NCBI GenBank assembly: GCA_009787835.1 | Contig: WQSN01000002.1 | Span: 1 to 64,000, forward strand | Reading direction: 5' to 3' | Source: Treponema sp. | Lineage (GTDB): Bacteria; Spirochaetota; Spirochaetia; Treponematales; Breznakiellaceae | Length of the DNA: 64,000 bases | Shown: in pieces, positions 1 to 64,000 of the stretch | Layout of the letters: every line of letters begins with the position of its first letter | Position numbering within the stretch: position 1 is the first letter of the stretch | The notes under the pieces: generated by a model | What the model was told of the DNA's origin: nothing | Database searches by the model: none | What the model saw: only the letters and a program-made list of their open reading frames with translations | Position numbers and translations under genes: made by a program

Positions 1-2
1 CA

Positions 3-2621
3 TTACACCTTCTCCTTCTTTCCGTAGAAAGCGTTAAGATACATTTTTTTGATTTCTTCGATTAGCGGATAACGCGGATTCGCGCCGGTACACTGATCGT
101 CAAAAGCCTGTTCGCTCATCTCGTCCAATCGCGCGAGGAAATCCTTTTCGTCGATGCCGTAATCCTTGATGGTCTTTTTAATGCCAATCGCATCTTTGAG
201 TTTCTCGACAGCTTCAATAAGTTTGTCGAGTTTTTCCTCATCATTTTTGCCGCCAAACCCCATAGCCTCCGTTACTTCCGCGTAACGCCTTAAGGTCTTG
301 GGATGATCATATTGAGGGAAGGTCCCCATTTTGGGTGGAACTTCAACAGAGTTAAAGCGCAGTACTTCCGAAATCATCAATGCGTTTGCTACGCCGTGAG
401 GCAGATGATGGAACGCGCCGAGTTTATGCGCCATCGAGTGACACACTCCCAAGAATGCGTTGGCGAAAGCCATACCTGCGATTGTAGCGGCGTTTGCCAT
501 TTTCTCGCGGGCAACGGCGTTTGCAGCGCCTTCGTTGTACGCTACGGGCAGCCACTGGAAACAGACCTTCAACGCTTGGATTGCGAGACCGTCTGTGTAG
601 TCGGTTGCCATTACCGAAGCATAAGCTTCAAGAGCATGGGTTACGGCGTCAATACCTGAAGCAGATGTCAGACCTTTTGGCGCGTTCATCTGCATGTCGG
701 CGTCTACGATTGCCATGTCCGGCATTAGCTCGTAATCCGCGAGCGGATATTTCATTCCTACGGTTTCATCGGTGATGACCGCGAAAGGAGTTACCTCGCT
801 TCCCGTTCCGGCGGAAGTGGGGATTGCGATGAAGTACGCCTTCTCGCCCATTTTGGGGAAGGTATACACGCGCTTTCTGATGTCCGCGAAACGCATTGCC
901 ATATCGGCGAAGTCAACATCAGGATGCTCATACAAAACCCACATGATCTTTCCCGCATCCATTGCGGAGCCGCCGCCAAGTGCGATAATAACATCGGGCT
1001 TGAAAGTGCTCATTTGTTTCGCGCCTATTTTCGCGCAGCCTAGAGTCGGATCGGGAGCTACATCAAAAAACGTATCGTGGACAATGCCCATACTGTCAAG
1101 TTTGTCGGTAATTGGTTTGGTATAACCGTTGCTATAGAGGAATTGGTCGGTAACGATAAACGCCCGCTTTTTCCCCATTACATTTTTCAGTTCGTCGAGG
1201 GCTACAGGAAGGCAGCCCTTCTTTATATACACCTTTTCAGGTGCACGGAACCACAGCATATTTTCCCTCCTTGCCGCCAGTGTTTTGATATTAAGCAAAT
1301 GCCTGACGCCTACATTCTCCGATACGGAGTTACCGCCCCATGAGCCGCAGCCTAAAGTGAGCGACGGCTTCAGTCTGAAGTTGTACAGGTCGCCGATACC
1401 GCCGTGAGCCGACGGCGTATTAACCACAATACGGCAGGCTTTCATGCGGTTTGAAAAAGCGGTGAGCTTTTCAGAATCTGTCTGCGGATTAAGATATATG
1501 CTGGCAGTGTGACCGTAGCCGCCGTCCTTTACCAACTGGTCGGCTTTATCTAGCGCTTCATCAAAGGTCGCGGCTCTATACATCGCCAGTACCGGGGAAA
1601 GTTTTTCATGGGCGAACTCTTCGGCCAAATCAACGCTTTCAACTTCGCCGATGAGGATCTTGGTTGCCTCAGGAACTTTCACGCCGGCAAGTTCGGCGAT
1701 CTTCGCCGCCTTCTGTCCGACAATTTTCGCGTTAAGCGCGTGATTTACTATGATCGTTTTCCGTACCTTTTCGGTCTCTTCCGGGTTAAGGAAGTAACAG
1801 CCGCGCCTTGTAAATTCCGCCTTTACCTTGTCGTAGACGGAAGCAAGAACAACCACGGACTGCTCGGAGGCGCATATCATACCGTTATCAAAAGTTTTGG
1901 AATGGATGACTGAGTTAACTGCCAACAGAATGTCAGCGCTTTCAGCGATTATTACCGGAGTGTTGCCCGCTCCGACGCCGATTGCGGGTTTACCAGATGA
2001 ATACGCCGATTTGACCATGGCAGGTCCGCCTGTAGCAAGAATTGTATCGGCTTCCTTCATTACCATATTTGTCATTTCCAGGCTTGGTTCGTCTATCCAG
2101 CCGATAATCCCCTCAGGCGCTCCCGCTTCTACCGCGGCGTCCAGTACAATTTTCGCCGCCGCGTTGGTACTGGCTTTTGCACGCGGGTGCGGTGATATGA
2201 TAATACCGTTCCGCGTTTTAAGACAAATAAGCGTCTTAAAAATCGCCGTAGATGTGGGATTGGTGGTAGGTATTACCGCTCCTACCATGCCGATAGGTTC
2301 TGCAATCCGCGTATAACCCATAGCCGGATCATCCTCAATAACGCCGCAGGTTTTCTCGTTTTTGTAGGCGTTGTAGATGTACTCGGAAGCATAGAGGTTT
2401 TTGATTACCTTATCCTCCACAATCCCCATACCGGTTTCAGCTACCGCCATTTTTGCCAATGGAATCCGCTGCTTTGCCGCCGCCCGGGCTGCCGCGAAAA
2501 AGATCCTGTCTACCTGTTCCTGGCTGAATGTCGCGTAAGCCGCCTGGGCTTTACGGATTCTCGCGAGGCATAGGGATAGGCTTTGCGGGTCTGTTACCGG
2601 TTCATACCTGGTCTCTGCCAT
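3..2621 (-). CDS. adhE: Bifunctional acetaldehyde-CoA/alcohol dehydrogenase AdhE
   Basis: Reduces acetyl-CoA to acetaldehyde and then ethanol with NADH, the terminal redox-balancing step of mixed-acid fermentation; cytoplasmic and usually filament-forming. The 872 residues match the family length (about 870-890). The N-terminal aldehyde dehydrogenase half (about 1-440) has the catalytic Cys near residue 250 (NGMICASEQ). The C-terminal iron-dependent alcohol dehydrogenase half has the GGGSAMDAGK nucleotide loop and the iron ligands in GIDAVTHALE and in the CHSMAHKLGAFHHLPHG stretch. The ATG at 2621 follows GGAGTG by about 6 nt. The stop overlaps a minus-strand ATG (TAATG) at the window edge, so a coupled downstream gene may begin outside. 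A pair of mutually exclusive hairpins lies at the ribosome-binding site (2631-2651). With hydF and hydG in the same window it fits an ethanol- and H2-producing fermenter. Confidence 0.97.
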   Translation of the reverse strand: MAETRYEPVTDPQSLSLCLARIRKAQAAYATFSQEQVDRIFFAAARAAAKQRIPLAKMAVAETGMGIVEDKVIKNLYASEYIYNAYKNEKTCGVIEDDPAMGYTRIAEPIGMVGAVIPTTNPTSTAIFKTLICLKTRNGIIISPHPRAKASTNAAAKIVLDAAVEAGAPEGIIGWIDEPSLEMTNMVMKEADTILATGGPAMVKSAYSSGKPAIGVGAGNTPVIIAESADILLAVNSVIHSKTFDNGMICASEQSVVVLASVYDKVKAEFTRRGCYFLNPEETEKVRKTIIVNHALNAKIVGQKAAKIAELAGVKVPEATKILIGEVESVDLAEEFAHEKLSPVLAMYRAATFDEALDKADQLVKDGGYGHTASIYLNPQTDSEKLTAFSNRMKACRIVVNTPSAHGGIGDLYNFRLKPSLTLGCGSWGGNSVSENVGVRHLLNIKTLAARRENMLWFRAPEKVYIKKGCLPVALDELKNVMGKKRAFIVTDQFLYSNGYTKPITDKLDSMGIVHDTFFDVAPDPTLGCAKIGAKQMSTFKPDVIIALGGGSAMDAGKIMWVLYEHPDVDFADMAMRFADIRKRVYTFPKMGEKAYFIAIPTSAGTGSEVTPFAVITDETVGMKYPLADYELMPDMAIVDADMQMNAPKGLTSASGIDAVTHALEAYASVMATDYTDGLAIQALKVCFQWLPVAYNEGAANAVAREKMANAATIAGMAFANAFLGVCHSMAHKLGAFHHLPHGVANALMISEVLRFNSVEVPPKMGTFPQYDHPKTLRRYAEVTEAMGFGGKNDEEKLDKLIEAVEKLKDAIGIKKTIKDYGIDEKDFLARLDEMSEQAFDDQCTGANPRYPLIEEIKKMYLNAFYGKKEKV

Positions 2622-2630
2622 TATTTCACT

Positions 2631-2651
2631 CCTTTTGCCTCAAAAGGCAAA
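2631..2651 (-). promoter_or_regulatory. Alternative hairpins at the adhE ribosome-binding site
   Basis: On the adhE strand the leader reads TTTGCC-TTTTGA-GGCAAA, a 6-bp stem. The overlapping segment CCTTTT-GAGGC-AAAAGG can form a second 6-bp stem whose 3' arm is the 5' half of the Shine-Dalgarno AAAAGGAG. The two stems share bases and cannot form together. One leaves the ribosome-binding site open and the other hides it. The structures are seen; a switching role is inference. Confidence 0.45.
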
Positions 2652-2845
2652 TTATTTTTTATATAGAACCTTTTCTAAAGAGCATTTTACAAAACTCCAA
2701 AAAACATAAAAAGACGGGAACAACCAGCAAAGATGAAATTGCTTCAGACACAATTAAAGAGTGTCCTGTAAGAGAAGTCTAGCACAAATAATCGGAAGAA
2801 AACAAGAGTTTCCGGAACTACCTTACAAATTAAAGAAAATAAAGT

Positions 2846-5158
2846 TCAATGATCTTTGGTAATAATCAGTACATTTTTATTGTCAACACGGGCGTAGTCA
2901 ACTGTGTCCATGATTTTTTTGACCAAAAAGACGCCAAGACCGCCGATTTCGCGTGCGGTCAGAGGTTTGTCAAAATCGGGGTTGGATTGTTCAAGAGGGT
3001 TGTAGGGCATTCCGGTGTCTTCAAATTTTATGATGGTTTTATCATTAGCGAAGATTGATATAAAGGCGTTGCCGTTTAATGGTTTATAGGCGTAATTCGC
3101 AATGTTTACAAAAATTTCTTCTACCGCGATATCAATTTCATTCTGCAAATCAGAAGGATACTCGTGTTTTTTTAACACGGAGTTAATAAAATTCAGCACT
3201 CTGTCAAGATTATCAATCTTCGCTTCTATGCTGATCTCTTTCTCGAAAATTAACCCGCTATCCATCTTTGGCTCATAATTTGTTATCTGCAAAGCAAGCA
3301 TCGTAATGTCATCTGTCTGTTCCGCGCCGGATGAAAAATTGTCAACTTCCTGTTTTACGGCAAAAAGCAGATCTCTTGGGTTTAATTCCTTATTTTTATT
3401 CAGGGCGGAAACAAGACGCGTTTCCGTGAATAATTCTTTCTCTTGATTCATCGCTTCAGTTACGCCGTCTGTATATAAATAAATAATATCGCCTGATTCA
3501 AGAAAAATTTCTTCTTCCTTATATTTTGTATCCCTTAAAAACGCCAGAACAAGACACGGATCTGTTTTAAGAAATTCATAGTCTCCGCCCTTTCTTTTTA
3601 TTAGCGGCGGATTATGCCCGGCGTTTACATAGGTCAATTTTCCGGACGGAATATTATAAAAACCAATAAAAGATGTAACAAACATTCCGGTGTCATTTCC
3701 CTCGCAGAGTTTATTGTTCACTGAATCAAATACAGCCATGGGACTCTTGCAGGCGCTGCAATTTTTTATCAGCGTCTTTGTGATTACCATAAACAAGGCG
3801 GCCGGCACTCCCTTGCCGGAAACATCGGCGATAACAATTACAAGATTGTCCCTGTTAATAAAAAAGAAGTCATAAAAGTCACCGCCTACCGCTTTTGCCG
3901 GAAGCATGGAAGCGTAAAGATCAAATTCTTTTCTGTCAGGGAAGGGCGGGAAAATACATGGGATCATGCTGGATTGTATTTCAGCCGCGATGCTTAATTC
4001 CGCGCTGATCCTTTCTTTCTCCGCGCGCTCTCTTGCCATTTCCTCGATTGATTCTTTTAGGTCACGCGTCATTTTATTGAATACATCCGCGAACTTGCCA
4101 AGTTCATCGCGGGATTTAATTTTTATCTGCGTATCAAGATTGCCCAGGGCAAGCTGAGAAACATCATTTGTTAGCTGTTTTATCGGAGCGTTGATCAGTT
4201 TTGAAATTAACAGAAAAGCCAATAAAAGCATTGCTACCGATAAAAACGCTATAAGCATTGAAAAGCGGTTGTTCTGCCTTTCAACTTCCGCGAATATTTC
4301 ATTCACGGGAATTTGAATTGAAAGAAGCCAGCCATTGTCCATATACCTGCCAAAGCGCATATACTCAATACCGTTAAATGAAAAAATATCTGCGGTTATA
4401 TCCCAGGGAATACTGTTAAGGGACGCGCCTGTCACGCTGTTTGTGCGAGTGCTTGATATTACATAATCTTTTTCAGGAACGCACAGCAATACAAAACTGT
4501 TTCTGGTAGGTTTTATGCTGTTTAATTCCATGACTACATCATGTATTTCCCAGTCTACAGTTGATATTCCGATTAATTTTTTATTTTCATCAAAGATGCC
4601 GCAACCCGCTGTGGTCATCATACTGAATGAGCCGGAATCATCTAAATACGGCCTTGTCCATGCCACATGAAACGGCCGCGCAGTGTCTCCGATTATCTCC
4701 CTGTACCAGCTCCTGTTGTGGTAATCGTATTCATTAATATTAAATGTATCGTCAAAGCGCGCCTTCATGGCGATTTTATCATAGTACGCGTAAAAACCAG
4801 CTCTCGCCATGTCAGGCGCAAATGCATAAGGCTCAAACCAGATGCCGCCGCCTGTCAAAGCGGGAAAACTGTTCAGGTATTCTACAGTTAATTTCTGTGA
4901 GAATTCCTGCGAGCCGGACTGAAAAGAGAATAAGCCTCCAATTGAATAAAAAATCGCAGCCTGCTCAATCTCACCTATAATTCTGTTTACTTTTTCAGTT
5001 TCATACTCAACAGTTTTTTCAATTCCTTCCAGGCGAATCTGCTTATAATTTACGGTAGCCGCCATGGAATACAGAACAAACGCAGCGCCCATTAGTGAAA
5101 TAAAAACCAGAACGATTATTAAAATTTTCGCCCTTATGGAGCGCATAACAAAGATCAT
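2846..5158 (-). CDS. Membrane-bound SpoIIE-family phosphatase with dCache-like sensor and fused anti-sigma-type ATPase domain
   Basis: Likely a stress or developmental signalling protein that dephosphorylates a STAS anti-anti-sigma factor and may also rephosphorylate it. 770 aa: TM near 8-30, a periplasmic dCache-like sensor (about 30-300), TM near 305-325, HAMP (about 325-378), then a PP2C/SpoIIE phosphatase domain (about 400-610) with GGDFYDFFF and VIADVSGKGVPAALFM. The C-terminus (about 630-765) is an RsbW/SpoIIAB-like GHKL ATPase with EIFVNIANYAY (N box), FEDTGMPYNPL and EIGGLGVFLVKKIMD. The ATG at 5158 overlaps the stop of the STAS gene (TAATG), so the two are translationally coupled. 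No canonical terminator is seen after the gene. The target sigma factor is not in the window. Confidence 0.92.
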   Translation of the reverse strand: MIFVMRSIRAKILIIVLVFISLMGAAFVLYSMAATVNYKQIRLEGIEKTVEYETEKVNRIIGEIEQAAIFYSIGGLFSFQSGSQEFSQKLTVEYLNSFPALTGGGIWFEPYAFAPDMARAGFYAYYDKIAMKARFDDTFNINEYDYHNRSWYREIIGDTARPFHVAWTRPYLDDSGSFSMMTTAGCGIFDENKKLIGISTVDWEIHDVVMELNSIKPTRNSFVLLCVPEKDYVISSTRTNSVTGASLNSIPWDITADIFSFNGIEYMRFGRYMDNGWLLSIQIPVNEIFAEVERQNNRFSMLIAFLSVAMLLLAFLLISKLINAPIKQLTNDVSQLALGNLDTQIKIKSRDELGKFADVFNKMTRDLKESIEEMARERAEKERISAELSIAAEIQSSMIPCIFPPFPDRKEFDLYASMLPAKAVGGDFYDFFFINRDNLVIVIADVSGKGVPAALFMVITKTLIKNCSACKSPMAVFDSVNNKLCEGNDTGMFVTSFIGFYNIPSGKLTYVNAGHNPPLIKRKGGDYEFLKTDPCLVLAFLRDTKYKEEEIFLESGDIIYLYTDGVTEAMNQEKELFTETRLVSALNKNKELNPRDLLFAVKQEVDNFSSGAEQTDDITMLALQITNYEPKMDSGLIFEKEISIEAKIDNLDRVLNFINSVLKKHEYPSDLQNEIDIAVEEIFVNIANYAYKPLNGNAFISIFANDKTIIKFEDTGMPYNPLEQSNPDFDKPLTAREIGGLGVFLVKKIMDTVDYARVDNKNVLIITKDH

Positions 5159-5472
5159 TATGCGACCAGCATATCTTTTAACGCCGCCATGCCTAAAACA
5201 TTTTTAACTATTTCGGACGGACGTTCAATGAAAAATGTTCCGCCGGCTTCCTTAAGCTGTTTATATGTTTTTAATATAACCCTTATTCCCATTGAGCTGA
5301 GATACTCAACCTGCGCCATATCAAGGATTACAGCAGTTTGTCCGTCATTGAGGATATTTTCCAGTTTATAAAGCAGGATATCAGCGCTGTGGGAATCTAT
5401 GCGTCCCTTGGCGACTAGCCTGCATATTCCATCCTTAACATTTTCTGTAATAACAAGGATTTCTTCTGTCAT
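5158..5472 (-). CDS. STAS-domain anti-sigma factor antagonist
   Basis: Small cytoplasmic partner-switching protein of the SpoIIAA/RsbV family (104 aa). Phosphorylation of a conserved Ser by a GHKL kinase normally controls its binding to an anti-sigma factor. The segment VEYLSSMGIRVIL carries the expected Ser at the start of the helix. A TTG 12 nt upstream (5484) could extend it by four residues, but the GGAG motif sits 7 nt before the ATG at 5472 and overlaps that TTG region, so 5472 is preferred. Its stop overlaps the start of the SpoIIE/ATPase fusion gene, which is its probable partner. A consensus-like promoter lies at 5502-5530. Confidence 0.93.
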   Translation of the reverse strand: MTEEILVITENVKDGICRLVAKGRIDSHSADILLYKLENILNDGQTAVILDMAQVEYLSSMGIRVILKTYKQLKEAGGTFFIERPSEIVKNVLGMAALKDMLVA

Positions 5473-5501
5473 TGTTTTCTCCAATTTCAGGATTTATCCT
5501 C

Positions 5502-5530
5502 AGTATATTGGAAAAAAATTAATGTTTCAA
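5502..5530 (-). promoter_or_regulatory. Sigma70-type promoter of the STAS-SpoIIE operon
   Basis: On the minus strand, TTGAAA (5525-5530), a 17-nt spacer and TATACT (5502-5507). The predicted start of transcription, near 5495, is about 23 nt before the ATG and upstream of the GGAG. It separates the signalling pair from the preceding thrA-aminotransferase genes. Confidence 0.6.
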
Positions 5531-5545
5531 TACATATACGGATAC

Positions 5546-6757
5546 TTACCAGTTCTCCATCGCGGTTTTGAACGCGTTACCGGAAGCGCTGATAATTTTT
5601 TCATCGACACAATAGGCGAAACGAAGCCAGCCTGGTTTGCCGAAACTGGAACCTGGCACTCCCAAAATTAAAAACTTTTTCAAATGTTCCGTAAACGCCT
5701 TGTCATCAATTTCATTTACTCTTTTCTCATTCCTGCCTTTTCTTTTTGCAGGCGCTTTGCAAAAAAGATAGAACGCTCCTTCTGGATTAATGTATTCAAT
5801 TCCCGCTTCATTTAAAATTTTTATAAAAGCTTCCCGCCTGCGCGCGTAAATTGAAACATCAACACGTTCTTCTGTAAGAGAAGCGACAATTCTTTGCATC
5901 AATGCAGGAGCGTTAACAAAACCCAGAACCCTTGTGCAGTAGATTAATCCGTTAACAAGATCATCCCTGTCTGATATTAAAGGAGATACGGCGATATAAC
6001 CGATACGCTCTCCCGGAAGAGACAGGCTCTTTGAATATGAGCTTACAACTATCGATTCGCTGTAACAGCTCAAAACAGGCGGAACATCGCAAGTGTACGC
6101 GATGTCACGGTAAGGCTCATCGGAAACAAGGTACGGAAAACGTCCTGTCTTTTTTCCATGCTCCGTAAGGAGTGAACTGAGGGCATCAAGAACAGATGAA
6201 GGATATATTTTTCCCGTTGGATTATTGGGGGAGTTAATCAGAACTGCGGCGGTTTTTTCAGATAACGCATTTGCAATGGCGTTTATGTCAGGATTAAAAT
6301 TTTCAAGTGCGTCAACTTCCACTAATTTTGCGTTCATGTTAGCCGCATAGGCGCGGTATTCCATGAAAAAAGGACGCGTAACAATTATTTCATCGCCTGG
6401 ATTGCAGATTGTCCTGAAAACCGTATTAAGTCCTCCCGCAGCACCTGCCGCCATCACAATATGGGAGCCGTCAATATTTACATTCTGCTCTCTGGAAACT
6501 TTTTTAGCCAGTATTTCCCTGACATACTGATAACCGGCGTTGGGCATATACCCATGTGATCCCCTTTCGTCTTCCTGCGCGAGTTTAACAAAAACATCAT
6601 GAAAAGTTTTCGGCGGATCGATATCAGGATTTCCGAGTGAAAAATCAAAAACATTGTCCGCGCCGTGAATTTTTTTTAGCTGAATGCCTTCTTCAAACAT
6701 CCTGCGGATCATCGAAGAGGAAGAAAGCGCGTTTTTTACCTGTTCAGCGATTGGCAT
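5546..6757 (-). CDS. Class I/II PLP-dependent aminotransferase
   Basis: 403-aa fold-type I aminotransferase, cytoplasmic. The PLP-binding lysine is in SSYSKSLSLPGERIGY; other family marks are SLGNPDIDPP near the N-terminus, NSPNNPTGKIYP, and VSDEPYRDI with the PLP-contacting Asp. Family members act on aspartate, alanine or aromatic amino acids, and the sequence alone does not settle the substrate. It starts 19 nt after the stop of thrA on the same strand, with GGGAG ahead of the ATG, so it is probably in the same operon and may act in aspartate-family amino acid metabolism. Confidence 0.92.
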   Translation of the reverse strand: MPIAEQVKNALSSSSMIRRMFEEGIQLKKIHGADNVFDFSLGNPDIDPPKTFHDVFVKLAQEDERGSHGYMPNAGYQYVREILAKKVSREQNVNIDGSHIVMAAGAAGGLNTVFRTICNPGDEIIVTRPFFMEYRAYAANMNAKLVEVDALENFNPDINAIANALSEKTAAVLINSPNNPTGKIYPSSVLDALSSLLTEHGKKTGRFPYLVSDEPYRDIAYTCDVPPVLSCYSESIVVSSYSKSLSLPGERIGYIAVSPLISDRDDLVNGLIYCTRVLGFVNAPALMQRIVASLTEERVDVSIYARRREAFIKILNEAGIEYINPEGAFYLFCKAPAKRKGRNEKRVNEIDDKAFTEHLKKFLILGVPGSSFGKPGWLRFAYCVDEKIISASGNAFKTAMENW

Positions 6758-6776
6758 TTAATAATCTCCCGCAAGC

Positions 6777-9260
6777 TCAAACCAGCACCCTCGCAGTCCT
6801 TACAATGTCAGCAAACACTCCTCCGGCGGTAACCTGCGCGCCGGCCCCCGGGCCTTTTATTACCATCGGGAGTTTCGAATAACGATCTGTCGTAATTACC
6901 ACGATGTTATCGCTGTCAACCAGCGAACGGAAAGGGCTTCCCTCTTCTTCGCTGCGCAAAGACAGTTTTGCTTTTCCGTCCTCAATTACCGCGACATATC
7001 GCAGACATTTGCCTTCCGAAGCGGCTTTAGCGCGGCGTTTTTCAAAATCATCGTCTGATTTTTCAAGTTCGGTAAAAAAGGTTTCAATGTCTTTCGCTTT
7101 AAAACAGGCGGGGGGAAGTATAGGTTCTATTTTAACATTCGCGAATTCCATGGGAAGACCGCATTCCCTCGCGAGGATCAAAGCTTTGCGGGCCGCGTCC
7201 ATCGCGTTCAAATCGTCCCGCGGATCGGGTTCAGTGTAACCTTTCGCCTTCGCTTCGCGGACAAGGGCGGAAAAAGATTTTGAACCGTCAAAATTGTTAA
7301 AGATAAAGCTTAAAGTTCCGGACAGCACAGCTTCAATTCTGCGCACCTTGTCGCCTGACAGGTACAGATCGCGCAGGGTGGATATAACAGGCAAACCCGC
7401 GCCTACAGTGCATTCATATAAATAGGGAATTCCTCTCCCTCTTGAGTATGAAATCAGTTTTTTATAGTAAGCGAGAGAGCCGGCGTTCGCTTTTTTGTTC
7501 GGCGTAACGATAGGTATTGAATACTGCAGTATTTTTTCATAAGTGGCCGCAAGCTCATCGCTTGCGGTACAATCGCAAAAACAAGTGTTGGGAAGGTTAT
7601 ATGAAGCCATTCTATCAATAAAAACGCCAAGATCAAAATTTTCAGCGCCGTCAACTTTTCCGGTTTCATTTAACATTTTCCTTGTCTTTTTCGGATCAAG
7701 CCCAGCTTGTGAAAAGATCATTTTATCCCAGGCGGCGGCTCCTATCAAATTTATTTTTATCATGTCATGTTCTTCCAGCTTTTCGCGGGTTTGCGCGATT
7801 TGATCAAGCAGTGTGCCGCCGATGTTTCCCGCGCCGATCAGGAACAGATTGACAGAACGGTGAACGGCGAAGAAGAACGCGTTATGAATCGCGTTAAGAG
7901 CCTTGCCTTCATCCTGCCTGGAAATAACAGCCGAAATATTTGTTTCAGATGACCCTTGAGCTATCGCGATAATATTTATGCCGTTGCGGCCAAGCGCGTG
8001 AAAAACCCTTCCTGAAATACCGGAAGTATTTTTCATGGCAGCGCCTACGACAGCGATTATGGAAAGATCCTTTTCGACAACCGGCTTGTCAATCGAACCG
8101 CCGCGAATCTCGTGTACAAATTCTTCTTTTAACGCTGATTCGGCGTTTTGCGCTTCTTCCGGGAGAACTGCGAAGCATATTGAATATTCGCTTGAACTCT
8201 GCGTTATCAGCATAACGCTTATGCCTTTGCGCGCAAGAGCGCCGAAGACCCTGGCGGAAAAACCAGCTACGCCTACCATTCCCGTTCCCTGAACCCTGAT
8301 TAATACGGTATTACTTATGGAACTTATCCCGCGTATGGGAAATTTTCCAAAGGATGCGTTTTTCACAATCCGGGTTCCTTCGCAGGACGGGTTAAAAGTA
8401 TTTCTAATAATAATCGGGATGCCTTTTTCCAGAGCGGGTTTTACAGACGGAGGGAAAAGCACCCTTGCGCCAAAATGGGAAATCTCCATCGCTTCGGTAT
8501 AGGAAATCTCCTCTATGCGGAAGGCTTCATTTACATGTTTTGGATCAGTGGTCAGAATACCGTCTACATCGCTCCAAATTTCAAGCTTTTTGGCATTCAG
8601 AGCAGAGGCAAAAACAGCGGCGGTTAAATCCGATCCATCCCTGCCTACAGTGGTTGTATTTCCTTCCGCTGTCGAGCCGATAAAACCTGTAATCACCTGG
8701 AGCGTTTTTTTGGAATCTTTAAAAAAAGAACGTATATTATCCTCGGTTTCTTTTGATAAAACCATTGCTCTGCCAAAGTTGGAATCTGTTTTTACCAGTA
8801 TTCTTGCATCCAAATAGGCTGATTCAATGCCATTTACGGTAAAAATTTGAGCCAAAAGGGACGCGCTGAGCCTTTCCCCGAAGCTCATTATCAAGTCAAG
8901 GCTGCGATCCGACAATTCGCCCAATAGAGATACGCCGTCCAGTATCCGCGACAGCTCTGTTATGCTATTTTCAATGTTTTTTACAGCTTTTTTCCTTTCA
9001 GCGCCCTTTAGAAAATGAGATGCGCAATCCTTATGACGCTCACAAAGGGAGAGCAATTGTTCCTGAAAAGCTTTTCCGTCGGCTGTGGCAGCGGATATAT
9101 CGATAAGAGTGTTTGTTACCCCGGAAAAAGCGGAAACTACCACTGCGGGAACATCAATTTGACCCTGCAGACTGTGATCTTTATCCTTTAAAATGTCCAT
9201 AATACGGACAATTCCCTGCGGACTCCCCACGGACGTTCCGCCGAATTTAAGTACAAGCAT
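6777..9260 (-). CDS. thrA: Bifunctional aspartokinase / homoserine dehydrogenase
   Basis: Catalyses the first and third steps from aspartate to threonine and methionine. 827 aa, close to the length of E. coli ThrA. The N-terminal aspartokinase begins LVLKFGGTSVGSPQG. Tandem ACT regulatory segments follow at about 310-450 (VGVAGFSARVFGALARKGISV and the parallel ISGRVFHALGRNGINI). The C-terminal homoserine dehydrogenase begins at about 465 with the Rossmann motif LFLIGAGNIGGTLL and contains VLSGTLSFIFN and GYTEPDPRDDL. The ATG at 9260 has GGAG about 7 nt upstream. The ACT repeats suggest feedback inhibition by threonine. No leader-peptide attenuator is visible in the 97-nt upstream gap. Confidence 0.96.
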   Translation of the reverse strand: MLVLKFGGTSVGSPQGIVRIMDILKDKDHSLQGQIDVPAVVVSAFSGVTNTLIDISAATADGKAFQEQLLSLCERHKDCASHFLKGAERKKAVKNIENSITELSRILDGVSLLGELSDRSLDLIMSFGERLSASLLAQIFTVNGIESAYLDARILVKTDSNFGRAMVLSKETEDNIRSFFKDSKKTLQVITGFIGSTAEGNTTTVGRDGSDLTAAVFASALNAKKLEIWSDVDGILTTDPKHVNEAFRIEEISYTEAMEISHFGARVLFPPSVKPALEKGIPIIIRNTFNPSCEGTRIVKNASFGKFPIRGISSISNTVLIRVQGTGMVGVAGFSARVFGALARKGISVMLITQSSSEYSICFAVLPEEAQNAESALKEEFVHEIRGGSIDKPVVEKDLSIIAVVGAAMKNTSGISGRVFHALGRNGINIIAIAQGSSETNISAVISRQDEGKALNAIHNAFFFAVHRSVNLFLIGAGNIGGTLLDQIAQTREKLEEHDMIKINLIGAAAWDKMIFSQAGLDPKKTRKMLNETGKVDGAENFDLGVFIDRMASYNLPNTCFCDCTASDELAATYEKILQYSIPIVTPNKKANAGSLAYYKKLISYSRGRGIPYLYECTVGAGLPVISTLRDLYLSGDKVRRIEAVLSGTLSFIFNNFDGSKSFSALVREAKAKGYTEPDPRDDLNAMDAARKALILARECGLPMEFANVKIEPILPPACFKAKDIETFFTELEKSDDDFEKRRAKAASEGKCLRYVAVIEDGKAKLSLRSEEEGSPFRSLVDSDNIVVITTDRYSKLPMVIKGPGAGAQVTAGGVFADIVRTARVLV

Positions 9261-9357
9261 TTATTTTCTCCGTTATTACCGAATAGTACTTTATTTATTT
9301 TTTTTTTTATAGTAGTCTGTATTGAAAACATGAGCAATTAATATAAGGTATTAAAAA

Positions 9358-10467
9358 TTGATGATGATATTTTTTACATTTGCTGTTTCTGCAGTTCTGT
9401 CCTTTCTTTCCGTATTAGCAGTTTTAAAACTTTCGCACAGAAAGGGATGGTATGATCATCTTGATGAACGCAAGATTCATACAGGAAATGTGCCGCGCCT
9501 GGGAGGCATTGGTTTTGCTTTTGCGTTCTTCGTAATTATGGCGGGTATAAGCGTTTTTTACACAAGATCAGGCGTTAATGTTCTGCGTTTTATTCCATGC
9601 GTTGCGGCGATGTTATTTATGCTGGTATCCGGAGTTTTTGACGATTTCCGTCCAATGTCGCCGCGTTTCAAAATACTTCTGCAGTTCGCCGCTGCATTAT
9701 GCGTAATTATAAGCGGATTTAATTTTGACAGGCTGGTATATATCGGGGACGGTATTTTCACCGATCTTGGTTTTTGGACTTTTCCGATAACATTTTTATG
9801 GGTGGTAGGGCTTACAAACGCCGTTAATTTAATTGACGGAGTGGACGGTCTTGCTGGAGGTCTTTCGGCTCTTATAGTATTTTTTCTGGGTTTGATCTTC
9901 TTTTCATTTACAACCGATATACCGAAATCAGTAATTCTCTGCGTCAGTCTCTTTGGAACGCTTATTGGATTTCTTATTCTGAACGCGCCAATTCCAAGGG
10001 CGAAAATATTTATGGGAGACGGCGGCAGCCAGTTTCTTGGCTTTACTTTAGCCTTGCTGCCCGTAATGAAGGAGAGCAACAACCCTGACACTCTGCCTGT
10101 TTTTTATGCCGCAGCTCTCTTCGCAATCCCGATATTTGACACTACAGCGTCAGTCTGGCGCAGAATCAGGGATGGCAAAAAAATATACAATCCCGATAAG
10201 TCCCATTTGCATCATAAACTGATGAACCTTGGACTCGGCGCCAGGGGAGTTATTTCAATAATTTTTATTCTGCAAATAATTATCGGAATACTCACATTCA
10301 CCGCAGTGCGTTTGCAGGGCATCATCTCCCTGTTTGTTCTTGGATCCGTATATTTAATTGTACTGATATTTTTTATCGCTATTCACTACATGAATCGAAA
10401 AGCGAATATCAAAAAGAAGACTCAACAGGCTCAAATCCCTGATTCAGAAGGTTCCCCCGCTATATAG
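9358..10467 (+). CDS. WecA/MraY-family undecaprenyl-phosphate glycosyl-1-phosphate transferase
   Basis: Integral membrane enzyme (369 aa, about 10-11 TM segments) that transfers a sugar-1-phosphate from a UDP-sugar to a polyprenyl phosphate, starting synthesis of a cell-surface glycan. Family motifs are present: HTGNVPRLGGIGF, the catalytic NLIDGVDGLAGG with the Asp cluster, FMGDGGSQFLGF, and the cytoplasmic His loop DKSHLHHKLM. The His loop and residue pattern fit the WecA/TagO group better than MraY. The start is ambiguous: TTG at 9358 or the adjacent ATG codons from 9361, both behind AAGG. It is transcribed away from thrA. I saw no clear promoter in the shared 97-nt gap. Confidence 0.93.
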   Translation: MMMIFFTFAVSAVLSFLSVLAVLKLSHRKGWYDHLDERKIHTGNVPRLGGIGFAFAFFVIMAGISVFYTRSGVNVLRFIPCVAAMLFMLVSGVFDDFRPMSPRFKILLQFAAALCVIISGFNFDRLVYIGDGIFTDLGFWTFPITFLWVVGLTNAVNLIDGVDGLAGGLSALIVFFLGLIFFSFTTDIPKSVILCVSLFGTLIGFLILNAPIPRAKIFMGDGGSQFLGFTLALLPVMKESNNPDTLPVFYAAALFAIPIFDTTASVWRRIRDGKKIYNPDKSHLHHKLMNLGLGARGVISIIFILQIIIGILTFTAVRLQGIISLFVLGSVYLIVLIFFIAIHYMNRKANIKKKTQQAQIPDSEGSPAI

Positions 10468-10619
10468 ACTAAACCTGACCTACAGAATATTCAAAAATTA
10501 TTAAATGCAGGCTGCGCAAATCCCTTTCAGGGTCATAAACGGCCGTGGCCATTAGGAGCCGGTTGAGTTTTACGCGCGCTTTAGGAGTGACTTTTTTGTA
10601 GGTCAAGTTTAATATATAG
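10460..10619. repeat. 160-bp interval bounded by long imperfect inverted repeats
   Basis: The left arm (10460-10483) and the reverse complement of the right arm (10598-10619) share CTATATA, then TAAACCTGACCTAC versus TTAAACTTGACCTAC, with a 2-nt length difference. The 13-nt core matches at 12 positions, and CCCC/GGGG extends the pairing outward. The interior contains GC-rich palindromic segments such as GGCCGTGGCC. The left arm covers the last codons and stop of the glycosyl transferase gene; the right arm ends at the cysteine desulfurase start region. It could be a structured RNA, a long-range transcription terminator, or a short miniature-element copy. Confidence 0.5.
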
Positions 10620-10633
10620 GGGTGTTAAATAAA

Positions 10634-11797
10634 TTGCCTGTAAAGCGTCATTATTTTGACTGGGCCGCCTCCGCTCCATGTGAAACGCCGCGTCTGTGCG
10701 CTCCGTTCGGGAACCCTTCGTCTTTACACAGCGAAGGCCGCGCGGCGAAACAAAGCCTGGAAGACGCACGCGGCCACTGCGCGGTTGCGCTTAACGTTCC
10801 TCCTGAAAAGCTGTTTTTTACATCAGGCGGAACTGAATCCAACAGTATCGCGCTTTTTTCCGTTTTAACACGGAAAAGTTCAGGCAGGATTATCTCTTCC
10901 CTGACCGAACATTCTTCAGTAAGGGAAGGAATGGCATCCATTGAAAAAATGGGAAAACCTGTCGGCAGGATTGCGGTGGACTCATCCGGCAGGGTAAACG
11001 CGCAAACGCTCACAAAAGCGCTTGCCCAATACAGCGATGCAAGATTTATCTCCGTTATGTCAGTTAACAATGAGACAGGAGCTGTAACGGATATCCCGTC
11101 CCTTCGGGATGTTATTCGCAATCAGAGCGCAGGAAACGCTCCGGTTCATTTTCACTGCGATCTTGTGCAGGCTATAGGAAAAATTCCGGTTAACATAATG
11201 GATTGGGATATAGACTCAGCTTCTATAAGCGCCCACAAAATCGGCGGTCCGCGTGGAATTGGACTTTTGTACCTGCGCCGTCCATTGGAAATTTTTTATT
11301 CAGGAGGCGGCCAGGAAAAAGGAATCAGGGGCGGCACTGAAAACACAGGCGGAGCGGCCGGGCTTGCCTGCTGCCTGGAAAAATACTCTTTATCAAAGAC
11401 TAAAGAGCAAATAACAAATGACAGTGATGAACAGTATGCGCGCGCCAAAACCAGATGGAAGAGATTAATATCCGGGCTTTGCGGCATGAAAAGGTGTGTT
11501 TTAATTCCCGCGGAACGGGCGGAATGTGAAGATCAGTTCTCTCCATATATTCTGCAGGCGGCTTTCAGTTATGTACCGGGAGAAGTTATGGCGCGCGCGC
11601 TGGACGATCTTGGGTTCGCGGTATCTACAGGATCCGCATGTTCATCATCGTCGCCGCAGCGGCCTGTTCTGCTCGCGATGGGAGTAAGCGAAAAATTACA
11701 AATGGAAGGCATTCGCATCTCTCAGGGCTGGTCAACAACCGAAGAGGAGATCGATTTACTGCTTGAAGCTATTACGGAGGTATTAAAATTCCTGTAA
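10634..11797 (+). CDS. Cysteine desulfurase (NifS/IscS family)
   Basis: PLP enzyme that takes sulfur from cysteine to form a protein-bound persulfide. The PLP lysine is in SISAHKIGGPRGIG and the catalytic Cys in STGSACSSSSPQ. TSGGTESNSIAL and GGQEKGIRGGTEN are family motifs. The N-terminus VKRHYFDWAAS aligns with the usual start of the family. TTG at 10634 lies 11 nt after AGGGG and is preferred; GTG at 10622 overlaps that motif. The next gene, thiI, overlaps its 3' end by 10 nt, so the pair is translationally coupled, and this desulfurase is the likely sulfur donor for ThiI. Confidence 0.93.
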   Translation: MPVKRHYFDWAASAPCETPRLCAPFGNPSSLHSEGRAAKQSLEDARGHCAVALNVPPEKLFFTSGGTESNSIALFSVLTRKSSGRIISSLTEHSSVREGMASIEKMGKPVGRIAVDSSGRVNAQTLTKALAQYSDARFISVMSVNNETGAVTDIPSLRDVIRNQSAGNAPVHFHCDLVQAIGKIPVNIMDWDIDSASISAHKIGGPRGIGLLYLRRPLEIFYSGGGQEKGIRGGTENTGGAAGLACCLEKYSLSKTKEQITNDSDEQYARAKTRWKRLISGLCGMKRCVLIPAERAECEDQFSPYILQAAFSYVPGEVMARALDDLGFAVSTGSACSSSSPQRPVLLAMGVSEKLQMEGIRISQGWSTTEEEIDLLLEAITEVLKFL

Positions 11798-12948
11798 AGA
11801 CATGGCTTTTAAAACCAGCCGAACTTTCGCTGAAAGGCGGAAACAGAAAAAATTTTGAAAATATCCTGAAACGAAATATTCTTGGTATGCTTGGCCCGGA
11901 ATCAGATGCTAAATTAAAAACCACAGACGGCCGTTTTTACATTGAAGCCTCTGAAGAAAAATCCGAAACAATAGAAAGCGTCCTCTCCCGCCTGACAGGA
12001 ATATCAGGCTGGGCAAAAACCGCAGCCTGTCCCAAAACAATTGAAGATGTACTGCACGCATGTATTAAAGAAGGGAGAAAACTATCCAACATGGGCGTAA
12101 AAACTTTTAAGATTGAAGCGCGAAGAACAGATAAAAGTTTTCCTGTTAACTCCTACGAAATTTGCTGCCAGGCAGGAGACGCGGTATGTGAAACTATAGG
12201 CGGTTTAAAAGTTGATATTCACAACCCGCAGGATATCATTAAAGTTGAAATCCGTGAAAAGGCCTATGTCTATTCAGGAAGTAAAAAAGGACTTGGCGGT
12301 CTTCCCGCCGGATCGGCGGGCAGGGGGCTGCTGCTTTTATCGGGAGGAATCGATTCTCCTGTCGCGGGCTTTCTAATGGCATGCAGGGGCATGAACATTG
12401 ACGCGATACATTTTCACGCATACCCATATACATCGCTTGAAGCGAAACAAAAAGTAATGCGCCTTGCCGGTATTACAGGCTCGTACTGCATGGGGATTCG
12501 CCTGTATATATTAAATTTTATTAAAGTGCAGATGCGCATAAAAGAACGCGCTCCCCCGCCGTGGACAACGATACTCCTGCGCATGGCCATGATGGAAGCG
12601 GCGGAAAAAACTGCAGATAAAACAAAAAGCAAATGCCTGATTACAGGAGAAAGCCTTTCCCAGGTAGCAAGCCAGACAATAGAAAATCTGAACTGCACTC
12701 AAAGCCGTATAAAACTACCCGTCCTTCGCCCGCTCATCGGTTTCAGTAAAGAAGATATTATCCTGAAAGCAAAAAAAATCGGCACCTTTGAAACATCCAT
12801 TGAACCTTATGAAGACTGCTGCGTCCTTTTCACCCCGCCCCACCCTGTTTTACACGGCAATGTAACCGAAGCAAATACAATATACGAAACGCTGGAACTG
12901 GAGCCATTGATTGATGAAGCTTTGCAAAATCAGGAATTGGTTAAGTGA
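11788..12948 (+). CDS. thiI: tRNA 4-thiouridine sulfurtransferase ThiI (non-rhodanese form), apparent ATT start
   Basis: Adenylates U8 of tRNA and replaces its oxygen with sulfur, giving 4-thiouridine. 386 aa from the proposed start. It has the N-terminal ferredoxin-like motif PAELSLKGGNRKNFE, a THUMP domain (about 60-165), and the PP-loop LLLSGGIDSPVAGFL. It lacks the C-terminal rhodanese domain of E. coli ThiI, as do many bacterial homologues. No ATG, GTG or TTG occurs in frame between the upstream stop (11764) and Met 11887. Starting at 11887 would delete the conserved PAELSLKGGNR segment. ATT at 11788 lies 7 nt after GGAGG and gives a normal N-terminus. Confidence 0.9.
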   Translation: MPVKTWLLKPAELSLKGGNRKNFENILKRNILGMLGPESDAKLKTTDGRFYIEASEEKSETIESVLSRLTGISGWAKTAACPKTIEDVLHACIKEGRKLSNMGVKTFKIEARRTDKSFPVNSYEICCQAGDAVCETIGGLKVDIHNPQDIIKVEIREKAYVYSGSKKGLGGLPAGSAGRGLLLLSGGIDSPVAGFLMACRGMNIDAIHFHAYPYTSLEAKQKVMRLAGITGSYCMGIRLYILNFIKVQMRIKERAPPPWTTILLRMAMMEAAEKTADKTKSKCLITGESLSQVASQTIENLNCTQSRIKLPVLRPLIGFSKEDIILKAKKIGTFETSIEPYEDCCVLFTPPHPVLHGNVTEANTIYETLELEPLIDEALQNQELVK

Positions 12949-13006
12949 GGAATGATTCAAGAACGGAATAGACAGCAGAAAAATCATAATAATGAGTATT
13001 TATCAT

Positions 13007-13034
13007 TTCGTGCACTGCACTTGATTTGCACGAA
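13007..13034. promoter_or_regulatory. Inverted repeat, probable toxin-antitoxin operator
   Basis: TTCGTGCA (13007-13014) and TGCACGAA (13027-13034) are perfect 8-nt inverted arms with a 12-nt spacer, 34 nt before the antitoxin ATG. Ribbon-helix-helix antitoxins typically bind such palindromes to repress their own operon. No T-tract follows, which argues against a thiI terminator. Confidence 0.45.
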
Positions 13035-13068
13035 TAAAAGCGATATGATAGATCGTAGAGGTATTTAA

Positions 13069-13329
13069 ATGACAGAAACTATAAACGTCACAATTCGGCT
13101 TGACAGAGATGTAAAAGAAAATGCGGAAAAAATGTTTAATGATTTTGGTATGAATTTATCTACTGCGTTTAATATCTTCGCGCGTCAGGCATTACGGCAG
13201 GGAAAAATTCCTTTTGAAATATATGACCCATTTTTCAATGAAAAAAATCAAACAGAACTGGCTCGCAGAATAGCTGATGTCGAAGCTGACAAAAACATCT
13301 CAGTTCATGAGTTGATAGAAGATGAATAA
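13069..13329 (+). CDS. RelB/DinJ-family antitoxin
   Basis: 86-aa ribbon-helix-helix antitoxin. The N-terminal beta strand and helices (ETINVTIRLDRDVKENAEKMF, then LSTAFNIFARQALRQGKIPFEI) match the DinJ/RelB DNA-binding fold. The acidic C-terminus would wrap the toxin. AGAGG lies about 6 nt before the ATG. The gene overlaps the following YoeB-type toxin gene by 8 nt, the usual arrangement that couples toxin synthesis to antitoxin translation. The upstream palindrome at 13007-13034 is a candidate autoregulatory site. Confidence 0.9.
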   Translation: MTETINVTIRLDRDVKENAEKMFNDFGMNLSTAFNIFARQALRQGKIPFEIYDPFFNEKNQTELARRIADVEADKNISVHELIEDE

Positions 13330-13585
13330 AATATGGCATGATAAAGCATGGGTTGAGTATGTAATATGGCAATCACAGGATAAAAAGACATTAAAACGAA
13401 TTAACGACATAATTAAAGATATTGACAGGCAGCCATTTACCGGTATAGGAAAACCTGAGCCGTTAAAAGGTGACAAACAAGGCTATTGGAGCAGACGCAT
13501 TGATGACGTAAACCGTATTATCTATAAAATAGAAAATGAGAAAATAATCATTGTCCAATGCGGCGGACATTACAATGATAAATAA
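13322..13585 (+). CDS. YoeB/Txe-family mRNA interferase toxin
   Basis: 87-aa ribosome-dependent endoribonuclease of the RelE superfamily. The alignment to YoeB is clear by eye: IWHDKAWVEYVIWQ, then KRINDIIKDIDRQPFTGIGKPEPL and WSRRID. The catalytic residues expected in YoeB (Glu in GKPEPL, Arg in WSRRI, and the C-terminal His in GGHY) are all present, so the toxin looks active. It is paired with a DinJ-type antitoxin instead of the Phd/YefM type that accompanies E. coli YoeB. Confidence 0.93.
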   Translation: MNKIWHDKAWVEYVIWQSQDKKTLKRINDIIKDIDRQPFTGIGKPEPLKGDKQGYWSRRIDDVNRIIYKIENEKIIIVQCGGHYNDK

Positions 13586-13598
13586 TAGCAAATTACTG

Positions 13599-15671
13599 TC
13601 ATTCAAGCGGCGGGAAGTAGCCGGTATTATCGCGGCCGGAGCGTTCCATCAGGTAGACTTCAACATCAAACGGGAGCCAGGCTCTGCCGAAGTCTGTGGG
13701 CCGCTGTGAAGTATATGTATAACTGTACGAACCTGAAGGAATGTCTGCCATGCTTTTAACAAGAGAGCCAATCCCCTGGGAGCGGTAAAGGTGCATCGTC
13801 TTTCCTCCGGTTTCCCTGCATAAATATTCTATTGATGCGGATATTTGGCCGCCGCCAACAATTACAGCGTTAAACACAATACCGTTATTCGCAAGATAGC
13901 TTGCCATCTGCGACAGGCTGTACTGTTCAAAAGCCATATCCCCCAGAGCGCCTGAGCCGATGTATAAAACAGACCGTTTGGGAGCAGCGCTAAGGAGATC
14001 CGTCGCGGCAAGACGCAGCCCAAGATCAAAACGCCAGCGCGGACTGAAGGAGTCAGAGCTTCCCCTGATTGCGTTTTCAAGCGATACATCATGAATTTCG
14101 CGGCGCGGCTGGGCGGCGGCTGAAACAACAGAAATTACCTTTGCGTTTGTCATTTCGCTTAACGCCCGGCTGATGTCGCGGGATGCCGCGCTCAGGTCAT
14201 CGCGCATATTCGCCGTTACTTCCGATCTTTCAACAAGGATGGAAACATCTGCACCTGAATAACGGTTGCCGGGAAGGAGAAAGACCTGGTTCGCAGCGGT
14301 TACACCGTCTTCTGTAATCAGGAAATTATTTGTGTCCAGTCCCAGAATGGGACGGCGCAGCCTGTCTTCTACTGTGAATTCAACGGTTACCGCCGGGAAA
14401 CGTTCAGCGTAAATATTCCTTATCTGCACAAAGAGGCCGGACGCGAGATCTTCAAAGCGCGTCATTACCGTAACTTCGCTGGCGTCAAAATTTGCAGCTA
14501 ACACATTGCCGTTTCTGTCAAGGTCTGCGCATATTATCCGCGTCCTGTCATTGCCTGCAAGCCCAAGTTCGCGGACAATGGCGCTGTGCGGTTCAATTAA
14601 AAGGATTCTATTGGTATCCGCTGCAAGGATCATCCCATCGGACTGGAACCTCAGGCTTTCAGGTCCTTTTAAACCTTCAGCGGCGAGCCTGCCGAGGTAA
14701 TTGCCGTTGGGATCAAACATATAAACCGCCCTTGCCAAATTATCCGCAGCGTAGATTCTGCCGTCTCCGGCGGCAATTCCAGTAGGAGAGAGAAAACCGG
14801 GAAAAAAAGCGCTTCTCTGCCCAAATGAAAGAATAAACGCGCCGTCAGGATCGAATTTTGATATGCGCCTGTTTCCGTAATCAACTACATACAGATAACC
14901 GTCTTCATCGATTGTAAGATTCTGGGGTCCGACAAACTGACCGTTTCCCAATCCCCTGGAACCAATATAAGAGAGCCAGTCCCCGTTTGAATTTAGAATG
15001 CTAACCCTACCGCCACGGTATTCGGATACATAGAGCCTTCCGTCAGTTCCGCGCACGATATCATAAGGCCTGTCAAAACCATTCATGGGGCCACGTTTCC
15101 GGTCCCTGATTATTCCGTTTACATCAATTCTAACAAGTTCATTGCTGCCGTAAGCTACCACCCACGCGGAGCCGTCGTTATTGCTTAATACCGATGTCGG
15201 CTGACGGTACAGAATAATATTATCATATCTTCCGGGATACCTTCCCGCTTCAACATAACGCACTCCGTCATTCGCAAACGGCATAAGAACACGGCGGTTT
15301 GCCACAGTTTCTATCCGGCTTCCAAGCAACATGCCGACCCCTGTGTTTCTGCCGTAAATGTCAAAAGCTGCCCGCCATTGCCTTAAAGCGATTTCCTCAA
15401 AACCCGAGCGGTAATACGCTCTTCCCAGCCAGTCAAGGATGATCGCTTCCCCGGGACTGAAGGAAAGGGCGCGTTCAAAGGATAAAATCGCTTCGTTATA
15501 CGCAAACCTGTTATACGCATGCACGCCAAGCCTGAACTCTTCAGCGGCGGTAATGGCGCCGGCACCAGTCCCGCCTGTTACAGGCCCGCTGCGAAGCAAT
15601 TCATCCTGCGCGTTAAGAGAAACAGTCAGGAAAAAAACCGTTAGAACAAAAAACGCTTTATTCACAATCAC
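13599..15671 (-). CDS. Exported TPR / NHL-repeat / VWA-like protein
   Basis: 690 aa with an N-terminal signal peptide ending near LNAQ (about residue 21). A short TPR-like stretch (about 45-110) is followed by NHL beta-propeller repeats (about 150-400; e.g. RPYDIVRGTDGRLYVSEY and GYLYVVDYGNRRISKFD). A VWA-like domain follows, with SILVERSEVT where a MIDAS DxSxS motif is expected, so the metal site appears degenerate. It is probably a periplasmic or outer-membrane-associated protein-binding scaffold. The GTG start at 15671 overlaps the stop of the upstream TPR gene (GTGA). Specific function unknown. Confidence 0.85.
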   Translation of the reverse strand: MIVNKAFFVLTVFFLTVSLNAQDELLRSGPVTGGTGAGAITAAEEFRLGVHAYNRFAYNEAILSFERALSFSPGEAIILDWLGRAYYRSGFEEIALRQWRAAFDIYGRNTGVGMLLGSRIETVANRRVLMPFANDGVRYVEAGRYPGRYDNIILYRQPTSVLSNNDGSAWVVAYGSNELVRIDVNGIIRDRKRGPMNGFDRPYDIVRGTDGRLYVSEYRGGRVSILNSNGDWLSYIGSRGLGNGQFVGPQNLTIDEDGYLYVVDYGNRRISKFDPDGAFILSFGQRSAFFPGFLSPTGIAAGDGRIYAADNLARAVYMFDPNGNYLGRLAAEGLKGPESLRFQSDGMILAADTNRILLIEPHSAIVRELGLAGNDRTRIICADLDRNGNVLAANFDASEVTVMTRFEDLASGLFVQIRNIYAERFPAVTVEFTVEDRLRRPILGLDTNNFLITEDGVTAANQVFLLPGNRYSGADVSILVERSEVTANMRDDLSAASRDISRALSEMTNAKVISVVSAAAQPRREIHDVSLENAIRGSSDSFSPRWRFDLGLRLAATDLLSAAPKRSVLYIGSGALGDMAFEQYSLSQMASYLANNGIVFNAVIVGGGQISASIEYLCRETGGKTMHLYRSQGIGSLVKSMADIPSGSYSYTYTSQRPTDFGRAWLPFDVEVYLMERSGRDNTGYFPPLE

Positions 15672-16387
15672 AGTTTTTCTCCTGTGACAATCTGCAAATG
15701 CCTCTGAATGGCTTTTTCGTCAGGCGACATTTCAAGAGCCCTGCGCAGCCATGTACGGGCTTCAAGAATTTCGCCGCTTTTGTAATATGCCCAGCCAAGG
15801 GAATCGATGTATACCGCGCTCTGTGGTTTTGAATCGACCGCTTTTCTGCAAAGGCGAAGGGCGCGCATTACATCTGCGCCTGTATCAGCCAGAATAAAAC
15901 CCATATTATTCATTGCGGTCGCGTTATTTGAATCGATCTCCAGGGTTTTTTCATACAGCTCTATGGCGATTTTATTTTTCTTTTGAAGCAATGCCGCATA
16001 AGCGAGGGTATTGTAAAGCAAGGATGATTCAAGTCCGCTGCTTTGAAGCCTTTTCAGCTCGAACTCGGCCATTTTTATGCGTTTTGTAATTACATAAATA
16101 TACGCCAAAGTCATGCGGCACTGATAAACCCGCATTATATCTTCGCCTGTTGTAACAACCTGTTCCAGAAAGACAAGAGCGTCTTCATACTGGCCCAGTT
16201 TCGTATAACACAATCCAAGATAATAGCTTAGTTCCATCCGCTCATCACTGTTCAAACTGTCGGTATCTTTTGATAAAAATTCCTGCAGGGCCTTGTCCCA
16301 GTCCTTTAAACGGTATAATTTTATCCCTTCCTGAAGTTTTTCAAAAACGCGGTTTTGTTTATTGTCGCCACTTTTCGCGCTATCCAT
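15668..16387 (-). CDS. TPR-repeat protein
   Basis: 239 aa, no signal peptide. Consecutive TPR motifs run over most of the length (MELSYYLGLCYTKLGQYEDAL, then NAMNNMGF-type and DSLGWAYYKSGEILEARTWL units). GAGG lies about 8 nt before the ATG. It lies between surE and the NHL/VWA-like gene in a tightly spaced minus-strand operon, overlapping the latter by 4 nt. It is a probable protein-interaction adaptor; a specific role cannot be read from the sequence. Confidence 0.85.
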   Translation of the reverse strand: MDSAKSGDNKQNRVFEKLQEGIKLYRLKDWDKALQEFLSKDTDSLNSDERMELSYYLGLCYTKLGQYEDALVFLEQVVTTGEDIMRVYQCRMTLAYIYVITKRIKMAEFELKRLQSSGLESSLLYNTLAYAALLQKKNKIAIELYEKTLEIDSNNATAMNNMGFILADTGADVMRALRLCRKAVDSKPQSAVYIDSLGWAYYKSGEILEARTWLRRALEMSPDEKAIQRHLQIVTGEKL

Positions 16388-16406
16388 GCTTTACCTCATG
16401 AATTTA

Positions 16407-17186
16407 TTACGTCTGATTATGCAAAACAGACGGCTGGGACTGAACTATACTGAATGCCGCGTTATTTTTTGAAATCTGATCCCAATCTGAGCCTTCTTCT
16501 ATCCTGCCGCTTTCACCCGGAGATGTTGTTAAGCCTAATTTAGCAAAACAGTACAGTTTCCCGTCAGGAGCGGCAAAATTTACAATACGATCATTATAAT
16601 AACGCATGGAGGGAAAAGAAGGAACAAGAGCTGCGGGCTTTTTTCCGGTGTTGGGAAAGTTAATGTTTACAAAAGCACCGGCTTTCCATAATCCCAATAT
16701 CTCTGTAAGTCTCTCTGTAATAAATTCTATGACAGGATCCCAATGCCACAGCCCCTTATGTTCAACAAGCGACAATGCTACGGACGGAATGCCGAAAATA
16801 CTGCCCTGCCTTGCCGCGGCGGCGGTTCCTGAATAAATAATATCTGTGCCCAGGTTGGCCCCGATATTAACGCCGGATAAAATTAAATCGGGCGCTTTAT
16901 CAAGAATTAATCTGCCGTCATCCGCTATTAGATCAATTTTATTAATTCCGCCCAAAAGGGAAACGATAATGCAATCGGCAGGGGTTCCCGAACATGACCA
17001 TGTATCCTCGGCGATTTCAGTTAATTTACACGGTTTATTCAAAAAAGTAATTGAATGAGAACTTCCCGACCGGTTAGTGTCCGGAGCGACCAAAAAAACC
17101 CTGTGTCCTGAATCTCTCAGGGACTTGGCAAGCATGGTTATCCCGGGAGATGAAACGCCGTCATCATTTGTAAGCAGTATTTGCAT
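16407..17186 (-). CDS. surE: 5'/3'-nucleotidase SurE
   Basis: Metal-dependent nucleoside monophosphate phosphatase, 259 aa (family about 250). The N-terminus MQILLTNDDGVSSPGI contains the metal-binding Asp pair, and VAPDTNRSGSSHSITF and LILSGVNIGANLGTDIIYSGTAAAA are hallmark motifs. The last 60 residues diverge more than the core. It is co-transcribed with a GHMP kinase upstream (25-nt gap) and a TPR gene downstream (20-nt gap). Confidence 0.95.
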   Translation of the reverse strand: MQILLTNDDGVSSPGITMLAKSLRDSGHRVFLVAPDTNRSGSSHSITFLNKPCKLTEIAEDTWSCSGTPADCIIVSLLGGINKIDLIADDGRLILDKAPDLILSGVNIGANLGTDIIYSGTAAAARQGSIFGIPSVALSLVEHKGLWHWDPVIEFITERLTEILGLWKAGAFVNINFPNTGKKPAALVPSFPSMRYYNDRIVNFAAPDGKLYCFAKLGLTTSPGESGRIEEGSDWDQISKNNAAFSIVQSQPSVLHNQT

Positions 17187-17211
17187 AAACCTCTCTTGTT
17201 GTCATGAATTT

Positions 17212-18378
17212 TTATTTGCGCAGAGCAACCACTCTCGCTCCTGTTGCAAGTTTAATTTCATAAATAGCCGGACGGAAACCGAAGATTCTCTCATATTCGT
17301 CCAGCCTTCCTTTATACTCATCTACAAGTTCGCGGCGGATAATTGTATATGTGCATCCCCCAAATCCATGACCTGTCATGCGGGAACCTGCGGCGCCTTC
17401 AATTTCCTGGGCGCGTTTTACAAGCCAGTCAATCTCCGGGCAGCTAATTTCATAAAGATCCCTTAGGCTCTCGTGAGAATGAAAAATAATTTTAGAAAAG
17501 GATGCGAGGTCGCTGCGCTGTAAAGCGTCGCATCCGTCTTTAACCCTGCGTATTTCTTCAACTATATGAAGGCTCCGCCTTCTAATCTGTTCCGGAAAAT
17601 TACCCAATGCTTCCAGAAGATCTGTAGACGCAAAATCTTTATAGCTTACTCCTTCCATTTTTTGCGAAAGAAGTTCAAGCCCTTTTAAAGTGTCGGTTCT
17701 GCGGGCGCTCAATTCACTTTCCGAGCCCATTCGCGGAACACGGGAATCCACAAGCAAGAACCTGAAACGGGAAAACGGTGATTTTATTTTTATAACTTCC
17801 TGAGCGGAAATATCAATAAAAATAAAATGATCCTTTCGCGATAAAAGACATATCTGGTAATCCGCCAGAGACGCCTCATTGCCGAAAAAACGATTGTGGG
17901 CGTCATGGAGTTTTTGCGCCAAAACCATTTCATTTATCTGTACATGCAATAGACTTTTGAGCGCAACCGCTGCCGCAATTTCTATCGCCGTTGAAGAGGC
18001 AAACCCTACCTGCTGTGGAATATCACCGCAGAAAGAAAAATTCATGCCTTTCATCGGGTATCCAAGTTCATTAAACAAGAAAATCGCGCTTTTTAAGTAG
18101 TTTGCCCACCTGTCTTCACGTTTATATTTTAAATTTACCAGGGTACTTCGCTTCCTTTCGCCTAGATCAGCGGCAAAAAAGCGGAATGAATTGTCTTTTC
18201 GGGGGCTTACTGCTACCTGAATATAGCGATCGATAGCCCCGGATAGAAAAAAACCGGCTGCGGGATCGCCTTGATCGCCTAAAAAATGAATTCTCCCCGG
18301 TGATTCTGCTATAGCGATGATTGATCGGTCGTTATCAAGCTCATATTCTGTCTGGTGAACCTGACCGATATCCAACAT
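17212..18378 (-). CDS. Galactokinase-like GHMP kinase
   Basis: 388 aa, cytoplasmic. The galactokinase-type signature near the N-terminus is PGRIHFLGDQGD where galactokinases have PGRVNLIGEHTDY, so the sugar-contacting Glu-His-Asp set is altered. The ATP loop is QQVGFASSTAIEIAA in place of the usual GLSSSA. The catalytic-Asp region ASLADYQ, LRDLYEISCPEID and the C-terminal GSRMTGHGFGGCTYT are well conserved. The galactokinase fold is secure; the substrate may not be galactose. ATG at 18378 follows GAGG, with a strong promoter at 18425-18453. It heads the surE/TPR/NHL operon. Confidence 0.82.
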   Translation of the reverse strand: MLDIGQVHQTEYELDNDRSIIAIAESPGRIHFLGDQGDPAAGFFLSGAIDRYIQVAVSPRKDNSFRFFAADLGERKRSTLVNLKYKREDRWANYLKSAIFLFNELGYPMKGMNFSFCGDIPQQVGFASSTAIEIAAAVALKSLLHVQINEMVLAQKLHDAHNRFFGNEASLADYQICLLSRKDHFIFIDISAQEVIKIKSPFSRFRFLLVDSRVPRMGSESELSARRTDTLKGLELLSQKMEGVSYKDFASTDLLEALGNFPEQIRRRSLHIVEEIRRVKDGCDALQRSDLASFSKIIFHSHESLRDLYEISCPEIDWLVKRAQEIEGAAGSRMTGHGFGGCTYTIIRRELVDEYKGRLDEYERIFGFRPAIYEIKLATGARVVALRK

Positions 18379-18424
18379 TTAATACCTCACTTTCATTGAA
18401 AAAAGGTTATCAAGAACCTATGGA

Positions 18425-18453
18425 ATATTATCAATAATTTTATTGTATTTCAA
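18425..18453 (-). promoter_or_regulatory. Sigma70-type promoter of the GHMP kinase-surE operon
   Basis: Minus strand TTGAAA (18448-18453), a 17-nt spacer and TAATAT (18425-18430). The predicted start of transcription, near 18418, leaves a leader of about 40 nt. A short stem, AGGTT-CTTGAT-AACCT followed by T residues, lies in that leader (about 18400-18420) and could attenuate transcription, although it has only 5 bp. Confidence 0.6.
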
Positions 18454-18527
18454 TGGAATATATTTATAAATTATGTATATATTTATTATATGAAGTAAAA
18501 TAATTAGATTAATAGAAATATCCAGCT

Positions 18528-19367
18528 TTAGTTCTTTTCTTCTCCCGAAAAAGGAGCGGCAGACGCGATAATCATGGCGATTAATGTAATAATATACGGA
18601 AAAGCGAGGATAATATCGGAAGGAAGGTTCCAAAATCCCTGAGCGTGATTGGAAAAAGCCTCAGCCAGACCAAAAATGAAGGCTGCCATGAGGATTCCCT
18701 GCGGTTTCCGCCCTCCAAGGAAGATTATAACCAGAGCTATCCATCCCTTACCTGCTGACATCCCTGGAACAAACGCACCCAGGTTCAGGCTCAAAAATGA
18801 GCCGCCAAGTCCGCAGAAAAAGCCGGATATTAAAAAGGCGCATACTTTATAAGTTAGCGGTTTAATGCCAAGCGAAAGTAATGCTTCAGAGTCTTTATTA
18901 CAGGCGCGAAGCCTGTAGCCAAAGGGAGTTTTATAAATAACAAGCCATGAGAGCAGAAGCAAAATAAGACCAGCCAGGAAATACCGGTTTACAAGGCCAA
19001 AAACAATTGAGGATGCGGTTACTCCCCTGGTATTGAACAATTTATCTGAAAGCACAATGCACAATCCGCCTGAAAGAAGATTAACTGCAAGCCCTGTAAT
19101 AAATAAATCCGCCTTTAATTTGAAAGCGGTAAAAGCATGGATTAGCGAGAGAAGCATCGCTGCGGTTACTGCGGTTATAATAGAAGCAGCGGCACTACCT
19201 GTATAGTAAAACACAGCCAAAGATGTAAAAGCTCCTGCGAGAAGAAGACCTTCAAGAGCAATGTTTAATACGCCGGCAAGAGCCGGAAATAATCCTCCTG
19301 CCGCGGCGAACAGGAGCGGAGTCATTATTGTAACCGCGCTTCTAAGGACGGGGAAAAAACTTTCCAT
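18528..19367 (-). CDS. BMP-type nucleoside ABC transporter permease (second)
   Basis: 279-aa integral membrane protein of the branched-chain/ribose-type permease family (YufQ/NupQ-like). It has about 8-9 TM segments and the conserved stretches GGLFPALAGVLNIALEGLLLAGAF and YRLRACNKDSEALLSLGIKPLTYKV. It starts 2 nt after the preceding permease gene. Together with the other permease, the double ATPase and the BMP lipoprotein it forms a complete nucleoside importer. About 150 nt of AT-rich DNA follows, holding the promoter of the next operon. Confidence 0.92.
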   Translation of the reverse strand: MESFFPVLRSAVTIMTPLLFAAAGGLFPALAGVLNIALEGLLLAGAFTSLAVFYYTGSAAASIITAVTAAMLLSLIHAFTAFKLKADLFITGLAVNLLSGGLCIVLSDKLFNTRGVTASSIVFGLVNRYFLAGLILLLLSWLVIYKTPFGYRLRACNKDSEALLSLGIKPLTYKVCAFLISGFFCGLGGSFLSLNLGAFVPGMSAGKGWIALVIIFLGGRKPQGILMAAFIFGLAEAFSNHAQGFWNLPSDIILAFPYIITLIAMIIASAAPFSGEEKN

Positions 19368-19369
19368 GT

Positions 19370-20464
19370 TTACTTATTCCCCTTCCGCGAAAAAATATTT
19401 CTGATAACCAAACTGGTTGATAAAAAGAAAATAATAGCCTGTACAACAGATGCTACTTCATGTGTCAGACCAGTGTTCTGCATCGCGATTCTCGCACCCG
19501 CGCTGATCCATGCGAAAAAAAGGGCTGCCGGTATTACTGCCGGAATGTAAAAACCTGCGATCAAAGCGACCGCAAGAGCGTTCCAGCCCAGTCCCGCGGA
19601 AAATTCCCTGACGGTGGCGTAATGCGTTCCCAGAACAGCCAGGCTTCCCGCAAGCCCGCATAATCCGCCCGATATTGCCATGGAGAGCACATTAACAAAT
19701 TTTGTGTTAATTCCTCCGTATCGCGCGAACAGTTCATTGGCGCCCGTTATTCGCAATTCATAACCGCGCCTTGTTTTTGCGAGAAAATAATGTGTAATTA
19801 TCGTGGCCGCGCACGCGAAAACCGCGCTTGCGTTTAAACCTGAAGGTTTTAACAGAAGGGGAAGGCGCATGTTTTCCGCTATTTTTTTTGTTGACTGAAG
19901 CGATGTTTCCGGATCAAGGAATGGGCCTGTAACAAGATAATTTATTACAGGAATAATTGCCGCTGAAAGCAGGAATGTTGTAATAAGTTCGCTTGTTTTC
20001 CACCTTGATTTGCAGAATCCGCTGAAAGCCGCCATAGCGCCTGACGCAAGAACGCTTAAAGAAGCCGCGAAAACTCCTCCCATTGCGCCTAACGGCTGGA
20101 AAGAAAGGGCTGCGGCGGTTGTAACAAAAGCGCCAAGATATATCTGCCCTTCTCCGCCAAGATTGAGGTTTCCCGCTTTCATCGCGACTGTAATGCCCAG
20201 AGCGCCGAAAACAAGCGGAACCGCTGCATTCAGCATATTACCGAAACTGAATAAATTCCTGAACGGTCCGATAAAGAAAAAGTAAAGCGTCTTTGCCGGA
20301 GTATCGCTTAATGTTATTACAAGCAGTATCAAAACCAGAAGGGAAATAACAGGGACAAGAATCACCGCAGGTGAAAAAGGAAGAGAACGTGAAAAATTGG
20401 ACAAGCGGTTTGTTAAACTTTCCTCAGGCGGCCCTCCTGGAGGATCATTGCGAAGCGTCATCAT
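19370..20464 (-). CDS. BMP-type nucleoside ABC transporter permease (first)
   Basis: 364-aa membrane permease (YufP/NupP-like), with about 9-10 TM segments. Characteristic stretches are AVPLVFGALGITVAMKAGNLNLGGEGQIYLGAF and ITGANELFARYGGINTKFVNV. A more upstream ATG at 20494 is in frame, but GGGAG lies 4-5 nt before the tandem ATGs at 20464/20461, so the shorter form is preferred. It overlaps the ATPase gene by 20 nt, indicating translational coupling. Confidence 0.9.
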   Translation of the reverse strand: MMTLRNDPPGGPPEESLTNRLSNFSRSLPFSPAVILVPVISLLVLILLVITLSDTPAKTLYFFFIGPFRNLFSFGNMLNAAVPLVFGALGITVAMKAGNLNLGGEGQIYLGAFVTTAAALSFQPLGAMGGVFAASLSVLASGAMAAFSGFCKSRWKTSELITTFLLSAAIIPVINYLVTGPFLDPETSLQSTKKIAENMRLPLLLKPSGLNASAVFACAATIITHYFLAKTRRGYELRITGANELFARYGGINTKFVNVLSMAISGGLCGLAGSLAVLGTHYATVREFSAGLGWNALAVALIAGFYIPAVIPAALFFAWISAGARIAMQNTGLTHEVASVVQAIIFFLSTSLVIRNIFSRKGNK

Positions 20465-21977
20465 GATCTCCCAATCCCTGCATGCAGTTTCCAATCTTCT
20501 CCCTTATCGCCGCGTCCCCGTTATTCGCAAAAACGCCCGCTATCTTTCCCCTGTACATAACCATTATCCTGTCAGCCATGGCCAGTATTTCGTCAAGATT
20601 GGTGGAAATAATTATAATCGCGGCTCCTCTTTCACGTAGAGCGGAAATTTCTCCCGTTATAAAACTGCTTGATGCTATGTCCAGACCCCATGTCGGCTCA
20701 GAAAATACTATATAATCCTTTAAACAGTCTATTTCCCTTGCCAGAATTAACTTCTGTAAATTACCTCCTGAAAGAGTGGAAGTTTTTTTACCCAATTGCG
20801 CTCCTTCAATATTGTAATCCTTAATAATTTTTTTTGAAAACTCATTTTTAGATGATAATTTACTCCTTCTGTTTATTATTATATTTTCTTCTATTGATGC
20901 GTCCGCCGCGCTTCCAACGCGAACGCGATCCGCGGGCACATAGGCAAGTCCCTGTTTTCGCAATTCTCTTATGCTTAGTGCGGAAATATCCTTGCCCTTA
21001 TGAGTAATTTTTCCAGACACGGGATGAAGGAATCCTCCAAGAACAGCTTCAATAACTCCCAGCCCGTTTCCCGTAACGCCCGCGAAGGCCAGTATTTCAC
21101 CAGGATTTACGCCAAACGAAACATTTTCAAGCAAAGGGAGAGCCTGCCCTCTCCTTCTTACAGTAACATTTTTAAAGGCGATAACCGCTTTTTCATTATC
21201 ATGAGGTTCAAAAACGCGGCGAACATTTTCATATTTACCGGTATTAATATATTTATTATTATTACCCATCATTAAACGCGCAATCTCATCTTCATCTGTA
21301 TCGGAAACACGGCGTATTGCAGCTAACTCTCCCTTCCGCAGCACCGCTACGCGATCACATATTTTTTTTATTTCGCGCAGTTTGTGCGTAATCAGTATCA
21401 GCGATTTTCCTTCTGAAACAAGGGATTTCAAGGTATTAAACAGAGAATTGGCCTCATGTTCGGTTAATATGGAAGTAGGCTCATCCAGAATTATTATTTG
21501 CGCGTTACAATGAAGAATACGGCATATTTCAACCTGCTGCATTCCGCCCAGCGTTAAATCTTTTACTTTTAAAGAAACTTTAACGGGAAAGTTATGATCT
21601 GAAATTAATTTATTAGCTATACTGACCGCGCTCTTTGAATCAAATAAAAGACCCCATTTACGCGGTTCATTTCCCATAACAATATTTTCCGCTACAGTGT
21701 ATTCGCTGAAAAGCATAAAATGCTGGTGTACCATGCCGATTTTTAAATTTTTTGCCTTAACAGGTGAATCGATTATTTCCCTTTTTCCGTTTATGAAAAT
21801 CTCTCCTGCATCCGGCGTTTCAAGACCGCATAAAATTTTCATCAATGTAGTTTTTCCGGCTCCGTTTTCTCCCGCGATACAGAGAATTTCCCCCTTCCGT
21901 AATTCAAGGCTTATATTGTTATTCGCTTTTTTACAGCTTCCCGGATACTGTTTGCAGATATTGCGCAACTCTACCAT
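20445..21977 (-). CDS. BMP-type nucleoside ABC transporter ATP-binding protein (two ATPase domains)
   Basis: 510-aa double-cassette ATPase of the RbsA/YufO group. The first domain has Walker A GENGAGKTTLMKI, a modified signature LTLGGMQQVE and Walker B LIILDEPTSILTEHE. The second domain has the degenerate P-loop GVTGNGLGVIEAV typical of this group, the signature LSGGNLQKLILARE and SEPTWGLDIAS. It energises the two permeases. It starts 8 nt after the BMP lipoprotein gene. Confidence 0.95.
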   Translation of the reverse strand: MVELRNICKQYPGSCKKANNNISLELRKGEILCIAGENGAGKTTLMKILCGLETPDAGEIFINGKREIIDSPVKAKNLKIGMVHQHFMLFSEYTVAENIVMGNEPRKWGLLFDSKSAVSIANKLISDHNFPVKVSLKVKDLTLGGMQQVEICRILHCNAQIIILDEPTSILTEHEANSLFNTLKSLVSEGKSLILITHKLREIKKICDRVAVLRKGELAAIRRVSDTDEDEIARLMMGNNNKYINTGKYENVRRVFEPHDNEKAVIAFKNVTVRRRGQALPLLENVSFGVNPGEILAFAGVTGNGLGVIEAVLGGFLHPVSGKITHKGKDISALSIRELRKQGLAYVPADRVRVGSAADASIEENIIINRRSKLSSKNEFSKKIIKDYNIEGAQLGKKTSTLSGGNLQKLILAREIDCLKDYIVFSEPTWGLDIASSSFITGEISALRERGAAIIIISTNLDEILAMADRIMVMYRGKIAGVFANNGDAAIREKIGNCMQGLGDHDDASQ

Positions 21978-21985
21978 AAAAAAGA

Positions 21986-23017
21986 TTATAGTGAAGGAAC
22001 TGTATATTCAATTCTGCCTGAGCGCAGATCATCCAAAAAGGCTTCGAACTTTTCGCGGATGGAAGCGGGAAGATTTGCGCGGTACGCAGGATCATCGGCA
22101 ATAAAACCCAGATACCCTTCCATTATTCCTATCGATTGTGAAATGCCGTATTGCATTCTTCCTGCCATTACATCGGATAAAATTTCCATAATAAGTTTTT
22201 TCTGTTCCATTATGCCGCAGCCTGCGACAAGGCCTTCTGCCAAACTGTATTCGTTTGTGTTGTAGCTGACAATATACGCGCCTCTCTCTACTGCGGTTTT
22301 AATCATTCCGTACGCCGCCCCTCCGGCGATTGATGTAAACACATCCACGCCGCTATCCATCATGGCGGAGGCAAGTTCCGCAGCCTTGGCGGCGTCCGCC
22401 CATGAGCCTATAACGCGCCTGTCAAGTTCTATATCAGGGTCAGCAAACCTCGCGCCGTCGATAAAACCCGGCACAATCTGTCTTGTTAAAAGCGGATACT
22501 CCTGCGCGGCGATAAAACCAATTCTTTTAACGCTGTTGGCGTGCGGCATATCGCTTGTTGTGATTAACCCTGCCAGATACCCAAGGAAAAAAGACTGTTC
22601 ATATTGATTGTAAAGGTATGTCCGTATCTGCGGATTTCCCGCGTAATGCGCGTCTGTTATGATAAATTTCTGATTGGGAAACAGCCTTCCTATATTGGCG
22701 CAAAGTTCAGGCAATGACGGATTGGAGCCAAGCACAATATCATACTCGCCGCCTGAAACCATTTCAGCAAGCTGCTGTTCCCATTCCGCCTGATTAAAAC
22801 CGGCTTCGTAAATTTTAACATTAACATTTTTATTGTTACCGGCAAACTCAAGCGCACCCTGAGCCATTAATTCATAGGTAGGGCTTCCCGCTGTCACTCC
22901 CGTTACAAAAACAAGCACCGACAATATATCTGCGCTCCGCTCCACTGCGGATTTTTTTTCACAGCCTGAAAAAACAAGGATAAATATTAACAGTAATACG
23001 GTAAAAGTTCTTTTCAT
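21986..23017 (-). CDS. BMP-family (PnrA/TmpC-like) substrate-binding lipoprotein
   Basis: 343-aa periplasm-facing lipoprotein with lipobox LVFSGC (lipidated Cys near residue 19). Family features include VTGVTAGSPTYELMAQGALEFA, DIVLGSNPSLPELCANIGRLFPNQKFIITDA and FFLGYLAG. T. pallidum PnrA (TmpC), of the same family, binds purine nucleosides, so nucleoside uptake is the likely role. It heads the four-gene transporter operon. There is no good Shine-Dalgarno at ATG 23017; a TTGACA-N17-TACTCT promoter lies directly upstream. Confidence 0.93.
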   Translation of the reverse strand: MKRTFTVLLLIFILVFSGCEKKSAVERSADILSVLVFVTGVTAGSPTYELMAQGALEFAGNNKNVNVKIYEAGFNQAEWEQQLAEMVSGGEYDIVLGSNPSLPELCANIGRLFPNQKFIITDAHYAGNPQIRTYLYNQYEQSFFLGYLAGLITTSDMPHANSVKRIGFIAAQEYPLLTRQIVPGFIDGARFADPDIELDRRVIGSWADAAKAAELASAMMDSGVDVFTSIAGGAAYGMIKTAVERGAYIVSYNTNEYSLAEGLVAGCGIMEQKKLIMEILSDVMAGRMQYGISQSIGIMEGYLGFIADDPAYRANLPASIREKFEAFLDDLRSGRIEYTVPSL

Positions 23018-23026
23018 ACTTCATTC

Positions 23027-23055
23027 AGAGTAAAGATATGAATAAAACATGTCAA
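23027..23055 (-). promoter_or_regulatory. Candidate promoter of the BMP transporter operon
   Basis: Minus strand TTGACA (23050-23055), 17 nt, TACTCT (23027-23032). The -10 ends only 9 nt before the ATG at 23017, so the transcript would be almost leaderless. The -35 is a perfect match; the -10 is only fair. Confidence 0.4.
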
Positions 23056-23076
23056 GATTATTCGGTAAGCCAATTT

Positions 23077-23163
23077 TTACAGGTTCCGCTGCGCCAAACT
23101 AAACGCCACCATGAGAAAACCGTACAATGTAACAAGATATATATCTAACTGTCTTATGGACAT
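23077..23163 (-). CDS. Candidate 28-residue hydrophobic small protein
   Basis: An ATG at 23163 preceded by GGAGG with a 5-nt gap opens a 28-codon frame ending in TAA at 23077. The product begins MSIRQLDIYLVTLYGF and continues LMVAFSLAQRNL, so residues about 8-24 could form one membrane span. A perfect TATAAT lies about 24 nt before the Shine-Dalgarno. It sits just upstream of the BMP lipoprotein gene (59-nt gap) and could be a small membrane accessory protein or a translated leader. I recognise no family. Confidence 0.5.
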   Translation of the reverse strand: MSIRQLDIYLVTLYGFLMVAFSLAQRNL

Positions 23164-23192
23164 GAGAACCTCCAGGAATTTAATAATCAGCA

Positions 23193-23198
23193 ATTATA
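23193..23198 (-). promoter_or_regulatory. TATAAT -10 box ahead of the 28-codon ORF
   Basis: Perfect minus-strand TATAAT; the predicted start of transcription is near 23186, about 12 nt before the GGAGG. No good -35 hexamer stands at 16-18 nt. Confidence 0.35.
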
Positions 23199-23271
23199 AT
23201 ATAAGTATTTCTTGAATATAAGGCAAATTTTTTTATTCGCGGTTAAAGGGGGTAAAATTCCGTTTTACGCG

Positions 23272-24690
23272 TTAAACCTGAACCGTATGTCTAAATTTCC
23301 TGTATTCCCTAAACATTTCATCATAAAGCCCGGCGTGTTTTGCATTGGGTTCAAAATGTTTTTCAATACGGACCATTTTTGATATGGCTTCTTCATAGGA
23401 AGAAAACCTGTTTTTAAAACATGCACCTATAATCGCGAGGCCGAGAAGCTCAGCTTCTTTATGAACGGGCTGCAGTATTTCCCTGCCTGAAATATCGGCT
23501 TTTATCTGATTTAAAGTTTCTGTTCCGGCAAGGCCACCCGTTACGCGCAACTGATCGGATGCGGCTCCCGATTCTTCCATTGCAGCGATAACATCCTTAA
23601 CCGCGAAACCAATTCCTTCAAGCACTGAATTGGCAAACTCGCTGCGGCCTGATGAAAGGCTTATTCCGCGCCAAAGGCCGCGCACAGAAGGATCCCAAAC
23701 CGGAGCGCGCTCTCCTGTCAGGTAGGGATTAAAAATAAGCCCTCCTGAACCCGGCGGGCTTTCCTTCGCCAGTGAGAAAAAATCATCATACCCTGATATT
23801 CCAAATATATCGCGGCACCATTCTATCGCCTTGCCTGTAGTGCTTATGATGCCTGAAAGATTCCAGTAAGGTTTTACAGGATGCCCGTAAGACATGAGCC
23901 TTTTATCATTTATCTTTTTTTGTGTGCAAAGGTTTATCCCCTCCGAAGAGCCTGTCCTGTCGCAGGCGTGAGATGGTTTTGTTATTCCTGCCCCGATTAT
24001 CGATGCGAAAAAATCCGGTCCGCCTGAAACAACCGGAATGTTTTTATTAAAGCCAAAACGCTCCGCGGTCTGCGGAATTATTTCGCCAAACTGATCGCCG
24101 GGACTGATAAACCCGGGGAATTTTTCCTTATCCAGTTTTAATTTTTCGAGAATATTTAGAGTCCAGAACCAGCGATCGAATCCCTGTGACGGAAAAACAG
24201 TGCGGGCTTCTCCAGTGAGCGCATAAGCAAGATACTCAGGACAGCCAAGAAAACATCTGGTTTTATTATATAAATCATTTTCATCATTTTTTATACTAAG
24301 AATTTTGGGGAGGAAAAATCCCGAGTCAACAAAGCCGCCCATTAAATCTGACACTTCATCCGAATATTTTACCGCTCTTCGATCAAGCCATAACCGGGCG
24401 TTACCAGCGGGCGCGCAGAGACGGTTGTTTTTAATGGAAGGTTTGCCTGTAACAGGCACAAGGCTTGGGCCATTTCCGCTGATAATAATCGCCTGCACCT
24501 GCGGCAGGTTAAAAAATTTTTTACAGCATTCCTCAAAAGCTCTAAGCCATATAGCAGGATCAGTTTCGTGCATTTCTCCGCCGCTTTTGGTAATTGACAG
24601 CGGGACAGAAGCAAAAGACAAACGGTTGCCGTCATAATCCCAAACCGCAGATTTAAAACTTGAAGTTCCTATATCGATTGTCAGAAGCAT
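23272..24690 (-). CDS. FGGY-family carbohydrate kinase (xylulokinase-like)
   Basis: 472-aa sugar kinase of the actin-like ATPase superfamily. The N-terminal phosphate-1 motif is TIDIGTSSFKSAVW, and DETGSSEG-like DRTGSSEGINLCTQ and PYLTGERAPVWDPSVRGLWRGISL follow. The C-terminal adenosine motif region is LRVTGGLAGTETLNQIKADISGREI. The fit is best to the xylulokinase/FGGY group; the substrate cannot be read from the sequence. No Shine-Dalgarno precedes the ATG at 24690. Its position beside a nucleoside importer may be chance or may reflect pentose salvage. Confidence 0.88.
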   Translation of the reverse strand: MLLTIDIGTSSFKSAVWDYDGNRLSFASVPLSITKSGGEMHETDPAIWLRAFEECCKKFFNLPQVQAIIISGNGPSLVPVTGKPSIKNNRLCAPAGNARLWLDRRAVKYSDEVSDLMGGFVDSGFFLPKILSIKNDENDLYNKTRCFLGCPEYLAYALTGEARTVFPSQGFDRWFWTLNILEKLKLDKEKFPGFISPGDQFGEIIPQTAERFGFNKNIPVVSGGPDFFASIIGAGITKPSHACDRTGSSEGINLCTQKKINDKRLMSYGHPVKPYWNLSGIISTTGKAIEWCRDIFGISGYDDFFSLAKESPPGSGGLIFNPYLTGERAPVWDPSVRGLWRGISLSSGRSEFANSVLEGIGFAVKDVIAAMEESGAASDQLRVTGGLAGTETLNQIKADISGREILQPVHKEAELLGLAIIGACFKNRFSSYEEAISKMVRIEKHFEPNAKHAGLYDEMFREYRKFRHTVQV

Positions 24691-24772
24691 AATTTATTTT
24701 GACACATAAACATAAGCATATACAATATGTAAATGTATGTATAATAATTTTATATCGCTTTAATCCGGGAAG

Positions 24773-25441
24773 TTAATTCCTGATGAAATATAATTCCCTA
24801 ATCAAGTGATCTTTTGCCTGGCCTTTCCGTTCGAATCTTGTAACAGGACGCCAGCTTTGATGCGGCGCGAAATTATCGTATACATTTTGCAAACCTGCTG
24901 TCGCGGTCAGCTCTTCCAGCGCGTGAAGCGCGTAATCTTCCCAGTCTGTTACCATGTATAAGTATCCGCCTTTCATTAAACAACAAGCCAGAGTATCAGT
25001 AAACGGACGCTGTACAAGACGGCGCTTATGGTGTCTTTTTTTCGGCCATGGATCGGGAAAAAAAAGGTGAATGCCGCGAAGCGAACAGGGCGCAATCATC
25101 TTCTGCGCTACAACAGCCGCATCATATTCAATTATTCTGACATTTGAAAGGCTGCGTTTTTCAGTTTCCCATAACAGCCGCCCTATTCCCGGACGATGGA
25201 CTTCAACGCCAAGATAGTTTTTATCAGGATTCGCCTGCGCGATTTCCGCAGTCGCGGAACCGGAACCAAAACCAATTTCCATTATAACATCTTCTGAATT
25301 ATTATTTTTTCTGTTAAAGACCGAACTGTAATCCAGATGGTTTTCAGAGAACGGAATTAAAATATTATCAGCTGATGTTTCATAGGCTTTGCGCTGTGCA
25401 GCTGTAAAACGTCCTTTCCGTATCACATAGCTTTTATGCAT
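24773..25441 (-). CDS. trmB: tRNA (guanine-N7)-methyltransferase TrmB
   Basis: SAM-dependent methyltransferase making m7G46 in tRNA; 222 aa. Motif I is MEIGFGSGSATAEIA, and the TrmB hallmark FFPDPWPKKRHHKRRLVQ is intact. The tail PVTRFERKGQAKDHLIRELYF matches the family end. It is preceded on the same strand by a lipoprotein gene 27 nt upstream. Confidence 0.96.
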   Translation of the reverse strand: MHKSYVIRKGRFTAAQRKAYETSADNILIPFSENHLDYSSVFNRKNNNSEDVIMEIGFGSGSATAEIAQANPDKNYLGVEVHRPGIGRLLWETEKRSLSNVRIIEYDAAVVAQKMIAPCSLRGIHLFFPDPWPKKRHHKRRLVQRPFTDTLACCLMKGGYLYMVTDWEDYALHALEELTATAGLQNVYDNFAPHQSWRPVTRFERKGQAKDHLIRELYFIRN

Positions 25442-25468
25442 ATAAGACCTGAAATCATTTTATGCGCG

Positions 25469-26119
25469 TCAGCGTATGGATACCACATTTGTAAAAGCGC
25501 TGCAGAAATAAGCCGGGTCTTCCGCCCAAAGAGCCGCGGTTCTGGCGGCTGATGGAAGGTTTAATTCCGAGATATTTCCTGTTAAAGAGGACAGGGCGAC
25601 AGTGGCGGCATAATTCCCTTCCCTGTCATAACAGACAAGGCGGTTTACAGGCCAATCCGAAGTTATCGCGTAACGGCCTTCGGCGACAGTAATTTGAGGG
25701 AATGGATAACGAACGCTGCCGTCATAAGTAAAACTGCGTTCTCCTTTTTCCCCGCCCTTGTTTATTAAAACCGCCCGGTATGTACCGCGCGGAAGGCTGC
25801 CTTCACTAACTGCGAGGCTTCTTGTTCCAATCCAGTTATTATCATCTTCATTGTAACTAATCCAGTCATTGCTTTTTATGTGCCATCGAAGCTGTTCACG
25901 GTCATGATAAATGTAAAGTTCCTCAAGATTTTCAAAGCCGTCTTCATCTTCCGCCAGAATGAAAAATGAGTAATATTCATCCGGCTGCGCTCCGCTTTCA
26001 TATTGAACCAGCTGAATAAACCCATATTGAATTTCAGGCTTTGTATTTGAGCATGAGGTAAAAATAAAAAAAAACGCCAGCGCCGTTAAAAAGATATTAA
26101 AATGATTAATTATTCTCAT
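25469..26119 (-). CDS. Putative lipoprotein of unknown function
   Basis: 216 aa. The signal sequence ends in a lipobox, FIFTSC (Cys near residue 23), so it is probably anchored to a membrane and faces the periplasm or the surface. The remainder is beta-rich and acidic (QPDEYYSFFILAEDEDGFENL; FTYDGSVRYPFPQITVAEG). I recognise no domain. A near-consensus promoter ends 12 nt before the ATG, and no Shine-Dalgarno is present. Confidence 0.75.
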   Translation of the reverse strand: MRIINHFNIFLTALAFFFIFTSCSNTKPEIQYGFIQLVQYESGAQPDEYYSFFILAEDEDGFENLEELYIYHDREQLRWHIKSNDWISYNEDDNNWIGTRSLAVSEGSLPRGTYRAVLINKGGEKGERSFTYDGSVRYPFPQITVAEGRYAITSDWPVNRLVCYDREGNYAATVALSSLTGNISELNLPSAARTAALWAEDPAYFCSAFTNVVSIR

Positions 26120-26131
26120 AAGTTATCATTA

Positions 26132-26160
26132 ATTATAATAAAAACAGGGAAAAATATCAA
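26132..26160 (-). promoter_or_regulatory. Near-consensus promoter of the lipoprotein gene
   Basis: Minus strand TTGATA (26155-26160), 17-nt spacer, TATAAT (26132-26137). Transcription is predicted to start about 5 nt before the ATG at 26119, and the 12 nt between the -10 box and the ATG contain no Shine-Dalgarno. It is back to back with the promoter at 26180-26207. Confidence 0.6.
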
Positions 26161-26179
26161 GATATTTCTCAAAACTGTC

Positions 26180-26207
26180 TGGACAAAAAAAACCGGAAAA
26201 ATATAAA
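26180..26207 (+). promoter_or_regulatory. Promoter of the EEP-family gene
   Basis: TGGACA (26180-26185), 16-nt spacer, TATAAA (26202-26207). Transcription is predicted to start near 26214, giving a leader of about 7 nt before ATG 26221. A 6-codon frame (ATG at 26208) also overlaps the start codon. Confidence 0.5.
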
Positions 26208-26220
26208 ATGAAAGTTAGGA

Positions 26221-27339
26221 ATGAATAAGACATTAAAACGCGCGGTATTCTGCGCCGCGATTGTTATCGGATCAATCGCACTGCTTGCAGGGGCGTTTCT
26301 TGGAATTCTCACCATCGCCGAGTACCGTCCCGCGGACATCGAAAACCTAGAAATAATAAATCATACCGGCTCCATGCCTCAGTTTAAAAATGCCAATGAA
26401 GAAACAATTTTGGCAAAACTTTCAGCTAATGTTCCTTTCAATATGCTTATCTGGAATATCGGTTACGGTTCACTGGATGAAAGCCAGGATTTCTTTATGG
26501 ACGGAGGGAAGGGCGTCCGTCCCCCGACCGGGGAAAATGTTAAACGCAATCTGTCAGGCATAAGGGATTTTATAACAGAAGCTGATTGTGACATTACGCT
26601 CATTCAGGAAACCGATATTTCCTCCAAACGCTCCTATTACACTGATCAAAGATCATACCTTACGGAAAACTTTACAGGCTCATCGGTATTCGCGTTTAAT
26701 TTTAACAGTTTTTTTGTGCCTATCCCGTTTCCTGAATTTATAGGCAGGGTATCAAGCGGTTTATTGACATTGAACCGTTATCATACAACAGAAGCCCTGC
26801 GCATGAGCCTTCCCAATCCTTTTACATGGCCTGTACGCGCGGTTAACCTGAAACGATGCCTTTTAATAAGCCGTATCCCCGTAGAAAATTCCGCGGCGGA
26901 ACTTGTAATTATTAACCTTCATCTGGAAGCTTACGATTCAAGCGGCGGAGGGCGTGAGGCTCAGACAAGAGCGATGCTGGATTTTATGTACAGCGAATAC
27001 GCGAAAGGAAACTACTGTATCGCGGGCGGCGATTTCAATCAAAATTTTCCCGGTATTGATCCGCGCCTTTTCGCGCTAAAACACAGTGATTATTTTGTCG
27101 CGGGAACCCTAAGCCAGTCCCTTCTTGATCCGGGCTGGAAATTTGCATCCAGCGCCCTTACGCCAAGCTGCCGCCTTCTTAATGAACCATATTCAGGCAA
27201 TCCTGAAGATACCCAATTATATATTATTGACGGCTTCATTCTTTCACCTAACGTAGAATTGATTGAGGTGACGGCGTTCGATCTTGGGTTTAAACATTCA
27301 GATCATAATCCCGTAAAAATTACAGTAATGCTTAAATAG
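26221..27339 (+). CDS. Membrane-anchored endonuclease/exonuclease/phosphatase-family protein
   Basis: 372 aa with an N-terminal TM segment (about 10-32), so the catalytic domain probably faces the periplasm. EEP motifs occur in order: LIWNIGYGSL, the Glu in LIQETDI, INLHLEAYDSSGGG, AGGDFNQNF and HSDHNPVKI, so the metal and catalytic residues are present. The superfamily includes nucleases, sphingomyelinases and inositol phosphatases; the substrate is not evident. It converges on the bacteriohemerythrin gene, 29 nt away. Confidence 0.87.
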   Translation: MNKTLKRAVFCAAIVIGSIALLAGAFLGILTIAEYRPADIENLEIINHTGSMPQFKNANEETILAKLSANVPFNMLIWNIGYGSLDESQDFFMDGGKGVRPPTGENVKRNLSGIRDFITEADCDITLIQETDISSKRSYYTDQRSYLTENFTGSSVFAFNFNSFFVPIPFPEFIGRVSSGLLTLNRYHTTEALRMSLPNPFTWPVRAVNLKRCLLISRIPVENSAAELVIINLHLEAYDSSGGGREAQTRAMLDFMYSEYAKGNYCIAGGDFNQNFPGIDPRLFALKHSDYFVAGTLSQSLLDPGWKFASSALTPSCRLLNEPYSGNPEDTQLYIIDGFILSPNVELIEVTAFDLGFKHSDHNPVKITVMLK

Positions 27340-27368
27340 GGAAAATTTCTCTGCGCGCCTGTGCCTTT

Positions 27369-27860
27369 TTAAACAGCAGGTTTATAGGTATTTACCACGC
27401 TTTCCAGAGAAGGCGCAAGCTTCCCGTCCCTCTTGATGGCGGCGATTTTCCTGAAATATAAACTGTATTGCTTGTCCATTACAGCAATATGAGATAATAT
27501 CCATTCCTTTAGAAAACCTGCAAATTTTTCCAAAACAATCGATTTCCCTGATTTAAATTCATTGACGCTCCTTAATACTGTAAAAGTAAATTCATCATGC
27601 GTTTTTTTATGTTTATGATAATCCGGAAAATTTGTAGCGAGCATGCATTTTTCTTCGGTTACAAAATGGTTTTTTACATAGTCAAGTGCCTGATTAATCA
27701 CTTCGTCAAAATATGCGCGTTCCTCATCCTCATTTCCGGTAACATGGCTATATAAATTATTTGTAATATCAAAAAGCCCCTGATGCTGATCATCGATAAG
27801 TTTTATCCCCACAGAAAATGAATCGGACCAGATAATCTGCTCGTTCCTTTTATTATCCAT
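27369..27860 (-). CDS. Bacteriohemerythrin
   Basis: 163-aa four-helix diiron O2-binding protein, cytoplasmic. The diiron ligands follow the usual order: His in DDQHQGLF, the HVTG His, HFVTEEKCM (HxxxE), HKHKKTH, and HIAVMDKQ near the C-terminus. Such proteins store, sense or scavenge O2 in microaerophilic and anaerobic bacteria. AGAGGTG lies ahead of the ATG, and a promoter is at 27880-27908. Confidence 0.95.
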   Translation of the reverse strand: MDNKRNEQIIWSDSFSVGIKLIDDQHQGLFDITNNLYSHVTGNEDEERAYFDEVINQALDYVKNHFVTEEKCMLATNFPDYHKHKKTHDEFTFTVLRSVNEFKSGKSIVLEKFAGFLKEWILSHIAVMDKQYSLYFRKIAAIKRDGKLAPSLESVVNTYKPAV

Positions 27861-27879
27861 TTAATCACCTCTTTATATA

Positions 27880-27908
27880 ATTTTGTGATAACAGATGATT
27901 TTTGTCAA
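27880..27908 (-). promoter_or_regulatory. Promoter of the bacteriohemerythrin gene
   Basis: Minus strand TTGACA (27903-27908), 17-nt spacer, CAAAAT (27880-27885). It lies 19 nt before the ATG, followed by AGAGGTG. Confidence 0.5.
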
Positions 27909-27945
27909 GAAACCCGGCATCCTGCCTAATGTCAAACGCATAAAT

Positions 27946-27975
27946 TTGAATATCCGCGAAAACCAACTGTATAAT
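27946..27975 (+). promoter_or_regulatory. Promoter of the single-domain receiver gene
   Basis: TTGAAT (27946-27951), 18-nt spacer, TATAAT (27970-27975), about 110 nt before the gene. A second TTGACA (near 27985) lies downstream in AT-rich DNA and could be part of another start. Confidence 0.45.
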
Positions 27976-28086
27976 ATTAAATACTTGACAATAAATAAAA
28001 ATACAATAAATATTAAACAGGCATTGTTAAATCTTAATGTTTTGCGAATAAATTAAACGGCCTAAAAAACATGGAGAAACCGGTAT

Positions 28087-28476
28087 ATGGCGTCAGTATT
28101 AAAAGAAGCGAAAAAAAAAATTGTTTATGTTGATGATATGAATACCAGCCTTTTAATTCTTAAAAAAGCGCTAAAAGAACATTATGAAATCTTTCTGGCT
28201 AATTCAACCAAAAAAATGCAAAAAATATTAAAAAAAATCATGCCGGATTTAATATTACTGGATGTCAATATGCCGGATACAGACGGCTATGAATTAATAA
28301 AAATATTAAAAACAGACAAACATTACTCAAGTATACCGGTGATTTTTATTACAGGCAATGACGACAAGGAAAGCGTGCAGGAAGGTTTAAAACTCGGCGC
28401 GGCGGCTTATGTTATTAAACCTTTTAACGCTTTAAAGATGATAGAAACCATTAATAAAATATTATACCCAACATGA
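28087..28476 (+). CDS. Single-domain response regulator (receiver only)
   Basis: 129 aa: one CheY-like receiver with the acidic pair in YVDDMN, the phospho-acceptor Asp in LILLDVNMP, Thr/Ser in FITGNDD and Lys in VIKPFNA. It has no output domain, so it probably acts through protein contacts. GGAG lies about 10 nt before the ATG. No kinase is adjacent; it stands alone before a DsbA-like gene. Confidence 0.93.
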   Translation: MASVLKEAKKKIVYVDDMNTSLLILKKALKEHYEIFLANSTKKMQKILKKIMPDLILLDVNMPDTDGYELIKILKTDKHYSSIPVIFITGNDDKESVQEGLKLGAAAYVIKPFNALKMIETINKILYPT

Positions 28477-28508
28477 CGCACATAGTGATAGATTCAATAA
28501 TAAAAATT

Positions 28509-28537
28509 TGTCCATAACGCAAACGGTTTTATGGACA
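28509..28537 (+). promoter_or_regulatory. 9-bp inverted repeat ahead of the DsbA-like gene
   Basis: TGTCCATAA (28509-28517) and TTATGGACA (28529-28537) are perfect arms with an 11-nt loop, ending 9 nt before the AAGGAG of the next gene. No T-tract follows on the plus strand, so an operator or leader hairpin is as likely as a terminator. Confidence 0.4.
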
Positions 28538-28556
28538 GGGTAAAAGGAGAAAATAA

Positions 28557-29063
28557 ATGAAAAAATTTCAACTGTTTTATGATTATGAATGTCCTTACTG
28601 CAAAAAAGGACACGAGTCATTAATGGAACTTCTTCCGCAATATCCGGAGATCGAAATTGAATGGCGGCCAATTGAAGCTCACCCACGGCCTGAAGATCAT
28701 CATCCCCATTCAGATCTCGCTGTTGTTAGTTTTTACATAGCGCGCGATCTGGGCGCGGACATGGAAAAATTTCACGCCTTGATGTACCAGGCTGTTTCCA
28801 TTGAAAGACGTAATATAGAAGATCCGGAAATTCTATTCAATATTATTAAAAATATTATTGACCGTAATAAATTTTTTGAACTTCTCAACTCAGGAAAATA
28901 TGCGTCAAGAGTAACGGAAAATAATGATCTCGCCTATGAAAAAGAAGGCGTCTGGTTTGTCCCTGCATTCAGGGCGGGAGATCTCAAACTGGACGCCCAA
29001 GGCGGAATTGGAGTGTCAAAAAAAGAAGTGAAAGATTTTCTGGATAAATTAACCATTAATTAG
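28557..29063 (+). CDS. DsbA-family thiol oxidoreductase-like protein (cytoplasmic)
   Basis: 168 aa with a thioredoxin-fold N-terminus FQLFYDYECPYCKKGHESL carrying a CPYC redox motif. A helical insertion and the cis-Pro segment GVWFVPAFRAG follow. There is no signal peptide, so it is probably cytoplasmic and related to FrnE/2-hydroxychromene isomerase-type DsbA proteins. Strong Shine-Dalgarno AAGGAG. It may handle disulfide or glutathione chemistry under oxidative stress; the hemerythrin gene nearby is compatible but proves nothing. Confidence 0.87.
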   Translation: MKKFQLFYDYECPYCKKGHESLMELLPQYPEIEIEWRPIEAHPRPEDHHPHSDLAVVSFYIARDLGADMEKFHALMYQAVSIERRNIEDPEILFNIIKNIIDRNKFFELLNSGKYASRVTENNDLAYEKEGVWFVPAFRAGDLKLDAQGGIGVSKKEVKDFLDKLTIN

Positions 29064-29095
29064 TATTCCACATTGAAATAATGGAGGATTCCGAT

Positions 29096-29140
29096 TTCAT
29101 GTATAATTCAAGAAAAGTTCACGTAGAATTCAGATATAAT
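29096..29140 (+). promoter_or_regulatory. Four 11-bp TTCA direct repeats overlapping a TATAAT promoter (TCS autoregulation)
   Basis: TTCA begins at 29096, 29107, 29118 and 29129, an exact 11-bp period, each followed by a 7-nt segment mostly ending in AA or AG. A perfect -10 TATAAT sits at 29135-29140. The repeats cover the -35 region of the promoter for the response regulator gene at 29184. The spacing matches PhoB/PhoP-family binding boxes. The same array recurs before the VTC gene. Confidence 0.7.
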
Positions 29141-29183
29141 ATATAAAATAGATTATTTTTAATACTAGAGGTGTTTTTATATA

Positions 29184-29855
29184 ATGGCGAAAATATTAAT
29201 TTGTGATGATGAAGCGGGGCTTCGCGCTGTTATTAAAAAATACGCTGAATTTGAAAACCATAAAACAGCGGAAGCATGCGACGGCGCGCAGGCGGTAGCG
29301 GCATGCAAAGAAGAAAATTTTGACATTGTTATAATGGATATAATGATGCCGGAAATGGACGGTTTTACAGCGCTAAAGGAGATTCGGAAATTTTCCAATG
29401 TGCCTGTTATTATGCTTTCAGCAAGAGGCGAGGAATATGATAAAGTGCTGTCATTTGAACTTGGAGTAGATGATTATGTTGTAAAACCTTTTTCATCAAA
29501 AGAGATAATGCTCAGAATCGCCGCGATATTAAGGCGTTTGGGCAATGAAACGGATAATCATGTAATATTTAAAAAAGACGGTTTTATCGCTGATATGACG
29601 GCGCATAAGGTAATTATTGACGGAATACAAGTTGAATTGGCGCCTAAAGTATACGATTTACTTTTCTATTTAATCCGCAACAAAAATATCGCAGTATCGC
29701 GCGAAAAACTTCTTGCCGATGTCTGGGGTTATAATTATTTTGGAGATGACAGAACCCTGGACACTCACATGAAGCTGCTGCGCAAGGCCCTTGGCCCTTA
29801 TGAAAATCAGATAATAACATTGCGCGGCCTTGGTTACAGGTTTGAAGAGAGTTAA
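29184..29855 (+). CDS. OmpR/PhoB-family response regulator
   Basis: 223 aa. The receiver domain (about 1-115) has CDDEAG, the phospho-Asp in IVIMDIMMPEMDG, and VVKPFSSKE. The winged-helix DNA-binding domain (about 130-222) has LAPKVYDLLFYLIRNKNIAVSREKLL and DDRTLDTHMKLLRKALG ending in TLRGLGYRFE. Proteins of this type bind tandem half-sites 10-11 bp apart, matching the repeats at 29096 and 31334. It overlaps or abuts the histidine kinase gene, its cognate partner. Confidence 0.95.
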   Translation: MAKILICDDEAGLRAVIKKYAEFENHKTAEACDGAQAVAACKEENFDIVIMDIMMPEMDGFTALKEIRKFSNVPVIMLSARGEEYDKVLSFELGVDDYVVKPFSSKEIMLRIAAILRRLGNETDNHVIFKKDGFIADMTAHKVIIDGIQVELAPKVYDLLFYLIRNKNIAVSREKLLADVWGYNYFGDDRTLDTHMKLLRKALGPYENQIITLRGLGYRFEES

Positions 29856-29862
29856 GTTAAAA

Positions 29863-31320
29863 TTGAGTAAAATAAAATTTAAATTACAGTGGAAGGTTTT
29901 CGGATTTCTTCTGGGTTTTTGCATGCTCCTTCTGATCATCCTGTGGCTGTTTCAGATTGTGTTTCTCAATGATTTTTACAGGCTTGTGCGCATAACAGAA
30001 ATACGAAACAGCGCCTCAACGATTATTTTACACATTAACGATGACAATTTGCAGGATGTTATAACAGCGTTATCTGAAAACGGGGATTTTACCGCCGATG
30101 TTTTATTTTTGGACGGCCAGAGCGCGTTCAGGCGTTCCCGTCCGTCTCAGCTTGATATAGCGCTTATAAATATGGCATCGAAAAATGGAGGCGAATTTTA
30201 CGAATATTCATCCAACCTGCAGAACCGCGTTTACGAAGCTCAGATGCCGTTCAGGCGTTTCGCTCCGGATCCGGATGAGAATTCGCAGATTAGGCCGGAA
30301 ATTTACAGAAGAGTCTACCGCCCGCAGCCCATGGAATCCCTTTTATATATCCGTCTTACAGGCGACAGGGCTGTCAGAATAAACGCCGTTATTACTCCGG
30401 TTATCGCCACTGTAACGACATTACGCCAGCAGTTATATTTTATTTCAGCCTTAATGCTGATCCTTGCTACAGTTCTCGCGATCATTATTGCGAAGCATAT
30501 TTCCAAACCCATAGAAAAAATAAGCCATTCAGCTCTGGATTTGGCGAAAGGCCGCTATGATACGCGTTTTTCCGGGAAAGGTTTCTTTGAAATTGAAGAG
30601 TTATCTGAAACCCTAAACACTGCGGCGGCTGAACTTGGTAAAACTGAATCGCTGCGCCGTGAACTGCTTGCAAATGTATCGCATGATTTACGAACTCCAT
30701 TGGCTTTAATTTACAGCAACGCGGAAATGATGTACGACTTTCCGCAGGATATAACAAAAGAGCAGGCAAAGGTAATCATGGATGAAACCAGGCGTTTGGC
30801 AAGCCTCGTAAGCGATGTGCTTGATATTTCCAAACTTGAAGCGAACATGGAACATTTAAACGCTTCCAGCTTTAATCTGACCAGTTGTCTTTACGAGACT
30901 ATCGAGAGACTGCGGGAACTTTTAAAAAATCAGGATTATAAAATTGTATTCACTCATGATGCTGATGTTACAATTAACGCGGATCAGACCATGATTAACA
31001 GGGCTTTTTACAATCTTTTGATAAACGCGATTAATTACGCCGGCGCTGACCGCATTATAACAGTCGTTCAAACAGTCTCGCAGACGCGGGTAAGAATTTC
31101 TGTTATAGACAATGGCGAAGGCATCAGTGAAATTGATTTGCCTTTTATATGGGACAGATATTATAAGAGCGGCAGACCGCATAAAAGAGCCGTTACAGGC
31201 ACTGGTTTGGGTTTGTCCATTGTAAAGAAAATTGTAGAACTGCATGAAGGCGAATACGGCGTTATTTCGGCGATTGACAAGGGCAGCACATTCTGGTTTG
31301 AACTTAATACATCAGAATAA
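29863..31320 (+). CDS. Membrane sensor histidine kinase
   Basis: About 485 aa from TTG 29863 (beginning MSKIKFKLQWKVFGF). Other TTG codons upstream (29830, 29842) lie inside the regulator gene and have poorer ribosome-binding context. TM1 is near 12-33 and an extracytoplasmic sensor of about 150 residues follows, with TM2 near 190-212 and then HAMP. HisKA has the H-box NVSHDLRTPLAL, and HATPase_c has NLLINAINYAG, DNGEGI and GTGLGLSIVKKI. No PAS domain is seen, unlike typical PhoR. It likely phosphorylates the adjacent OmpR-type regulator. Confidence 0.94.
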   Translation: MSKIKFKLQWKVFGFLLGFCMLLLIILWLFQIVFLNDFYRLVRITEIRNSASTIILHINDDNLQDVITALSENGDFTADVLFLDGQSAFRRSRPSQLDIALINMASKNGGEFYEYSSNLQNRVYEAQMPFRRFAPDPDENSQIRPEIYRRVYRPQPMESLLYIRLTGDRAVRINAVITPVIATVTTLRQQLYFISALMLILATVLAIIIAKHISKPIEKISHSALDLAKGRYDTRFSGKGFFEIEELSETLNTAAAELGKTESLRRELLANVSHDLRTPLALIYSNAEMMYDFPQDITKEQAKVIMDETRRLASLVSDVLDISKLEANMEHLNASSFNLTSCLYETIERLRELLKNQDYKIVFTHDADVTINADQTMINRAFYNLLINAINYAGADRIITVVQTVSQTRVRISVIDNGEGISEIDLPFIWDRYYKSGRPHKRAVTGTGLGLSIVKKIVELHEGEYGVISAIDKGSTFWFELNTSE

Positions 31321-31333
31321 TTCATTGCCTTAA

Positions 31334-31398
31334 TTCAGACAGAATTCAGACAGTTATCAAGGGCTGTTCAGGTTTTTAGCATATTACATTGTTATAAT
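31334..31398 (+). promoter_or_regulatory. Four 11-bp TTCA-type direct repeats and -10 box before the VTC operon
   Basis: TTCA at 31334, 31345 and 31367, with ATCA at 31356, again at exact 11-bp steps. The first two units are TTCAGACAGAA and TTCAGACAGTT. TATAAT lies at 31393-31398, so the boxes sit at about -71 to -29 relative to the predicted start near 31405, an activator position. The regulator encoded at 29184 is the obvious candidate. Confidence 0.7.
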
Positions 31399-31402
31399 AT
31401 TT

Positions 31403-31463
31403 ATAACTGAAACAGAAAACCGGACATTTCTGAAAACAACGGTTTCCATGGATTTTCAGTTAT
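31403..31463 (+). promoter_or_regulatory. Long stem-loop in the VTC mRNA leader
   Basis: ATAACTGAAA (31403-31412) pairs perfectly with TTTCAGTTAT (31454-31463). An inner stem pairs 31415-31422 with 31440-31447 at 7 of 8 positions. The structure starts at the predicted 5' end of the transcript and ends 17 nt before the GGAGG of the VTC gene. It could stabilise the mRNA or act as a sensor. No known riboswitch class is recognised. Confidence 0.5.
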
Positions 31464-31491
31464 TCAATTTTATGTTAACCGGAGGCGCTAT

Positions 31492-32235
31492 TTGCAGAAC
31501 TTTTTTAAACGGCATGAAAAAAAATATTTAATCACGCAGGATCAGGCGGCGGCTTTGCAAAACATTATTTCACAGCGCATGAATAAAGACCCGCAGTATC
31601 TGGTGCAGAATCTGTATTACGATTCAGGCAATTGGGATATTATCCGTAAATCAATTGAAAAGCCATTTTACAAGGAAAAACTGCGTTTAAGGTTATACGG
31701 CCTGTACAGTACGGATTCCCAGGCGTTCATTGAACTCAAGAAGAAATATGACGGTATAACCTATAAAAGAAGGGCAGCCGTTCCCGTAATGGAAATTAAA
31801 AACCGCAGCATAGGTGAAATTATTAATAGCTCTGATTCCCAAATCCACAGGGAAATAGCGTTTTTTCTGAAGAATAACACGGTTTCAGAAAAGGTATATA
31901 TCGCGTTTAGAAGAACCGCCTATACAGGCATTAAAGAAAGCGATTTGCGCATAACTTTTGACAATGACATTCTTTTCACATTATGCCCGCGGAATAAATG
32001 TTGTTTTGACGGTTTTAATCCCGGTAATGGCAGGCGAATCCTGAAACCAAGTCAGTCACTACTGGAGATAAAAACAGCCATCTCCATGCCATTTTGGCTT
32101 GCCCGGGCGCTCAGTGAGAAAAGTATTTTCCCATCATCTTTTTCCAAGTACGGCGTCTGTTACGCAAAACATATCGCAGGCGGAAAGGATTGTTTTCAGT
32201 TTGTGAACAAAGGAGAGGAAAAGGATGCAGCTTGA
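31492..32235 (+). CDS. VTC-domain (polyphosphate polymerase-type) protein
   Basis: 247 aa, of the VTC/TTM (triphosphate tunnel) superfamily; eukaryotic Vtc4 polymerises the gamma-phosphate of ATP into polyphosphate. Likely tunnel residues are the paired Arg in KEKLRLRLYG, Lys/Arg in IELKKKYDGITYKRR, and the acidic/Lys strand LLEIKTAISMP. It starts with TTG 6 nt after GGAGG. It overlaps the DUF4956 gene by 11 nt. Catalysis of polyphosphate synthesis is inferred from the family, and bacterial VTC homologues of this operon type may do something else. Confidence 0.88.
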   Translation: MQNFFKRHEKKYLITQDQAAALQNIISQRMNKDPQYLVQNLYYDSGNWDIIRKSIEKPFYKEKLRLRLYGLYSTDSQAFIELKKKYDGITYKRRAAVPVMEIKNRSIGEIINSSDSQIHREIAFFLKNNTVSEKVYIAFRRTAYTGIKESDLRITFDNDILFTLCPRNKCCFDGFNPGNGRRILKPSQSLLEIKTAISMPFWLARALSEKSIFPSSFSKYGVCYAKHIAGGKDCFQFVNKGEEKDAA

Positions 32236-32899
32236 ATTAATTACATCCAGCCTGACAAATAACGTTCCTTCATTGCAGGGAATAATTTCATGCACATTAT
32301 TTTCCCTTGTTTTCGGGCTGGCAATCGCGGCAATCTATATGTTTAAAAACAAATATTCAAGGAGCATGGCGGTTACGCTTGTACTGTTACCCGCCATTGT
32401 GCAGATTGTTATTATGCTGGTTAACGGAAATATCGGCGTAGGCATAGCTGTAGCAGGGGCGTTCTCTCTTGTGCGTTTCCGTTCAATTCCCGGAACCGCG
32501 AGGGAAATCGCGGCTATATTTTTCGCCATGGCCATTGGATTTGTAACAGGCCTTGGGTTTGTGTTTTACGCTTTTGTTTTCCTGATCCTTGTCGGCTGCG
32601 CGTCTTTGCTCATGGCTAAATTTTCCTTCGGGGAAAACGGCCATATACGCATATTAAAAATTAAAATACCGGAAAACCTGGATTATGAAGATTTATTTGA
32701 CGATGTTTTTTCCAGATACACGAAAACCATAAAACTGGAAAAAGTCACGACCTGCGAGATGGGCAGCCTTTTTGAATTGACCTATACAGTGCATTTAAAA
32801 TCGCCCGGTACATCCAAGTCATTTATAGATGAACTGCGCTGCAGAAACGGCAATCTAAATATTTCATTAAGCCGTAATAAAGACGGAGAGGAGTTATAA
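32225..32899 (+). CDS. DUF4956 membrane protein
   Basis: 224 aa: about four TM segments in the first 140 residues (including GNIGVGIAVAGAFSLVRFRSIPGTAREIAAIFFAM, the family's conserved core) and a soluble C-terminal domain of about 85 residues. DUF4956 proteins are recurrent neighbours of VTC-domain genes in Firmicutes and spirochaetes, but have no established function. Its translation is coupled to the VTC gene, suggesting a membrane complex in which this protein could be a channel or anchor for the VTC product. Confidence 0.9.
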   Translation: MQLELITSSLTNNVPSLQGIISCTLFSLVFGLAIAAIYMFKNKYSRSMAVTLVLLPAIVQIVIMLVNGNIGVGIAVAGAFSLVRFRSIPGTAREIAAIFFAMAIGFVTGLGFVFYAFVFLILVGCASLLMAKFSFGENGHIRILKIKIPENLDYEDLFDDVFSRYTKTIKLEKVTTCEMGSLFELTYTVHLKSPGTSKSFIDELRCRNGNLNISLSRNKDGEEL

Positions 32900-32901
32900 A
32901 C

Positions 32902-34410
32902 ATGAAGAATAGAGCGTTATTTTCGTTTACAGTATTGTGCCAATTAATGGCATTGACGTTTTTTTCAGGCAGCGTGTATGCCGGAGGATCGGGAGAAAAT
33001 TCAGGCATCGCAAGCCTGCGTTCCGGTTTTATTAACGGCGTTTACCGCATCTCATCAGGAGGCAGGTATACATTCTCGGGAGAACACACAGGGCAGATTC
33101 TTATAGAAGCGGCCAGAAATGATGTTGTGGAACTGGTGTTTGACGGTTTAACGCTGCACAATCCTAACGGCCCCGCAATTCTCGCACCGCGATCCAGAAA
33201 TGTTGAAATAATATTAAACAGCGGAACGATAAACACAATCTCAGACGGAAAACATCCCAACGATGAAACCAACGCCGCGATTTATATCCAGCATAATCTG
33301 ACTTTTTCCGGTAATGGAACGTTAAACGTAAACGGAAACTACCATCACGGTATACGCACACAGGATACCCTCACTGTCAAAAGCGGCGTATATAACATAA
33401 AAGCCGCCGGGGACGCGCTTCGCGGACGCGATGCGGTCATTATTGAAAACGGATCATTTACGCTGACAGCGGGCGGCGACGGAATACAATCCAACAATGA
33501 TACAAACCCGGACAGGGGTTTTATCACCATTAACGGCGGCACATTTGTTATTAACTCAGGAGATGACGGCATACAGGCGGAAAAAAATATTACTATCAAT
33601 AACGGCAATATCGGAATAACAGCGAAGGATGACGGAATAACAACCAATGGATCGATTTTAATAACAGGCGGCGTTATCAATATAACAGACAGCTATGAAG
33701 GCCTGGAAGGGCTGAATGTCACCATAACGGGCGGGGACATAACCATTTTGGCAAGAGATGACGGCATTAACGCAAGAGACGGCGAAACCGTTAATATGGG
33801 ATGGGGCAGGCCAATGATGCGCAGGCCTCTGAATGAAAATATATTTGTGCGCATAACAGGCGGCAATATAAATGTTCAGGCGTACAGGGACGGAATTGAT
33901 TCAAACAACAATATCTTCCTGGAAGGCGGCGCGTTATACATCAGCGGCCCTTCAAGGGGAATGGAAGGAGCCATTGACTGTGACGGCGTTTTTTTAATCA
34001 CCGGAGGAAAACTGGTCACGGCCGGAAGCGTGATAAATTTATCGGGACAATCCACGCAGCCCGCGCTTTTGGCTGGATTTAACCAGAATATGCCTTCAGG
34101 AGCGATAATCGAAATTCGCGACTCAGGAGGAAATTCGCTTCTTCGTTACGCGGCTAAAAACGCATTTAGTATGTCCGCTTTTACATCGCCCGATTTTACA
34201 ATAGGGCAAACATACTCGCTGTTTATAAATAATGAAAAAGTAAATGACATAACGCTTAACAGTACCATTACAAATATCGGAAGTAATAACTTCAGGGGCG
34301 GATTTGATGGGGGCAGAGGCGTTCCCGGTGGGAACCGCGGAGGTAATGATGGCAACAGACGCATGATGCCGGCGCCTCCTCCCGGCAATATACCCAGACC
34401 AAGATTCTAG
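32902..34410 (+). CDS. Exported Cthe_2159-like carbohydrate-binding beta-helix protein
   Basis: 502 aa with a signal peptide ending near VYAGG (about residue 27). The body is a right-handed beta-helix with repeated GDDGI/KDDGI turns (GGDGIQSNND, SGDDGIQAEKN, AKDDGITTNG, ARDDGINARDG, YRDGIDSNNN), typical of the Cthe_2159 carbohydrate-binding family (PF14262), where such acidic turns bind calcium. The C-terminus (about 455-502) is Gly/Arg/Asn/Pro-rich and low in complexity. It starts 2 nt after the DUF4956 gene and so belongs to the VTC operon. Confidence 0.88.
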   Translation: MKNRALFSFTVLCQLMALTFFSGSVYAGGSGENSGIASLRSGFINGVYRISSGGRYTFSGEHTGQILIEAARNDVVELVFDGLTLHNPNGPAILAPRSRNVEIILNSGTINTISDGKHPNDETNAAIYIQHNLTFSGNGTLNVNGNYHHGIRTQDTLTVKSGVYNIKAAGDALRGRDAVIIENGSFTLTAGGDGIQSNNDTNPDRGFITINGGTFVINSGDDGIQAEKNITINNGNIGITAKDDGITTNGSILITGGVINITDSYEGLEGLNVTITGGDITILARDDGINARDGETVNMGWGRPMMRRPLNENIFVRITGGNINVQAYRDGIDSNNNIFLEGGALYISGPSRGMEGAIDCDGVFLITGGKLVTAGSVINLSGQSTQPALLAGFNQNMPSGAIIEIRDSGGNSLLRYAAKNAFSMSAFTSPDFTIGQTYSLFINNEKVNDITLNSTITNIGSNNFRGGFDGGRGVPGGNRGGNDGNRRMMPAPPPGNIPRPRF

Positions 34411-34462
34411 TGTTTTATTTTCGGACATCAGCGGCGGGGTTCGTCATTTTTCAATAATCTGA

Positions 34463-34468
34463 TATACT
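34463..34468 (+). promoter_or_regulatory. -10 box for rdgB
   Basis: TATACT ends 6 nt before the rdgB ATG. Transcription would start at or next to the ATG, and there is no Shine-Dalgarno. The -35 region (TTCGTC at 17 nt) is weak. Confidence 0.4.
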
Positions 34469-34474
34469 CAAGTT

Positions 34475-35095
34475 ATGGATATATGGTTTGCCACAAACAA
34501 CGCGCACAAGAAAGCAGAACTTGAAGCCGTTCTTAATACCTCTTTAAAAATACCGTCTGATTACGGCATTGAATTTGATCCGGAAGAAACCGGAAAAACT
34601 TTTTTAGAAAACGCGCTTTTAAAGGCAAGAGAATTAAAAAAAATCATTGAAAGCAAAGACAAGTCAGCTTCCGGATCTCCTGTTATAGCGGATGATTCCG
34701 GATTATGCGTGGACGCGTTGGGCGGCAGGCCGGGGATATTTTCCGCGCGTTACGGAAGCGTAAACGGGAAAAAACTTTCCAGTTCAGAGCGAAATAATCT
34801 GCTGCTTGATGAACTTAAAGATAATCCCTTACGAAGCGCGCGTTTTGTCTGCTCAATGGCGCTGCTTTTGGATGATGATCGTTTTTTTATCGCGCAGGAA
34901 ACTTTTGAAGGAGAAATTGTTAAAAGCATTGAATTTGCGAAGGGAGAAGGCGGATTCGGTTATGACCCTGTTCTGTATATTCCACAGCTAAAAAGAACAG
35001 TCGCGCAGCTTTCCGCTGAAGAGAAAAATATTTACAGCCACCGCGGGAAAGCGGGAAAACATATCGCGGCTTTACTGGAAAATATTATAAAATAA
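34475..35095 (+). CDS. rdgB: XTP/dITP diphosphatase (RdgB/HAM1 family)
   Basis: Removes non-canonical purine triphosphates (XTP, dITP) from the nucleotide pool by cutting to the monophosphate. 206 aa, the usual length. N-terminal WFATNNAHKKAELEAVL, catalytic/metal segment VIADDSGLCVDALGGRPGIFSARYG, and GEGGFGYDPVLYIP with the substrate-binding aromatic. It lacks a Shine-Dalgarno, and a -10 box lies immediately upstream. It is followed by a UvrD-type helicase gene after 27 nt, a plausible DNA-quality operon. Confidence 0.95.
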   Translation: MDIWFATNNAHKKAELEAVLNTSLKIPSDYGIEFDPEETGKTFLENALLKARELKKIIESKDKSASGSPVIADDSGLCVDALGGRPGIFSARYGSVNGKKLSSSERNNLLLDELKDNPLRSARFVCSMALLLDDDRFFIAQETFEGEIVKSIEFAKGEGGFGYDPVLYIPQLKRTVAQLSAEEKNIYSHRGKAGKHIAALLENIIK

Positions 35096-35122
35096 ATTCT
35101 ATTATTTTGATTTGGGAGAAAA

Positions 35123-37186
35123 ATGTCTAAAATCAGCGCAAATACGCTTAACGATCCTCAGACTCAGGCTGTACAGGCGATTGAAGGGCCGGTGCTTATC
35201 ATCGCCGGCGCCGGATCCGGAAAAACAAGGGTAATCACCTTCAGAATCGCGCACATGCTTGAAAAGGGAATTCCGCAATCGGCGATTCTGGCTCTGACAT
35301 TTACAAACAAAGCCGCCAAAGAGATGGAAACGCGTGTAAAACATTTAACGCGCAGAAAACTTCAAAACCTGACTGTAAGCACATTTCATTCATTCGGTCT
35401 TAACATTATAAGGAATGAAGCTGAGCTATTGGGTTACAGAAAAAATTTTTCAATTTATGACGAGACAGATAAAATTACCCTTATTAAAGAATCACTTCGC
35501 GAGTGCAGGATGAATTTTCACAAGGTTGATCTGTTCGAGTTAAGCCAGCAGTTTTCAAAAATAAAAACCGGTCTCGCTCAGTGGTCAAATGACAGCTCCG
35601 GTATGCAGGCCGTATACGATGAATACCAGCATGCGCTAAAAATTTACAATGCTGTTGATTTTGACGATCTTTTAACCATGCCGCTTGAACTGCTGGAAAA
35701 ACACGGTGAAATGGCGCAGAAATACAGGCAAAAGTACCGCTACATCATGGTGGACGAATTCCAGGATACAAGCCTTATCCAGTACCGTCTCATGAAAATT
35801 TTAACGGACGGAAGCTGCGCCAATGTATGCGTTGTCGGAGATGATGATCAGTCCATTTATTCCTGGCGCGGAGCGAACTATGAAAATATTTTATTATTTG
35901 AAAAAGATTTCCCCGGCAGGTTGGAAATTAAACTTGAACAGAACTACCGCTCAACTACGACAATACTGGATGCAGCAAACAAGGTAATTTCGCATAACAC
36001 AGGCAGAAAGGTTAAAAAACTCTGGTCCGGAAAGGGCGGCGGAAAACCAATAGAGCTTTTTTATCCGGAAAATGAAACGGACGAAGCGAATTTTATCGCT
36101 TCCCGGATAAAGAATCTGATAATAATGGAAGACTGCAAATACCATGATTTCGGCGCGCTTACAAGAACAAACTCACTTGCGCGTAACATAGAGGAAGCGT
36201 TTCTGGCTGAAAATATACCGTACCGGGTGTCAGGAGGAACAAGTTTTTTCCAGCGGAAGGAAATAAAAGACATAATATCGTATATGCGCCTGATTGCAAA
36301 TCAAAATGACGATGTAAGCCTTCTGCGGATAATTAACACCCCCAGAAGGGGCATCGGAAAAACAACAATCGCATCGTTAAACGAAATGGCGAGAAAGAAC
36401 CGGATAAGCGTCTGGGACTCAATTTCACGCATGAATTTTGAACGCTCGCGCGGACAGCAGGGACTTTTCGGCGATCAAAGAACAATGACAGAACTGGAAG
36501 AATTCACGGCTTTTATTGAAAGTTTCAGAACGCTGATGCTGGAAAAACAGTCTGAGCAGGGCAAGCCATGGAAACTTTCCTCATGCGCGCGGACATTGGT
36601 TGACAATATTGACTATTGGGGCTACCTCGTATCCGAGCACGGCAAAGACGAAAAAAAGGCCAGATGGAAATTCAGCAACATAGAATATTTTATAAGGATG
36701 ATTGAAAACTGGGAATCTGATCCTGACAATTATGACTCAGGATTGTACCCGTGGCTTAACCGCATCAGCCTGATTACAAGGGACGACGGAGAGGATGACA
36801 ATGAAGGCAAGGTAAATCTTTCCACCATTCACGCCGCCAAAGGCCTTGAGTTCCCTGTTGTTTTTATCGCAGGCGCGGAAAAAGGCCTGATTCCTCATGA
36901 ACGCAGCGCAAGCGGCGAAGAAAATGAAAACGACAATGAGGCCGGAAACATAGAAGAAGAACGCCGTCTTTTTTATGTGGCGATTACGCGCGCCAGGGAA
37001 AAATTAATCATTACATCCTGTAAAAAACGCCGTCACATGCAAAACACGGCAGACTGCTCCCCTTCTCCGTTTCTCGAAGAAATTCCAAAAGAGCTTATCA
37101 GGTACCATGAAAAGGAAAGCGAAGAAATTGACGAAGACACAGCGGATAAATTTATGGAACAGCTTAAATCAATTATAAAAAAATAA
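35123..37186 (+). CDS. UvrD/PcrA/Rep-family superfamily I DNA helicase
   Basis: 687-aa 3'-5' helicase. Motifs in order: Walker A AGAGSGKTRVI, LTFTNKAAKEM (Ia), Walker B VDEFQDTSLIQY, GDDDQSIYSWRGAN (III), QNYRS (IV), STIHAAKGLEFPVVFI (V) and LFYVAITRAREKL (VI). It acts in excision or mismatch repair or fork clearing; Rep, PcrA and UvrD cannot be distinguished with confidence here. GGGAG precedes the ATG. It ends at a perfect AT-only inverted repeat shared with recG. Confidence 0.94.
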   Translation: MSKISANTLNDPQTQAVQAIEGPVLIIAGAGSGKTRVITFRIAHMLEKGIPQSAILALTFTNKAAKEMETRVKHLTRRKLQNLTVSTFHSFGLNIIRNEAELLGYRKNFSIYDETDKITLIKESLRECRMNFHKVDLFELSQQFSKIKTGLAQWSNDSSGMQAVYDEYQHALKIYNAVDFDDLLTMPLELLEKHGEMAQKYRQKYRYIMVDEFQDTSLIQYRLMKILTDGSCANVCVVGDDDQSIYSWRGANYENILLFEKDFPGRLEIKLEQNYRSTTTILDAANKVISHNTGRKVKKLWSGKGGGKPIELFYPENETDEANFIASRIKNLIIMEDCKYHDFGALTRTNSLARNIEEAFLAENIPYRVSGGTSFFQRKEIKDIISYMRLIANQNDDVSLLRIINTPRRGIGKTTIASLNEMARKNRISVWDSISRMNFERSRGQQGLFGDQRTMTELEEFTAFIESFRTLMLEKQSEQGKPWKLSSCARTLVDNIDYWGYLVSEHGKDEKKARWKFSNIEYFIRMIENWESDPDNYDSGLYPWLNRISLITRDDGEDDNEGKVNLSTIHAAKGLEFPVVFIAGAEKGLIPHERSASGEENENDNEAGNIEEERRLFYVAITRAREKLIITSCKKRRHMQNTADCSPSPFLEEIPKELIRYHEKESEEIDEDTADKFMEQLKSIIKK

Positions 37187-37196
37187 TGTTATGCGA

Positions 37197-37219
37197 TTTT
37201 ATTATTGGTAATAATAAAA
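37197..37219. terminator. AT-only bidirectional terminator-like hairpin
   Basis: TTTTATTATT (37197-37206) and AATAATAAAA (37210-37219) are perfect 10-nt arms around a GGT loop in the 40-nt gap between the converging UvrD and recG genes. AATATTTTT follows on the plus strand. The stem contains no G or C, so it would be weak alone, but the location fits a shared terminator. Confidence 0.5.
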
Positions 37220-37226
37220 AATATTT

Positions 37227-39287
37227 TTATAGCGCTACTTCAGAAAAAGGCGGCGCTTCTTCCAGCACTCTCGCTATTACCCTGTGATTATCAAGCAACA
37301 GATCGGGATCGCTTTCAAGAATTGAAAACGCGTCAGCGCGGGCGCGCACCAGTTCATCCGCGTCGCGGATGGGGTTTGCGATGCCAAGGACAAGATAACC
37401 TGACTGTTCAGTTCCTGTTAACTGCCCCGGACCGCGCAGTTTTAAATCCTCTTCCGCTATTACAAAGCCGTCGTTGTTTTCAAGCATAACCTTTAACCTG
37501 ACCTTTCCGTCTTCGGTTAATTCATCCGAATAGACAAGAAAACAATAAGACTGCTCTTTTCCTCGTCCCACTCGCCCTCGAAGCTGGTGCAGAGCAGAAA
37601 GCCCGAAACGCTCTGCGTGTTCGACAACCATGCATGTCGCATTTGGAACATCAACTCCTACTTCCACAACGCTTGTCGCCGCGAGAATTTTAACATCTCC
37701 CCTGCGGAAATCATTCATTGTATTTCGTTTAACGTCATCTTCAAGTTTTGAGTGGATAAGAGCGGTTTTATAAGCGGGAAACACCTCTTTCGCAAGCCTG
37801 TCCGCCATGGAAACAGCGTCCTTTAAATCATCGCCGTCTTCAATTAACGGATAGACAAAGTACGCCTGCCTTCCCTTATCAAGTTCCTTGCGGACAAAAT
37901 CGTAAACTTTTTTTGCATTTGATTCTTTTGCAAGGTGAGTAATTACAGGCTTTCTTCCCGGGGGCATATCCTTAATCGTCGACACATCCATGTCGCCGAA
38001 TACTGTAAGAGCCAATGTACGCGGGATCGGGGTCGCGCTCATCATAAGAAGCCCGGGATTATCGCCCTTTGACATTATAAGCGAGCGCTGTGTTACGCCA
38101 AAACGGTGCTGTTCATCTATTACAGCGAGTTTCAAATTTTTATACGCCACATCAGCGGAAAAAAGGGCGTGCGTTCCCACCGCTATGTTAACAGTCCCAT
38201 TTAAAAGATTTTTTAACAGTTCCTTCCTGCCCGCCGCTTTTATGTTTCCGGTAAGAAAAGCGATCTTGACACCTAACGGTTCCAGCAATACGGCGGCGTT
38301 CTCCGCGTGCTGGCGGGCGAGAAGTTCCGTCGGCGCCATAATCGCAGCCTGACCGTTTTCCTCGATTGCGCGTAACGCCGCCATAAAGGAAACCAATGTT
38401 TTACCCGAACCTACATCCCCCTGCAAAAGCCGCGCCATCGGCGTACCGGATGCCATATCGGCGTCTATTTCCGCTGTTGCTTCGCTTTGCCCCGGTGTGA
38501 GTGAAAAAGGCAGCCTTTCAATCAGTCTTTGCTGTAACGGAGTAAAGCCCGAAACTTTATTTTTGTCAGGATCAATCCTTTTTAAACTGTGCCTTTCCGC
38601 CGCTCTCCTTCCTACCAATATTTCCAGGTAAAAAAGCTCTTCATAAATCAGGGTTTTTTTTGCCCGATCAATTTCGTCAAAGGAAGAAGGATAATGAATC
38701 GCTCTGAGCGCTTCGTTTTTTGATAATAAATTATCTCTTTCCATAATTTCTGCGGGAAGCTCATTCCCGATATTTTTTGCATATTGATCAAGAGCGGCTG
38801 GCATAAAGCGTCGGAACATCACCTGGGTAAGCCCTTCTGTAAGCGGATATACAGGCAGTATTTTGCCGAAATTGCCTGCAGAAACATCATTTTCAATTTC
38901 AAAGGAGCCGGATTGAATCTCTCCGTATTTACGGTAAAAACGCCCCCAAAGCCTGTATTTTTCGCCAGTGATTAACTGTTTTTCCAGCCACGGACGGTTA
39001 AAGCACAAAAGAGCGGCGCGCTCGCTTTCATCTTCAACATACACCTTCAGGGTTTTCATGTTCCCGTATCCAATCCATGTGCGGGAAACTACTGTTACAA
39101 CCGTGTTTATTTTCGCGCTACGGTAATTGTTAAGCGAAACAAAGCGCGCGCGATCTTCCCATGCTCGCGGATAGTGAAGCAGCAGATCGCGGACACTGCG
39201 TATTCCCAAACGAGATAATTTCGGAATGACAGAAGCGCCAACGCCTTTTATGGAACTTACGGGAGCCAGAAGAGAGCGTATAAACAT
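37227..39287 (-). CDS. recG: ATP-dependent DNA helicase RecG
   Basis: Branch-migrating helicase that reverses stalled forks; 686 aa. An N-terminal wedge/OB domain (about 55-150) is followed by the helicase core with Walker A LQGDVGSGKTLV, DEQHRFG (motif II), SATPIPRTLAL (III) and HQLRGRVGRG (VI), ending with the RecG-type C-terminus LRGPGQLTGTEQSGY. Its ATG immediately follows the yggT stop (TAAATG), making it the third gene of dnaE-yggT-recG. Confidence 0.96.
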   Translation of the reverse strand: MFIRSLLAPVSSIKGVGASVIPKLSRLGIRSVRDLLLHYPRAWEDRARFVSLNNYRSAKINTVVTVVSRTWIGYGNMKTLKVYVEDESERAALLCFNRPWLEKQLITGEKYRLWGRFYRKYGEIQSGSFEIENDVSAGNFGKILPVYPLTEGLTQVMFRRFMPAALDQYAKNIGNELPAEIMERDNLLSKNEALRAIHYPSSFDEIDRAKKTLIYEELFYLEILVGRRAAERHSLKRIDPDKNKVSGFTPLQQRLIERLPFSLTPGQSEATAEIDADMASGTPMARLLQGDVGSGKTLVSFMAALRAIEENGQAAIMAPTELLARQHAENAAVLLEPLGVKIAFLTGNIKAAGRKELLKNLLNGTVNIAVGTHALFSADVAYKNLKLAVIDEQHRFGVTQRSLIMSKGDNPGLLMMSATPIPRTLALTVFGDMDVSTIKDMPPGRKPVITHLAKESNAKKVYDFVRKELDKGRQAYFVYPLIEDGDDLKDAVSMADRLAKEVFPAYKTALIHSKLEDDVKRNTMNDFRRGDVKILAATSVVEVGVDVPNATCMVVEHAERFGLSALHQLRGRVGRGKEQSYCFLVYSDELTEDGKVRLKVMLENNDGFVIAEEDLKLRGPGQLTGTEQSGYLVLGIANPIRDADELVRARADAFSILESDPDLLLDNHRVIARVLEEAPPFSEVAL

Positions 39288-39875
39288 TTAGAAAGGCAGT
39301 CTGCTCAGTAAACCGGCGATTATGGATATGATAAATCCTCCGCCAACCCACAATACGCCGAGAGCGATAATACTGACAATCATTCCGTTAACAAGGCGCG
39401 GTGTGCGCTTGCTGAAAATAATACTGTTAATCCTGTATAATACAGGCTGCGTTACTTCATCCACCATTCTCCAAAAGTTTCCGTTTATGTCGCGATTCGT
39501 GATATGTGCAATAAGACGCAGTATGACAGCTGCAAAACAGAAAATTAATATAAATGACACTACAGGCCAGATTGATAAAAAAATTATGGAGAGCAGATTT
39601 CCAATTGTCACTTTGTCAAAACGGGCGAGCATTGAAAAAATACTCTGAACAACAGAAAGGGACGCTATTGCCAAAACAGGTGAAATATCAAAAATGCCGA
39701 TGCGCAGGTTTAAAGCTTTGCGCCACCAGTCAATATACGGATCTGTTATCCTGCCAAAAAATTGAATCGTTTTGCCAGGAATTGTTTTTCCAAACCATGT
39801 GAAAATAATCCTGAAAAGAATTATTAATGAATAAATACCGGCCGCGACGCTAATAAGATTATAAATATACTGCAT
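39288..39875 (-). CDS. YggT-family membrane protein
   Basis: 195 aa with about four to five TM segments. The N-terminal half carries the YggT pattern: IISVAAGIYSLIILFRIIFTWF-like membrane helices, then GRITDPYIDWWRKALNL and FDISPVLAIASL. The second half has a similar layout (FWRMVDEVTQPVLYRI, then PRLVNGMIVSIIALGVLW), so the protein looks like a tandem two-module YggT. ATG at 39875 is preferred because GGAGG lies 5 nt upstream; an ATG 12 nt earlier overlaps that motif. It overlaps the end of dnaE by 17 nt. Confidence 0.88.
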   Translation of the reverse strand: MQYIYNLISVAAGIYSLIILFRIIFTWFGKTIPGKTIQFFGRITDPYIDWWRKALNLRIGIFDISPVLAIASLSVVQSIFSMLARFDKVTIGNLLSIIFLSIWPVVSFILIFCFAAVILRLIAHITNRDINGNFWRMVDEVTQPVLYRINSIIFSKRTPRLVNGMIVSIIALGVLWVGGGFIISIIAGLLSRLPF

Positions 39876-42800
39876 TATCTCCTCCATTATGCCAGGCTTC
39901 CGCCACGCATTTGATTTTTTTTATATTGTCCATTTCACTATTAATATCATTTAAATCCAGCAACTCAATTCCCGCAGCAGCGCGGATTATTTTTTCGCCG
40001 CCTGGAACCGGCACATGAATAAATACTGTGGATACTCCTGAATTATCTGCAAGATATTCACGTAACGGTAATAAATTTTCATCGCTGTCCGCCGCGTTCT
40101 CCCTTAATTTTATATGCACTTCCGCCTGTTTATGTTTTACAGCGGGCTTGACAATATCGGGTTCGGGCGGCTCCTCTCCTGCCGCAATCTTCCGCGCCGC
40201 GCTTCGGCTCAGTTGCGGGAAATCGGCGATGCTGGTTACCTTAAATCCGGGTTTATCGGGCTTTCGATCATTTTCCGGATCTATGCTTCCTTTAAGCGCT
40301 ATTATTTCATCTAATTTTAAAAAGTTTCGGCACTGTTCGTATACCCTTGAAAAAAATACAATGTCTATTTCTCCTTCAAAATCCTGCAGCGTGCCGAAAG
40401 CCATTAAATTATCATTTCTGTCCTTAATTTCATTCAGGCGTTTTAAAAACCCGATAACAGTATAATTTCCTTTTTTGGCTTTAGCCGCGAAACCGCTTTT
40501 TAAATCGGCCATATAACTCCAGGTATTCCTGTATAACTCCTCTTTCTGATTTTGATCTTCAGCTTCCTTGACAGCGGTTTCAATGTTATTGCTTGTTATG
40601 CAATTTTCAGCGATAAAACTGTACTTGTCCTTGTCTTTCTGATAATCAATTTTCCCCTGCAGGATTGAAATCTTGTCTTCCTGAACAAGATTCTGGCATT
40701 TCTCCCACACGGGCGCGAAGAATGTTACATCAATCTCTCCGTTGTAGTCGGACAGAAGAGCAAAAGTCATTTTGCTGCCCTTGGCGGTAATAATGGTTTT
40801 AATATTTTTTATTATACCTACAAGAATACAATTTCCTGTTTTAAGATTTTCTGTTTGTCCCAGATTTATATTTACAGTCTTTTGCCAGATCTCCCTGTAT
40901 TCATCCATGGGATGGCCTGAAAAATAAAAACCAATCAACTGTTTTTCAAGATTCAGGCGGTCTATTCGGCTCATCATGGGAAACTCTTCAAATTTAAAAT
41001 CAGGCATTTCCCCGCCTGATTTCTCATCAAAAAGACTGGTCTGCCCAAACTGCCTGTCTTCTTTCTTTTTAAGGGCGTACTCCACTACCCGCTCAAGATT
41101 GCCGATAAGCGTTTCGCGCGTTATGCCAAAACTGTCAAAAGCTCCGGTCTGCGCGAGCAGTTCCATTGATTTTTTTCCAATAACTTTTATGTCAACCCTG
41201 TCCAGAAAATCAGTAACATTTTTGTATGGGCCATCCATCCTGCCCCTTACAATTTCATCCGCCGGCGTTTCTCCTACTCCTTTAATTCCCAAAAAGCCGA
41301 AAATTATTTTACCGTCTACGACTGTAAAAATTTTATCAGAATGATTGATGTCAGGCGGTTCAACCGGTATACCCATCTTTCGCGCTTCATCAATACACTG
41401 AGAGAGCTTGTTTTTGTCCGCGCTTCGTATTTCGTTTGTCAGGTTAGCCGCCATAAATTCAGCGGGAAAATTAGCCTTTAAATAAGCTGTTTGGTAAGCG
41501 ATGACAGAATAGGCTGCCGCGTGGCTTTTATTAAAACCGTATCCCGCGAACGGAATTAGAAGCTCAAAAATGGAAGCCGCTTTTTCTTCAGGGTAGCCTC
41601 TTTCTTTCGCGCCTTCTATGAATTTCACTTTTTCCTTTACCATTTTTTTCATGTCTTTTTTCGACATTGCGCGGCGTAATTCATCGGCGTGTCCAAGCGT
41701 AAAACCCGCTATTATTCGCGTTACCTGCATAACCTGTTCCTGATAGACAATTACGCCGTATGTGTCCTTAAGGATTCCCTCAAGGCTTGAATCAGGATAT
41801 GTAATCGGCTGCCTGCCGTTCTTTGAATCCACAAAGCGCGGAATATTCTGCATCGGCCCGGGTCTGAACATTGAATTTAACGCTATCAGATCTTCTATTG
41901 AACCAGGTTTTGTCTGTTTTAAAATATTCTGCATCCCGTCAGATTCAAACTGAAAAACTTCAAAACTGTTTCCTTCGCCAAGCATTTTAAATGTAGTTTC
42001 GTCATCCTCAGGAGCGTTTTTAACATCATAATCAGCGAACTTTCCTCCCCTGTGCCGAATCAATTCATTGGTATGTTTTATAACATCAAGTGTTTTAAGC
42101 CCCAAAAAATCCATTTTTACAAGACCGCACGGCTCAAGATAATTCATGCTGTACTGGGTCGCGACAGCTCCGTTTCTTCCGGTTTTGCTGTCATCCCTTT
42201 CCTGATAGAGCGGAACCAGATCTATTAATGGAAACTTTCCTATTACAACTCCCGCAGCGTGCAATGACGAATGACGGTTCAGCCCTTCAAGTTTCCGCGA
42301 CAATTCAAACAATTCCCGGTAACGCAGGTCGTTTTCAAGCTCGCGCAGCTTCGGCTCTCCGTCGATTGCCTTTTGTAAATTTATTTTAGGATCCTTTGGA
42401 ATTAATTTGGTAATCATGTTTGATTCCGGAATTGAAATTCCCAAAGAGCGCGCGACATCTTTTATGACAGCCTTCGCGCCCAGTGTGCCGAAGGTGATGA
42501 TCTGCCCTACCCTCTCTTTTCCGTATTTTTCCGTAACATAATTTATAACATCTTCTCTGCCTTCGTTCGCGAAATCAATGTCAAAATCCGGCATGGAAAT
42601 GCGTTCAGGATTCAGGAAACGCTCAAAAAGCAGGCTGTATTTAAGAGGATCTATGTCTGTTATGCGCAATGAGTACGCGACAATGGAACCAGCGCCCGAT
42701 CCGCGCCCAGGCCCCACAGGAATACCGTGCTCTCTGGCGTAATTGACAAAATCAGACACAATCAGAAAGTAGCCCGTAAAACCCATGGATATAATTATTT

Positions 42801-43920
42801 CAAGCTCATATTCTGCGCGCTTTTTAATATCTTCCCATTTTGCGCCATTATTCCCATCCGCATTCATCGCATAACGCTTTTCAAGACCCTGCATCGTAAT
42901 GTGTTTTAAATAGTTATCTATATTGTCAAAACCCTGCGGAAGTTTAAAATCAGGCAGATACTGCGACACCTCCTTCCTTCTGTCAGGGACATCCGTGTCG
43001 CAGCGGCGCGCGATGCGAACAGTGTTTTCAATGGCTTCAGGATACTCGCTGAAAAGTTCAAGCATTTCATCGCCAGATTTAAAATAAAATTGATCTCCGT
43101 AATATTTTTTCCTTCTTTCCTCCGTTCTTACCTTGCCTGTTCCAATGCAGAGAAGAATATCATGTGCGACATAATCATCCCTGTTAAGGTAATGAACATC
43201 GTTTGTAGCGACAAGGGGTATGCCTGTATTACGGGAAATTTTTACAACAATTTCATTTATTTCTTTTTGCGATAAATCCGCTCCCTGCAAAGCGCCTGAG
43301 GGAATTCCGTGATCCATTATTTCAAGGTAAAAGTTAGGATTGCCGTCAGCATCGTATCCAAAAACATCGCGGTAATAAAGAGCCTTTTTTTCCGCTTCAG
43401 AAATTTTTCCCGCCTGAATTAATCGCGGAATCTCGCCTGAAGCGCAGGCGGAAAGCGCGATAAGTCCTTCATGAAACATAGACAAAATTTCTTCGTCAAT
43501 TCTGGGACGGTAATAAAAACCCTCCGTATAGGCAAGGGAACAGAGTTTTACAAGATTAAAGTATCCCTTCCGGCTGGCAGCCAAAAGCACAAGATGGAAA
43601 TATTTATTCTCATGTTCCGTCCCCTTTTTATCAAAACGGGAACCCGGCGAAACATAGACTTCACAGCCAATAATCGCTTTTACAGGTTTTTTTTGCTCCT
43701 GATTTGATTCCTCCCCCTCTTTTTTTTCCGCTTTTGCAAAATTCCCCGTTTCATTGCAGGACGCAATAAATTCCATTGCGCCGAACAAATTACCGTGGTC
43801 CGTCAGCGCAAGATGCGACATATTCAGTTCCTGCGCCCTGTTTACAAGCGACTTCACCGAAACAGCGGCATCCGCCAGTGAATAATCGGAATGAACATGC
43901 AGGTGAATAAAATCAGTCAT
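39859..43920 (-). CDS. dnaE: DNA polymerase III subunit alpha
   Basis: Catalytic subunit of the replicative polymerase; 1353 aa from the chosen start. The N-terminal PHP domain begins MTDFIHLHVHSDYSLADAAV. The palm has GPGRGSGAGSIVAYSL and the catalytic acidic motif MPDFDIDFANEGRE. Later come KSHAAAYSVIAYQTAYLKANFP, a helix-hairpin-helix region, and OB-fold segments near 1000-1250. The open frame extends 66 codons further upstream, but that extension is antisense to the antitoxin remnant, is not DnaE-like, and lies beyond the promoter, so ATG 43920 is used. It has no Shine-Dalgarno, and a TTGTGT-N17-TAAAAT promoter ends 8 nt upstream. Confidence 0.96.
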   Translation of the reverse strand: MTDFIHLHVHSDYSLADAAVSVKSLVNRAQELNMSHLALTDHGNLFGAMEFIASCNETGNFAKAEKKEGEESNQEQKKPVKAIIGCEVYVSPGSRFDKKGTEHENKYFHLVLLAASRKGYFNLVKLCSLAYTEGFYYRPRIDEEILSMFHEGLIALSACASGEIPRLIQAGKISEAEKKALYYRDVFGYDADGNPNFYLEIMDHGIPSGALQGADLSQKEINEIVVKISRNTGIPLVATNDVHYLNRDDYVAHDILLCIGTGKVRTEERRKKYYGDQFYFKSGDEMLELFSEYPEAIENTVRIARRCDTDVPDRRKEVSQYLPDFKLPQGFDNIDNYLKHITMQGLEKRYAMNADGNNGAKWEDIKKRAEYELEIIISMGFTGYFLIVSDFVNYAREHGIPVGPGRGSGAGSIVAYSLRITDIDPLKYSLLFERFLNPERISMPDFDIDFANEGREDVINYVTEKYGKERVGQIITFGTLGAKAVIKDVARSLGISIPESNMITKLIPKDPKINLQKAIDGEPKLRELENDLRYRELFELSRKLEGLNRHSSLHAAGVVIGKFPLIDLVPLYQERDDSKTGRNGAVATQYSMNYLEPCGLVKMDFLGLKTLDVIKHTNELIRHRGGKFADYDVKNAPEDDETTFKMLGEGNSFEVFQFESDGMQNILKQTKPGSIEDLIALNSMFRPGPMQNIPRFVDSKNGRQPITYPDSSLEGILKDTYGVIVYQEQVMQVTRIIAGFTLGHADELRRAMSKKDMKKMVKEKVKFIEGAKERGYPEEKAASIFELLIPFAGYGFNKSHAAAYSVIAYQTAYLKANFPAEFMAANLTNEIRSADKNKLSQCIDEARKMGIPVEPPDINHSDKIFTVVDGKIIFGFLGIKGVGETPADEIVRGRMDGPYKNVTDFLDRVDIKVIGKKSMELLAQTGAFDSFGITRETLIGNLERVVEYALKKKEDRQFGQTSLFDEKSGGEMPDFKFEEFPMMSRIDRLNLEKQLIGFYFSGHPMDEYREIWQKTVNINLGQTENLKTGNCILVGIIKNIKTIITAKGSKMTFALLSDYNGEIDVTFFAPVWEKCQNLVQEDKISILQGKIDYQKDKDKYSFIAENCITSNNIETAVKEAEDQNQKEELYRNTWSYMADLKSGFAAKAKKGNYTVIGFLKRLNEIKDRNDNLMAFGTLQDFEGEIDIVFFSRVYEQCRNFLKLDEIIALKGSIDPENDRKPDKPGFKVTSIADFPQLSRSAARKIAAGEEPPEPDIVKPAVKHKQAEVHIKLRENAADSDENLLPLREYLADNSGVSTVFIHVPVPGGEKIIRAAAGIELLDLNDINSEMDNIKKIKCVAEAWHNGGDNAVYL

Positions 43921-43928
43921 GCTGAAGA

Positions 43929-43957
43929 ATTTTACATATAAATAAAAGTTAACACAA
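43929..43957 (-). promoter_or_regulatory. Candidate promoter of dnaE
   Basis: Minus strand TTGTGT (43952-43957), 17-nt spacer, TAAAAT (43929-43934), 8 nt before the ATG. It predicts a leaderless or 1-2-nt-leader transcript. Confidence 0.45.
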
Positions 43958-43984
43958 GAGTTCATTGTGTAATGCCCGCCCGAA

Positions 43985-44260
43985 CTGAAAACAGAAGAAG
44001 AAATTGAAGGTTTTATCGAAGCATCTATTGAAGAAGCGAAAAACGATACCGATCCCAAATACCTTATCCACGCGCTTGAAACAGCCGCCCGCGCCTGCGG
44101 TATGCTGAAAACAGCCAATGAAGCGGATGTTGATCGCGCAAGTCTTTACCGTATTCTATCAGGTGAAACCGATCCAAGAGCCAGCACTCTCGCAAAAATT
44201 GCCAATGTTCTTGGTTATCGTCTAACGCTTGTCAAAAAAACTGAAGACCGGTTTGAGTGA
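43985..44260 (+). pseudogene. 5'-truncated HigA-like addiction-module antidote (HTH) remnant
   Basis: The open frame encodes LKTEEEIEGFIEASIEEAKN, then KYLIHALETAARACGM and VDRASLYRILSGE, followed by a Cro/XRE-like helix-turn-helix end, ASTLAKIANVLGYRLTLV. This matches the body of the HigA-type putative addiction module antidote family. An in-frame TAA at 43970-43972 is followed by no ATG, GTG or TTG before the conserved region, and the usual first ten or so residues are missing. A CTG at 43985 lacks a Shine-Dalgarno. No toxin gene is adjacent. It looks like a remnant cut off at the dnaE promoter. Confidence 0.65.
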
Positions 44261-44264
44261 CTGA

Positions 44265-44276
44265 CAACGCGCGTTG
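44265..44276. repeat. 12-bp palindrome beside the antitoxin remnant
   Basis: CAACGCGCGTTG is a perfect palindrome 4 nt after the stop of the truncated antitoxin gene. It could be an operator remnant or the core of a hairpin. The rest of the gap up to 44374 is AT-rich, with no further feature seen. Confidence 0.3.
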
Positions 44277-44374
44277 CCTATAGAAAATAAAAAATAATTA
44301 AGGCAGAAAACTTAACCTTCTTGCATCAAGTTAAATTTTCTCACTTCTCTCTTCACTTTTCATTGATAATAAAC

Positions 44375-45733
44375 CTAATTTCGGACGACACGGAAACCAA
44401 GGCCGCTGCCCCGGTCAGTCGGATTGCTGTTGTTCCGGTGCGCAGAACGGCCGAAAGCGGCAAAATTGCCCCAGCTCCCGCCGCGAATCACACGGCCAAA
44501 CCCGTCGAACTCAAGCTTCGCAGAAGCGCCATGCGGATCTGTTTGCGCTCCGCTTGGGTATGTTCCATACCAGTCCCAACACCATTCCCATACATTTCCG
44601 CTCATATCGAATATTCCTAAACTGTTGGGCGCTCTCGTCCCTACCGGCTTAGTACTATTTCCGCTGTTACCGTCGTACCAGGCTACCGTCTCTACGCTGT
44701 TACTGCCGGAATATTCTGTTAACAGCATTGTTGTATTTCCGCCTTTGGCGGTATATTCCCATTCAGCCTCTGTAGGTAACCGGTAACCATTGGCATTCCA
44801 GTTGCATATTATATTATCTTCTGAACCGCTGTATACCGGTATCAATCCTTCTCTCTGGCTTCGCCTGTTACAGTATTCTATCGCTTCATGCCAGTTTACA
44901 TAATACATGGGATAGTTATCTCCTTCTCCATATATCGACCATGTTCTGTCTATCATATCACGCTGCTGTCTTACTGTTGTTCCCATTATTTCATACCATT
45001 CTTTCTGTGTGACAGGATATTTACTCATATTAAAACTTTTTAATGTTACCTGCCTCACTGGTCTTTCATCATCATTACCGCCTGATACTGTTCCCATCTG
45101 GAATGTACCGCCTTCCACGCGCACAAAATTATCTGGTATACTACTTTCTGTTTTTTTTGAAAGCTGCTCTGTATTGTTATTAACTACTTGCCCTCTGCCT
45201 GCGGTTTCAGCACCGCCAGACCTGCCTCCTTCCAGTAAACTTAACACACGGCGGTCAGCGGAAATGTCCGCCCTGTACTGTACAGCGACAGCGGCAGTCT
45301 GCACATTCAATACACGTATCACTATACGATAATCCCCGCCGATTTCTGTTAGTGAACCGGATACGATAAATTGCGCTCCCAGCATCCGCCCCAATTCCTG
45401 CATTGAGTCGTCCCCTACATCACCGGAAAACTGAAATTCAAATTCACTGCGTATAAGGTCCACTTCCTTGCGGTCAACAACAATCATCTTACCGCTGTCA
45501 AGCAGGTTTGCCGTTAATTCGTCCAGCACATAAACAGAAAAACGGTCAGAAGGTGAGCTGAAATTTAACAATGCTATTTTTGTCTTTGCTTCAATCCGTT
45601 CATCAATTTGTTTTGCTGCCTCTGCAATAGCCTGATCCAGCGTTATACCGCCTGAACTATCCGCCGGTTTTGAGATACAGCCGGTCACCAATAGCCCAAT
45701 TACTGCAATTATCCATAAAGAGTTTTTAATCAT
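44375..45733 (-). CDS. Lipoprotein with CsgG/LpoB-like domain and cysteine-less SUMF1 (FGE-like) domain
   Basis: 452 aa. Lipobox LVTGC (Cys near 19). The region at about 45-170 resembles the CsgG/LpoB/FlgO-type fold (KIALLNFSSPSDRFSVYVLDEL, VVDRKEVDLIRSEFEFQ, LGAQFIVSGSLTEIGGDYRI). After a linker, residues about 205-452 form a SUMF1/FGE-sulfatase domain (VEGGTFQMGTVSGG, YPVTQKEWYEIMG, YRLPTEAEWEYTAKGG, GNVWEWCWDWYG, RVIRGGSW, GFRVVRN). The two catalytic cysteines of true formylglycine-generating enzymes are absent near the C-terminus (SAHRNNSNPTDRG), so it is probably a binding protein with a C-type lectin-like fold. A promoter is at 45753-45781. Confidence 0.87.
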   Translation of the reverse strand: MIKNSLWIIAVIGLLVTGCISKPADSSGGITLDQAIAEAAKQIDERIEAKTKIALLNFSSPSDRFSVYVLDELTANLLDSGKMIVVDRKEVDLIRSEFEFQFSGDVGDDSMQELGRMLGAQFIVSGSLTEIGGDYRIVIRVLNVQTAAVAVQYRADISADRRVLSLLEGGRSGGAETAGRGQVVNNNTEQLSKKTESSIPDNFVRVEGGTFQMGTVSGGNDDERPVRQVTLKSFNMSKYPVTQKEWYEIMGTTVRQQRDMIDRTWSIYGEGDNYPMYYVNWHEAIEYCNRRSQREGLIPVYSGSEDNIICNWNANGYRLPTEAEWEYTAKGGNTTMLLTEYSGSNSVETVAWYDGNSGNSTKPVGTRAPNSLGIFDMSGNVWEWCWDWYGTYPSGAQTDPHGASAKLEFDGFGRVIRGGSWGNFAAFGRSAHRNNSNPTDRGSGLGFRVVRN

Positions 45734-45752
45734 AAAATATACCTTTATAAAG

Positions 45753-45781
45753 ATTATACCGCTTTATTATTATTGTTTTAA
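45753..45781 (-). promoter_or_regulatory. Promoter of the SUMF1 lipoprotein gene
   Basis: Minus strand TTAAAA (45776-45781), 17-nt spacer, TATAAT (45753-45758), 19 nt before the ATG with AAAGG between. Confidence 0.55.
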
Positions 45782-45839
45782 TATTTAATAAAACTATCAG
45801 TATTAGAAATATTTGCTAATAAAATTAGCGTTAAAGCAT

Positions 45840-48587
45840 TTATATAAGTTTAAAATCTTTCGCTACCACGCATAACTCCCGGTTCCAGCGCGGGCCGTTC
45901 AGGTATTGGCGGCGGGTGTCTATATCCTCTATACGGCTGGCGCGGCGCTGAAGGCGTTTGAACGCCATGCTTACCGCAGTGCTCATGTCCACATGATTTG
46001 CGCCTGTTTGTTCAAGGATACGGTACTTGGCGTAATAATAAAAAGTATCCCACAGATCCATTTCGCACAGGCGCTCTTCACGCAGAAGCTGTTCTATGTC
46101 AACTAACGCTTTCTGGCCGTCTTCTTCTGACATGCAGCTGAGGGCAAGAGAGCGGAAAATGCAAATCATTCGATCCTGAATTTCACCCTGCGAAAAATAC
46201 AGGTGTTCGCACTGGGTAAAACCGCTGCGCCAGTCCGGGCGTTCTGTGTATAAATACTGATCTCCTGAAAACGGATTTACAAGCGCGCGGGAAAGTCTTA
46301 CCGTTTTTTCATAATCGCCGGCAAGATAGGACGCTTCAATCTCAAAAAGATCGGCGTCAAAATTCGCGGGTTCGGGTTTTGGAATCGCCTGATCCAGATA
46401 ATAAATCTGCGATCTGTATATCCAGGCGGCAAGCAGACTGTCCTTTTCTTCGGAAATGCTGCCGTATGGATCTTTTCTGAGCGCTTCGAAAATATCGTGG
46501 GCCTTGCGGTAATAGCCAAGCTCAAAATTTATTCTTCCATGCAGAAAACGCGAACGATCCGCCCACTCGGCGCAGCCTGCTGAAAGCGACTGTTCAATTG
46601 ATTTTTGCGCAAGACGCTGCGCCTTGTGCATATCGCCGTATAAAACCTGAGCCGCCGCCGCGTAATAGGCAGATATTCCCATCTCATGGTAATTGCCTAT
46701 CTTCTCCGCGTTTACCAGCGCGAAATTCAGGTATTCAATTGTCTCCGCAATCTGATGTTTGGAAAGGCTGACAAGCGAAAACAGGCGGTATGCCTGCGGA
46801 AGACAGAAAGTATTTTTATTCTGTCCCTGCAAAATAGCTTCTTTTGCCTTGGCGAACGCTGTTTTCATATCGCGTTTGGCAAGATAGTAGCCGCAATGAT
46901 TTACAATTATCTGCGCGTTCAGAACAGGCAATGCCTCAAATTTAGAAAATTTAACAGGCTCCTGGAAAATTTCATTTATTTCATTTTCATATCCCGTATG
47001 AAGTGCGTTGGAAGTTTTATATATATAGCGGATTGCGTCGGCTTTTTGTTCTGAAAACAGTTCTTCCAGCAATCCGCATCTTGCCGCCTGTTCAAGACCT
47101 GTAACAGTGCCGTTAATAATATCCGAAGAAATTGATTTTAAAAGCAGAAGATTATCAATATGCCTCGTGCCGTCAAGACCCGCTATAATTGTCAGCAGAC
47201 GGAAACAGGGATTAATGTTCCGCCTGACAGCCCAGTTTAAAAGACGCCCGCAAACTGAATTCTTTATGCTGACAGCTTTTTCGCCAAGTATGCTGAAGGC
47301 CCGATCTTCAAGGTTTCTGTTGAGCAGCCTTGGCTCATGGGGATTATCAATTACACCCAATGTATGAAGTATAAAAAAAGCCCGCGAAATCATTACGGTA
47401 TTTTTTTCATCTTCTTCAAAAAGTTTCTGGAAAAGTTCAGGCGAAAAATACCGGCCGTAAAGGGCTATCGCGTAAACAATCTCCCAAAGTTCAATTGAAA
47501 GCCTGGGATATAAAAGTTTTTGATCGTCAGGTTTGATATTTACCACGCCGCTAAAAACAGCCTGCCACTGCTGCAGCTTTTTTTCCTGAATGTCGTCTTC
47601 AGAAGTTCCCAGAATCAGTAATCTGTTTCTTTCCCTTATGTCAACTTCAGCAAGAGATTCCAACAGTAATTCTGTTACCATCTTTCCGGCGAGATTAATA
47701 TTTTCCAGCACCAGAACCGGAGTGCGCTTTTTTTTGCGCGCGGCGATAAAATAAAATTCCAGAAGCAGGGATAAAAAACGCTTTATATTGCGGACAGTAT
47801 AATCAGAAACCTCATCCCTTATGCGGTCGCGGAAAAGCGATTCCCAGAGGGAATTAATATCATTGGCGGGCGCGTTGGAAAGTGAGCGGATGCTCGGCGA
47901 CCACGCGTCAATTAACGCGCCAAGTCCTACGCTGTCGAAGCAAATTGTTAATGCTGGAAAATCACCGTTTAATTTTTTACAGTAACTGTGTAAACCGCTG
48001 TGTATCTGTAAATAAACCTTCCCCAGAATTAATATATTTTTTTCATGTTCCAATGCGAGAATTCTGATTATGTCATTTTTGGAATTCTGATTATAATACT
48101 CAACCTGTTTAAAAACCTTCAGCTCACTAATTCTGAAAAAACTTCCCGAGCCGTACTTGTGGGTGTTTTTATCATTCTGCCATTGCGATGGCCTTTCAAA
48201 AACCGCGTAGGGTATAAATCTTCTTACAGCCTGGCTGTCCAAAAAAATACCGCCGCAATTCGCGAGAAACCGGCAGAGCAGTTCAGGAGAATCAGGATTT
48301 TTTTGGGTAATAACAAGCGAATAACCGAAAAATTCCTTTGAGGCGTCCATATTCTTTTTCAGATTTTCAATTAAAATGTAAATATCCAGCCAGAAGCCGA
48401 TGGTATTTTCATTAAAAACAGCGCTGATTACCGATCTCCCGGATGTAATTTTCCCGCCTGCATCTATTATGGCGCGGGTCAGTATTTCATCATTTTTTCG
48501 CACATTATCAGGCCGTGTCCGGCGCAATTGCGACTTGAATTTAAGAAAAAAGAACAAATTAATCATATTAATATATATTATCGGCAA
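45840..48587 (-). CDS. Large spirochaete-type protein with degenerate STAND/AAA ATPase core and TPR-like C-terminus
   Basis: About 915 aa. TTG 48587 has AAGGGA 6 nt upstream; ATG 48566 is the alternative, while longer readings run into the divergent hydF gene. Residues about 1-200 are an unfamiliar alpha/beta region (IIDAGGKITSGRSVISAVF). The middle looks ATPase-like: NILILGKVYLQIHSGL at the P-loop position lacks a proper GKS/T, TPVLVLENINLAG resembles Walker B, and RLLILGTSEDD resembles sensor 1. From about 560 on it is helical with TPR-like pairs (AISAYYAAAAQVLYGDMHKAQRLA). The overall shape recalls MalT/LuxR-type STAND regulators without a recognisable DNA-binding domain. Function unknown. 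Confidence 0.7.
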   Translation of the reverse strand: MPIIYINMINLFFFLKFKSQLRRTRPDNVRKNDEILTRAIIDAGGKITSGRSVISAVFNENTIGFWLDIYILIENLKKNMDASKEFFGYSLVITQKNPDSPELLCRFLANCGGIFLDSQAVRRFIPYAVFERPSQWQNDKNTHKYGSGSFFRISELKVFKQVEYYNQNSKNDIIRILALEHEKNILILGKVYLQIHSGLHSYCKKLNGDFPALTICFDSVGLGALIDAWSPSIRSLSNAPANDINSLWESLFRDRIRDEVSDYTVRNIKRFLSLLLEFYFIAARKKKRTPVLVLENINLAGKMVTELLLESLAEVDIRERNRLLILGTSEDDIQEKKLQQWQAVFSGVVNIKPDDQKLLYPRLSIELWEIVYAIALYGRYFSPELFQKLFEEDEKNTVMISRAFFILHTLGVIDNPHEPRLLNRNLEDRAFSILGEKAVSIKNSVCGRLLNWAVRRNINPCFRLLTIIAGLDGTRHIDNLLLLKSISSDIINGTVTGLEQAARCGLLEELFSEQKADAIRYIYKTSNALHTGYENEINEIFQEPVKFSKFEALPVLNAQIIVNHCGYYLAKRDMKTAFAKAKEAILQGQNKNTFCLPQAYRLFSLVSLSKHQIAETIEYLNFALVNAEKIGNYHEMGISAYYAAAAQVLYGDMHKAQRLAQKSIEQSLSAGCAEWADRSRFLHGRINFELGYYRKAHDIFEALRKDPYGSISEEKDSLLAAWIYRSQIYYLDQAIPKPEPANFDADLFEIEASYLAGDYEKTVRLSRALVNPFSGDQYLYTERPDWRSGFTQCEHLYFSQGEIQDRMICIFRSLALSCMSEEDGQKALVDIEQLLREERLCEMDLWDTFYYYAKYRILEQTGANHVDMSTAVSMAFKRLQRRASRIEDIDTRRQYLNGPRWNRELCVVAKDFKLI

Positions 48588-48619
48588 AAAATATCCCTTT
48601 ATATTGAAGTAATTATTTG

Positions 48620-48625
48620 TATAAT
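48620..48625 (+). promoter_or_regulatory. TATAAT -10 box directly before hydF
   Basis: A perfect TATAAT ends 8 nt before the hydF ATG, with no Shine-Dalgarno between. The transcript would start within 1-2 nt of the ATG. No good -35 hexamer was found. Confidence 0.45.
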
Positions 48626-48633
48626 ATTTATAT

Positions 48634-49872
48634 ATGAACAATACGCCAATGGCAAACCGTATACATATAGCTTTTTTCGGGCGGCGCAACGCGGGGAAAT
48701 CCAGTCTGGTGAACGCAGTTACAGGTCAAAATCTTGCAATTGTCAGCGATGTAAAAGGCACTACTACAGATCCTGTTTACAAGTCGATGGAACTGCTCCC
48801 GCTCGGACCTGTTGTTATTATTGACACACCGGGTTTTGATGATGAAGGCGAACTGGGAGAGCTCAGGGTAAACAAGGCAAAGCAGGTTTTGAATAAAACC
48901 GACGCTGCGGTTCTTGTTTTGGAACCTCAATTGAATGAAGACCTCTCTCCTGATCTGCCTTCGGATTCATCACTTTCCGCGTCAGAAGCAGAGCTGGTCA
49001 GTATTTTTTTGGCTAAAAAGATTCCTTTTATAATAGTAATTAATAAAAGCGATCTTTGTAAAACAGATTCTGTTAATTTGGCTGACATCAGGCTCTCTTT
49101 ACCAGGTGAAATTCTGCCCGTAAGCGCCAAAACAGGCTATAATATCAATTTACTAAAAGAAAAGATTGCCGTTCTTGCTTCATGTGAGGAGCCGCAAACG
49201 CGTCTTGTAGCGGATCTTATCCGCGCAAATGATTTTATCGTTTTAGTAATTCCAATTGACAAAGCCGCTCCCAAGGGGCGGTTAATCCTTCCCCAGCAGC
49301 AGATGATACGCGACATACTGGAAGCGGGCGCTGTCGCAATTACGACAAAGGAAAGCGAACTGGGTGAAACTCTCGCAAACCTTGGCAGAAAACCAGCTCT
49401 TGTAATAACTGACAGCCAGGTGTTCGCGCAGGTATCCGCTGTTGTGCCGCCTGAAATTCCGCTTACATCATTCTCCATTTTATTCGCGCGTTATAAGGGT
49501 TTCCTGCAAACCGCTGTTCGCGGCGTTGAGGCTTTGGACAGTATAAAGGACGGAAGCAGGATTCTAATCTGCGAAGGCTGTACGCATCACCGCCAGTGCG
49601 ACGATATAGGAACTGTTAAAATACCCCGCTTAATCAGAAATTATTCAGGAACAGAACCGGATTTCAGTTTTTGTTCAGGCGGCGATTTTCCGGATGATCT
49701 TAAACAATACAAGTTGATTATTCACTGCGGATCGTGTATGCTTAACGGACGCGAAATGCACTGCCGCCGCCTGCAGGCCGAAGAGCAGAATATTCCATTT
49801 ACAAATTACGGTATAACAATTGCCCATATTCAGGGAATACTCAAACGAAGCGTTGAAATGATTGTTAAATGA
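48634..49872 (+). CDS. hydF: [FeFe]-hydrogenase H-cluster maturation GTPase HydF
   Basis: Scaffold GTPase that assembles the diiron subcluster and delivers it to HydA. 412 aa. The G domain has the P-loop FFGRRNAGKSSLVNAV, G3 DTPGFDD and G4 INKSD. The C-terminal cluster-binding residues CxH...HCxxC are present as CTHH and HCGSC. No ribosome-binding site precedes the ATG; a TATAAT lies 8 nt upstream. It overlaps or abuts hydG. HydE and the hydrogenase itself are not in the window. Confidence 0.95.
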   Translation: MNNTPMANRIHIAFFGRRNAGKSSLVNAVTGQNLAIVSDVKGTTTDPVYKSMELLPLGPVVIIDTPGFDDEGELGELRVNKAKQVLNKTDAAVLVLEPQLNEDLSPDLPSDSSLSASEAELVSIFLAKKIPFIIVINKSDLCKTDSVNLADIRLSLPGEILPVSAKTGYNINLLKEKIAVLASCEEPQTRLVADLIRANDFIVLVIPIDKAAPKGRLILPQQQMIRDILEAGAVAITTKESELGETLANLGRKPALVITDSQVFAQVSAVVPPEIPLTSFSILFARYKGFLQTAVRGVEALDSIKDGSRILICEGCTHHRQCDDIGTVKIPRLIRNYSGTEPDFSFCSGGDFPDDLKQYKLIIHCGSCMLNGREMHCRRLQAEEQNIPFTNYGITIAHIQGILKRSVEMIVK

Positions 49873-49889
49873 GGAATGAGGAACCAGAA

Positions 49890-51290
49890 ATGAGCGAAGA
49901 AACTGAAAATTTTATTAATCAGAAATATATTGAGGATTTGCTTGCCGGGGCTGAATTTGCGGATGACGCTTCCATAAGCGCGGCTCTGGACAGGGCGGAA
50001 AAAGGCGCTTCCCTTGAGCATGGTGAAATCGCATCTTTATTGAAAACAAGTAATCCCGCGCATATTAAAAGAATTTTTGATATAGCAGGCAGGATAAAAA
50101 GGCGGATTTACGGGAACAGAATAGTAATGTTCGCGCCGTTATATGTCAGCGATTATTGCGTAAATAAATGCGCGTACTGCAGCTTTAACTGTAAACACGA
50201 TTTCCGCCGGAGCAAGCTCACAATGGATGAGTTACGCGAAGAGGTAAAAATTCTTGAAATGATGGGACACAAGCGGCTGGCACTGGAAGCCGGCGAAGAA
50301 GATGCATTATGTTCCATTGATTACATTCTTGAGTGCATTAAAACAATTTATGATATGAAATTCGGGAACGGCGAAATTAGGCGTGTAAACGTGAATATCG
50401 CGGCTACTACGACTGAAAATTACCGCAAGCTGAAGAGCGCAAACATTGGCACATATATACTATTTCAGGAAACATACCACGAACCAACTTACAGCCGTGT
50501 TCATCACAGCGGTCCCAAAAAGGATTTTCTGTGGCACCTTAACGCGTTTGACCGCGCGCAGGACGCGGGAATTGACGATGTAGGCGGCGGAGTTCTTTTT
50601 GGACTGGGCGATCCTTATTTTGACGTTATGGGATTGCTGCTCCACAATGAGCATCTGGAAAAAAAATACAATGCCGGTTTTCACACAATTTCAGTTCCGC
50701 GCCTGTGCCAGGCGTCCGGAATGGATATAAATGATTTTCCCAATCTTGTAAACGATGATACATTCGCGAAAATAGTAGCGGTAATCCGCATCGCGGTTCC
50801 CTTTACAGGAATGATTTTGTCAACAAGGGAAAATCACGACATGAGGAAAAAAATTTTACAGCTTGGCATATCACAGATCAGCGCAGGTTCCAGCACTGAA
50901 GTGGGCGGTTACGCGAAACGCAAACGCAATGAAATCGCCAACCCTCAATTCCTTGTAAATGATGAAAGGAGCGCGGTTTCAATCATATCAGAGCTGATGG
51001 ATGACGGTTATATTCCAAGTTTCTGCACCGCATGTTACCGCGGAGGCAGAACCGGCGACCGCTTCATGTCGCTCGCGAAATCGGGCCAGATCGGAAATGT
51101 CTGTCTTCCCAATGCCCTTATGACCCTGTGCGAATACTCCATGGATTACGGCGATGATGCATTCAGGGAAAAAACTTCCGAAATTATCGAAAAAGAAATC
51201 ATGCAGATTTCAAATGAAACTATCAGAAAGAAAACCATCGAGAGTATGGAAAAAATCCGATCAGGGGCGGGACGGGATTTTTATGTTTAA
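49890..51290 (+). CDS. hydG: [FeFe]-hydrogenase maturation tyrosine lyase HydG
   Basis: Radical SAM enzyme that splits tyrosine to give the CO and CN ligands of the H-cluster. 466 aa. The SAM cluster motif is CVNKCAYC (CX3CX2C), and the C-terminal auxiliary cluster motif CX2CX22C is seen as CTAC with the third Cys in GNVC. An in-frame ATG at 49869 overlaps the hydF stop, but GAGGAA lies just before ATG 49890, which is preferred. Co-transcribed with hydF. Confidence 0.95.
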   Translation: MSEETENFINQKYIEDLLAGAEFADDASISAALDRAEKGASLEHGEIASLLKTSNPAHIKRIFDIAGRIKRRIYGNRIVMFAPLYVSDYCVNKCAYCSFNCKHDFRRSKLTMDELREEVKILEMMGHKRLALEAGEEDALCSIDYILECIKTIYDMKFGNGEIRRVNVNIAATTTENYRKLKSANIGTYILFQETYHEPTYSRVHHSGPKKDFLWHLNAFDRAQDAGIDDVGGGVLFGLGDPYFDVMGLLLHNEHLEKKYNAGFHTISVPRLCQASGMDINDFPNLVNDDTFAKIVAVIRIAVPFTGMILSTRENHDMRKKILQLGISQISAGSSTEVGGYAKRKRNEIANPQFLVNDERSAVSIISELMDDGYIPSFCTACYRGGRTGDRFMSLAKSGQIGNVCLPNALMTLCEYSMDYGDDAFREKTSEIIEKEIMQISNETIRKKTIESMEKIRSGAGRDFYV

Positions 51291-51380
51291 ACACTGAATC
51301 AAAATTTATATCATTTATATACAGGTATAGAAATCAAATCTTATTTTTTATATAATCTAGCCAGCATTACAGGAGTAATT

Positions 51381-52886
51381 ATGTACAGAAAAAAAAAATT
51401 AAAAATAGCATTATTCACATTTATGGTGATTGCAATTGCCATGTTCACAACATGCGCTCGCCAGGAAAAAACAGGCAAAGCGTCAGAACTACGTTTTGGG
51501 TTTACTACTGAACCTTCAACATTTGATCCTTTAAACCCCGCGAATACGGCGGACGGCAGAAGCATTCTCTTCAATGTTTTTGAAGGGCTGGTAAAACCGG
51601 ACGCAGAAGGAAAGCTGCTGCCATGTATTGCAGAATCATGGACAACCGCGCAGGACGGTCTTGTTTACAATTTCAATCTCAGGGAAAATGTCCGCTTTCA
51701 CGATAATACGATTTTAAATTCCGCCGATGTAAAATTCAGTCTGGACACCGCGGCAGCCAATGGTTTTAACGGTTTGTCAAATATAGCAGAAGTTTCCATA
51801 ACGGGAGACAGACAGGTAAGCGTTATCCTGAAATCGCCTGATCCTGAGTTTCTCCCCTACATGACAGTCGGAATTGTAAAAGCAGGAAACACAGATCGCG
51901 AGAAAAATATTACCGGCACAGGACCGTATTTTATCGAAAGTTACTCAATACAGCAGAATATTATAATGAAAAAATTCAGCAATTATTGGCAGAGCGGTTT
52001 GCCCTATCTTGATAAAATATCAATTGTATTATTCGCCAATTATGATTCGCTTCTTGTCTCATTAAGAAGCGGCGGCATTGACGGCTCATTTATAACAGGA
52101 GCGATGGCCGCCAGTCTTGAAAGCGGGCAATTTAACATTTTTAACAATAATTCAGCGGCTGTGCATCTGCTGGCGCTTAACAACGCGGCTCCTCCTCTAA
52201 ATGATATAAGGGTGCGCCGCGCCCTTAATTACGGTATTGATATAAAAGGAATAATTGACTCCGCGTTTTTCGGAGCCGGCGCTCCTTCTGGAAGCCCCAT
52301 AATTCCGGGATTAACGGAATATTACGAAGATGATTTAAGCTATCCTTATGATCCCGATACTGCGCGTTCCCTGCTCGCGCAAGCCGGATATAATGAAGGA
52401 CATAAACTATCTTTGGAAATTACAGTGCCTTCCAATTTCACAATGCACGTTGATACCGCTCAGGTAATTGAAAACCAGCTTTCCGCAATCGGAGCAGATG
52501 TAAAAATAAAACTGGTAGACTGGGCGACATGGTTATCCGATGTATATTTCGGCAGGCAGTATCAGGCGACAATTATTTCCCTTGACAGCCCCAATGTCTC
52601 GCCGAGGAGTTTTCTGACGCGTTATCTCTCAACAAACGGCAGTAATTTTATTAATTTCAGCAGCGCGGATTTTGATAATGCATACAATTCAGCTCTTACA
52701 GAAAATGATCACGCACGGCGGGTCAGGCTTTACAGGGAAGCCCAGCGGATAATTGCAGATAACGCAGCCAGCGTTTATATACAGGATATTCTTTACTTTA
52801 TAGCCCTGCGCGCAGGCGCATTCGGCGGCGTCCTGAACTATCCGTTATACGTCATTGATTTTGCATCCATTTACGGGACAGACTGA
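51381..52886 (+). CDS. Extracellular solute-binding lipoprotein, family 5 (oligopeptide type)
   Basis: 501 aa with lipobox MFTTC (Cys near 25). Family 5 features include RFGFTTEPSTFDPLNPANTADG, LLPCIAESWTTAQDGLVYNFNLRENVRFHD and VRRALNYGIDIKGII. GGAG precedes the ATG, and a TATAAT lies at 51351-51356. It is the first gene of a five-gene ABC importer. Peptide uptake is likely; nickel or another ligand cannot be excluded from this gene alone. Confidence 0.93.
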   Translation: MYRKKKLKIALFTFMVIAIAMFTTCARQEKTGKASELRFGFTTEPSTFDPLNPANTADGRSILFNVFEGLVKPDAEGKLLPCIAESWTTAQDGLVYNFNLRENVRFHDNTILNSADVKFSLDTAAANGFNGLSNIAEVSITGDRQVSVILKSPDPEFLPYMTVGIVKAGNTDREKNITGTGPYFIESYSIQQNIIMKKFSNYWQSGLPYLDKISIVLFANYDSLLVSLRSGGIDGSFITGAMAASLESGQFNIFNNNSAAVHLLALNNAAPPLNDIRVRRALNYGIDIKGIIDSAFFGAGAPSGSPIIPGLTEYYEDDLSYPYDPDTARSLLAQAGYNEGHKLSLEITVPSNFTMHVDTAQVIENQLSAIGADVKIKLVDWATWLSDVYFGRQYQATIISLDSPNVSPRSFLTRYLSTNGSNFINFSSADFDNAYNSALTENDHARRVRLYREAQRIIADNAASVYIQDILYFIALRAGAFGGVLNYPLYVIDFASIYGTD

Positions 52887-52888
52887 AA

Positions 52889-53848
52889 TTGAATTATATA
52901 TTGAAACGCGTACTGGCAGCATTAATTACAATGTTCCTGGTTTCAATATTTTGTTTTCTCGCTTTCAGCTTTATCCGCGGAGATCCCGCGAGCTTAAAGG
53001 GCGGAATTGATGTTTCCCCTGAGCAGTTGGAAATACTGCGTGAGGAAATGGGATTAAACCGCGGAATATTTTTACGTTTTTTTGACTGGTTATTCCGTTT
53101 TCTTTCCGGAAATCCCGGAAATTCCCTTTATTTCCGCGGAGAAACTATTTCCGCGATAGTTCAGGAACGCCTTCCCGTAAGCATTACGCTTGCTTTGCTT
53201 TCCCTTGTTTTAATACTTTTTATTTCAATACCGGTTTCGCTTTTTACGGTTAAAAGGGAAGGCGGTTTATTGGACAGGATAATAAATATTCTGACAGCCG
53301 CCGGCATTAGTACGCCAGGTTTTTTTTTGGGACTTCTCTTTATTTTTATTTTTGGTTTTACAGCAAAACTTTTTATACCCGGGAATTTTATTGATTACAG
53401 GGAAAATTTCACCGGTTTTCTGGGCTGCCTTTTTTTTCCCGCCCTTGCAATCGCGTTACCAAACTCCGCTGTTATGATAAAATTTTTAAGAGGCTCTCTC
53501 TTTCAGGAATTTAAAAGTGATTATGCCAGAACAGCCAGAAGCAAGGGAGCGGCCAGAAATTATATCCTTCGCTGTCATGTTTTTAAAAACGCAATGATTC
53601 CCGCCATTACGGTATTTGGCATGATAATCGCCGAAGTATTCTCGGGCAGCATCGTCATTGAACAGGTTTTTACAATTCCCGGCATTGGAAGGCTTCTGAT
53701 AACAGCCATTGGTTCAAGAGATTATCCTTTGATTCAGGCCTTAATGGTTTACATCGCTTTTTTGGTTGTCGCCGCCAACACTCTCGCTGATATTTTTATA
53801 ATGATAATCGATCCCAGAATAAGGCCGCCGGGCGGGGAAATAAAATGA
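52889..53848 (+). CDS. Oligopeptide-type ABC transporter permease (DppB/OppB-like)
   Basis: 319 aa, six TM segments. Conserved start LKRVLAALITMFLVSIFCFLAF and the EAA loop ARTARSKGAARNYILRCHVFKNAMIP. It uses a TTG start 2 nt after the substrate-binding protein gene, and its 3' end overlaps the next permease gene by 4 nt (ATGA). Confidence 0.94.
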   Translation: MNYILKRVLAALITMFLVSIFCFLAFSFIRGDPASLKGGIDVSPEQLEILREEMGLNRGIFLRFFDWLFRFLSGNPGNSLYFRGETISAIVQERLPVSITLALLSLVLILFISIPVSLFTVKREGGLLDRIINILTAAGISTPGFFLGLLFIFIFGFTAKLFIPGNFIDYRENFTGFLGCLFFPALAIALPNSAVMIKFLRGSLFQEFKSDYARTARSKGAARNYILRCHVFKNAMIPAITVFGMIIAEVFSGSIVIEQVFTIPGIGRLLITAIGSRDYPLIQALMVYIAFLVVAANTLADIFIMIIDPRIRPPGGEIK

Positions 53849-54660
53849 AAATAAACACGGAGCTGAAGTTAGGCGCAATTTTAGGCATTTTCATTTTAAC
53901 AATTTCTCTTGTAAGTTTTTTTTGGGTTCCGTTTGATTACAACAGTATGAACTACAATGACCGCCTTCTGCCTCCGGATACAAATCATCTTTTTGGCACT
54001 GATAATTTCGGAAGGGATGTTTTCTCGCGCATTATGGCAGGCGGCAGAAATTCCATACTTCTTGCCGTATGCACTGTCGGGGGAGCGGCCGCCTGCGGCT
54101 GTTTACTCGGGCTTTTGGCCGGGTATCTGGGAGGAATAACAGGCGAGATTATCATGAGAATTATGGACACCATAAGTTCCTTTCCGGGAATTGTTCTTGC
54201 GCTTCTTTTTGCCGCCGTTATGGATAACAGCCGGTTTTCGCTTTTTATCGCCCTATTAATACTTTTTACGCCAAGTTACACCCGCATTATGCGAACAGGC
54301 GCGATGCAGTATAAACCGTCCGCCTTTGTACAGGCCGAACGGATAATGGGCGTGGGTTTCTTTCGCATAACGTTTATCCATATACTGCCCAATATCGCGC
54401 CGTCATTGCTTTCGGCGTCTGTACTGGGGCTTTCAAACGCGATCCTCGCGGAATCCGCCATGAGCTACCTTGGCCTGGGCATTCAGCCTCCTGTCCCTTC
54501 ATGGGGACGAATGTTATACGAAGCGCAAAGCTGGTTCTTTAACGCGCCGTGGTACGCTCTATCTCCTGGATTTTTTATCATGATTACCGTAATCGCGTTT
54601 CACCTGCTGGGCGAAGGCATCCGCCATAAATTCGGAGGGCAGCGTGACTCACCTGCTTGA
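53845..54660 (+). CDS. Oligopeptide-type ABC transporter permease (DppC/OppC-like)
   Basis: 271 aa, about six TM segments. It has the DppC-type segments LFGTDNFGRDVFSRIMAGGRNS, the EAA loop VQAERIMGVGFFRITFIHILPN, and SYLGLGIQPPVPSWGRML. It overlaps the previous gene by 4 nt and the following ATPase gene by 17 nt. Confidence 0.95.
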   Translation: MKINTELKLGAILGIFILTISLVSFFWVPFDYNSMNYNDRLLPPDTNHLFGTDNFGRDVFSRIMAGGRNSILLAVCTVGGAAACGCLLGLLAGYLGGITGEIIMRIMDTISSFPGIVLALLFAAVMDNSRFSLFIALLILFTPSYTRIMRTGAMQYKPSAFVQAERIMGVGFFRITFIHILPNIAPSLLSASVLGLSNAILAESAMSYLGLGIQPPVPSWGRMLYEAQSWFFNAPWYALSPGFFIMITVIAFHLLGEGIRHKFGGQRDSPA

Positions 54661-55636
54661 AGTTCGCGGCCTTACAGCCGCCGTGAACAGAAACGGTAAA
54701 TTTTTAAAAGTGTTAGACGACATTAATTTCTCTGTTTATGAAGGAGAAATAATGGCTCTTTTAGGCGAATCAGGCTGCGGAAAGAGTTTGACAGCTCTGT
54801 CCATTGCGGGTCTTCTGCCAACAGCAGTAAAAATACTCTCAGGCGAAATTATTTACAGCAATCAGAATCTTGTTACATTAAATGAAAAAAGATTAAACCG
54901 TATCAGGGGAAGTGAAATCACAATGATATTTCAGGAGACAAGACAATCGCTAAACCCTTTATTAAAAGCCGGCAGACAGATTACGGAAAGTTTGGAACTG
55001 TCGGTTATAAACAAAGAACAAATAAAAAATAGAAAAGAACAAAAAACAAGGAATAAAGAGTTAGCGCTTGAAATGCTTGAAACACTTGGTTTTGAACAAG
55101 CGCAAAAAATTTTTGATTCTTATCCTCACCAATTATCGGGGGGGATGTGCCAGAGAGTGATGACAGCTATCGCGGCGATTACAAAGCCCAGGCTTCTGTT
55201 AGCTGACGAGCCATCAAGTTCCGCAGATGATGAAAGCCGGGAGAAAATCCTTTCGCTGCTGCTGGACATGAACCGTAAATTTAAAACATCTGTCCTTGTT
55301 ATTTCACATGATCTTTCTGTAATCGGAAGATATTGCAGCCGTTTTATAATCATGTATGCCGGAAAAATAGTTGAGGAAGGCCCGCTTGAAATGCAAGAAC
55401 TCCGCTCTCCCCTGCATCCATATACAAAGGCGCTGATAAACGCGATACCAGGAAAAGACAAACGGGGTAAACCGCTTGAAAATATCTCAGGAAAGATTCC
55501 ATCAATCGAAGACCGTTTCAGCGGCTGCCCCTTCGCTCCCCGATGCCCGAAAGCGCAAAATGTCTGCAAAGAAACCTTTCCGCCTGTCAGATCAATTGAT
55601 AACAGAAAGGTATTCTGCTATTTTCCGGAATTGTGA
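54644..55636 (+). CDS. Oligopeptide-type ABC transporter ATPase (DppD/OppD-like)
   Basis: 330 aa. Walker A GESGCGKSL, signature LSGGMCQRV and Walker B LLADEPSSSADDE, where most relatives read DEPTTALD. The C-terminal oligopeptide-type domain contains the Cys motif GCPFAPRCPKAQNVC with a further Cys near the end, usual in OppD/DppD and thought to bind an iron-sulfur cluster in some. It starts with GTG inside the permease gene. Confidence 0.93.
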   Translation: MTHLLEVRGLTAAVNRNGKFLKVLDDINFSVYEGEIMALLGESGCGKSLTALSIAGLLPTAVKILSGEIIYSNQNLVTLNEKRLNRIRGSEITMIFQETRQSLNPLLKAGRQITESLELSVINKEQIKNRKEQKTRNKELALEMLETLGFEQAQKIFDSYPHQLSGGMCQRVMTAIAAITKPRLLLADEPSSSADDESREKILSLLLDMNRKFKTSVLVISHDLSVIGRYCSRFIIMYAGKIVEEGPLEMQELRSPLHPYTKALINAIPGKDKRGKPLENISGKIPSIEDRFSGCPFAPRCPKAQNVCKETFPPVRSIDNRKVFCYFPEL

Positions 55637-55645
55637 TTTGTAAAT

Positions 55646-55663
55646 GAGAACTCATTCTCTTTT
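55646..55663 (+). terminator. Weak terminator-like hairpin between the two transporter ATPase genes
   Basis: GAGAA-CTCA-TTCTC followed by TTTT just after the first ATPase gene. Only five pairs, so partial read-through is likely. The 105-nt gap it lies in is the only sizeable break in the importer operon. Confidence 0.25.
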
Positions 55664-55724
55664 CCCATACTGTTTCACATTTATCAGAGCGTAAAAATAA
55701 GTAATGTAGAAAAAAAAATAAATT

Positions 55725-55736
55725 AATACTAGTATT
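55725..55736. repeat. 12-bp palindrome before the second transporter ATPase gene
   Basis: AATACTAGTATT is a perfect palindrome 5 nt before the ATG at 55742, in the place where a Shine-Dalgarno would be expected. It may be an operator overlapping a -10 element (TATTAT at 55733-55738), or chance in AT-rich DNA. Confidence 0.3.
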
Positions 55737-55741
55737 ATTGT

Positions 55742-56440
55742 ATGGAATCCGCAGTTTTACTTTCAATACAGAATGTCTCAAATTACTACATCAGCGGACA
55801 AATGCCTTTTGGAAAAAAGGAAAGTAAAAAAGTTTTAAATAATATAAATCTGCAGTTGAATAAAGGAGAAATATTTGGTTTAGCAGGCAAATCAGGATGC
55901 GGTAAAACAACGCTCGCCAGGTGTATTCTGGGGCTTATTGAATATGAAGGGAAAATTATTATCTGCGGACAGAAAGGGGAAAAAGCGGCGCACAGAATTC
56001 AAATGGTGTTTCAGGAGCCAGGCGCTTCCCTTAATCCATGTAAAAAAACCGGCTGGCTGGTAGAAGAGCCTCTGGTCATTCATAAGACCGGAACAAAGCT
56101 GGAGCGTATGCGGCAAACTGATGAAATGCTGCTTCGGGTCGGGCTTGATCCTTCCTATAAATCACGGAGCGTACATGAACTGTCAGGCGGCCAAAAACAG
56201 CGCGTCTGTATCGCCAGGGCCCTTATGATGAAACCCCGTCTTTTAATCGCGGATGAAGCAATCAGTTCCCTTGACGTTTCAGCCGGAGCGCAGATACTCA
56301 ACCTGTTCCATGAGCTGCATGAAAACCACGGACTGGATATCCTTTTCATTTCGCATAACAAAAACGCTGTTGAGTATCTGTGCGACAGAATCGCGGTAAT
56401 GCGCGACGGAAGGATTGAAGATGATAATAAAACACCCTAA
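55742..56440 (+). CDS. Short oligopeptide-type ABC transporter ATPase (DppF-like)
   Basis: 232 aa. Walker A GKSGCGKTTLARC, signature LSGGQKQRVCIARAL and Walker B LLIADEAISSLDVS. Typical DppF/OppF proteins are about 300-330 aa; this one stops after the nucleotide-binding domain and lacks the C-terminal oligopeptide domain with its Cys motif. The start MESAVLLSIQNVSNYY aligns with the family, but no Shine-Dalgarno is visible. Read with the four preceding genes it completes the importer. Confidence 0.9.
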   Translation: MESAVLLSIQNVSNYYISGQMPFGKKESKKVLNNINLQLNKGEIFGLAGKSGCGKTTLARCILGLIEYEGKIIICGQKGEKAAHRIQMVFQEPGASLNPCKKTGWLVEEPLVIHKTGTKLERMRQTDEMLLRVGLDPSYKSRSVHELSGGQKQRVCIARALMMKPRLLIADEAISSLDVSAGAQILNLFHELHENHGLDILFISHNKNAVEYLCDRIAVMRDGRIEDDNKTP

Positions 56441-56512
56441 AACCAAAGTTTGGTTATTGCCCTGATGTATATTTTATGGAAATAGTGTATAAAGAAATCC
56501 AGGAGTAATACA

Positions 56513-57979
56513 ATGAAAAACAGGTTAATCAATTGTATTTTTATTACGGTAATACTTGCGCTTTTATCAGGCGGCTGCGCTTCCGGCCCGGAAAACGCTG
56601 AATCAAGAGGAATTACAGGCAATACTTCAGGCGAAACCGCCGCGGCAATATCAGTCGAAACAACGGACACGCCTGTAAAAGATGACAGTCCGTCCGCAAA
56701 CGCAGAAATTCTATACGAACCGGATGAGTTAGGGTTTACCGGAGCATGGTCATTCAATGATGAATTTTACGGGTACATTTTTGACGGTTCAAATGTAAAA
56801 CTGTTTAATGAAGCATCAGTTGAAACCGGGAATTTTACCTATACTGATACAACTGTTACATTTTCATTCGCGGACAGGAAATATACAATGGAATATACTT
56901 TGTCCCTGACTGAGCTTAACTTAACCATAATGCCGCCTGTTTCTTCAGATGATAATATACGATCCGGGACGCTGCATAAACTCAGAAAGCCCGTAATAAC
57001 CGAAGTAACAGTAACAGAAGGAAACACGCTCACGCAAAAATTACAGTGGCTCAGAAACAACGCAATAAGCTATACTGCCTATACCCTGGAAGCGTCCGCA
57101 GATGAAACGCTTACAGCTCAGGAATTGAAATATGCCGCAGTAGACGTAAAAATTATTTTAAAGGGATTAGGCGATGAAAGGATTATAACCATTTCAGGCG
57201 ACGCTCCGCTCTTTTCATTTTGGTGGAATGTAACTTTAAATCTGGAAGAAAATATTACATTGCGCGGAAGCCGGAATGAAAGCAATAAATATCTTGTATT
57301 AATAAATGAAGGCGGCGTTCTTGTTATGAACGACGGAGTAAAAATTACAGGCCATAACGGCGGCGGCGTTAGCTGCTACGGAATATTCTATATGAACGGC
57401 GGGGAAATTTCAGGCAATACCAGCCGGGCCGGTGCCGGAGTAAACCTTACAGGAGCAAACGCGGCTTTTACAATGAACAATGGTAAAATATCAGACAATA
57501 TCGGGGCAGGTGTGCGGGTTTCAGAAAACGCCGCGTTTACCATGTCTGACGGCGAACTCTCCAGAAATGACGGCGCAGGGGTAAGTGCGAACATATCAGG
57601 CAATAACAGAATTGTTTTATATAACGGAAATATTTTCGGCAATCTTATAGGAGTGTCTATTTTCGGCGGAACTTTAACCATGTTCGGCGGAGAAATTTAC
57701 GGTAACAGATCAACATACCCGTCCGAAGGCGCGGGAGTAAATGTTACAGGCGGCACTTTCCGCCTTATTACAGGCACAATCTACGGAACCAACGAGACCA
57801 ATGTGTCTCTCAGAAATACAGCCACAAACAGCAATGTAAACAGAACAATGGCTGTTTTATCCATTGGTAACAGAGGCCAGGTCGAACGGGGAATCTTTGT
57901 TAATGGATTGTGGCAGAGCAGGGGTAGATTAACAAACACCAGTAACACCATCAGGGCGGTAGACGGAATAGTAAGGTAA
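56513..57979 (+). CDS. Beta-helix repeat lipoprotein
   Basis: 488 aa with lipobox LSGGC (Cys near 23). Residues about 30-65 are Ser/Thr/Glu-rich linker. A small beta-rich segment near 70-155 (GFTGAWSFNDEFYGYIFDG) resembles lipocalin/META-like modules seen in spirochaete lipoproteins. From about 250 to 450 there are right-handed beta-helix repeats with MNGGEISGN, MNNGKISDN, MSDGELSRND and MFGGEIYGNRS rungs. It is probably surface or periplasmic. AGGAGT precedes the ATG. No catalytic site is recognisable. Confidence 0.82.
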   Translation: MKNRLINCIFITVILALLSGGCASGPENAESRGITGNTSGETAAAISVETTDTPVKDDSPSANAEILYEPDELGFTGAWSFNDEFYGYIFDGSNVKLFNEASVETGNFTYTDTTVTFSFADRKYTMEYTLSLTELNLTIMPPVSSDDNIRSGTLHKLRKPVITEVTVTEGNTLTQKLQWLRNNAISYTAYTLEASADETLTAQELKYAAVDVKIILKGLGDERIITISGDAPLFSFWWNVTLNLEENITLRGSRNESNKYLVLINEGGVLVMNDGVKITGHNGGGVSCYGIFYMNGGEISGNTSRAGAGVNLTGANAAFTMNNGKISDNIGAGVRVSENAAFTMSDGELSRNDGAGVSANISGNNRIVLYNGNIFGNLIGVSIFGGTLTMFGGEIYGNRSTYPSEGAGVNVTGGTFRLITGTIYGTNETNVSLRNTATNSNVNRTMAVLSIGNRGQVERGIFVNGLWQSRGRLTNTSNTIRAVDGIVR

Positions 57980-57990
57980 GAAGTATTCTG

Positions 57991-59058
57991 CTAATGTCCG
58001 CCAAGCGATGCGAGAATATCAGTCGCTTTCGGCGGGCAGCCTTTAACAAAGGATTTAAAGCCCTGTGTGCAATTGCCTATTCCTAAACCTTCGCAGCTTT
58101 TTCCCCTGAAGCCCTGCCCGATATAAATTTTTCTGCCGCCGACTGAACATGAGCCGTTACGGTGCAATGCGTATATAAGCGCGGCGTAACAAACAGAGCA
58201 GGCAGAATCATCTGTTATTAAATTTTTGTATTGATCCGCAATCCGGCTGCTTTTCAGCTTCTTTAATGATTTAAGGTTAGAGTTTAACTCAATTACTTCT
58301 GTTTTTTGCGAATAATATTCACCTAACCCCAGTTGTCTGCCATGGGACAGGTACCCTATATCATCCGGCTTAAACCCAATCAGCTCGGCGCAATACGAAT
58401 CGACCAATAGCGGGTTTAAACCCGCGATGATGCGGTTGGCTTCTACCGGAGTTCCTCCCTCCTCAAAACTTAAATCGCCGCAGATGCCGTCAACAACACA
58501 GTAACCTGTTTTCAATAACGCGTTTAGCTCTGCGACAGGCTTATGCAGTCCAAGAGTATGGAAGCGCCTCATTTCATCTTTCGGCATACAGCCTTTTAAA
58601 TTTTTCATGCAGCATGTTAAGCGCGTCTGGCTGTGAGCCTTCAATACCGGCGCGTTTATCAATAAATCCGTGTTCAAAGCTGTTTCACATATCCTGATGC
58701 CATAATCTTTATAACGGAGGGTGATATATTTATCATCATTTAAATCGATCAGGGGAACGCCGTATTTTTTCTGCAGCTCTTCGTATCCGCATGTTTTAAA
58801 CGCTTTTTTTGTACTGTGTCCGGCAGATGAATTTTCAATTATATTGATTTTTTTTATTCCGAAATCCTTTAAAAAGATGATAATGCCTTCAATGACTTCA
58901 GGATGCGTTGTCCCTCCGTCGCCCGGCGGCCTTTCATTCACCAGATTCGGTTTGATGGAAACCGATAAATCATTTTTTAAATATTTTTTAATATCAGAAG
59001 AAATCAGGGCGTCATAAGCGGTTTTAACTATATCCTTGCCGTAGTTTACAACAATCAT
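57991..59058 (-). CDS. DUF362 domain protein with C-terminal cysteines
   Basis: 355 aa. The N-terminal two-thirds matches DUF362 (VSIKPNLVNERPPGDGGTTHPEV, KINIIENSSAGHSTKKAF, INAPVLKAHSQTRLTCCMKNLKGC). The C-terminus has a CSVCYAALIYAL pair and later Cys residues in GNCTQGF and VKGCPP, which could ligate an iron-sulfur cluster, as in ferredoxin-linked DUF362 proteins. Function unknown. AGGAA precedes the ATG, and a 27-codon ORF ends 4 nt upstream. It converges on the beta-helix lipoprotein gene with an 11-nt gap. Confidence 0.88.
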   Translation of the reverse strand: MIVVNYGKDIVKTAYDALISSDIKKYLKNDLSVSIKPNLVNERPPGDGGTTHPEVIEGIIIFLKDFGIKKINIIENSSAGHSTKKAFKTCGYEELQKKYGVPLIDLNDDKYITLRYKDYGIRICETALNTDLLINAPVLKAHSQTRLTCCMKNLKGCMPKDEMRRFHTLGLHKPVAELNALLKTGYCVVDGICGDLSFEEGGTPVEANRIIAGLNPLLVDSYCAELIGFKPDDIGYLSHGRQLGLGEYYSQKTEVIELNSNLKSLKKLKSSRIADQYKNLITDDSACSVCYAALIYALHRNGSCSVGGRKIYIGQGFRGKSCEGLGIGNCTQGFKSFVKGCPPKATDILASLGGH

Positions 59059-59062
59059 TTTT

Positions 59063-59146
59063 CTAGTTCCTGAAACCGCGTATCACAGCGGGAAAACATT
59101 TTCCCCTGCCTTTGAAAATCTCACGGAATGTAACGTTAAGCGACAT
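59063..59146 (-). CDS. Possible 27-residue ORF upstream of the DUF362 gene
   Basis: ATG at 59146 with GGGAGG 10 nt upstream; a stop (TAG) lies 4 nt before the DUF362 start. The product begins MSLNVTFREIFKGRGK and is basic with one Cys. It may be a translated leader that couples to the downstream gene, or chance. No family recognised. Confidence 0.3.
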   Translation of the reverse strand: MSLNVTFREIFKGRGKCFPAVIRGFRN

Positions 59147-59176
59147 TATCTGAGAGCCTCCCAGGGACCGCATCGC

Positions 59177-61369
59177 TTACAGGCTCCTTAAAATTCTTTC
59201 TGCGTCAGCCCTGCCTGAATAATTCGGATTGCGGTTTAAAAGATCCTGCAGATAACGTCTTGCGTCACTGCTTCTTCCCAGACTTACGCAGGTCATCCCG
59301 AGTTCATACATGGCGTCCCAGTTGTCAGGCGTCATGCGCAGAAGCGATGTGTAGGATGAGAGCGCTTTGTCAAGTTCCCCAGCGCCCGCATAAGTGCGCG
59401 CGAGATTAAAAACCACCGTAGGATCATTCTGTCTGACAGCTAACGCGCGCTCGTAGTGAACAATGCTGTATGACCAGTTTTCTTTTTTCGCGTAAACGGC
59501 GCCAAGATTGTTGTTTACTTCAAAGTTGGAGGATTCTATTGCATACGCTTCATTCAGATAACGTAGCGATTCATCATAATTTGCGGCCGTGAGGTAAAGG
59601 CTTCCAAGATTGATCCTTGGGCGAATATACTTTGCATCAAGGGATGCCGCGTTCTTGTACGCGTTTATCGCAATATCGCGTGCGCCTGATTCTTCACAGG
59701 CAAGCCCAAGCGTATACATATAAACCGCGTTTGTCTGATTGCTGTCTACGGCATTCCTCGCGTAGGTAATGGCTTCCGTGTTCTTTTTTAATTCAAGTTT
59801 TACAACCGCCATGTTATAGTTGGTCTGTGCGTCGGACGGATCTGTGCGCAGTGCGCGCTCGAAATAAATTTCCGCCTGCGCGAAGTTGCCGGTCTGGCTG
59901 TAGGCAGCAGCAATTTCGCGCAGGGTATTATAATCATTGGGATTGTGCTTGAGTACCTGTAAAAATGAATTTACTGCGCCTGCATTGTCTCCCTTGCCGG
60001 CAAGGATTCTGCCGATTTCCCTGTGAGCCGCGACATAATCATCCTTAACCGCGACTGCCTGCTGATAGGCTGCCAGAGCCTCATCGGTGCGGTTCAGCAT
60101 TCGCAGCGTCCCGCCGAGATTGTACCACGCCGATTCAAAATTGGGATTTATTCTTGTCGTATTCTGGAATGTTTCGCGAGCTTCTGAATACCGCCTGTTA
60201 TTGAACAGGGAGCGTCCCAAATCATGTGAATACAGATAATTATTCGGTTCAAGACGCGAGGCTTCCCTTAATTCCGAAATGGCTTTGTCATTCTGGCCTG
60301 AATCGCGGGAAATCCTTCCCAGTACATAATGCGGCAAGCCCTGAGTAGGATCGTTTGCTATCGCTTCATTGGCGAGCTGCGCCGCTCTTGCCGCCGCTTC
60401 CCTTCCTGCCGCAGTATTCGCGTTTTTGGAATTATAATCATAATAGGCGTCTGCCATTTCAGATAATTTCTGCGCTATAAAACGGTTTTCTCCTGCAGGC
60501 ATACTTCTTCTTGCATTGGTGAAAATACGATCCGCTTCCGCCAGATTACCCGATGCAATTTGCGCCTTGGCATCCGCAACAAGATCGTTTACCCTGGTCA
60601 TCGCCTGCTGTAACTCGCGCGACAGTCTTGCCATCTCTTCTTCCTGCGCCTTCTGACGCGCGGCTTGCGCCTCTTCCGCGGCTCTTCGCTCAGCGGCGGC
60701 CTGCGCTTCTTCCGCAGCTCTGCGCTCTTCGGCAGCTCTGCGCTCATCAGATATTCTGCGTTCTTCGGCTATCCTGCGTTCCTCGGCGGCCCTGCGTTCT
60801 TCCAAAATCCTTCGCTCTTCTGAAGCCAAACGCTCCTCGGCAATCCTGCGTTCCGTAGCGGCCTGTATTTCAGCGGCTGCCAAGCGCTCTTCAGCAATCC
60901 TGCGCTCTGACGCCGCCTGCGCGTCGGCGGCGGCCGATCTCTGCTGATTTGCCGCAGCCAGATCGCGCCTCTGCTCTTCCAGAAACCGGCGCTGAGCTTC
61001 CATTAACGCATCAGTATCGTTCCGGCGGTTCTGGCTTAAAACCTGCAATTGAAGATCCCTGGCATCCAAATCATCAGGGTCGTTTATTAAAAGCCCGTCA
61101 ATTAAATTTAAAGCGCGGTCATACTCGCCTGCTGCGTTATAACTTGCAGCAAGCTTTAAAATATTCTCTCTTCTGGCGGCCGCATTGCCGCCTATATTGG
61201 TGATGTATGTATCACCGTCCAAATCCGCTTCATCCTCTGTTAATTCGGTTATATCTTCAGCATCAGATGCGTTTTTATTACGCACAACAAGAAATATCAC
61301 TGTCCCCGCGATAAGCAGAGCGAGTAACGCTCCCGCGGATATTAAAATTATTTTTTGTTTTTTCGTCAT
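59177..61369 (-). CDS. Membrane-anchored TPR protein with long charged helical repeat
   Basis: 730 aa. One N-terminal TM segment (about 7-29), an acidic stretch, a TPR-like pair, then about residues 125-260 of ERRIAEE/ERRAAEE-type heptads, very rich in Arg, Glu and Ala. This is predicted as a long single helix or coiled coil. From about 300 to 730 there are at least ten TPR motifs (e.g. NFESAWYNLGGTLRMLNRTDEALAAY, AQTNYNMAVVKLELKKNTEAI). It is probably a periplasmic scaffold anchored in the inner membrane. It follows a smaller gene (61395-62198) with the same repeat and sits in the same operon. Confidence 0.87.
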   Translation of the reverse strand: MTKKQKIILISAGALLALLIAGTVIFLVVRNKNASDAEDITELTEDEADLDGDTYITNIGGNAAARRENILKLAASYNAAGEYDRALNLIDGLLINDPDDLDARDLQLQVLSQNRRNDTDALMEAQRRFLEEQRRDLAAANQQRSAAADAQAASERRIAEERLAAAEIQAATERRIAEERLASEERRILEERRAAEERRIAEERRISDERRAAEERRAAEEAQAAAERRAAEEAQAARQKAQEEEMARLSRELQQAMTRVNDLVADAKAQIASGNLAEADRIFTNARRSMPAGENRFIAQKLSEMADAYYDYNSKNANTAAGREAAARAAQLANEAIANDPTQGLPHYVLGRISRDSGQNDKAISELREASRLEPNNYLYSHDLGRSLFNNRRYSEARETFQNTTRINPNFESAWYNLGGTLRMLNRTDEALAAYQQAVAVKDDYVAAHREIGRILAGKGDNAGAVNSFLQVLKHNPNDYNTLREIAAAYSQTGNFAQAEIYFERALRTDPSDAQTNYNMAVVKLELKKNTEAITYARNAVDSNQTNAVYMYTLGLACEESGARDIAINAYKNAASLDAKYIRPRINLGSLYLTAANYDESLRYLNEAYAIESSNFEVNNNLGAVYAKKENWSYSIVHYERALAVRQNDPTVVFNLARTYAGAGELDKALSSYTSLLRMTPDNWDAMYELGMTCVSLGRSSDARRYLQDLLNRNPNYSGRADAERILRSL

Positions 61370-61394
61370 TAATCCACTCCGTACCTGTCAATCG

Positions 61395-62198
61395 TCAATC
61401 AAGCTCAAATTCGCCATGATAACCTTCAACACCTTCAGCGCCTGAAGATATACTCTGGCTGTATTCAGCCGCCGCCTGGAGCGAGGCTGAAACCGCGTCC
61501 AGCAGTCTTTGTCTCTCTTCCGCTAACCTTCGCTCTTCCGCGAGTCTTTGTTCTTCCGCTACCCTTCGCTCTTCGGCCAATCTGATTTCTTCCGCTATCC
61601 TTCGTTCTTCCGCTATCCGCATCTCTTCGGCGATCCTGCGCTCTTCTTCCTCGGCCAATAATCTCCTTCTCTCTTCAGCCGCGAATTCCTCACGTATTAG
61701 ACTCATAAGCTGTTCAATAAACTGCCTCTGGGGCGAACGCGGTTCCAGCATCAGATATTGTTCATAATCCAGAATGGCATTTCGCAGATTACCGGCTTTA
61801 ATCAGAGTATTCGCCCTGCCAAGATACGCTCTGGAATAAACTGAATCAAAACCGATAGCCTGGGTATAGAACTGCTCTGCCAGCTGCATGTCCCCTCTTT
61901 TAAAATAAACATTTCCCAGATTATTGGCAACATTGGCGGAAAGACTGCCCGCCTGCGGCAAAGCTCTTCTGTACGCCGCGACCGCTTCGTCTAATCTGTT
62001 GAGCTGTTCATATACAATGCCAAGATAAAGCCAGGTCTTTACATTTGCTCCGTCATCCGTGATTGCGTTTTCAAGGAAAGTAACCGCTTCTGAAGGCTTG
62101 TTCTGCATAAGCAAATCCTCTCCCCTGGAAAAATTAGATTGACCTGAGACAGGAATTGCCGTTAATACTAATATGTATAAAATAATTTTTTTTATCAA
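61395..62198 (-). CDS. Exported TPR protein with C-terminal charged helical repeat
   Basis: 267 aa with a signal peptide ending near PVSGQ (about residue 20). TPR motifs fill about 25-165 (AVTFLENAITDDGANVKTWL, NNLGNVYFKRGDMQLAEQFY). Residues about 170-245 are ERRIAEE-type heptads matching those of the next gene, and a short acidic tail follows. TTG start with AGGAAGG 6 nt upstream. It is likely a periplasmic partner of the larger TPR protein. Confidence 0.85.
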   Translation of the reverse strand: MIKKIILYILVLTAIPVSGQSNFSRGEDLLMQNKPSEAVTFLENAITDDGANVKTWLYLGIVYEQLNRLDEAVAAYRRALPQAGSLSANVANNLGNVYFKRGDMQLAEQFYTQAIGFDSVYSRAYLGRANTLIKAGNLRNAILDYEQYLMLEPRSPQRQFIEQLMSLIREEFAAEERRRLLAEEEERRIAEEMRIAEERRIAEEIRLAEERRVAEEQRLAEERRLAEERQRLLDAVSASLQAAAEYSQSISSGAEGVEGYHGEFELD

Positions 62199-62199
62199 A

Positions 62200-62227
62200 T
62201 TGAACCTTCCTGAAACCCCTGTAATAA
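62200..62227 (+). promoter_or_regulatory. Promoter of the small ORF-metallophosphoesterase operon
   Basis: TTGAAC (62200-62205), 16-nt spacer, TAATAA (62222-62227). Transcription is predicted to start near 62234, just before the AAGGA at 62241. Confidence 0.45.
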
Positions 62228-62250
62228 ATTAATATACATTAAGGATAACA

Positions 62251-62385
62251 ATGCCCTGTTTTTATATTATTATCGACAAATTACCGGATGTACATCAGGG
62301 TAAAAACCGGGTAATACCCGGCGGTTTTGTAGAAAAAACAGGCATAAAGGTAGAATTTTCATCAGAAAACAGAGGTTTATTTTGA
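62251..62385 (+). CDS. Probable 44-residue small protein coupled to a metallophosphoesterase gene
   Basis: ATG at 62251 with AAGGA 5 nt upstream opens a 44-codon frame. It ends in a TGA whose bases overlap the TTG start of the metallophosphoesterase gene (TTGA). The product starts MPCFYIIIDKLPDVHQ and ends VEFSSENRGLF; it is soluble and mixed in charge. The promoter, ribosome-binding site and 4-nt stop/start overlap together make a real gene likely. No family recognised. Confidence 0.62.
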   Translation: MPCFYIIIDKLPDVHQGKNRVIPGGFVEKTGIKVEFSSENRGLF

Positions 62386-63038
62386 AAATACTCTGTATTT
62401 CCGATCACATCGATCCTCTGGTTTACTCATCGGGCATTAAACAGCGGTTTTCAGACATAGATTTGATACTTTCAGCGGGTGATCTTCCCATGGATTACAT
62501 TGATTTTATCGTTTCAAATTTAAATAAACCGCTTTATTTTGTTTTTGGAAATCATCATACAAACGAATTAAAACATTTCAGGAAAATATGGAACAGCGTA
62601 ATCATAGAAATTGATAATGAATTTTTCTGCTGCGGCGCGGTACATGCCGGAACAAAGGTAAGGACAGAAGGAAATTTAATAATAGCAGGTCTTGGCGGTT
62701 CAATGCGCTACAACGGCGGCTTGAATCAATTTACAGATTTTCAGATGTTTTTTGAAGCCGTAAAGCTTATGCCGCGCCTTTTATGGAACAGGATTTTTCA
62801 CGGACGTTATCTGGATATACTTCTGACACACGCGCCGCCAAAGGGCATACATGACAAAAACGATAAATGTCACCTGGGTTTTAAGGCTTTTCTATGGTTT
62901 ATGAAAACATTCAGACCCAGGTATCTTGTACATGGCCATATTCATCTGTATGATCTTTCTGATGTACGCTGTACCGATTACGCGGGCACTACTGTTATAA
63001 ACGCGTATAGTCACTATGTTTTTGAATTCGGGGAATAA
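62382..63038 (+). CDS. Calcineurin-like metallophosphoesterase
   Basis: 218 aa. Dimetal phosphoesterase motifs: ISDHIDP (variant of DxH), LSAGDLP (GDxx), FGNHH (GNHD/E variant), and THAPPKGIHD and HGHIHL near the C-terminus. Related proteins cut cyclic nucleotides, nucleotides or phosphoproteins; the substrate is unknown. TTG start with AGAGG 6 nt upstream, overlapping the end of the 44-codon gene. The stop lies next to the start of the ParB-like gene. Confidence 0.87.
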   Translation: MKILCISDHIDPLVYSSGIKQRFSDIDLILSAGDLPMDYIDFIVSNLNKPLYFVFGNHHTNELKHFRKIWNSVIIEIDNEFFCCGAVHAGTKVRTEGNLIIAGLGGSMRYNGGLNQFTDFQMFFEAVKLMPRLLWNRIFHGRYLDILLTHAPPKGIHDKNDKCHLGFKAFLWFMKTFRPRYLVHGHIHLYDLSDVRCTDYAGTTVINAYSHYVFEFGE

Positions 63039-63039
63039 G

Positions 63040-63972
63040 ATGGAGATAAGCGCCGTAAGCCAGCAGGCGGAAGATGATTTCTCAAGGGCAAGAGGCAGGG
63101 CAATACTTTCGCATATTCAGCATTTTATGAACACAGATCGCAACAAACTGCTTTCATTTAACGATGTCAAGGATATACTGAAACCAAAGAACGAAGTCTA
63201 CAGGGGAAGCCAGGTAGTGCCGATAGATTTGATCGTCGGCAGCGAAGGGCGTTATCACGATTTTAATAAATATTTTCTTCCAAAGAGAGAACACCTTCGC
63301 AGCCGCTGGAAAAGAGTTGACGAAGCCCATATCAAGGATATAATTCTTCCGCCCATTCAGTTATACGAAATCGGAGGCGCTTATTTTGTCCGCGACGGGA
63401 ACCACCGCGTATCAGTGTCAAAAGCGCAGGGCGTTGAATTTATAGATGCGGTTGTAACAGGTCTTGCGACAGAGATTAATATAAAACCTTCCATGACCAC
63501 CGATGAACTCCGCGAAGCCCTGATTAAATATGAAAAAAATATTTTTTACGAGAAAACAGGCTTCGGCGCCCAGACAGATTATTGGGATCTTAACTTCAGC
63601 TCTCCTGGACGTTATGATGTAATTTACAATCATATACTTGTTCATAAATATTATTTGAATGAAACCAGGGAAGATGAAATCCCCTTTAATGAAGCGCTTG
63701 TTTCCTGGTATAACAATGTTTATAATCCTGTAATAACGATAATCAGGGATGAATGGCACCTTGCCAATTTCCCCGGAAGAACTGAAGCCGATCTTTATGT
63801 GTGGATTATCAAACACTGGGATCTTCTCAAAAGGAAATACGGCGCGTACTCCCTTGTAAATGCCGCGGGAGATTTTTCCAGAAAGTACGGCCAGGAAAAA
63901 GGCAGGTTCAGGCGGCTTCTGGTCATGTTAGCCGACAGAATTTTTAAAGGCAATAAATTTTATAAAAAATAA
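63040..63972 (+). CDS. ParB/Srx-fold (DUF4032-like) protein
   Basis: 310 aa. An N-terminal ParB/sulfiredoxin-like region (about 45-140) contains VYRGSQVVPIDLIVGSEGRY, LPPIQLYEIGGAYFVRDGN and HRVSVSKAQG, the DGNHR motif typical of this fold. The remainder, about 170 residues, is helical and resembles DUF4032-type proteins of Actinobacteria and Chloroflexi. ATG 63040 follows GGGGA and is preferred over an in-frame ATG at 63016 inside the phosphoesterase gene. Function unknown; a nucleotide- or DNA-related role is only suggested by the fold. The last 28 nt of the window show nothing. Confidence 0.8.
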   Translation: MEISAVSQQAEDDFSRARGRAILSHIQHFMNTDRNKLLSFNDVKDILKPKNEVYRGSQVVPIDLIVGSEGRYHDFNKYFLPKREHLRSRWKRVDEAHIKDIILPPIQLYEIGGAYFVRDGNHRVSVSKAQGVEFIDAVVTGLATEINIKPSMTTDELREALIKYEKNIFYEKTGFGAQTDYWDLNFSSPGRYDVIYNHILVHKYYLNETREDEIPFNEALVSWYNNVYNPVITIIRDEWHLANFPGRTEADLYVWIIKHWDLLKRKYGAYSLVNAAGDFSRKYGQEKGRFRRLLVMLADRIFKGNKFYKK

Positions 63973-64000
63973 ATTTGTAACCATAAAGCCGCCGGTTTTA

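Follow-up and report, generated by a model that had tools for sequence, protein, structure and literature searches.

Paired arrays of 11-bp direct repeats in a Treponema genome are predicted operators of a PhoB-like two-component system

Introduction

Activation by PhoB at the pho box of E. coli involves direct repeats that are bound in tandem (PMC3348028). The CiaR box of streptococci has the form TTTAAG-N5-TTTAAG, and mutation shows that it is needed for activation (PMC9603419). In Gram-positive bacteria, accessory genes of Pel clusters encode CotH, a polyphosphate polymerase and DUF4956 (PMC7112168).

Here, we analyzed a 64-kb stretch of DNA from Treponema sp. (hereafter the window), in which two arrays of 11-bp repeats, A1 and A2, flank a regulator-kinase pair. 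The locus resembles the PhoB-pho box system in its OmpR-family regulator, its head-to-tail direct repeats of 11 bp, and a site that replaces the -35 element upstream of a -10 element. It differs in the half-site, which is TTCA(G) rather than CTGTCAT, in having no phosphate genes among its predicted targets, and in the presence of four half-sites at A1 and A2. With the CiaR box it shares an 11-bp direct repeat and a regulator of the OmpR family, for which binding is predicted at A1 and A2. However, the sequence differs, with TTCA or ATCA cores and no TTTAAG in either array, and identity of the window's regulator with CiaR is unsupported. Like the Pel cluster, the locus places a VTC-type polymerase next to DUF4956; the Pel cluster, in contrast, is tied to exopolysaccharide synthesis, and the part of PMC7112168 covered here describes no two-component regulation. 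As read from sequence, the mechanism would be of a known kind, and what is new is the content of the predicted regulon, which combines VTC-DUF4956-beta-helix with a MacAB-TolC exporter. We found no description of two-component control of VTC-DUF4956 in the literature covered, from which subscription journals are mostly absent.

Genes of the locus

The regulator gene (29184-29855, plus strand) encodes a 223-aa OmpR/PhoB-type response regulator made up of a receiver domain (Pfam Response_reg, 4.5e-29) and a winged helix (Trans_reg_C, 1.7e-22). Its best NCBIfam model is PhoB and its nearest solved structure is RegX3. The linked gene on the same strand (29863-31320) encodes a sensor histidine kinase with HAMP, HisKA and HATPase_c domains, identified by Pfam and by alignment with orthologues, and an extracytoplasmic sensor is predicted between two membrane stretches. 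The orthologue alignment places the likely start at TTG 29863, whereas the open reading frame list starts at 29830. Directly upstream of A1 lie genes for a stand-alone receiver-domain protein (28087-28476) and a DsbA-like thioredoxin protein (28557-29063).

Downstream of A2, three further plus-strand genes encode a VTC-domain, polyphosphate-polymerase-like protein of 247 aa with a TTG start (31492-32235; Pfam VTC, 2.9e-36), a DUF4956 membrane protein of 224 aa (32225-32899; 1.5e-15), and a Cthe_2159-type carbohydrate-binding beta-helix protein of 502 aa (32902-34410; 1.3e-75). VTC proteins of yeast (Vtc4) are polyphosphate polymerases, and bacterial VTC-domain proteins have been named accordingly, largely by this analogy. 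We know of no function for DUF4956. Many charged residues of the VTC protein, e.g., R65, R67, E81, K83-K85, R141, E192, K194 and K219, are invariant in 11 relatives, and the enzyme therefore looks intact, with polyphosphate synthesis as its putative activity.

Repeat arrays A1 and A2

Array A2 (31334-31377, plus strand), the predicted operator of the VTC operon, is made up of the units TTCAGACAGAA, TTCAGACAGTT, ATCAAGGGCTG and TTCAGGTTTTT, which start at 31334, 31345, 31356 and 31367 (TTCAGG) and carry the cores TTCA, TTCA, ATCA and TTCA, respectively. At 31378, the array may continue with a fifth, degenerate unit, AGCATATTACA. Array A1 (29096-29139, plus strand), predicted to serve the promoter of the regulator gene as its operator, consists of TTCATGTATAA, TTCAAGAAAAG, TTCACGTAGAA and TTCAGATATAA, starting at 29096, 29107, 29118 and 29129, and all four units have the core TTCA. 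Both arrays thus have the layout that the initial annotation had described, with four units at exact 11-bp steps and head-to-tail half-sites in the 10-11-bp range.

That annotation had also judged two arrays flanking one pair to be unlikely by chance, and the counts bear this out. The pattern (WTCAN7)x4 occurs twice in the 64 kb against 0.003 expected from the dinucleotide content of the window, a value on which simulation and the product of frequencies agree. Across all 143 contigs of the genome (3.08 Mb), A1 and A2 are the only two occurrences, with about 0.15 expected; the other strand and a reversed control pattern each gave none. No four WTCA units at any other period from 6 to 30 were found in the window. 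Three-unit WTCA matches elsewhere in the genome (contigs C4, C14, C29, C32 and C71) come without the extended motif described below and were dismissed as chance. The seven-base spacers that separate the TTCA cores vary from unit to unit in both arrays, which lack the full-length unit conservation of a tandem repeat or minisatellite, and a tandem-repeat search called no array at either position.

Promoter architecture

A TATAAT hexamer (31393-31398) lies downstream of A2 at an activator-type position, as had been proposed. Since TG (31390-31391) precedes it, the core promoter of the VTC operon is an extended -10 element, TG-T-TATAAT (31390-31398, plus strand), with no -35 hexamer. Assuming a transcription start about 7 bases past the -10, at ~31405, unit 4 of A2 would occupy about -38 to -35 and replace the missing -35. 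The sequence TTGTT, which in A2 is part of TG-T-TATAAT, recurs at an identical distance past unit 4 in five arrays of the related genomes G003, G009 and G234.

At A1, the candidate -10 by consensus is TAAAAT (29144-29149, plus strand), 15 bp past the start of unit 4, with TATAAT at 29135-29140 as an alternative. The same +15 placement is found before the regulator genes of the relatives G039 (TATACT) and G236 (TATAAA). In these two genomes and in the window, the -10-like hexamer of the regulator gene is one 11-bp step closer to the array than is the TATAAT of A2, and the degenerate unit at 31378 would fill the step separating A2 from its TATAAT.

A consensus scan detected no -35/-10 pair at either promoter, and canonical sigma-70 promoters at A1 and A2 were rejected, with no match at either site. 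An array ahead of an extended -10 without a -35 fits an activator that binds in tandem, as PhoB does. A regulatory RNA in the VTC leader was also considered and set aside, as the fold is no better than that of shuffled sequences (z = -0.32); an Rfam search returned only a weak, below-threshold match inside the kinase gene.

Conservation of the motif and co-occurrence with the regulator

The comparison set comprised 200 genomes of the family, with the window's genome designated G000. After removal of minisatellites and chance matches, (WTCAN7)x4 matches yielded a common array form, TTCAGNYRRAA TTCAGAHARNN WTCAYTNNNYT TTCA, in G000, G003 (three sites), G009, G234 and G236. A2 fits this form at its TTCAG cores, and its ATCA third unit is the one found in most of the others. 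With zero mismatches, the extended 20-base motif TTCAGNYRRAATTCAGAHAR has eight sites in these five genomes among the 200 searched. For a position weight matrix whose training set excluded G000, A2 is the top match in the window (23.3 bits, with 14.2 bits for the next), and a third site of the genome, on contig C23, reaches 23.2 bits. A1 is a looser variant of about 14 bits, supported chiefly by the exact TTCA core of all four units. Between genomes, the motif is kept and the flanking DNA is not. Matches to the two-unit form TTCAGNNANAATTCA in 19 genomes are mostly chance, at about one to two per genome. The WTCAN7 matches in G040, G219 and G227 were set aside as true minisatellites; at two of these loci (L077 on contig C23 of G040 and L079 on contig C174 of G227), the 11-bp repeats are of the ATCATCGAAGT and ATCAATAGAGG types and unrelated to the operator.

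Orthologues of the regulator (75-83% identity) were found only in G000, G039, G003, G234 and G236, the next best matches being at about 50%, and kinase orthologues occur in exactly the same five genomes. The expected DNA-contact helix, RTLDTH-KLLRKA, is conserved in all five regulators. The zero-mismatch motif is present in 4 of the 5 regulator genomes and in 1 of the 195 others (Fisher p = 4e-7), a value that takes related genomes as independent and concerns a motif read from the same genomes, many of which are incomplete MAGs. The site is therefore present with the regulator and absent without it, except in G009, a MAG of 94% completeness and 8% contamination that has a good array and in which no regulator orthologue was found. 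The fifth regulator genome, G039, carries an array of three units before its regulator gene, and G236 one of four units. In G003 and G234, no array precedes the regulator gene itself, so that autoregulation is not universal.

Target genes of the motif

Each of the eight zero-mismatch sites lies ahead of genes from a single module, namely the regulator operon, (VTC-)DUF4956-Cthe_2159, or MacA/MacB/TolC with small secreted proteins. Two of them are in G000: A2, before VTC-DUF4956-Cthe_2159, and the C23 site (C23:28404-28423), which has two units instead of four and stands 61 bp upstream of the start of MacA in a MacA-MacB-permease-TolC operon. The three sites of G003 precede orf127-DUF4956-Cthe_2159 without VTC, orf168-MacA, and MacB permease-TolC. 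The G009 site precedes orf168 at a contig end, and that of G234 precedes orf127-MacA-MacB-permease-TolC. In G236, a single array stands before regulator-kinase-DUF4956-Cthe_2159-MacA-MacB-permease-TolC in one run, and these genes form one apparent operon. At MacA, no site was found in same-genus genomes without the regulator, nor in G039, though G039 has it.

Two families of small, secreted-looking proteins accompany these sites. Proteins of the orf127 family (L104:7442-7825, L070:4189-4602, L063:5958-6344) have no Pfam or NCBIfam match; the encoding genes follow the array in G003 and G234, and in G040 the gene immediately precedes VTC. Those of the orf168/orf142 family (L070:1447-1953, L103:8829-9257) have no Pfam match and directly follow the array in G003 and G009. 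Furthermore, a two-unit site, AATTCAGCTAAAATTCAG, is located upstream of a second efflux periplasmic adaptor-like gene in G003 (L143, contig C98, about 1154-1179, minus strand), which is a possible further member of the regulon.

An array before VTC was found only in G000, the VTC contig of G039 ending ahead of the promoter. Neither pair nor array is present at the VTC operons of G034, G014, G010, G040, G053 and G076, or at the second VTC operon of G000 on contig C57. Conservation of the array at orthologous VTC promoters, which the initial annotation had made a check on its proposal, is thus not seen in same-genus VTC operons, but it is missing only where the regulator is missing as well. Since arrays in relatives precede DUF4956-Cthe_2159 without VTC, as well as MacA-MacB-TolC operons, VTC is not a constant target. 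What stays constant is the regulator together with DUF4956-Cthe_2159 and the exporter, and VTC is one member in G000.

The second VTC-DUF4956-Cthe_2159 operon of G000 (L067, contig C57, 7183-10247) has a promoter block, TATAAATTTTTGTTATATTGTAACATG, that is common to G034 and G010, and this sharing points to two regulatory classes of VTC operon in the genus. The tetranucleotide profile of C57 correlates with that of the window at r = 0.966; same-genus loci are equally high, so contamination from a close relative is possible.

Proposed mechanism and alternative explanations

Taken together, A1 and A2 are probably operators of the neighboring PhoB-like OmpR-family regulator, which would activate its own operon, the VTC operon and the efflux operon. 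In the proposed mechanism, the kinase would sense an extracytoplasmic signal and phosphorylate the regulator. We infer that the regulator binds the arrays, that it activates rather than represses, and that its dimers are arranged head-to-tail with one monomer per TTCA(G) half-site; four half-sites would then accommodate two dimers, both on the same DNA face. Once bound, the regulator would bring RNA polymerase to a promoter with an extended -10 and no -35. Predicted outputs are the regulator-kinase operon from A1, VTC-DUF4956-Cthe_2159 from A2 and, in trans, the MacA-MacB-TolC operon from the two-unit C23 site. The initial annotation had the pair switching on VTC-DUF4956-beta-helix expression. 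Of this, the role given to the pair is supported, in that the arrays behave as its operator (co-occurrence, a shared module, and an extended -10 without a -35 that fits an activator), but VTC itself is not the constant target.

The same regulator could instead act as a repressor, with bound units overlapping the promoter and keeping the operons off until a signal arrives, as some OmpR-family regulators do from positions overlapping the -35 region. Given the +15 -10, units 3 and 4 of A1 overlap that region and could block polymerase. However, A2 lies farther upstream of its TATAAT promoter, the absence of a -35 hexamer is typical of activator-dependent promoters, and six sites share a core promoter at a fixed distance past the array, which makes repression unlikely.

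We regard it as distinctly unlikely that another regulator binds the arrays and controls the same module, with the neighboring pair as a bystander. Each genome does encode many other OmpR-family regulators, and the array of G009 stands without a detected regulator orthologue. Against this, motif and regulator co-occur across the 200 genomes, the pair is flanked by arrays on both sides in the window, three genomes have an array ahead of the regulator, and relatives that have MacA but not the regulator have no site at MacA.

A further question concerns the signal and is compatible with the operator reading. The initial annotation had favored phosphate starvation, and a Pho-type switch that makes polyphosphate would agree with PhoB as the best family model, with the activity of yeast VTC proteins, and with the pho box-like placement of the 11-bp direct repeats. 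However, the regulator falls short of both PhoB equivalog cut-offs (190.3 against 296.2 bits for TIGR02154, and 154.6 against 471 for NF007546), and by the former measure it resembles PhoB without qualifying as PhoB. The kinase is not of the PhoR type with a PAS domain, as Pfam detects only HAMP, HisKA and HATPase_c and the PhoR models stay below cut-off. The half-site is TTCAG and not the CTGTCAT of a box before pst or pho genes; the three sites of G000 front only the pair, VTC and the MacA export operon, with no phosphate-uptake gene among them. The array is also kept in relatives without VTC. We therefore consider a phosphate-starvation signal highly unlikely and disfavor this reading. Because the site also precedes efflux-pump genes, both here and in relatives, we prefer an envelope or efflux response to a phosphate switch, and our guess is that the signal is envelope- or efflux-related.

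Finally, it is hardly conceivable that the arrays arose by chance or are plain tandem repeats, either a minisatellite or phased, curved AT-rich DNA, without protein specificity: 11-bp minisatellites matching WTCAN7 do exist in G040 and G227, but A1 and A2 far exceed the expected count, differ in spacer bases between units, are not called by the tandem-repeat search, and carry a motif conserved between genomes whose flanking DNA is not.

Parallels in other bacteria and further observations

A two-component pair adjoins VTC-DUF4956(-Cthe_2159) in eight of the loci compared from Clostridia, Bacilli and Slackia (L005-L009, L011, L014 and L015). As in the window, these loci combine regulator, kinase, VTC, DUF4956 and usually Cthe_2159, and most have a 10-11-bp repeat before VTC. 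Unlike in the window, the regulators are only about 30% identical, the repeat sequences are different, and no MacAB-TolC link was seen. More specifically, repeats of the TTTAAG type, spaced 10-11 bp apart, are found about 60-100 bp upstream of VTC in the majority of loci, with TTTCAGG taking their place in Slackia, against a background of 0.36 per kb for this pattern over the same loci, and CTTAAAG repeats precede the regulator in several of them. The clostridial VTC promoters are closer to the CiaR box than to A2. We take these parallels as support by analogy and not as a test, because the motif was chosen after looking. In another locus, a VTC promoter of Bacilli (L013:5887-5930) carries TTCA, TTCA, TTCA and TTCT at exact 11-bp steps, near the half-site of the window; no two-component genes were detected in the stretch examined.

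On this basis, we tentatively suggest a conserved two-component regulon, present in spirochaetes and paralleled with different repeats in Clostridia, Bacilli and Slackia, that may link a carbohydrate-binding surface protein and VTC/DUF4956 to MacAB-TolC, the VTC-DUF4956 pair then belonging to an inducible envelope or export response instead of phosphate storage. By tying VTC and DUF4956 to one regulator, a beta-helix protein and a MacAB-TolC exporter, the predicted operator defines a concrete regulon and offers an alternative to a phosphate-related function of VTC-DUF4956 that can be tested. Furthermore, the operator sequence provides a signature for locating this regulon in uncultured spirochaetes.

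Elsewhere in the window, tandem repeats of 18, 36 and 54 bp (60660-60935 and 61514-61646) lie inside two minus-strand open reading frames (59177-61369 and 61395-62198), which probably encode repeat-rich proteins.
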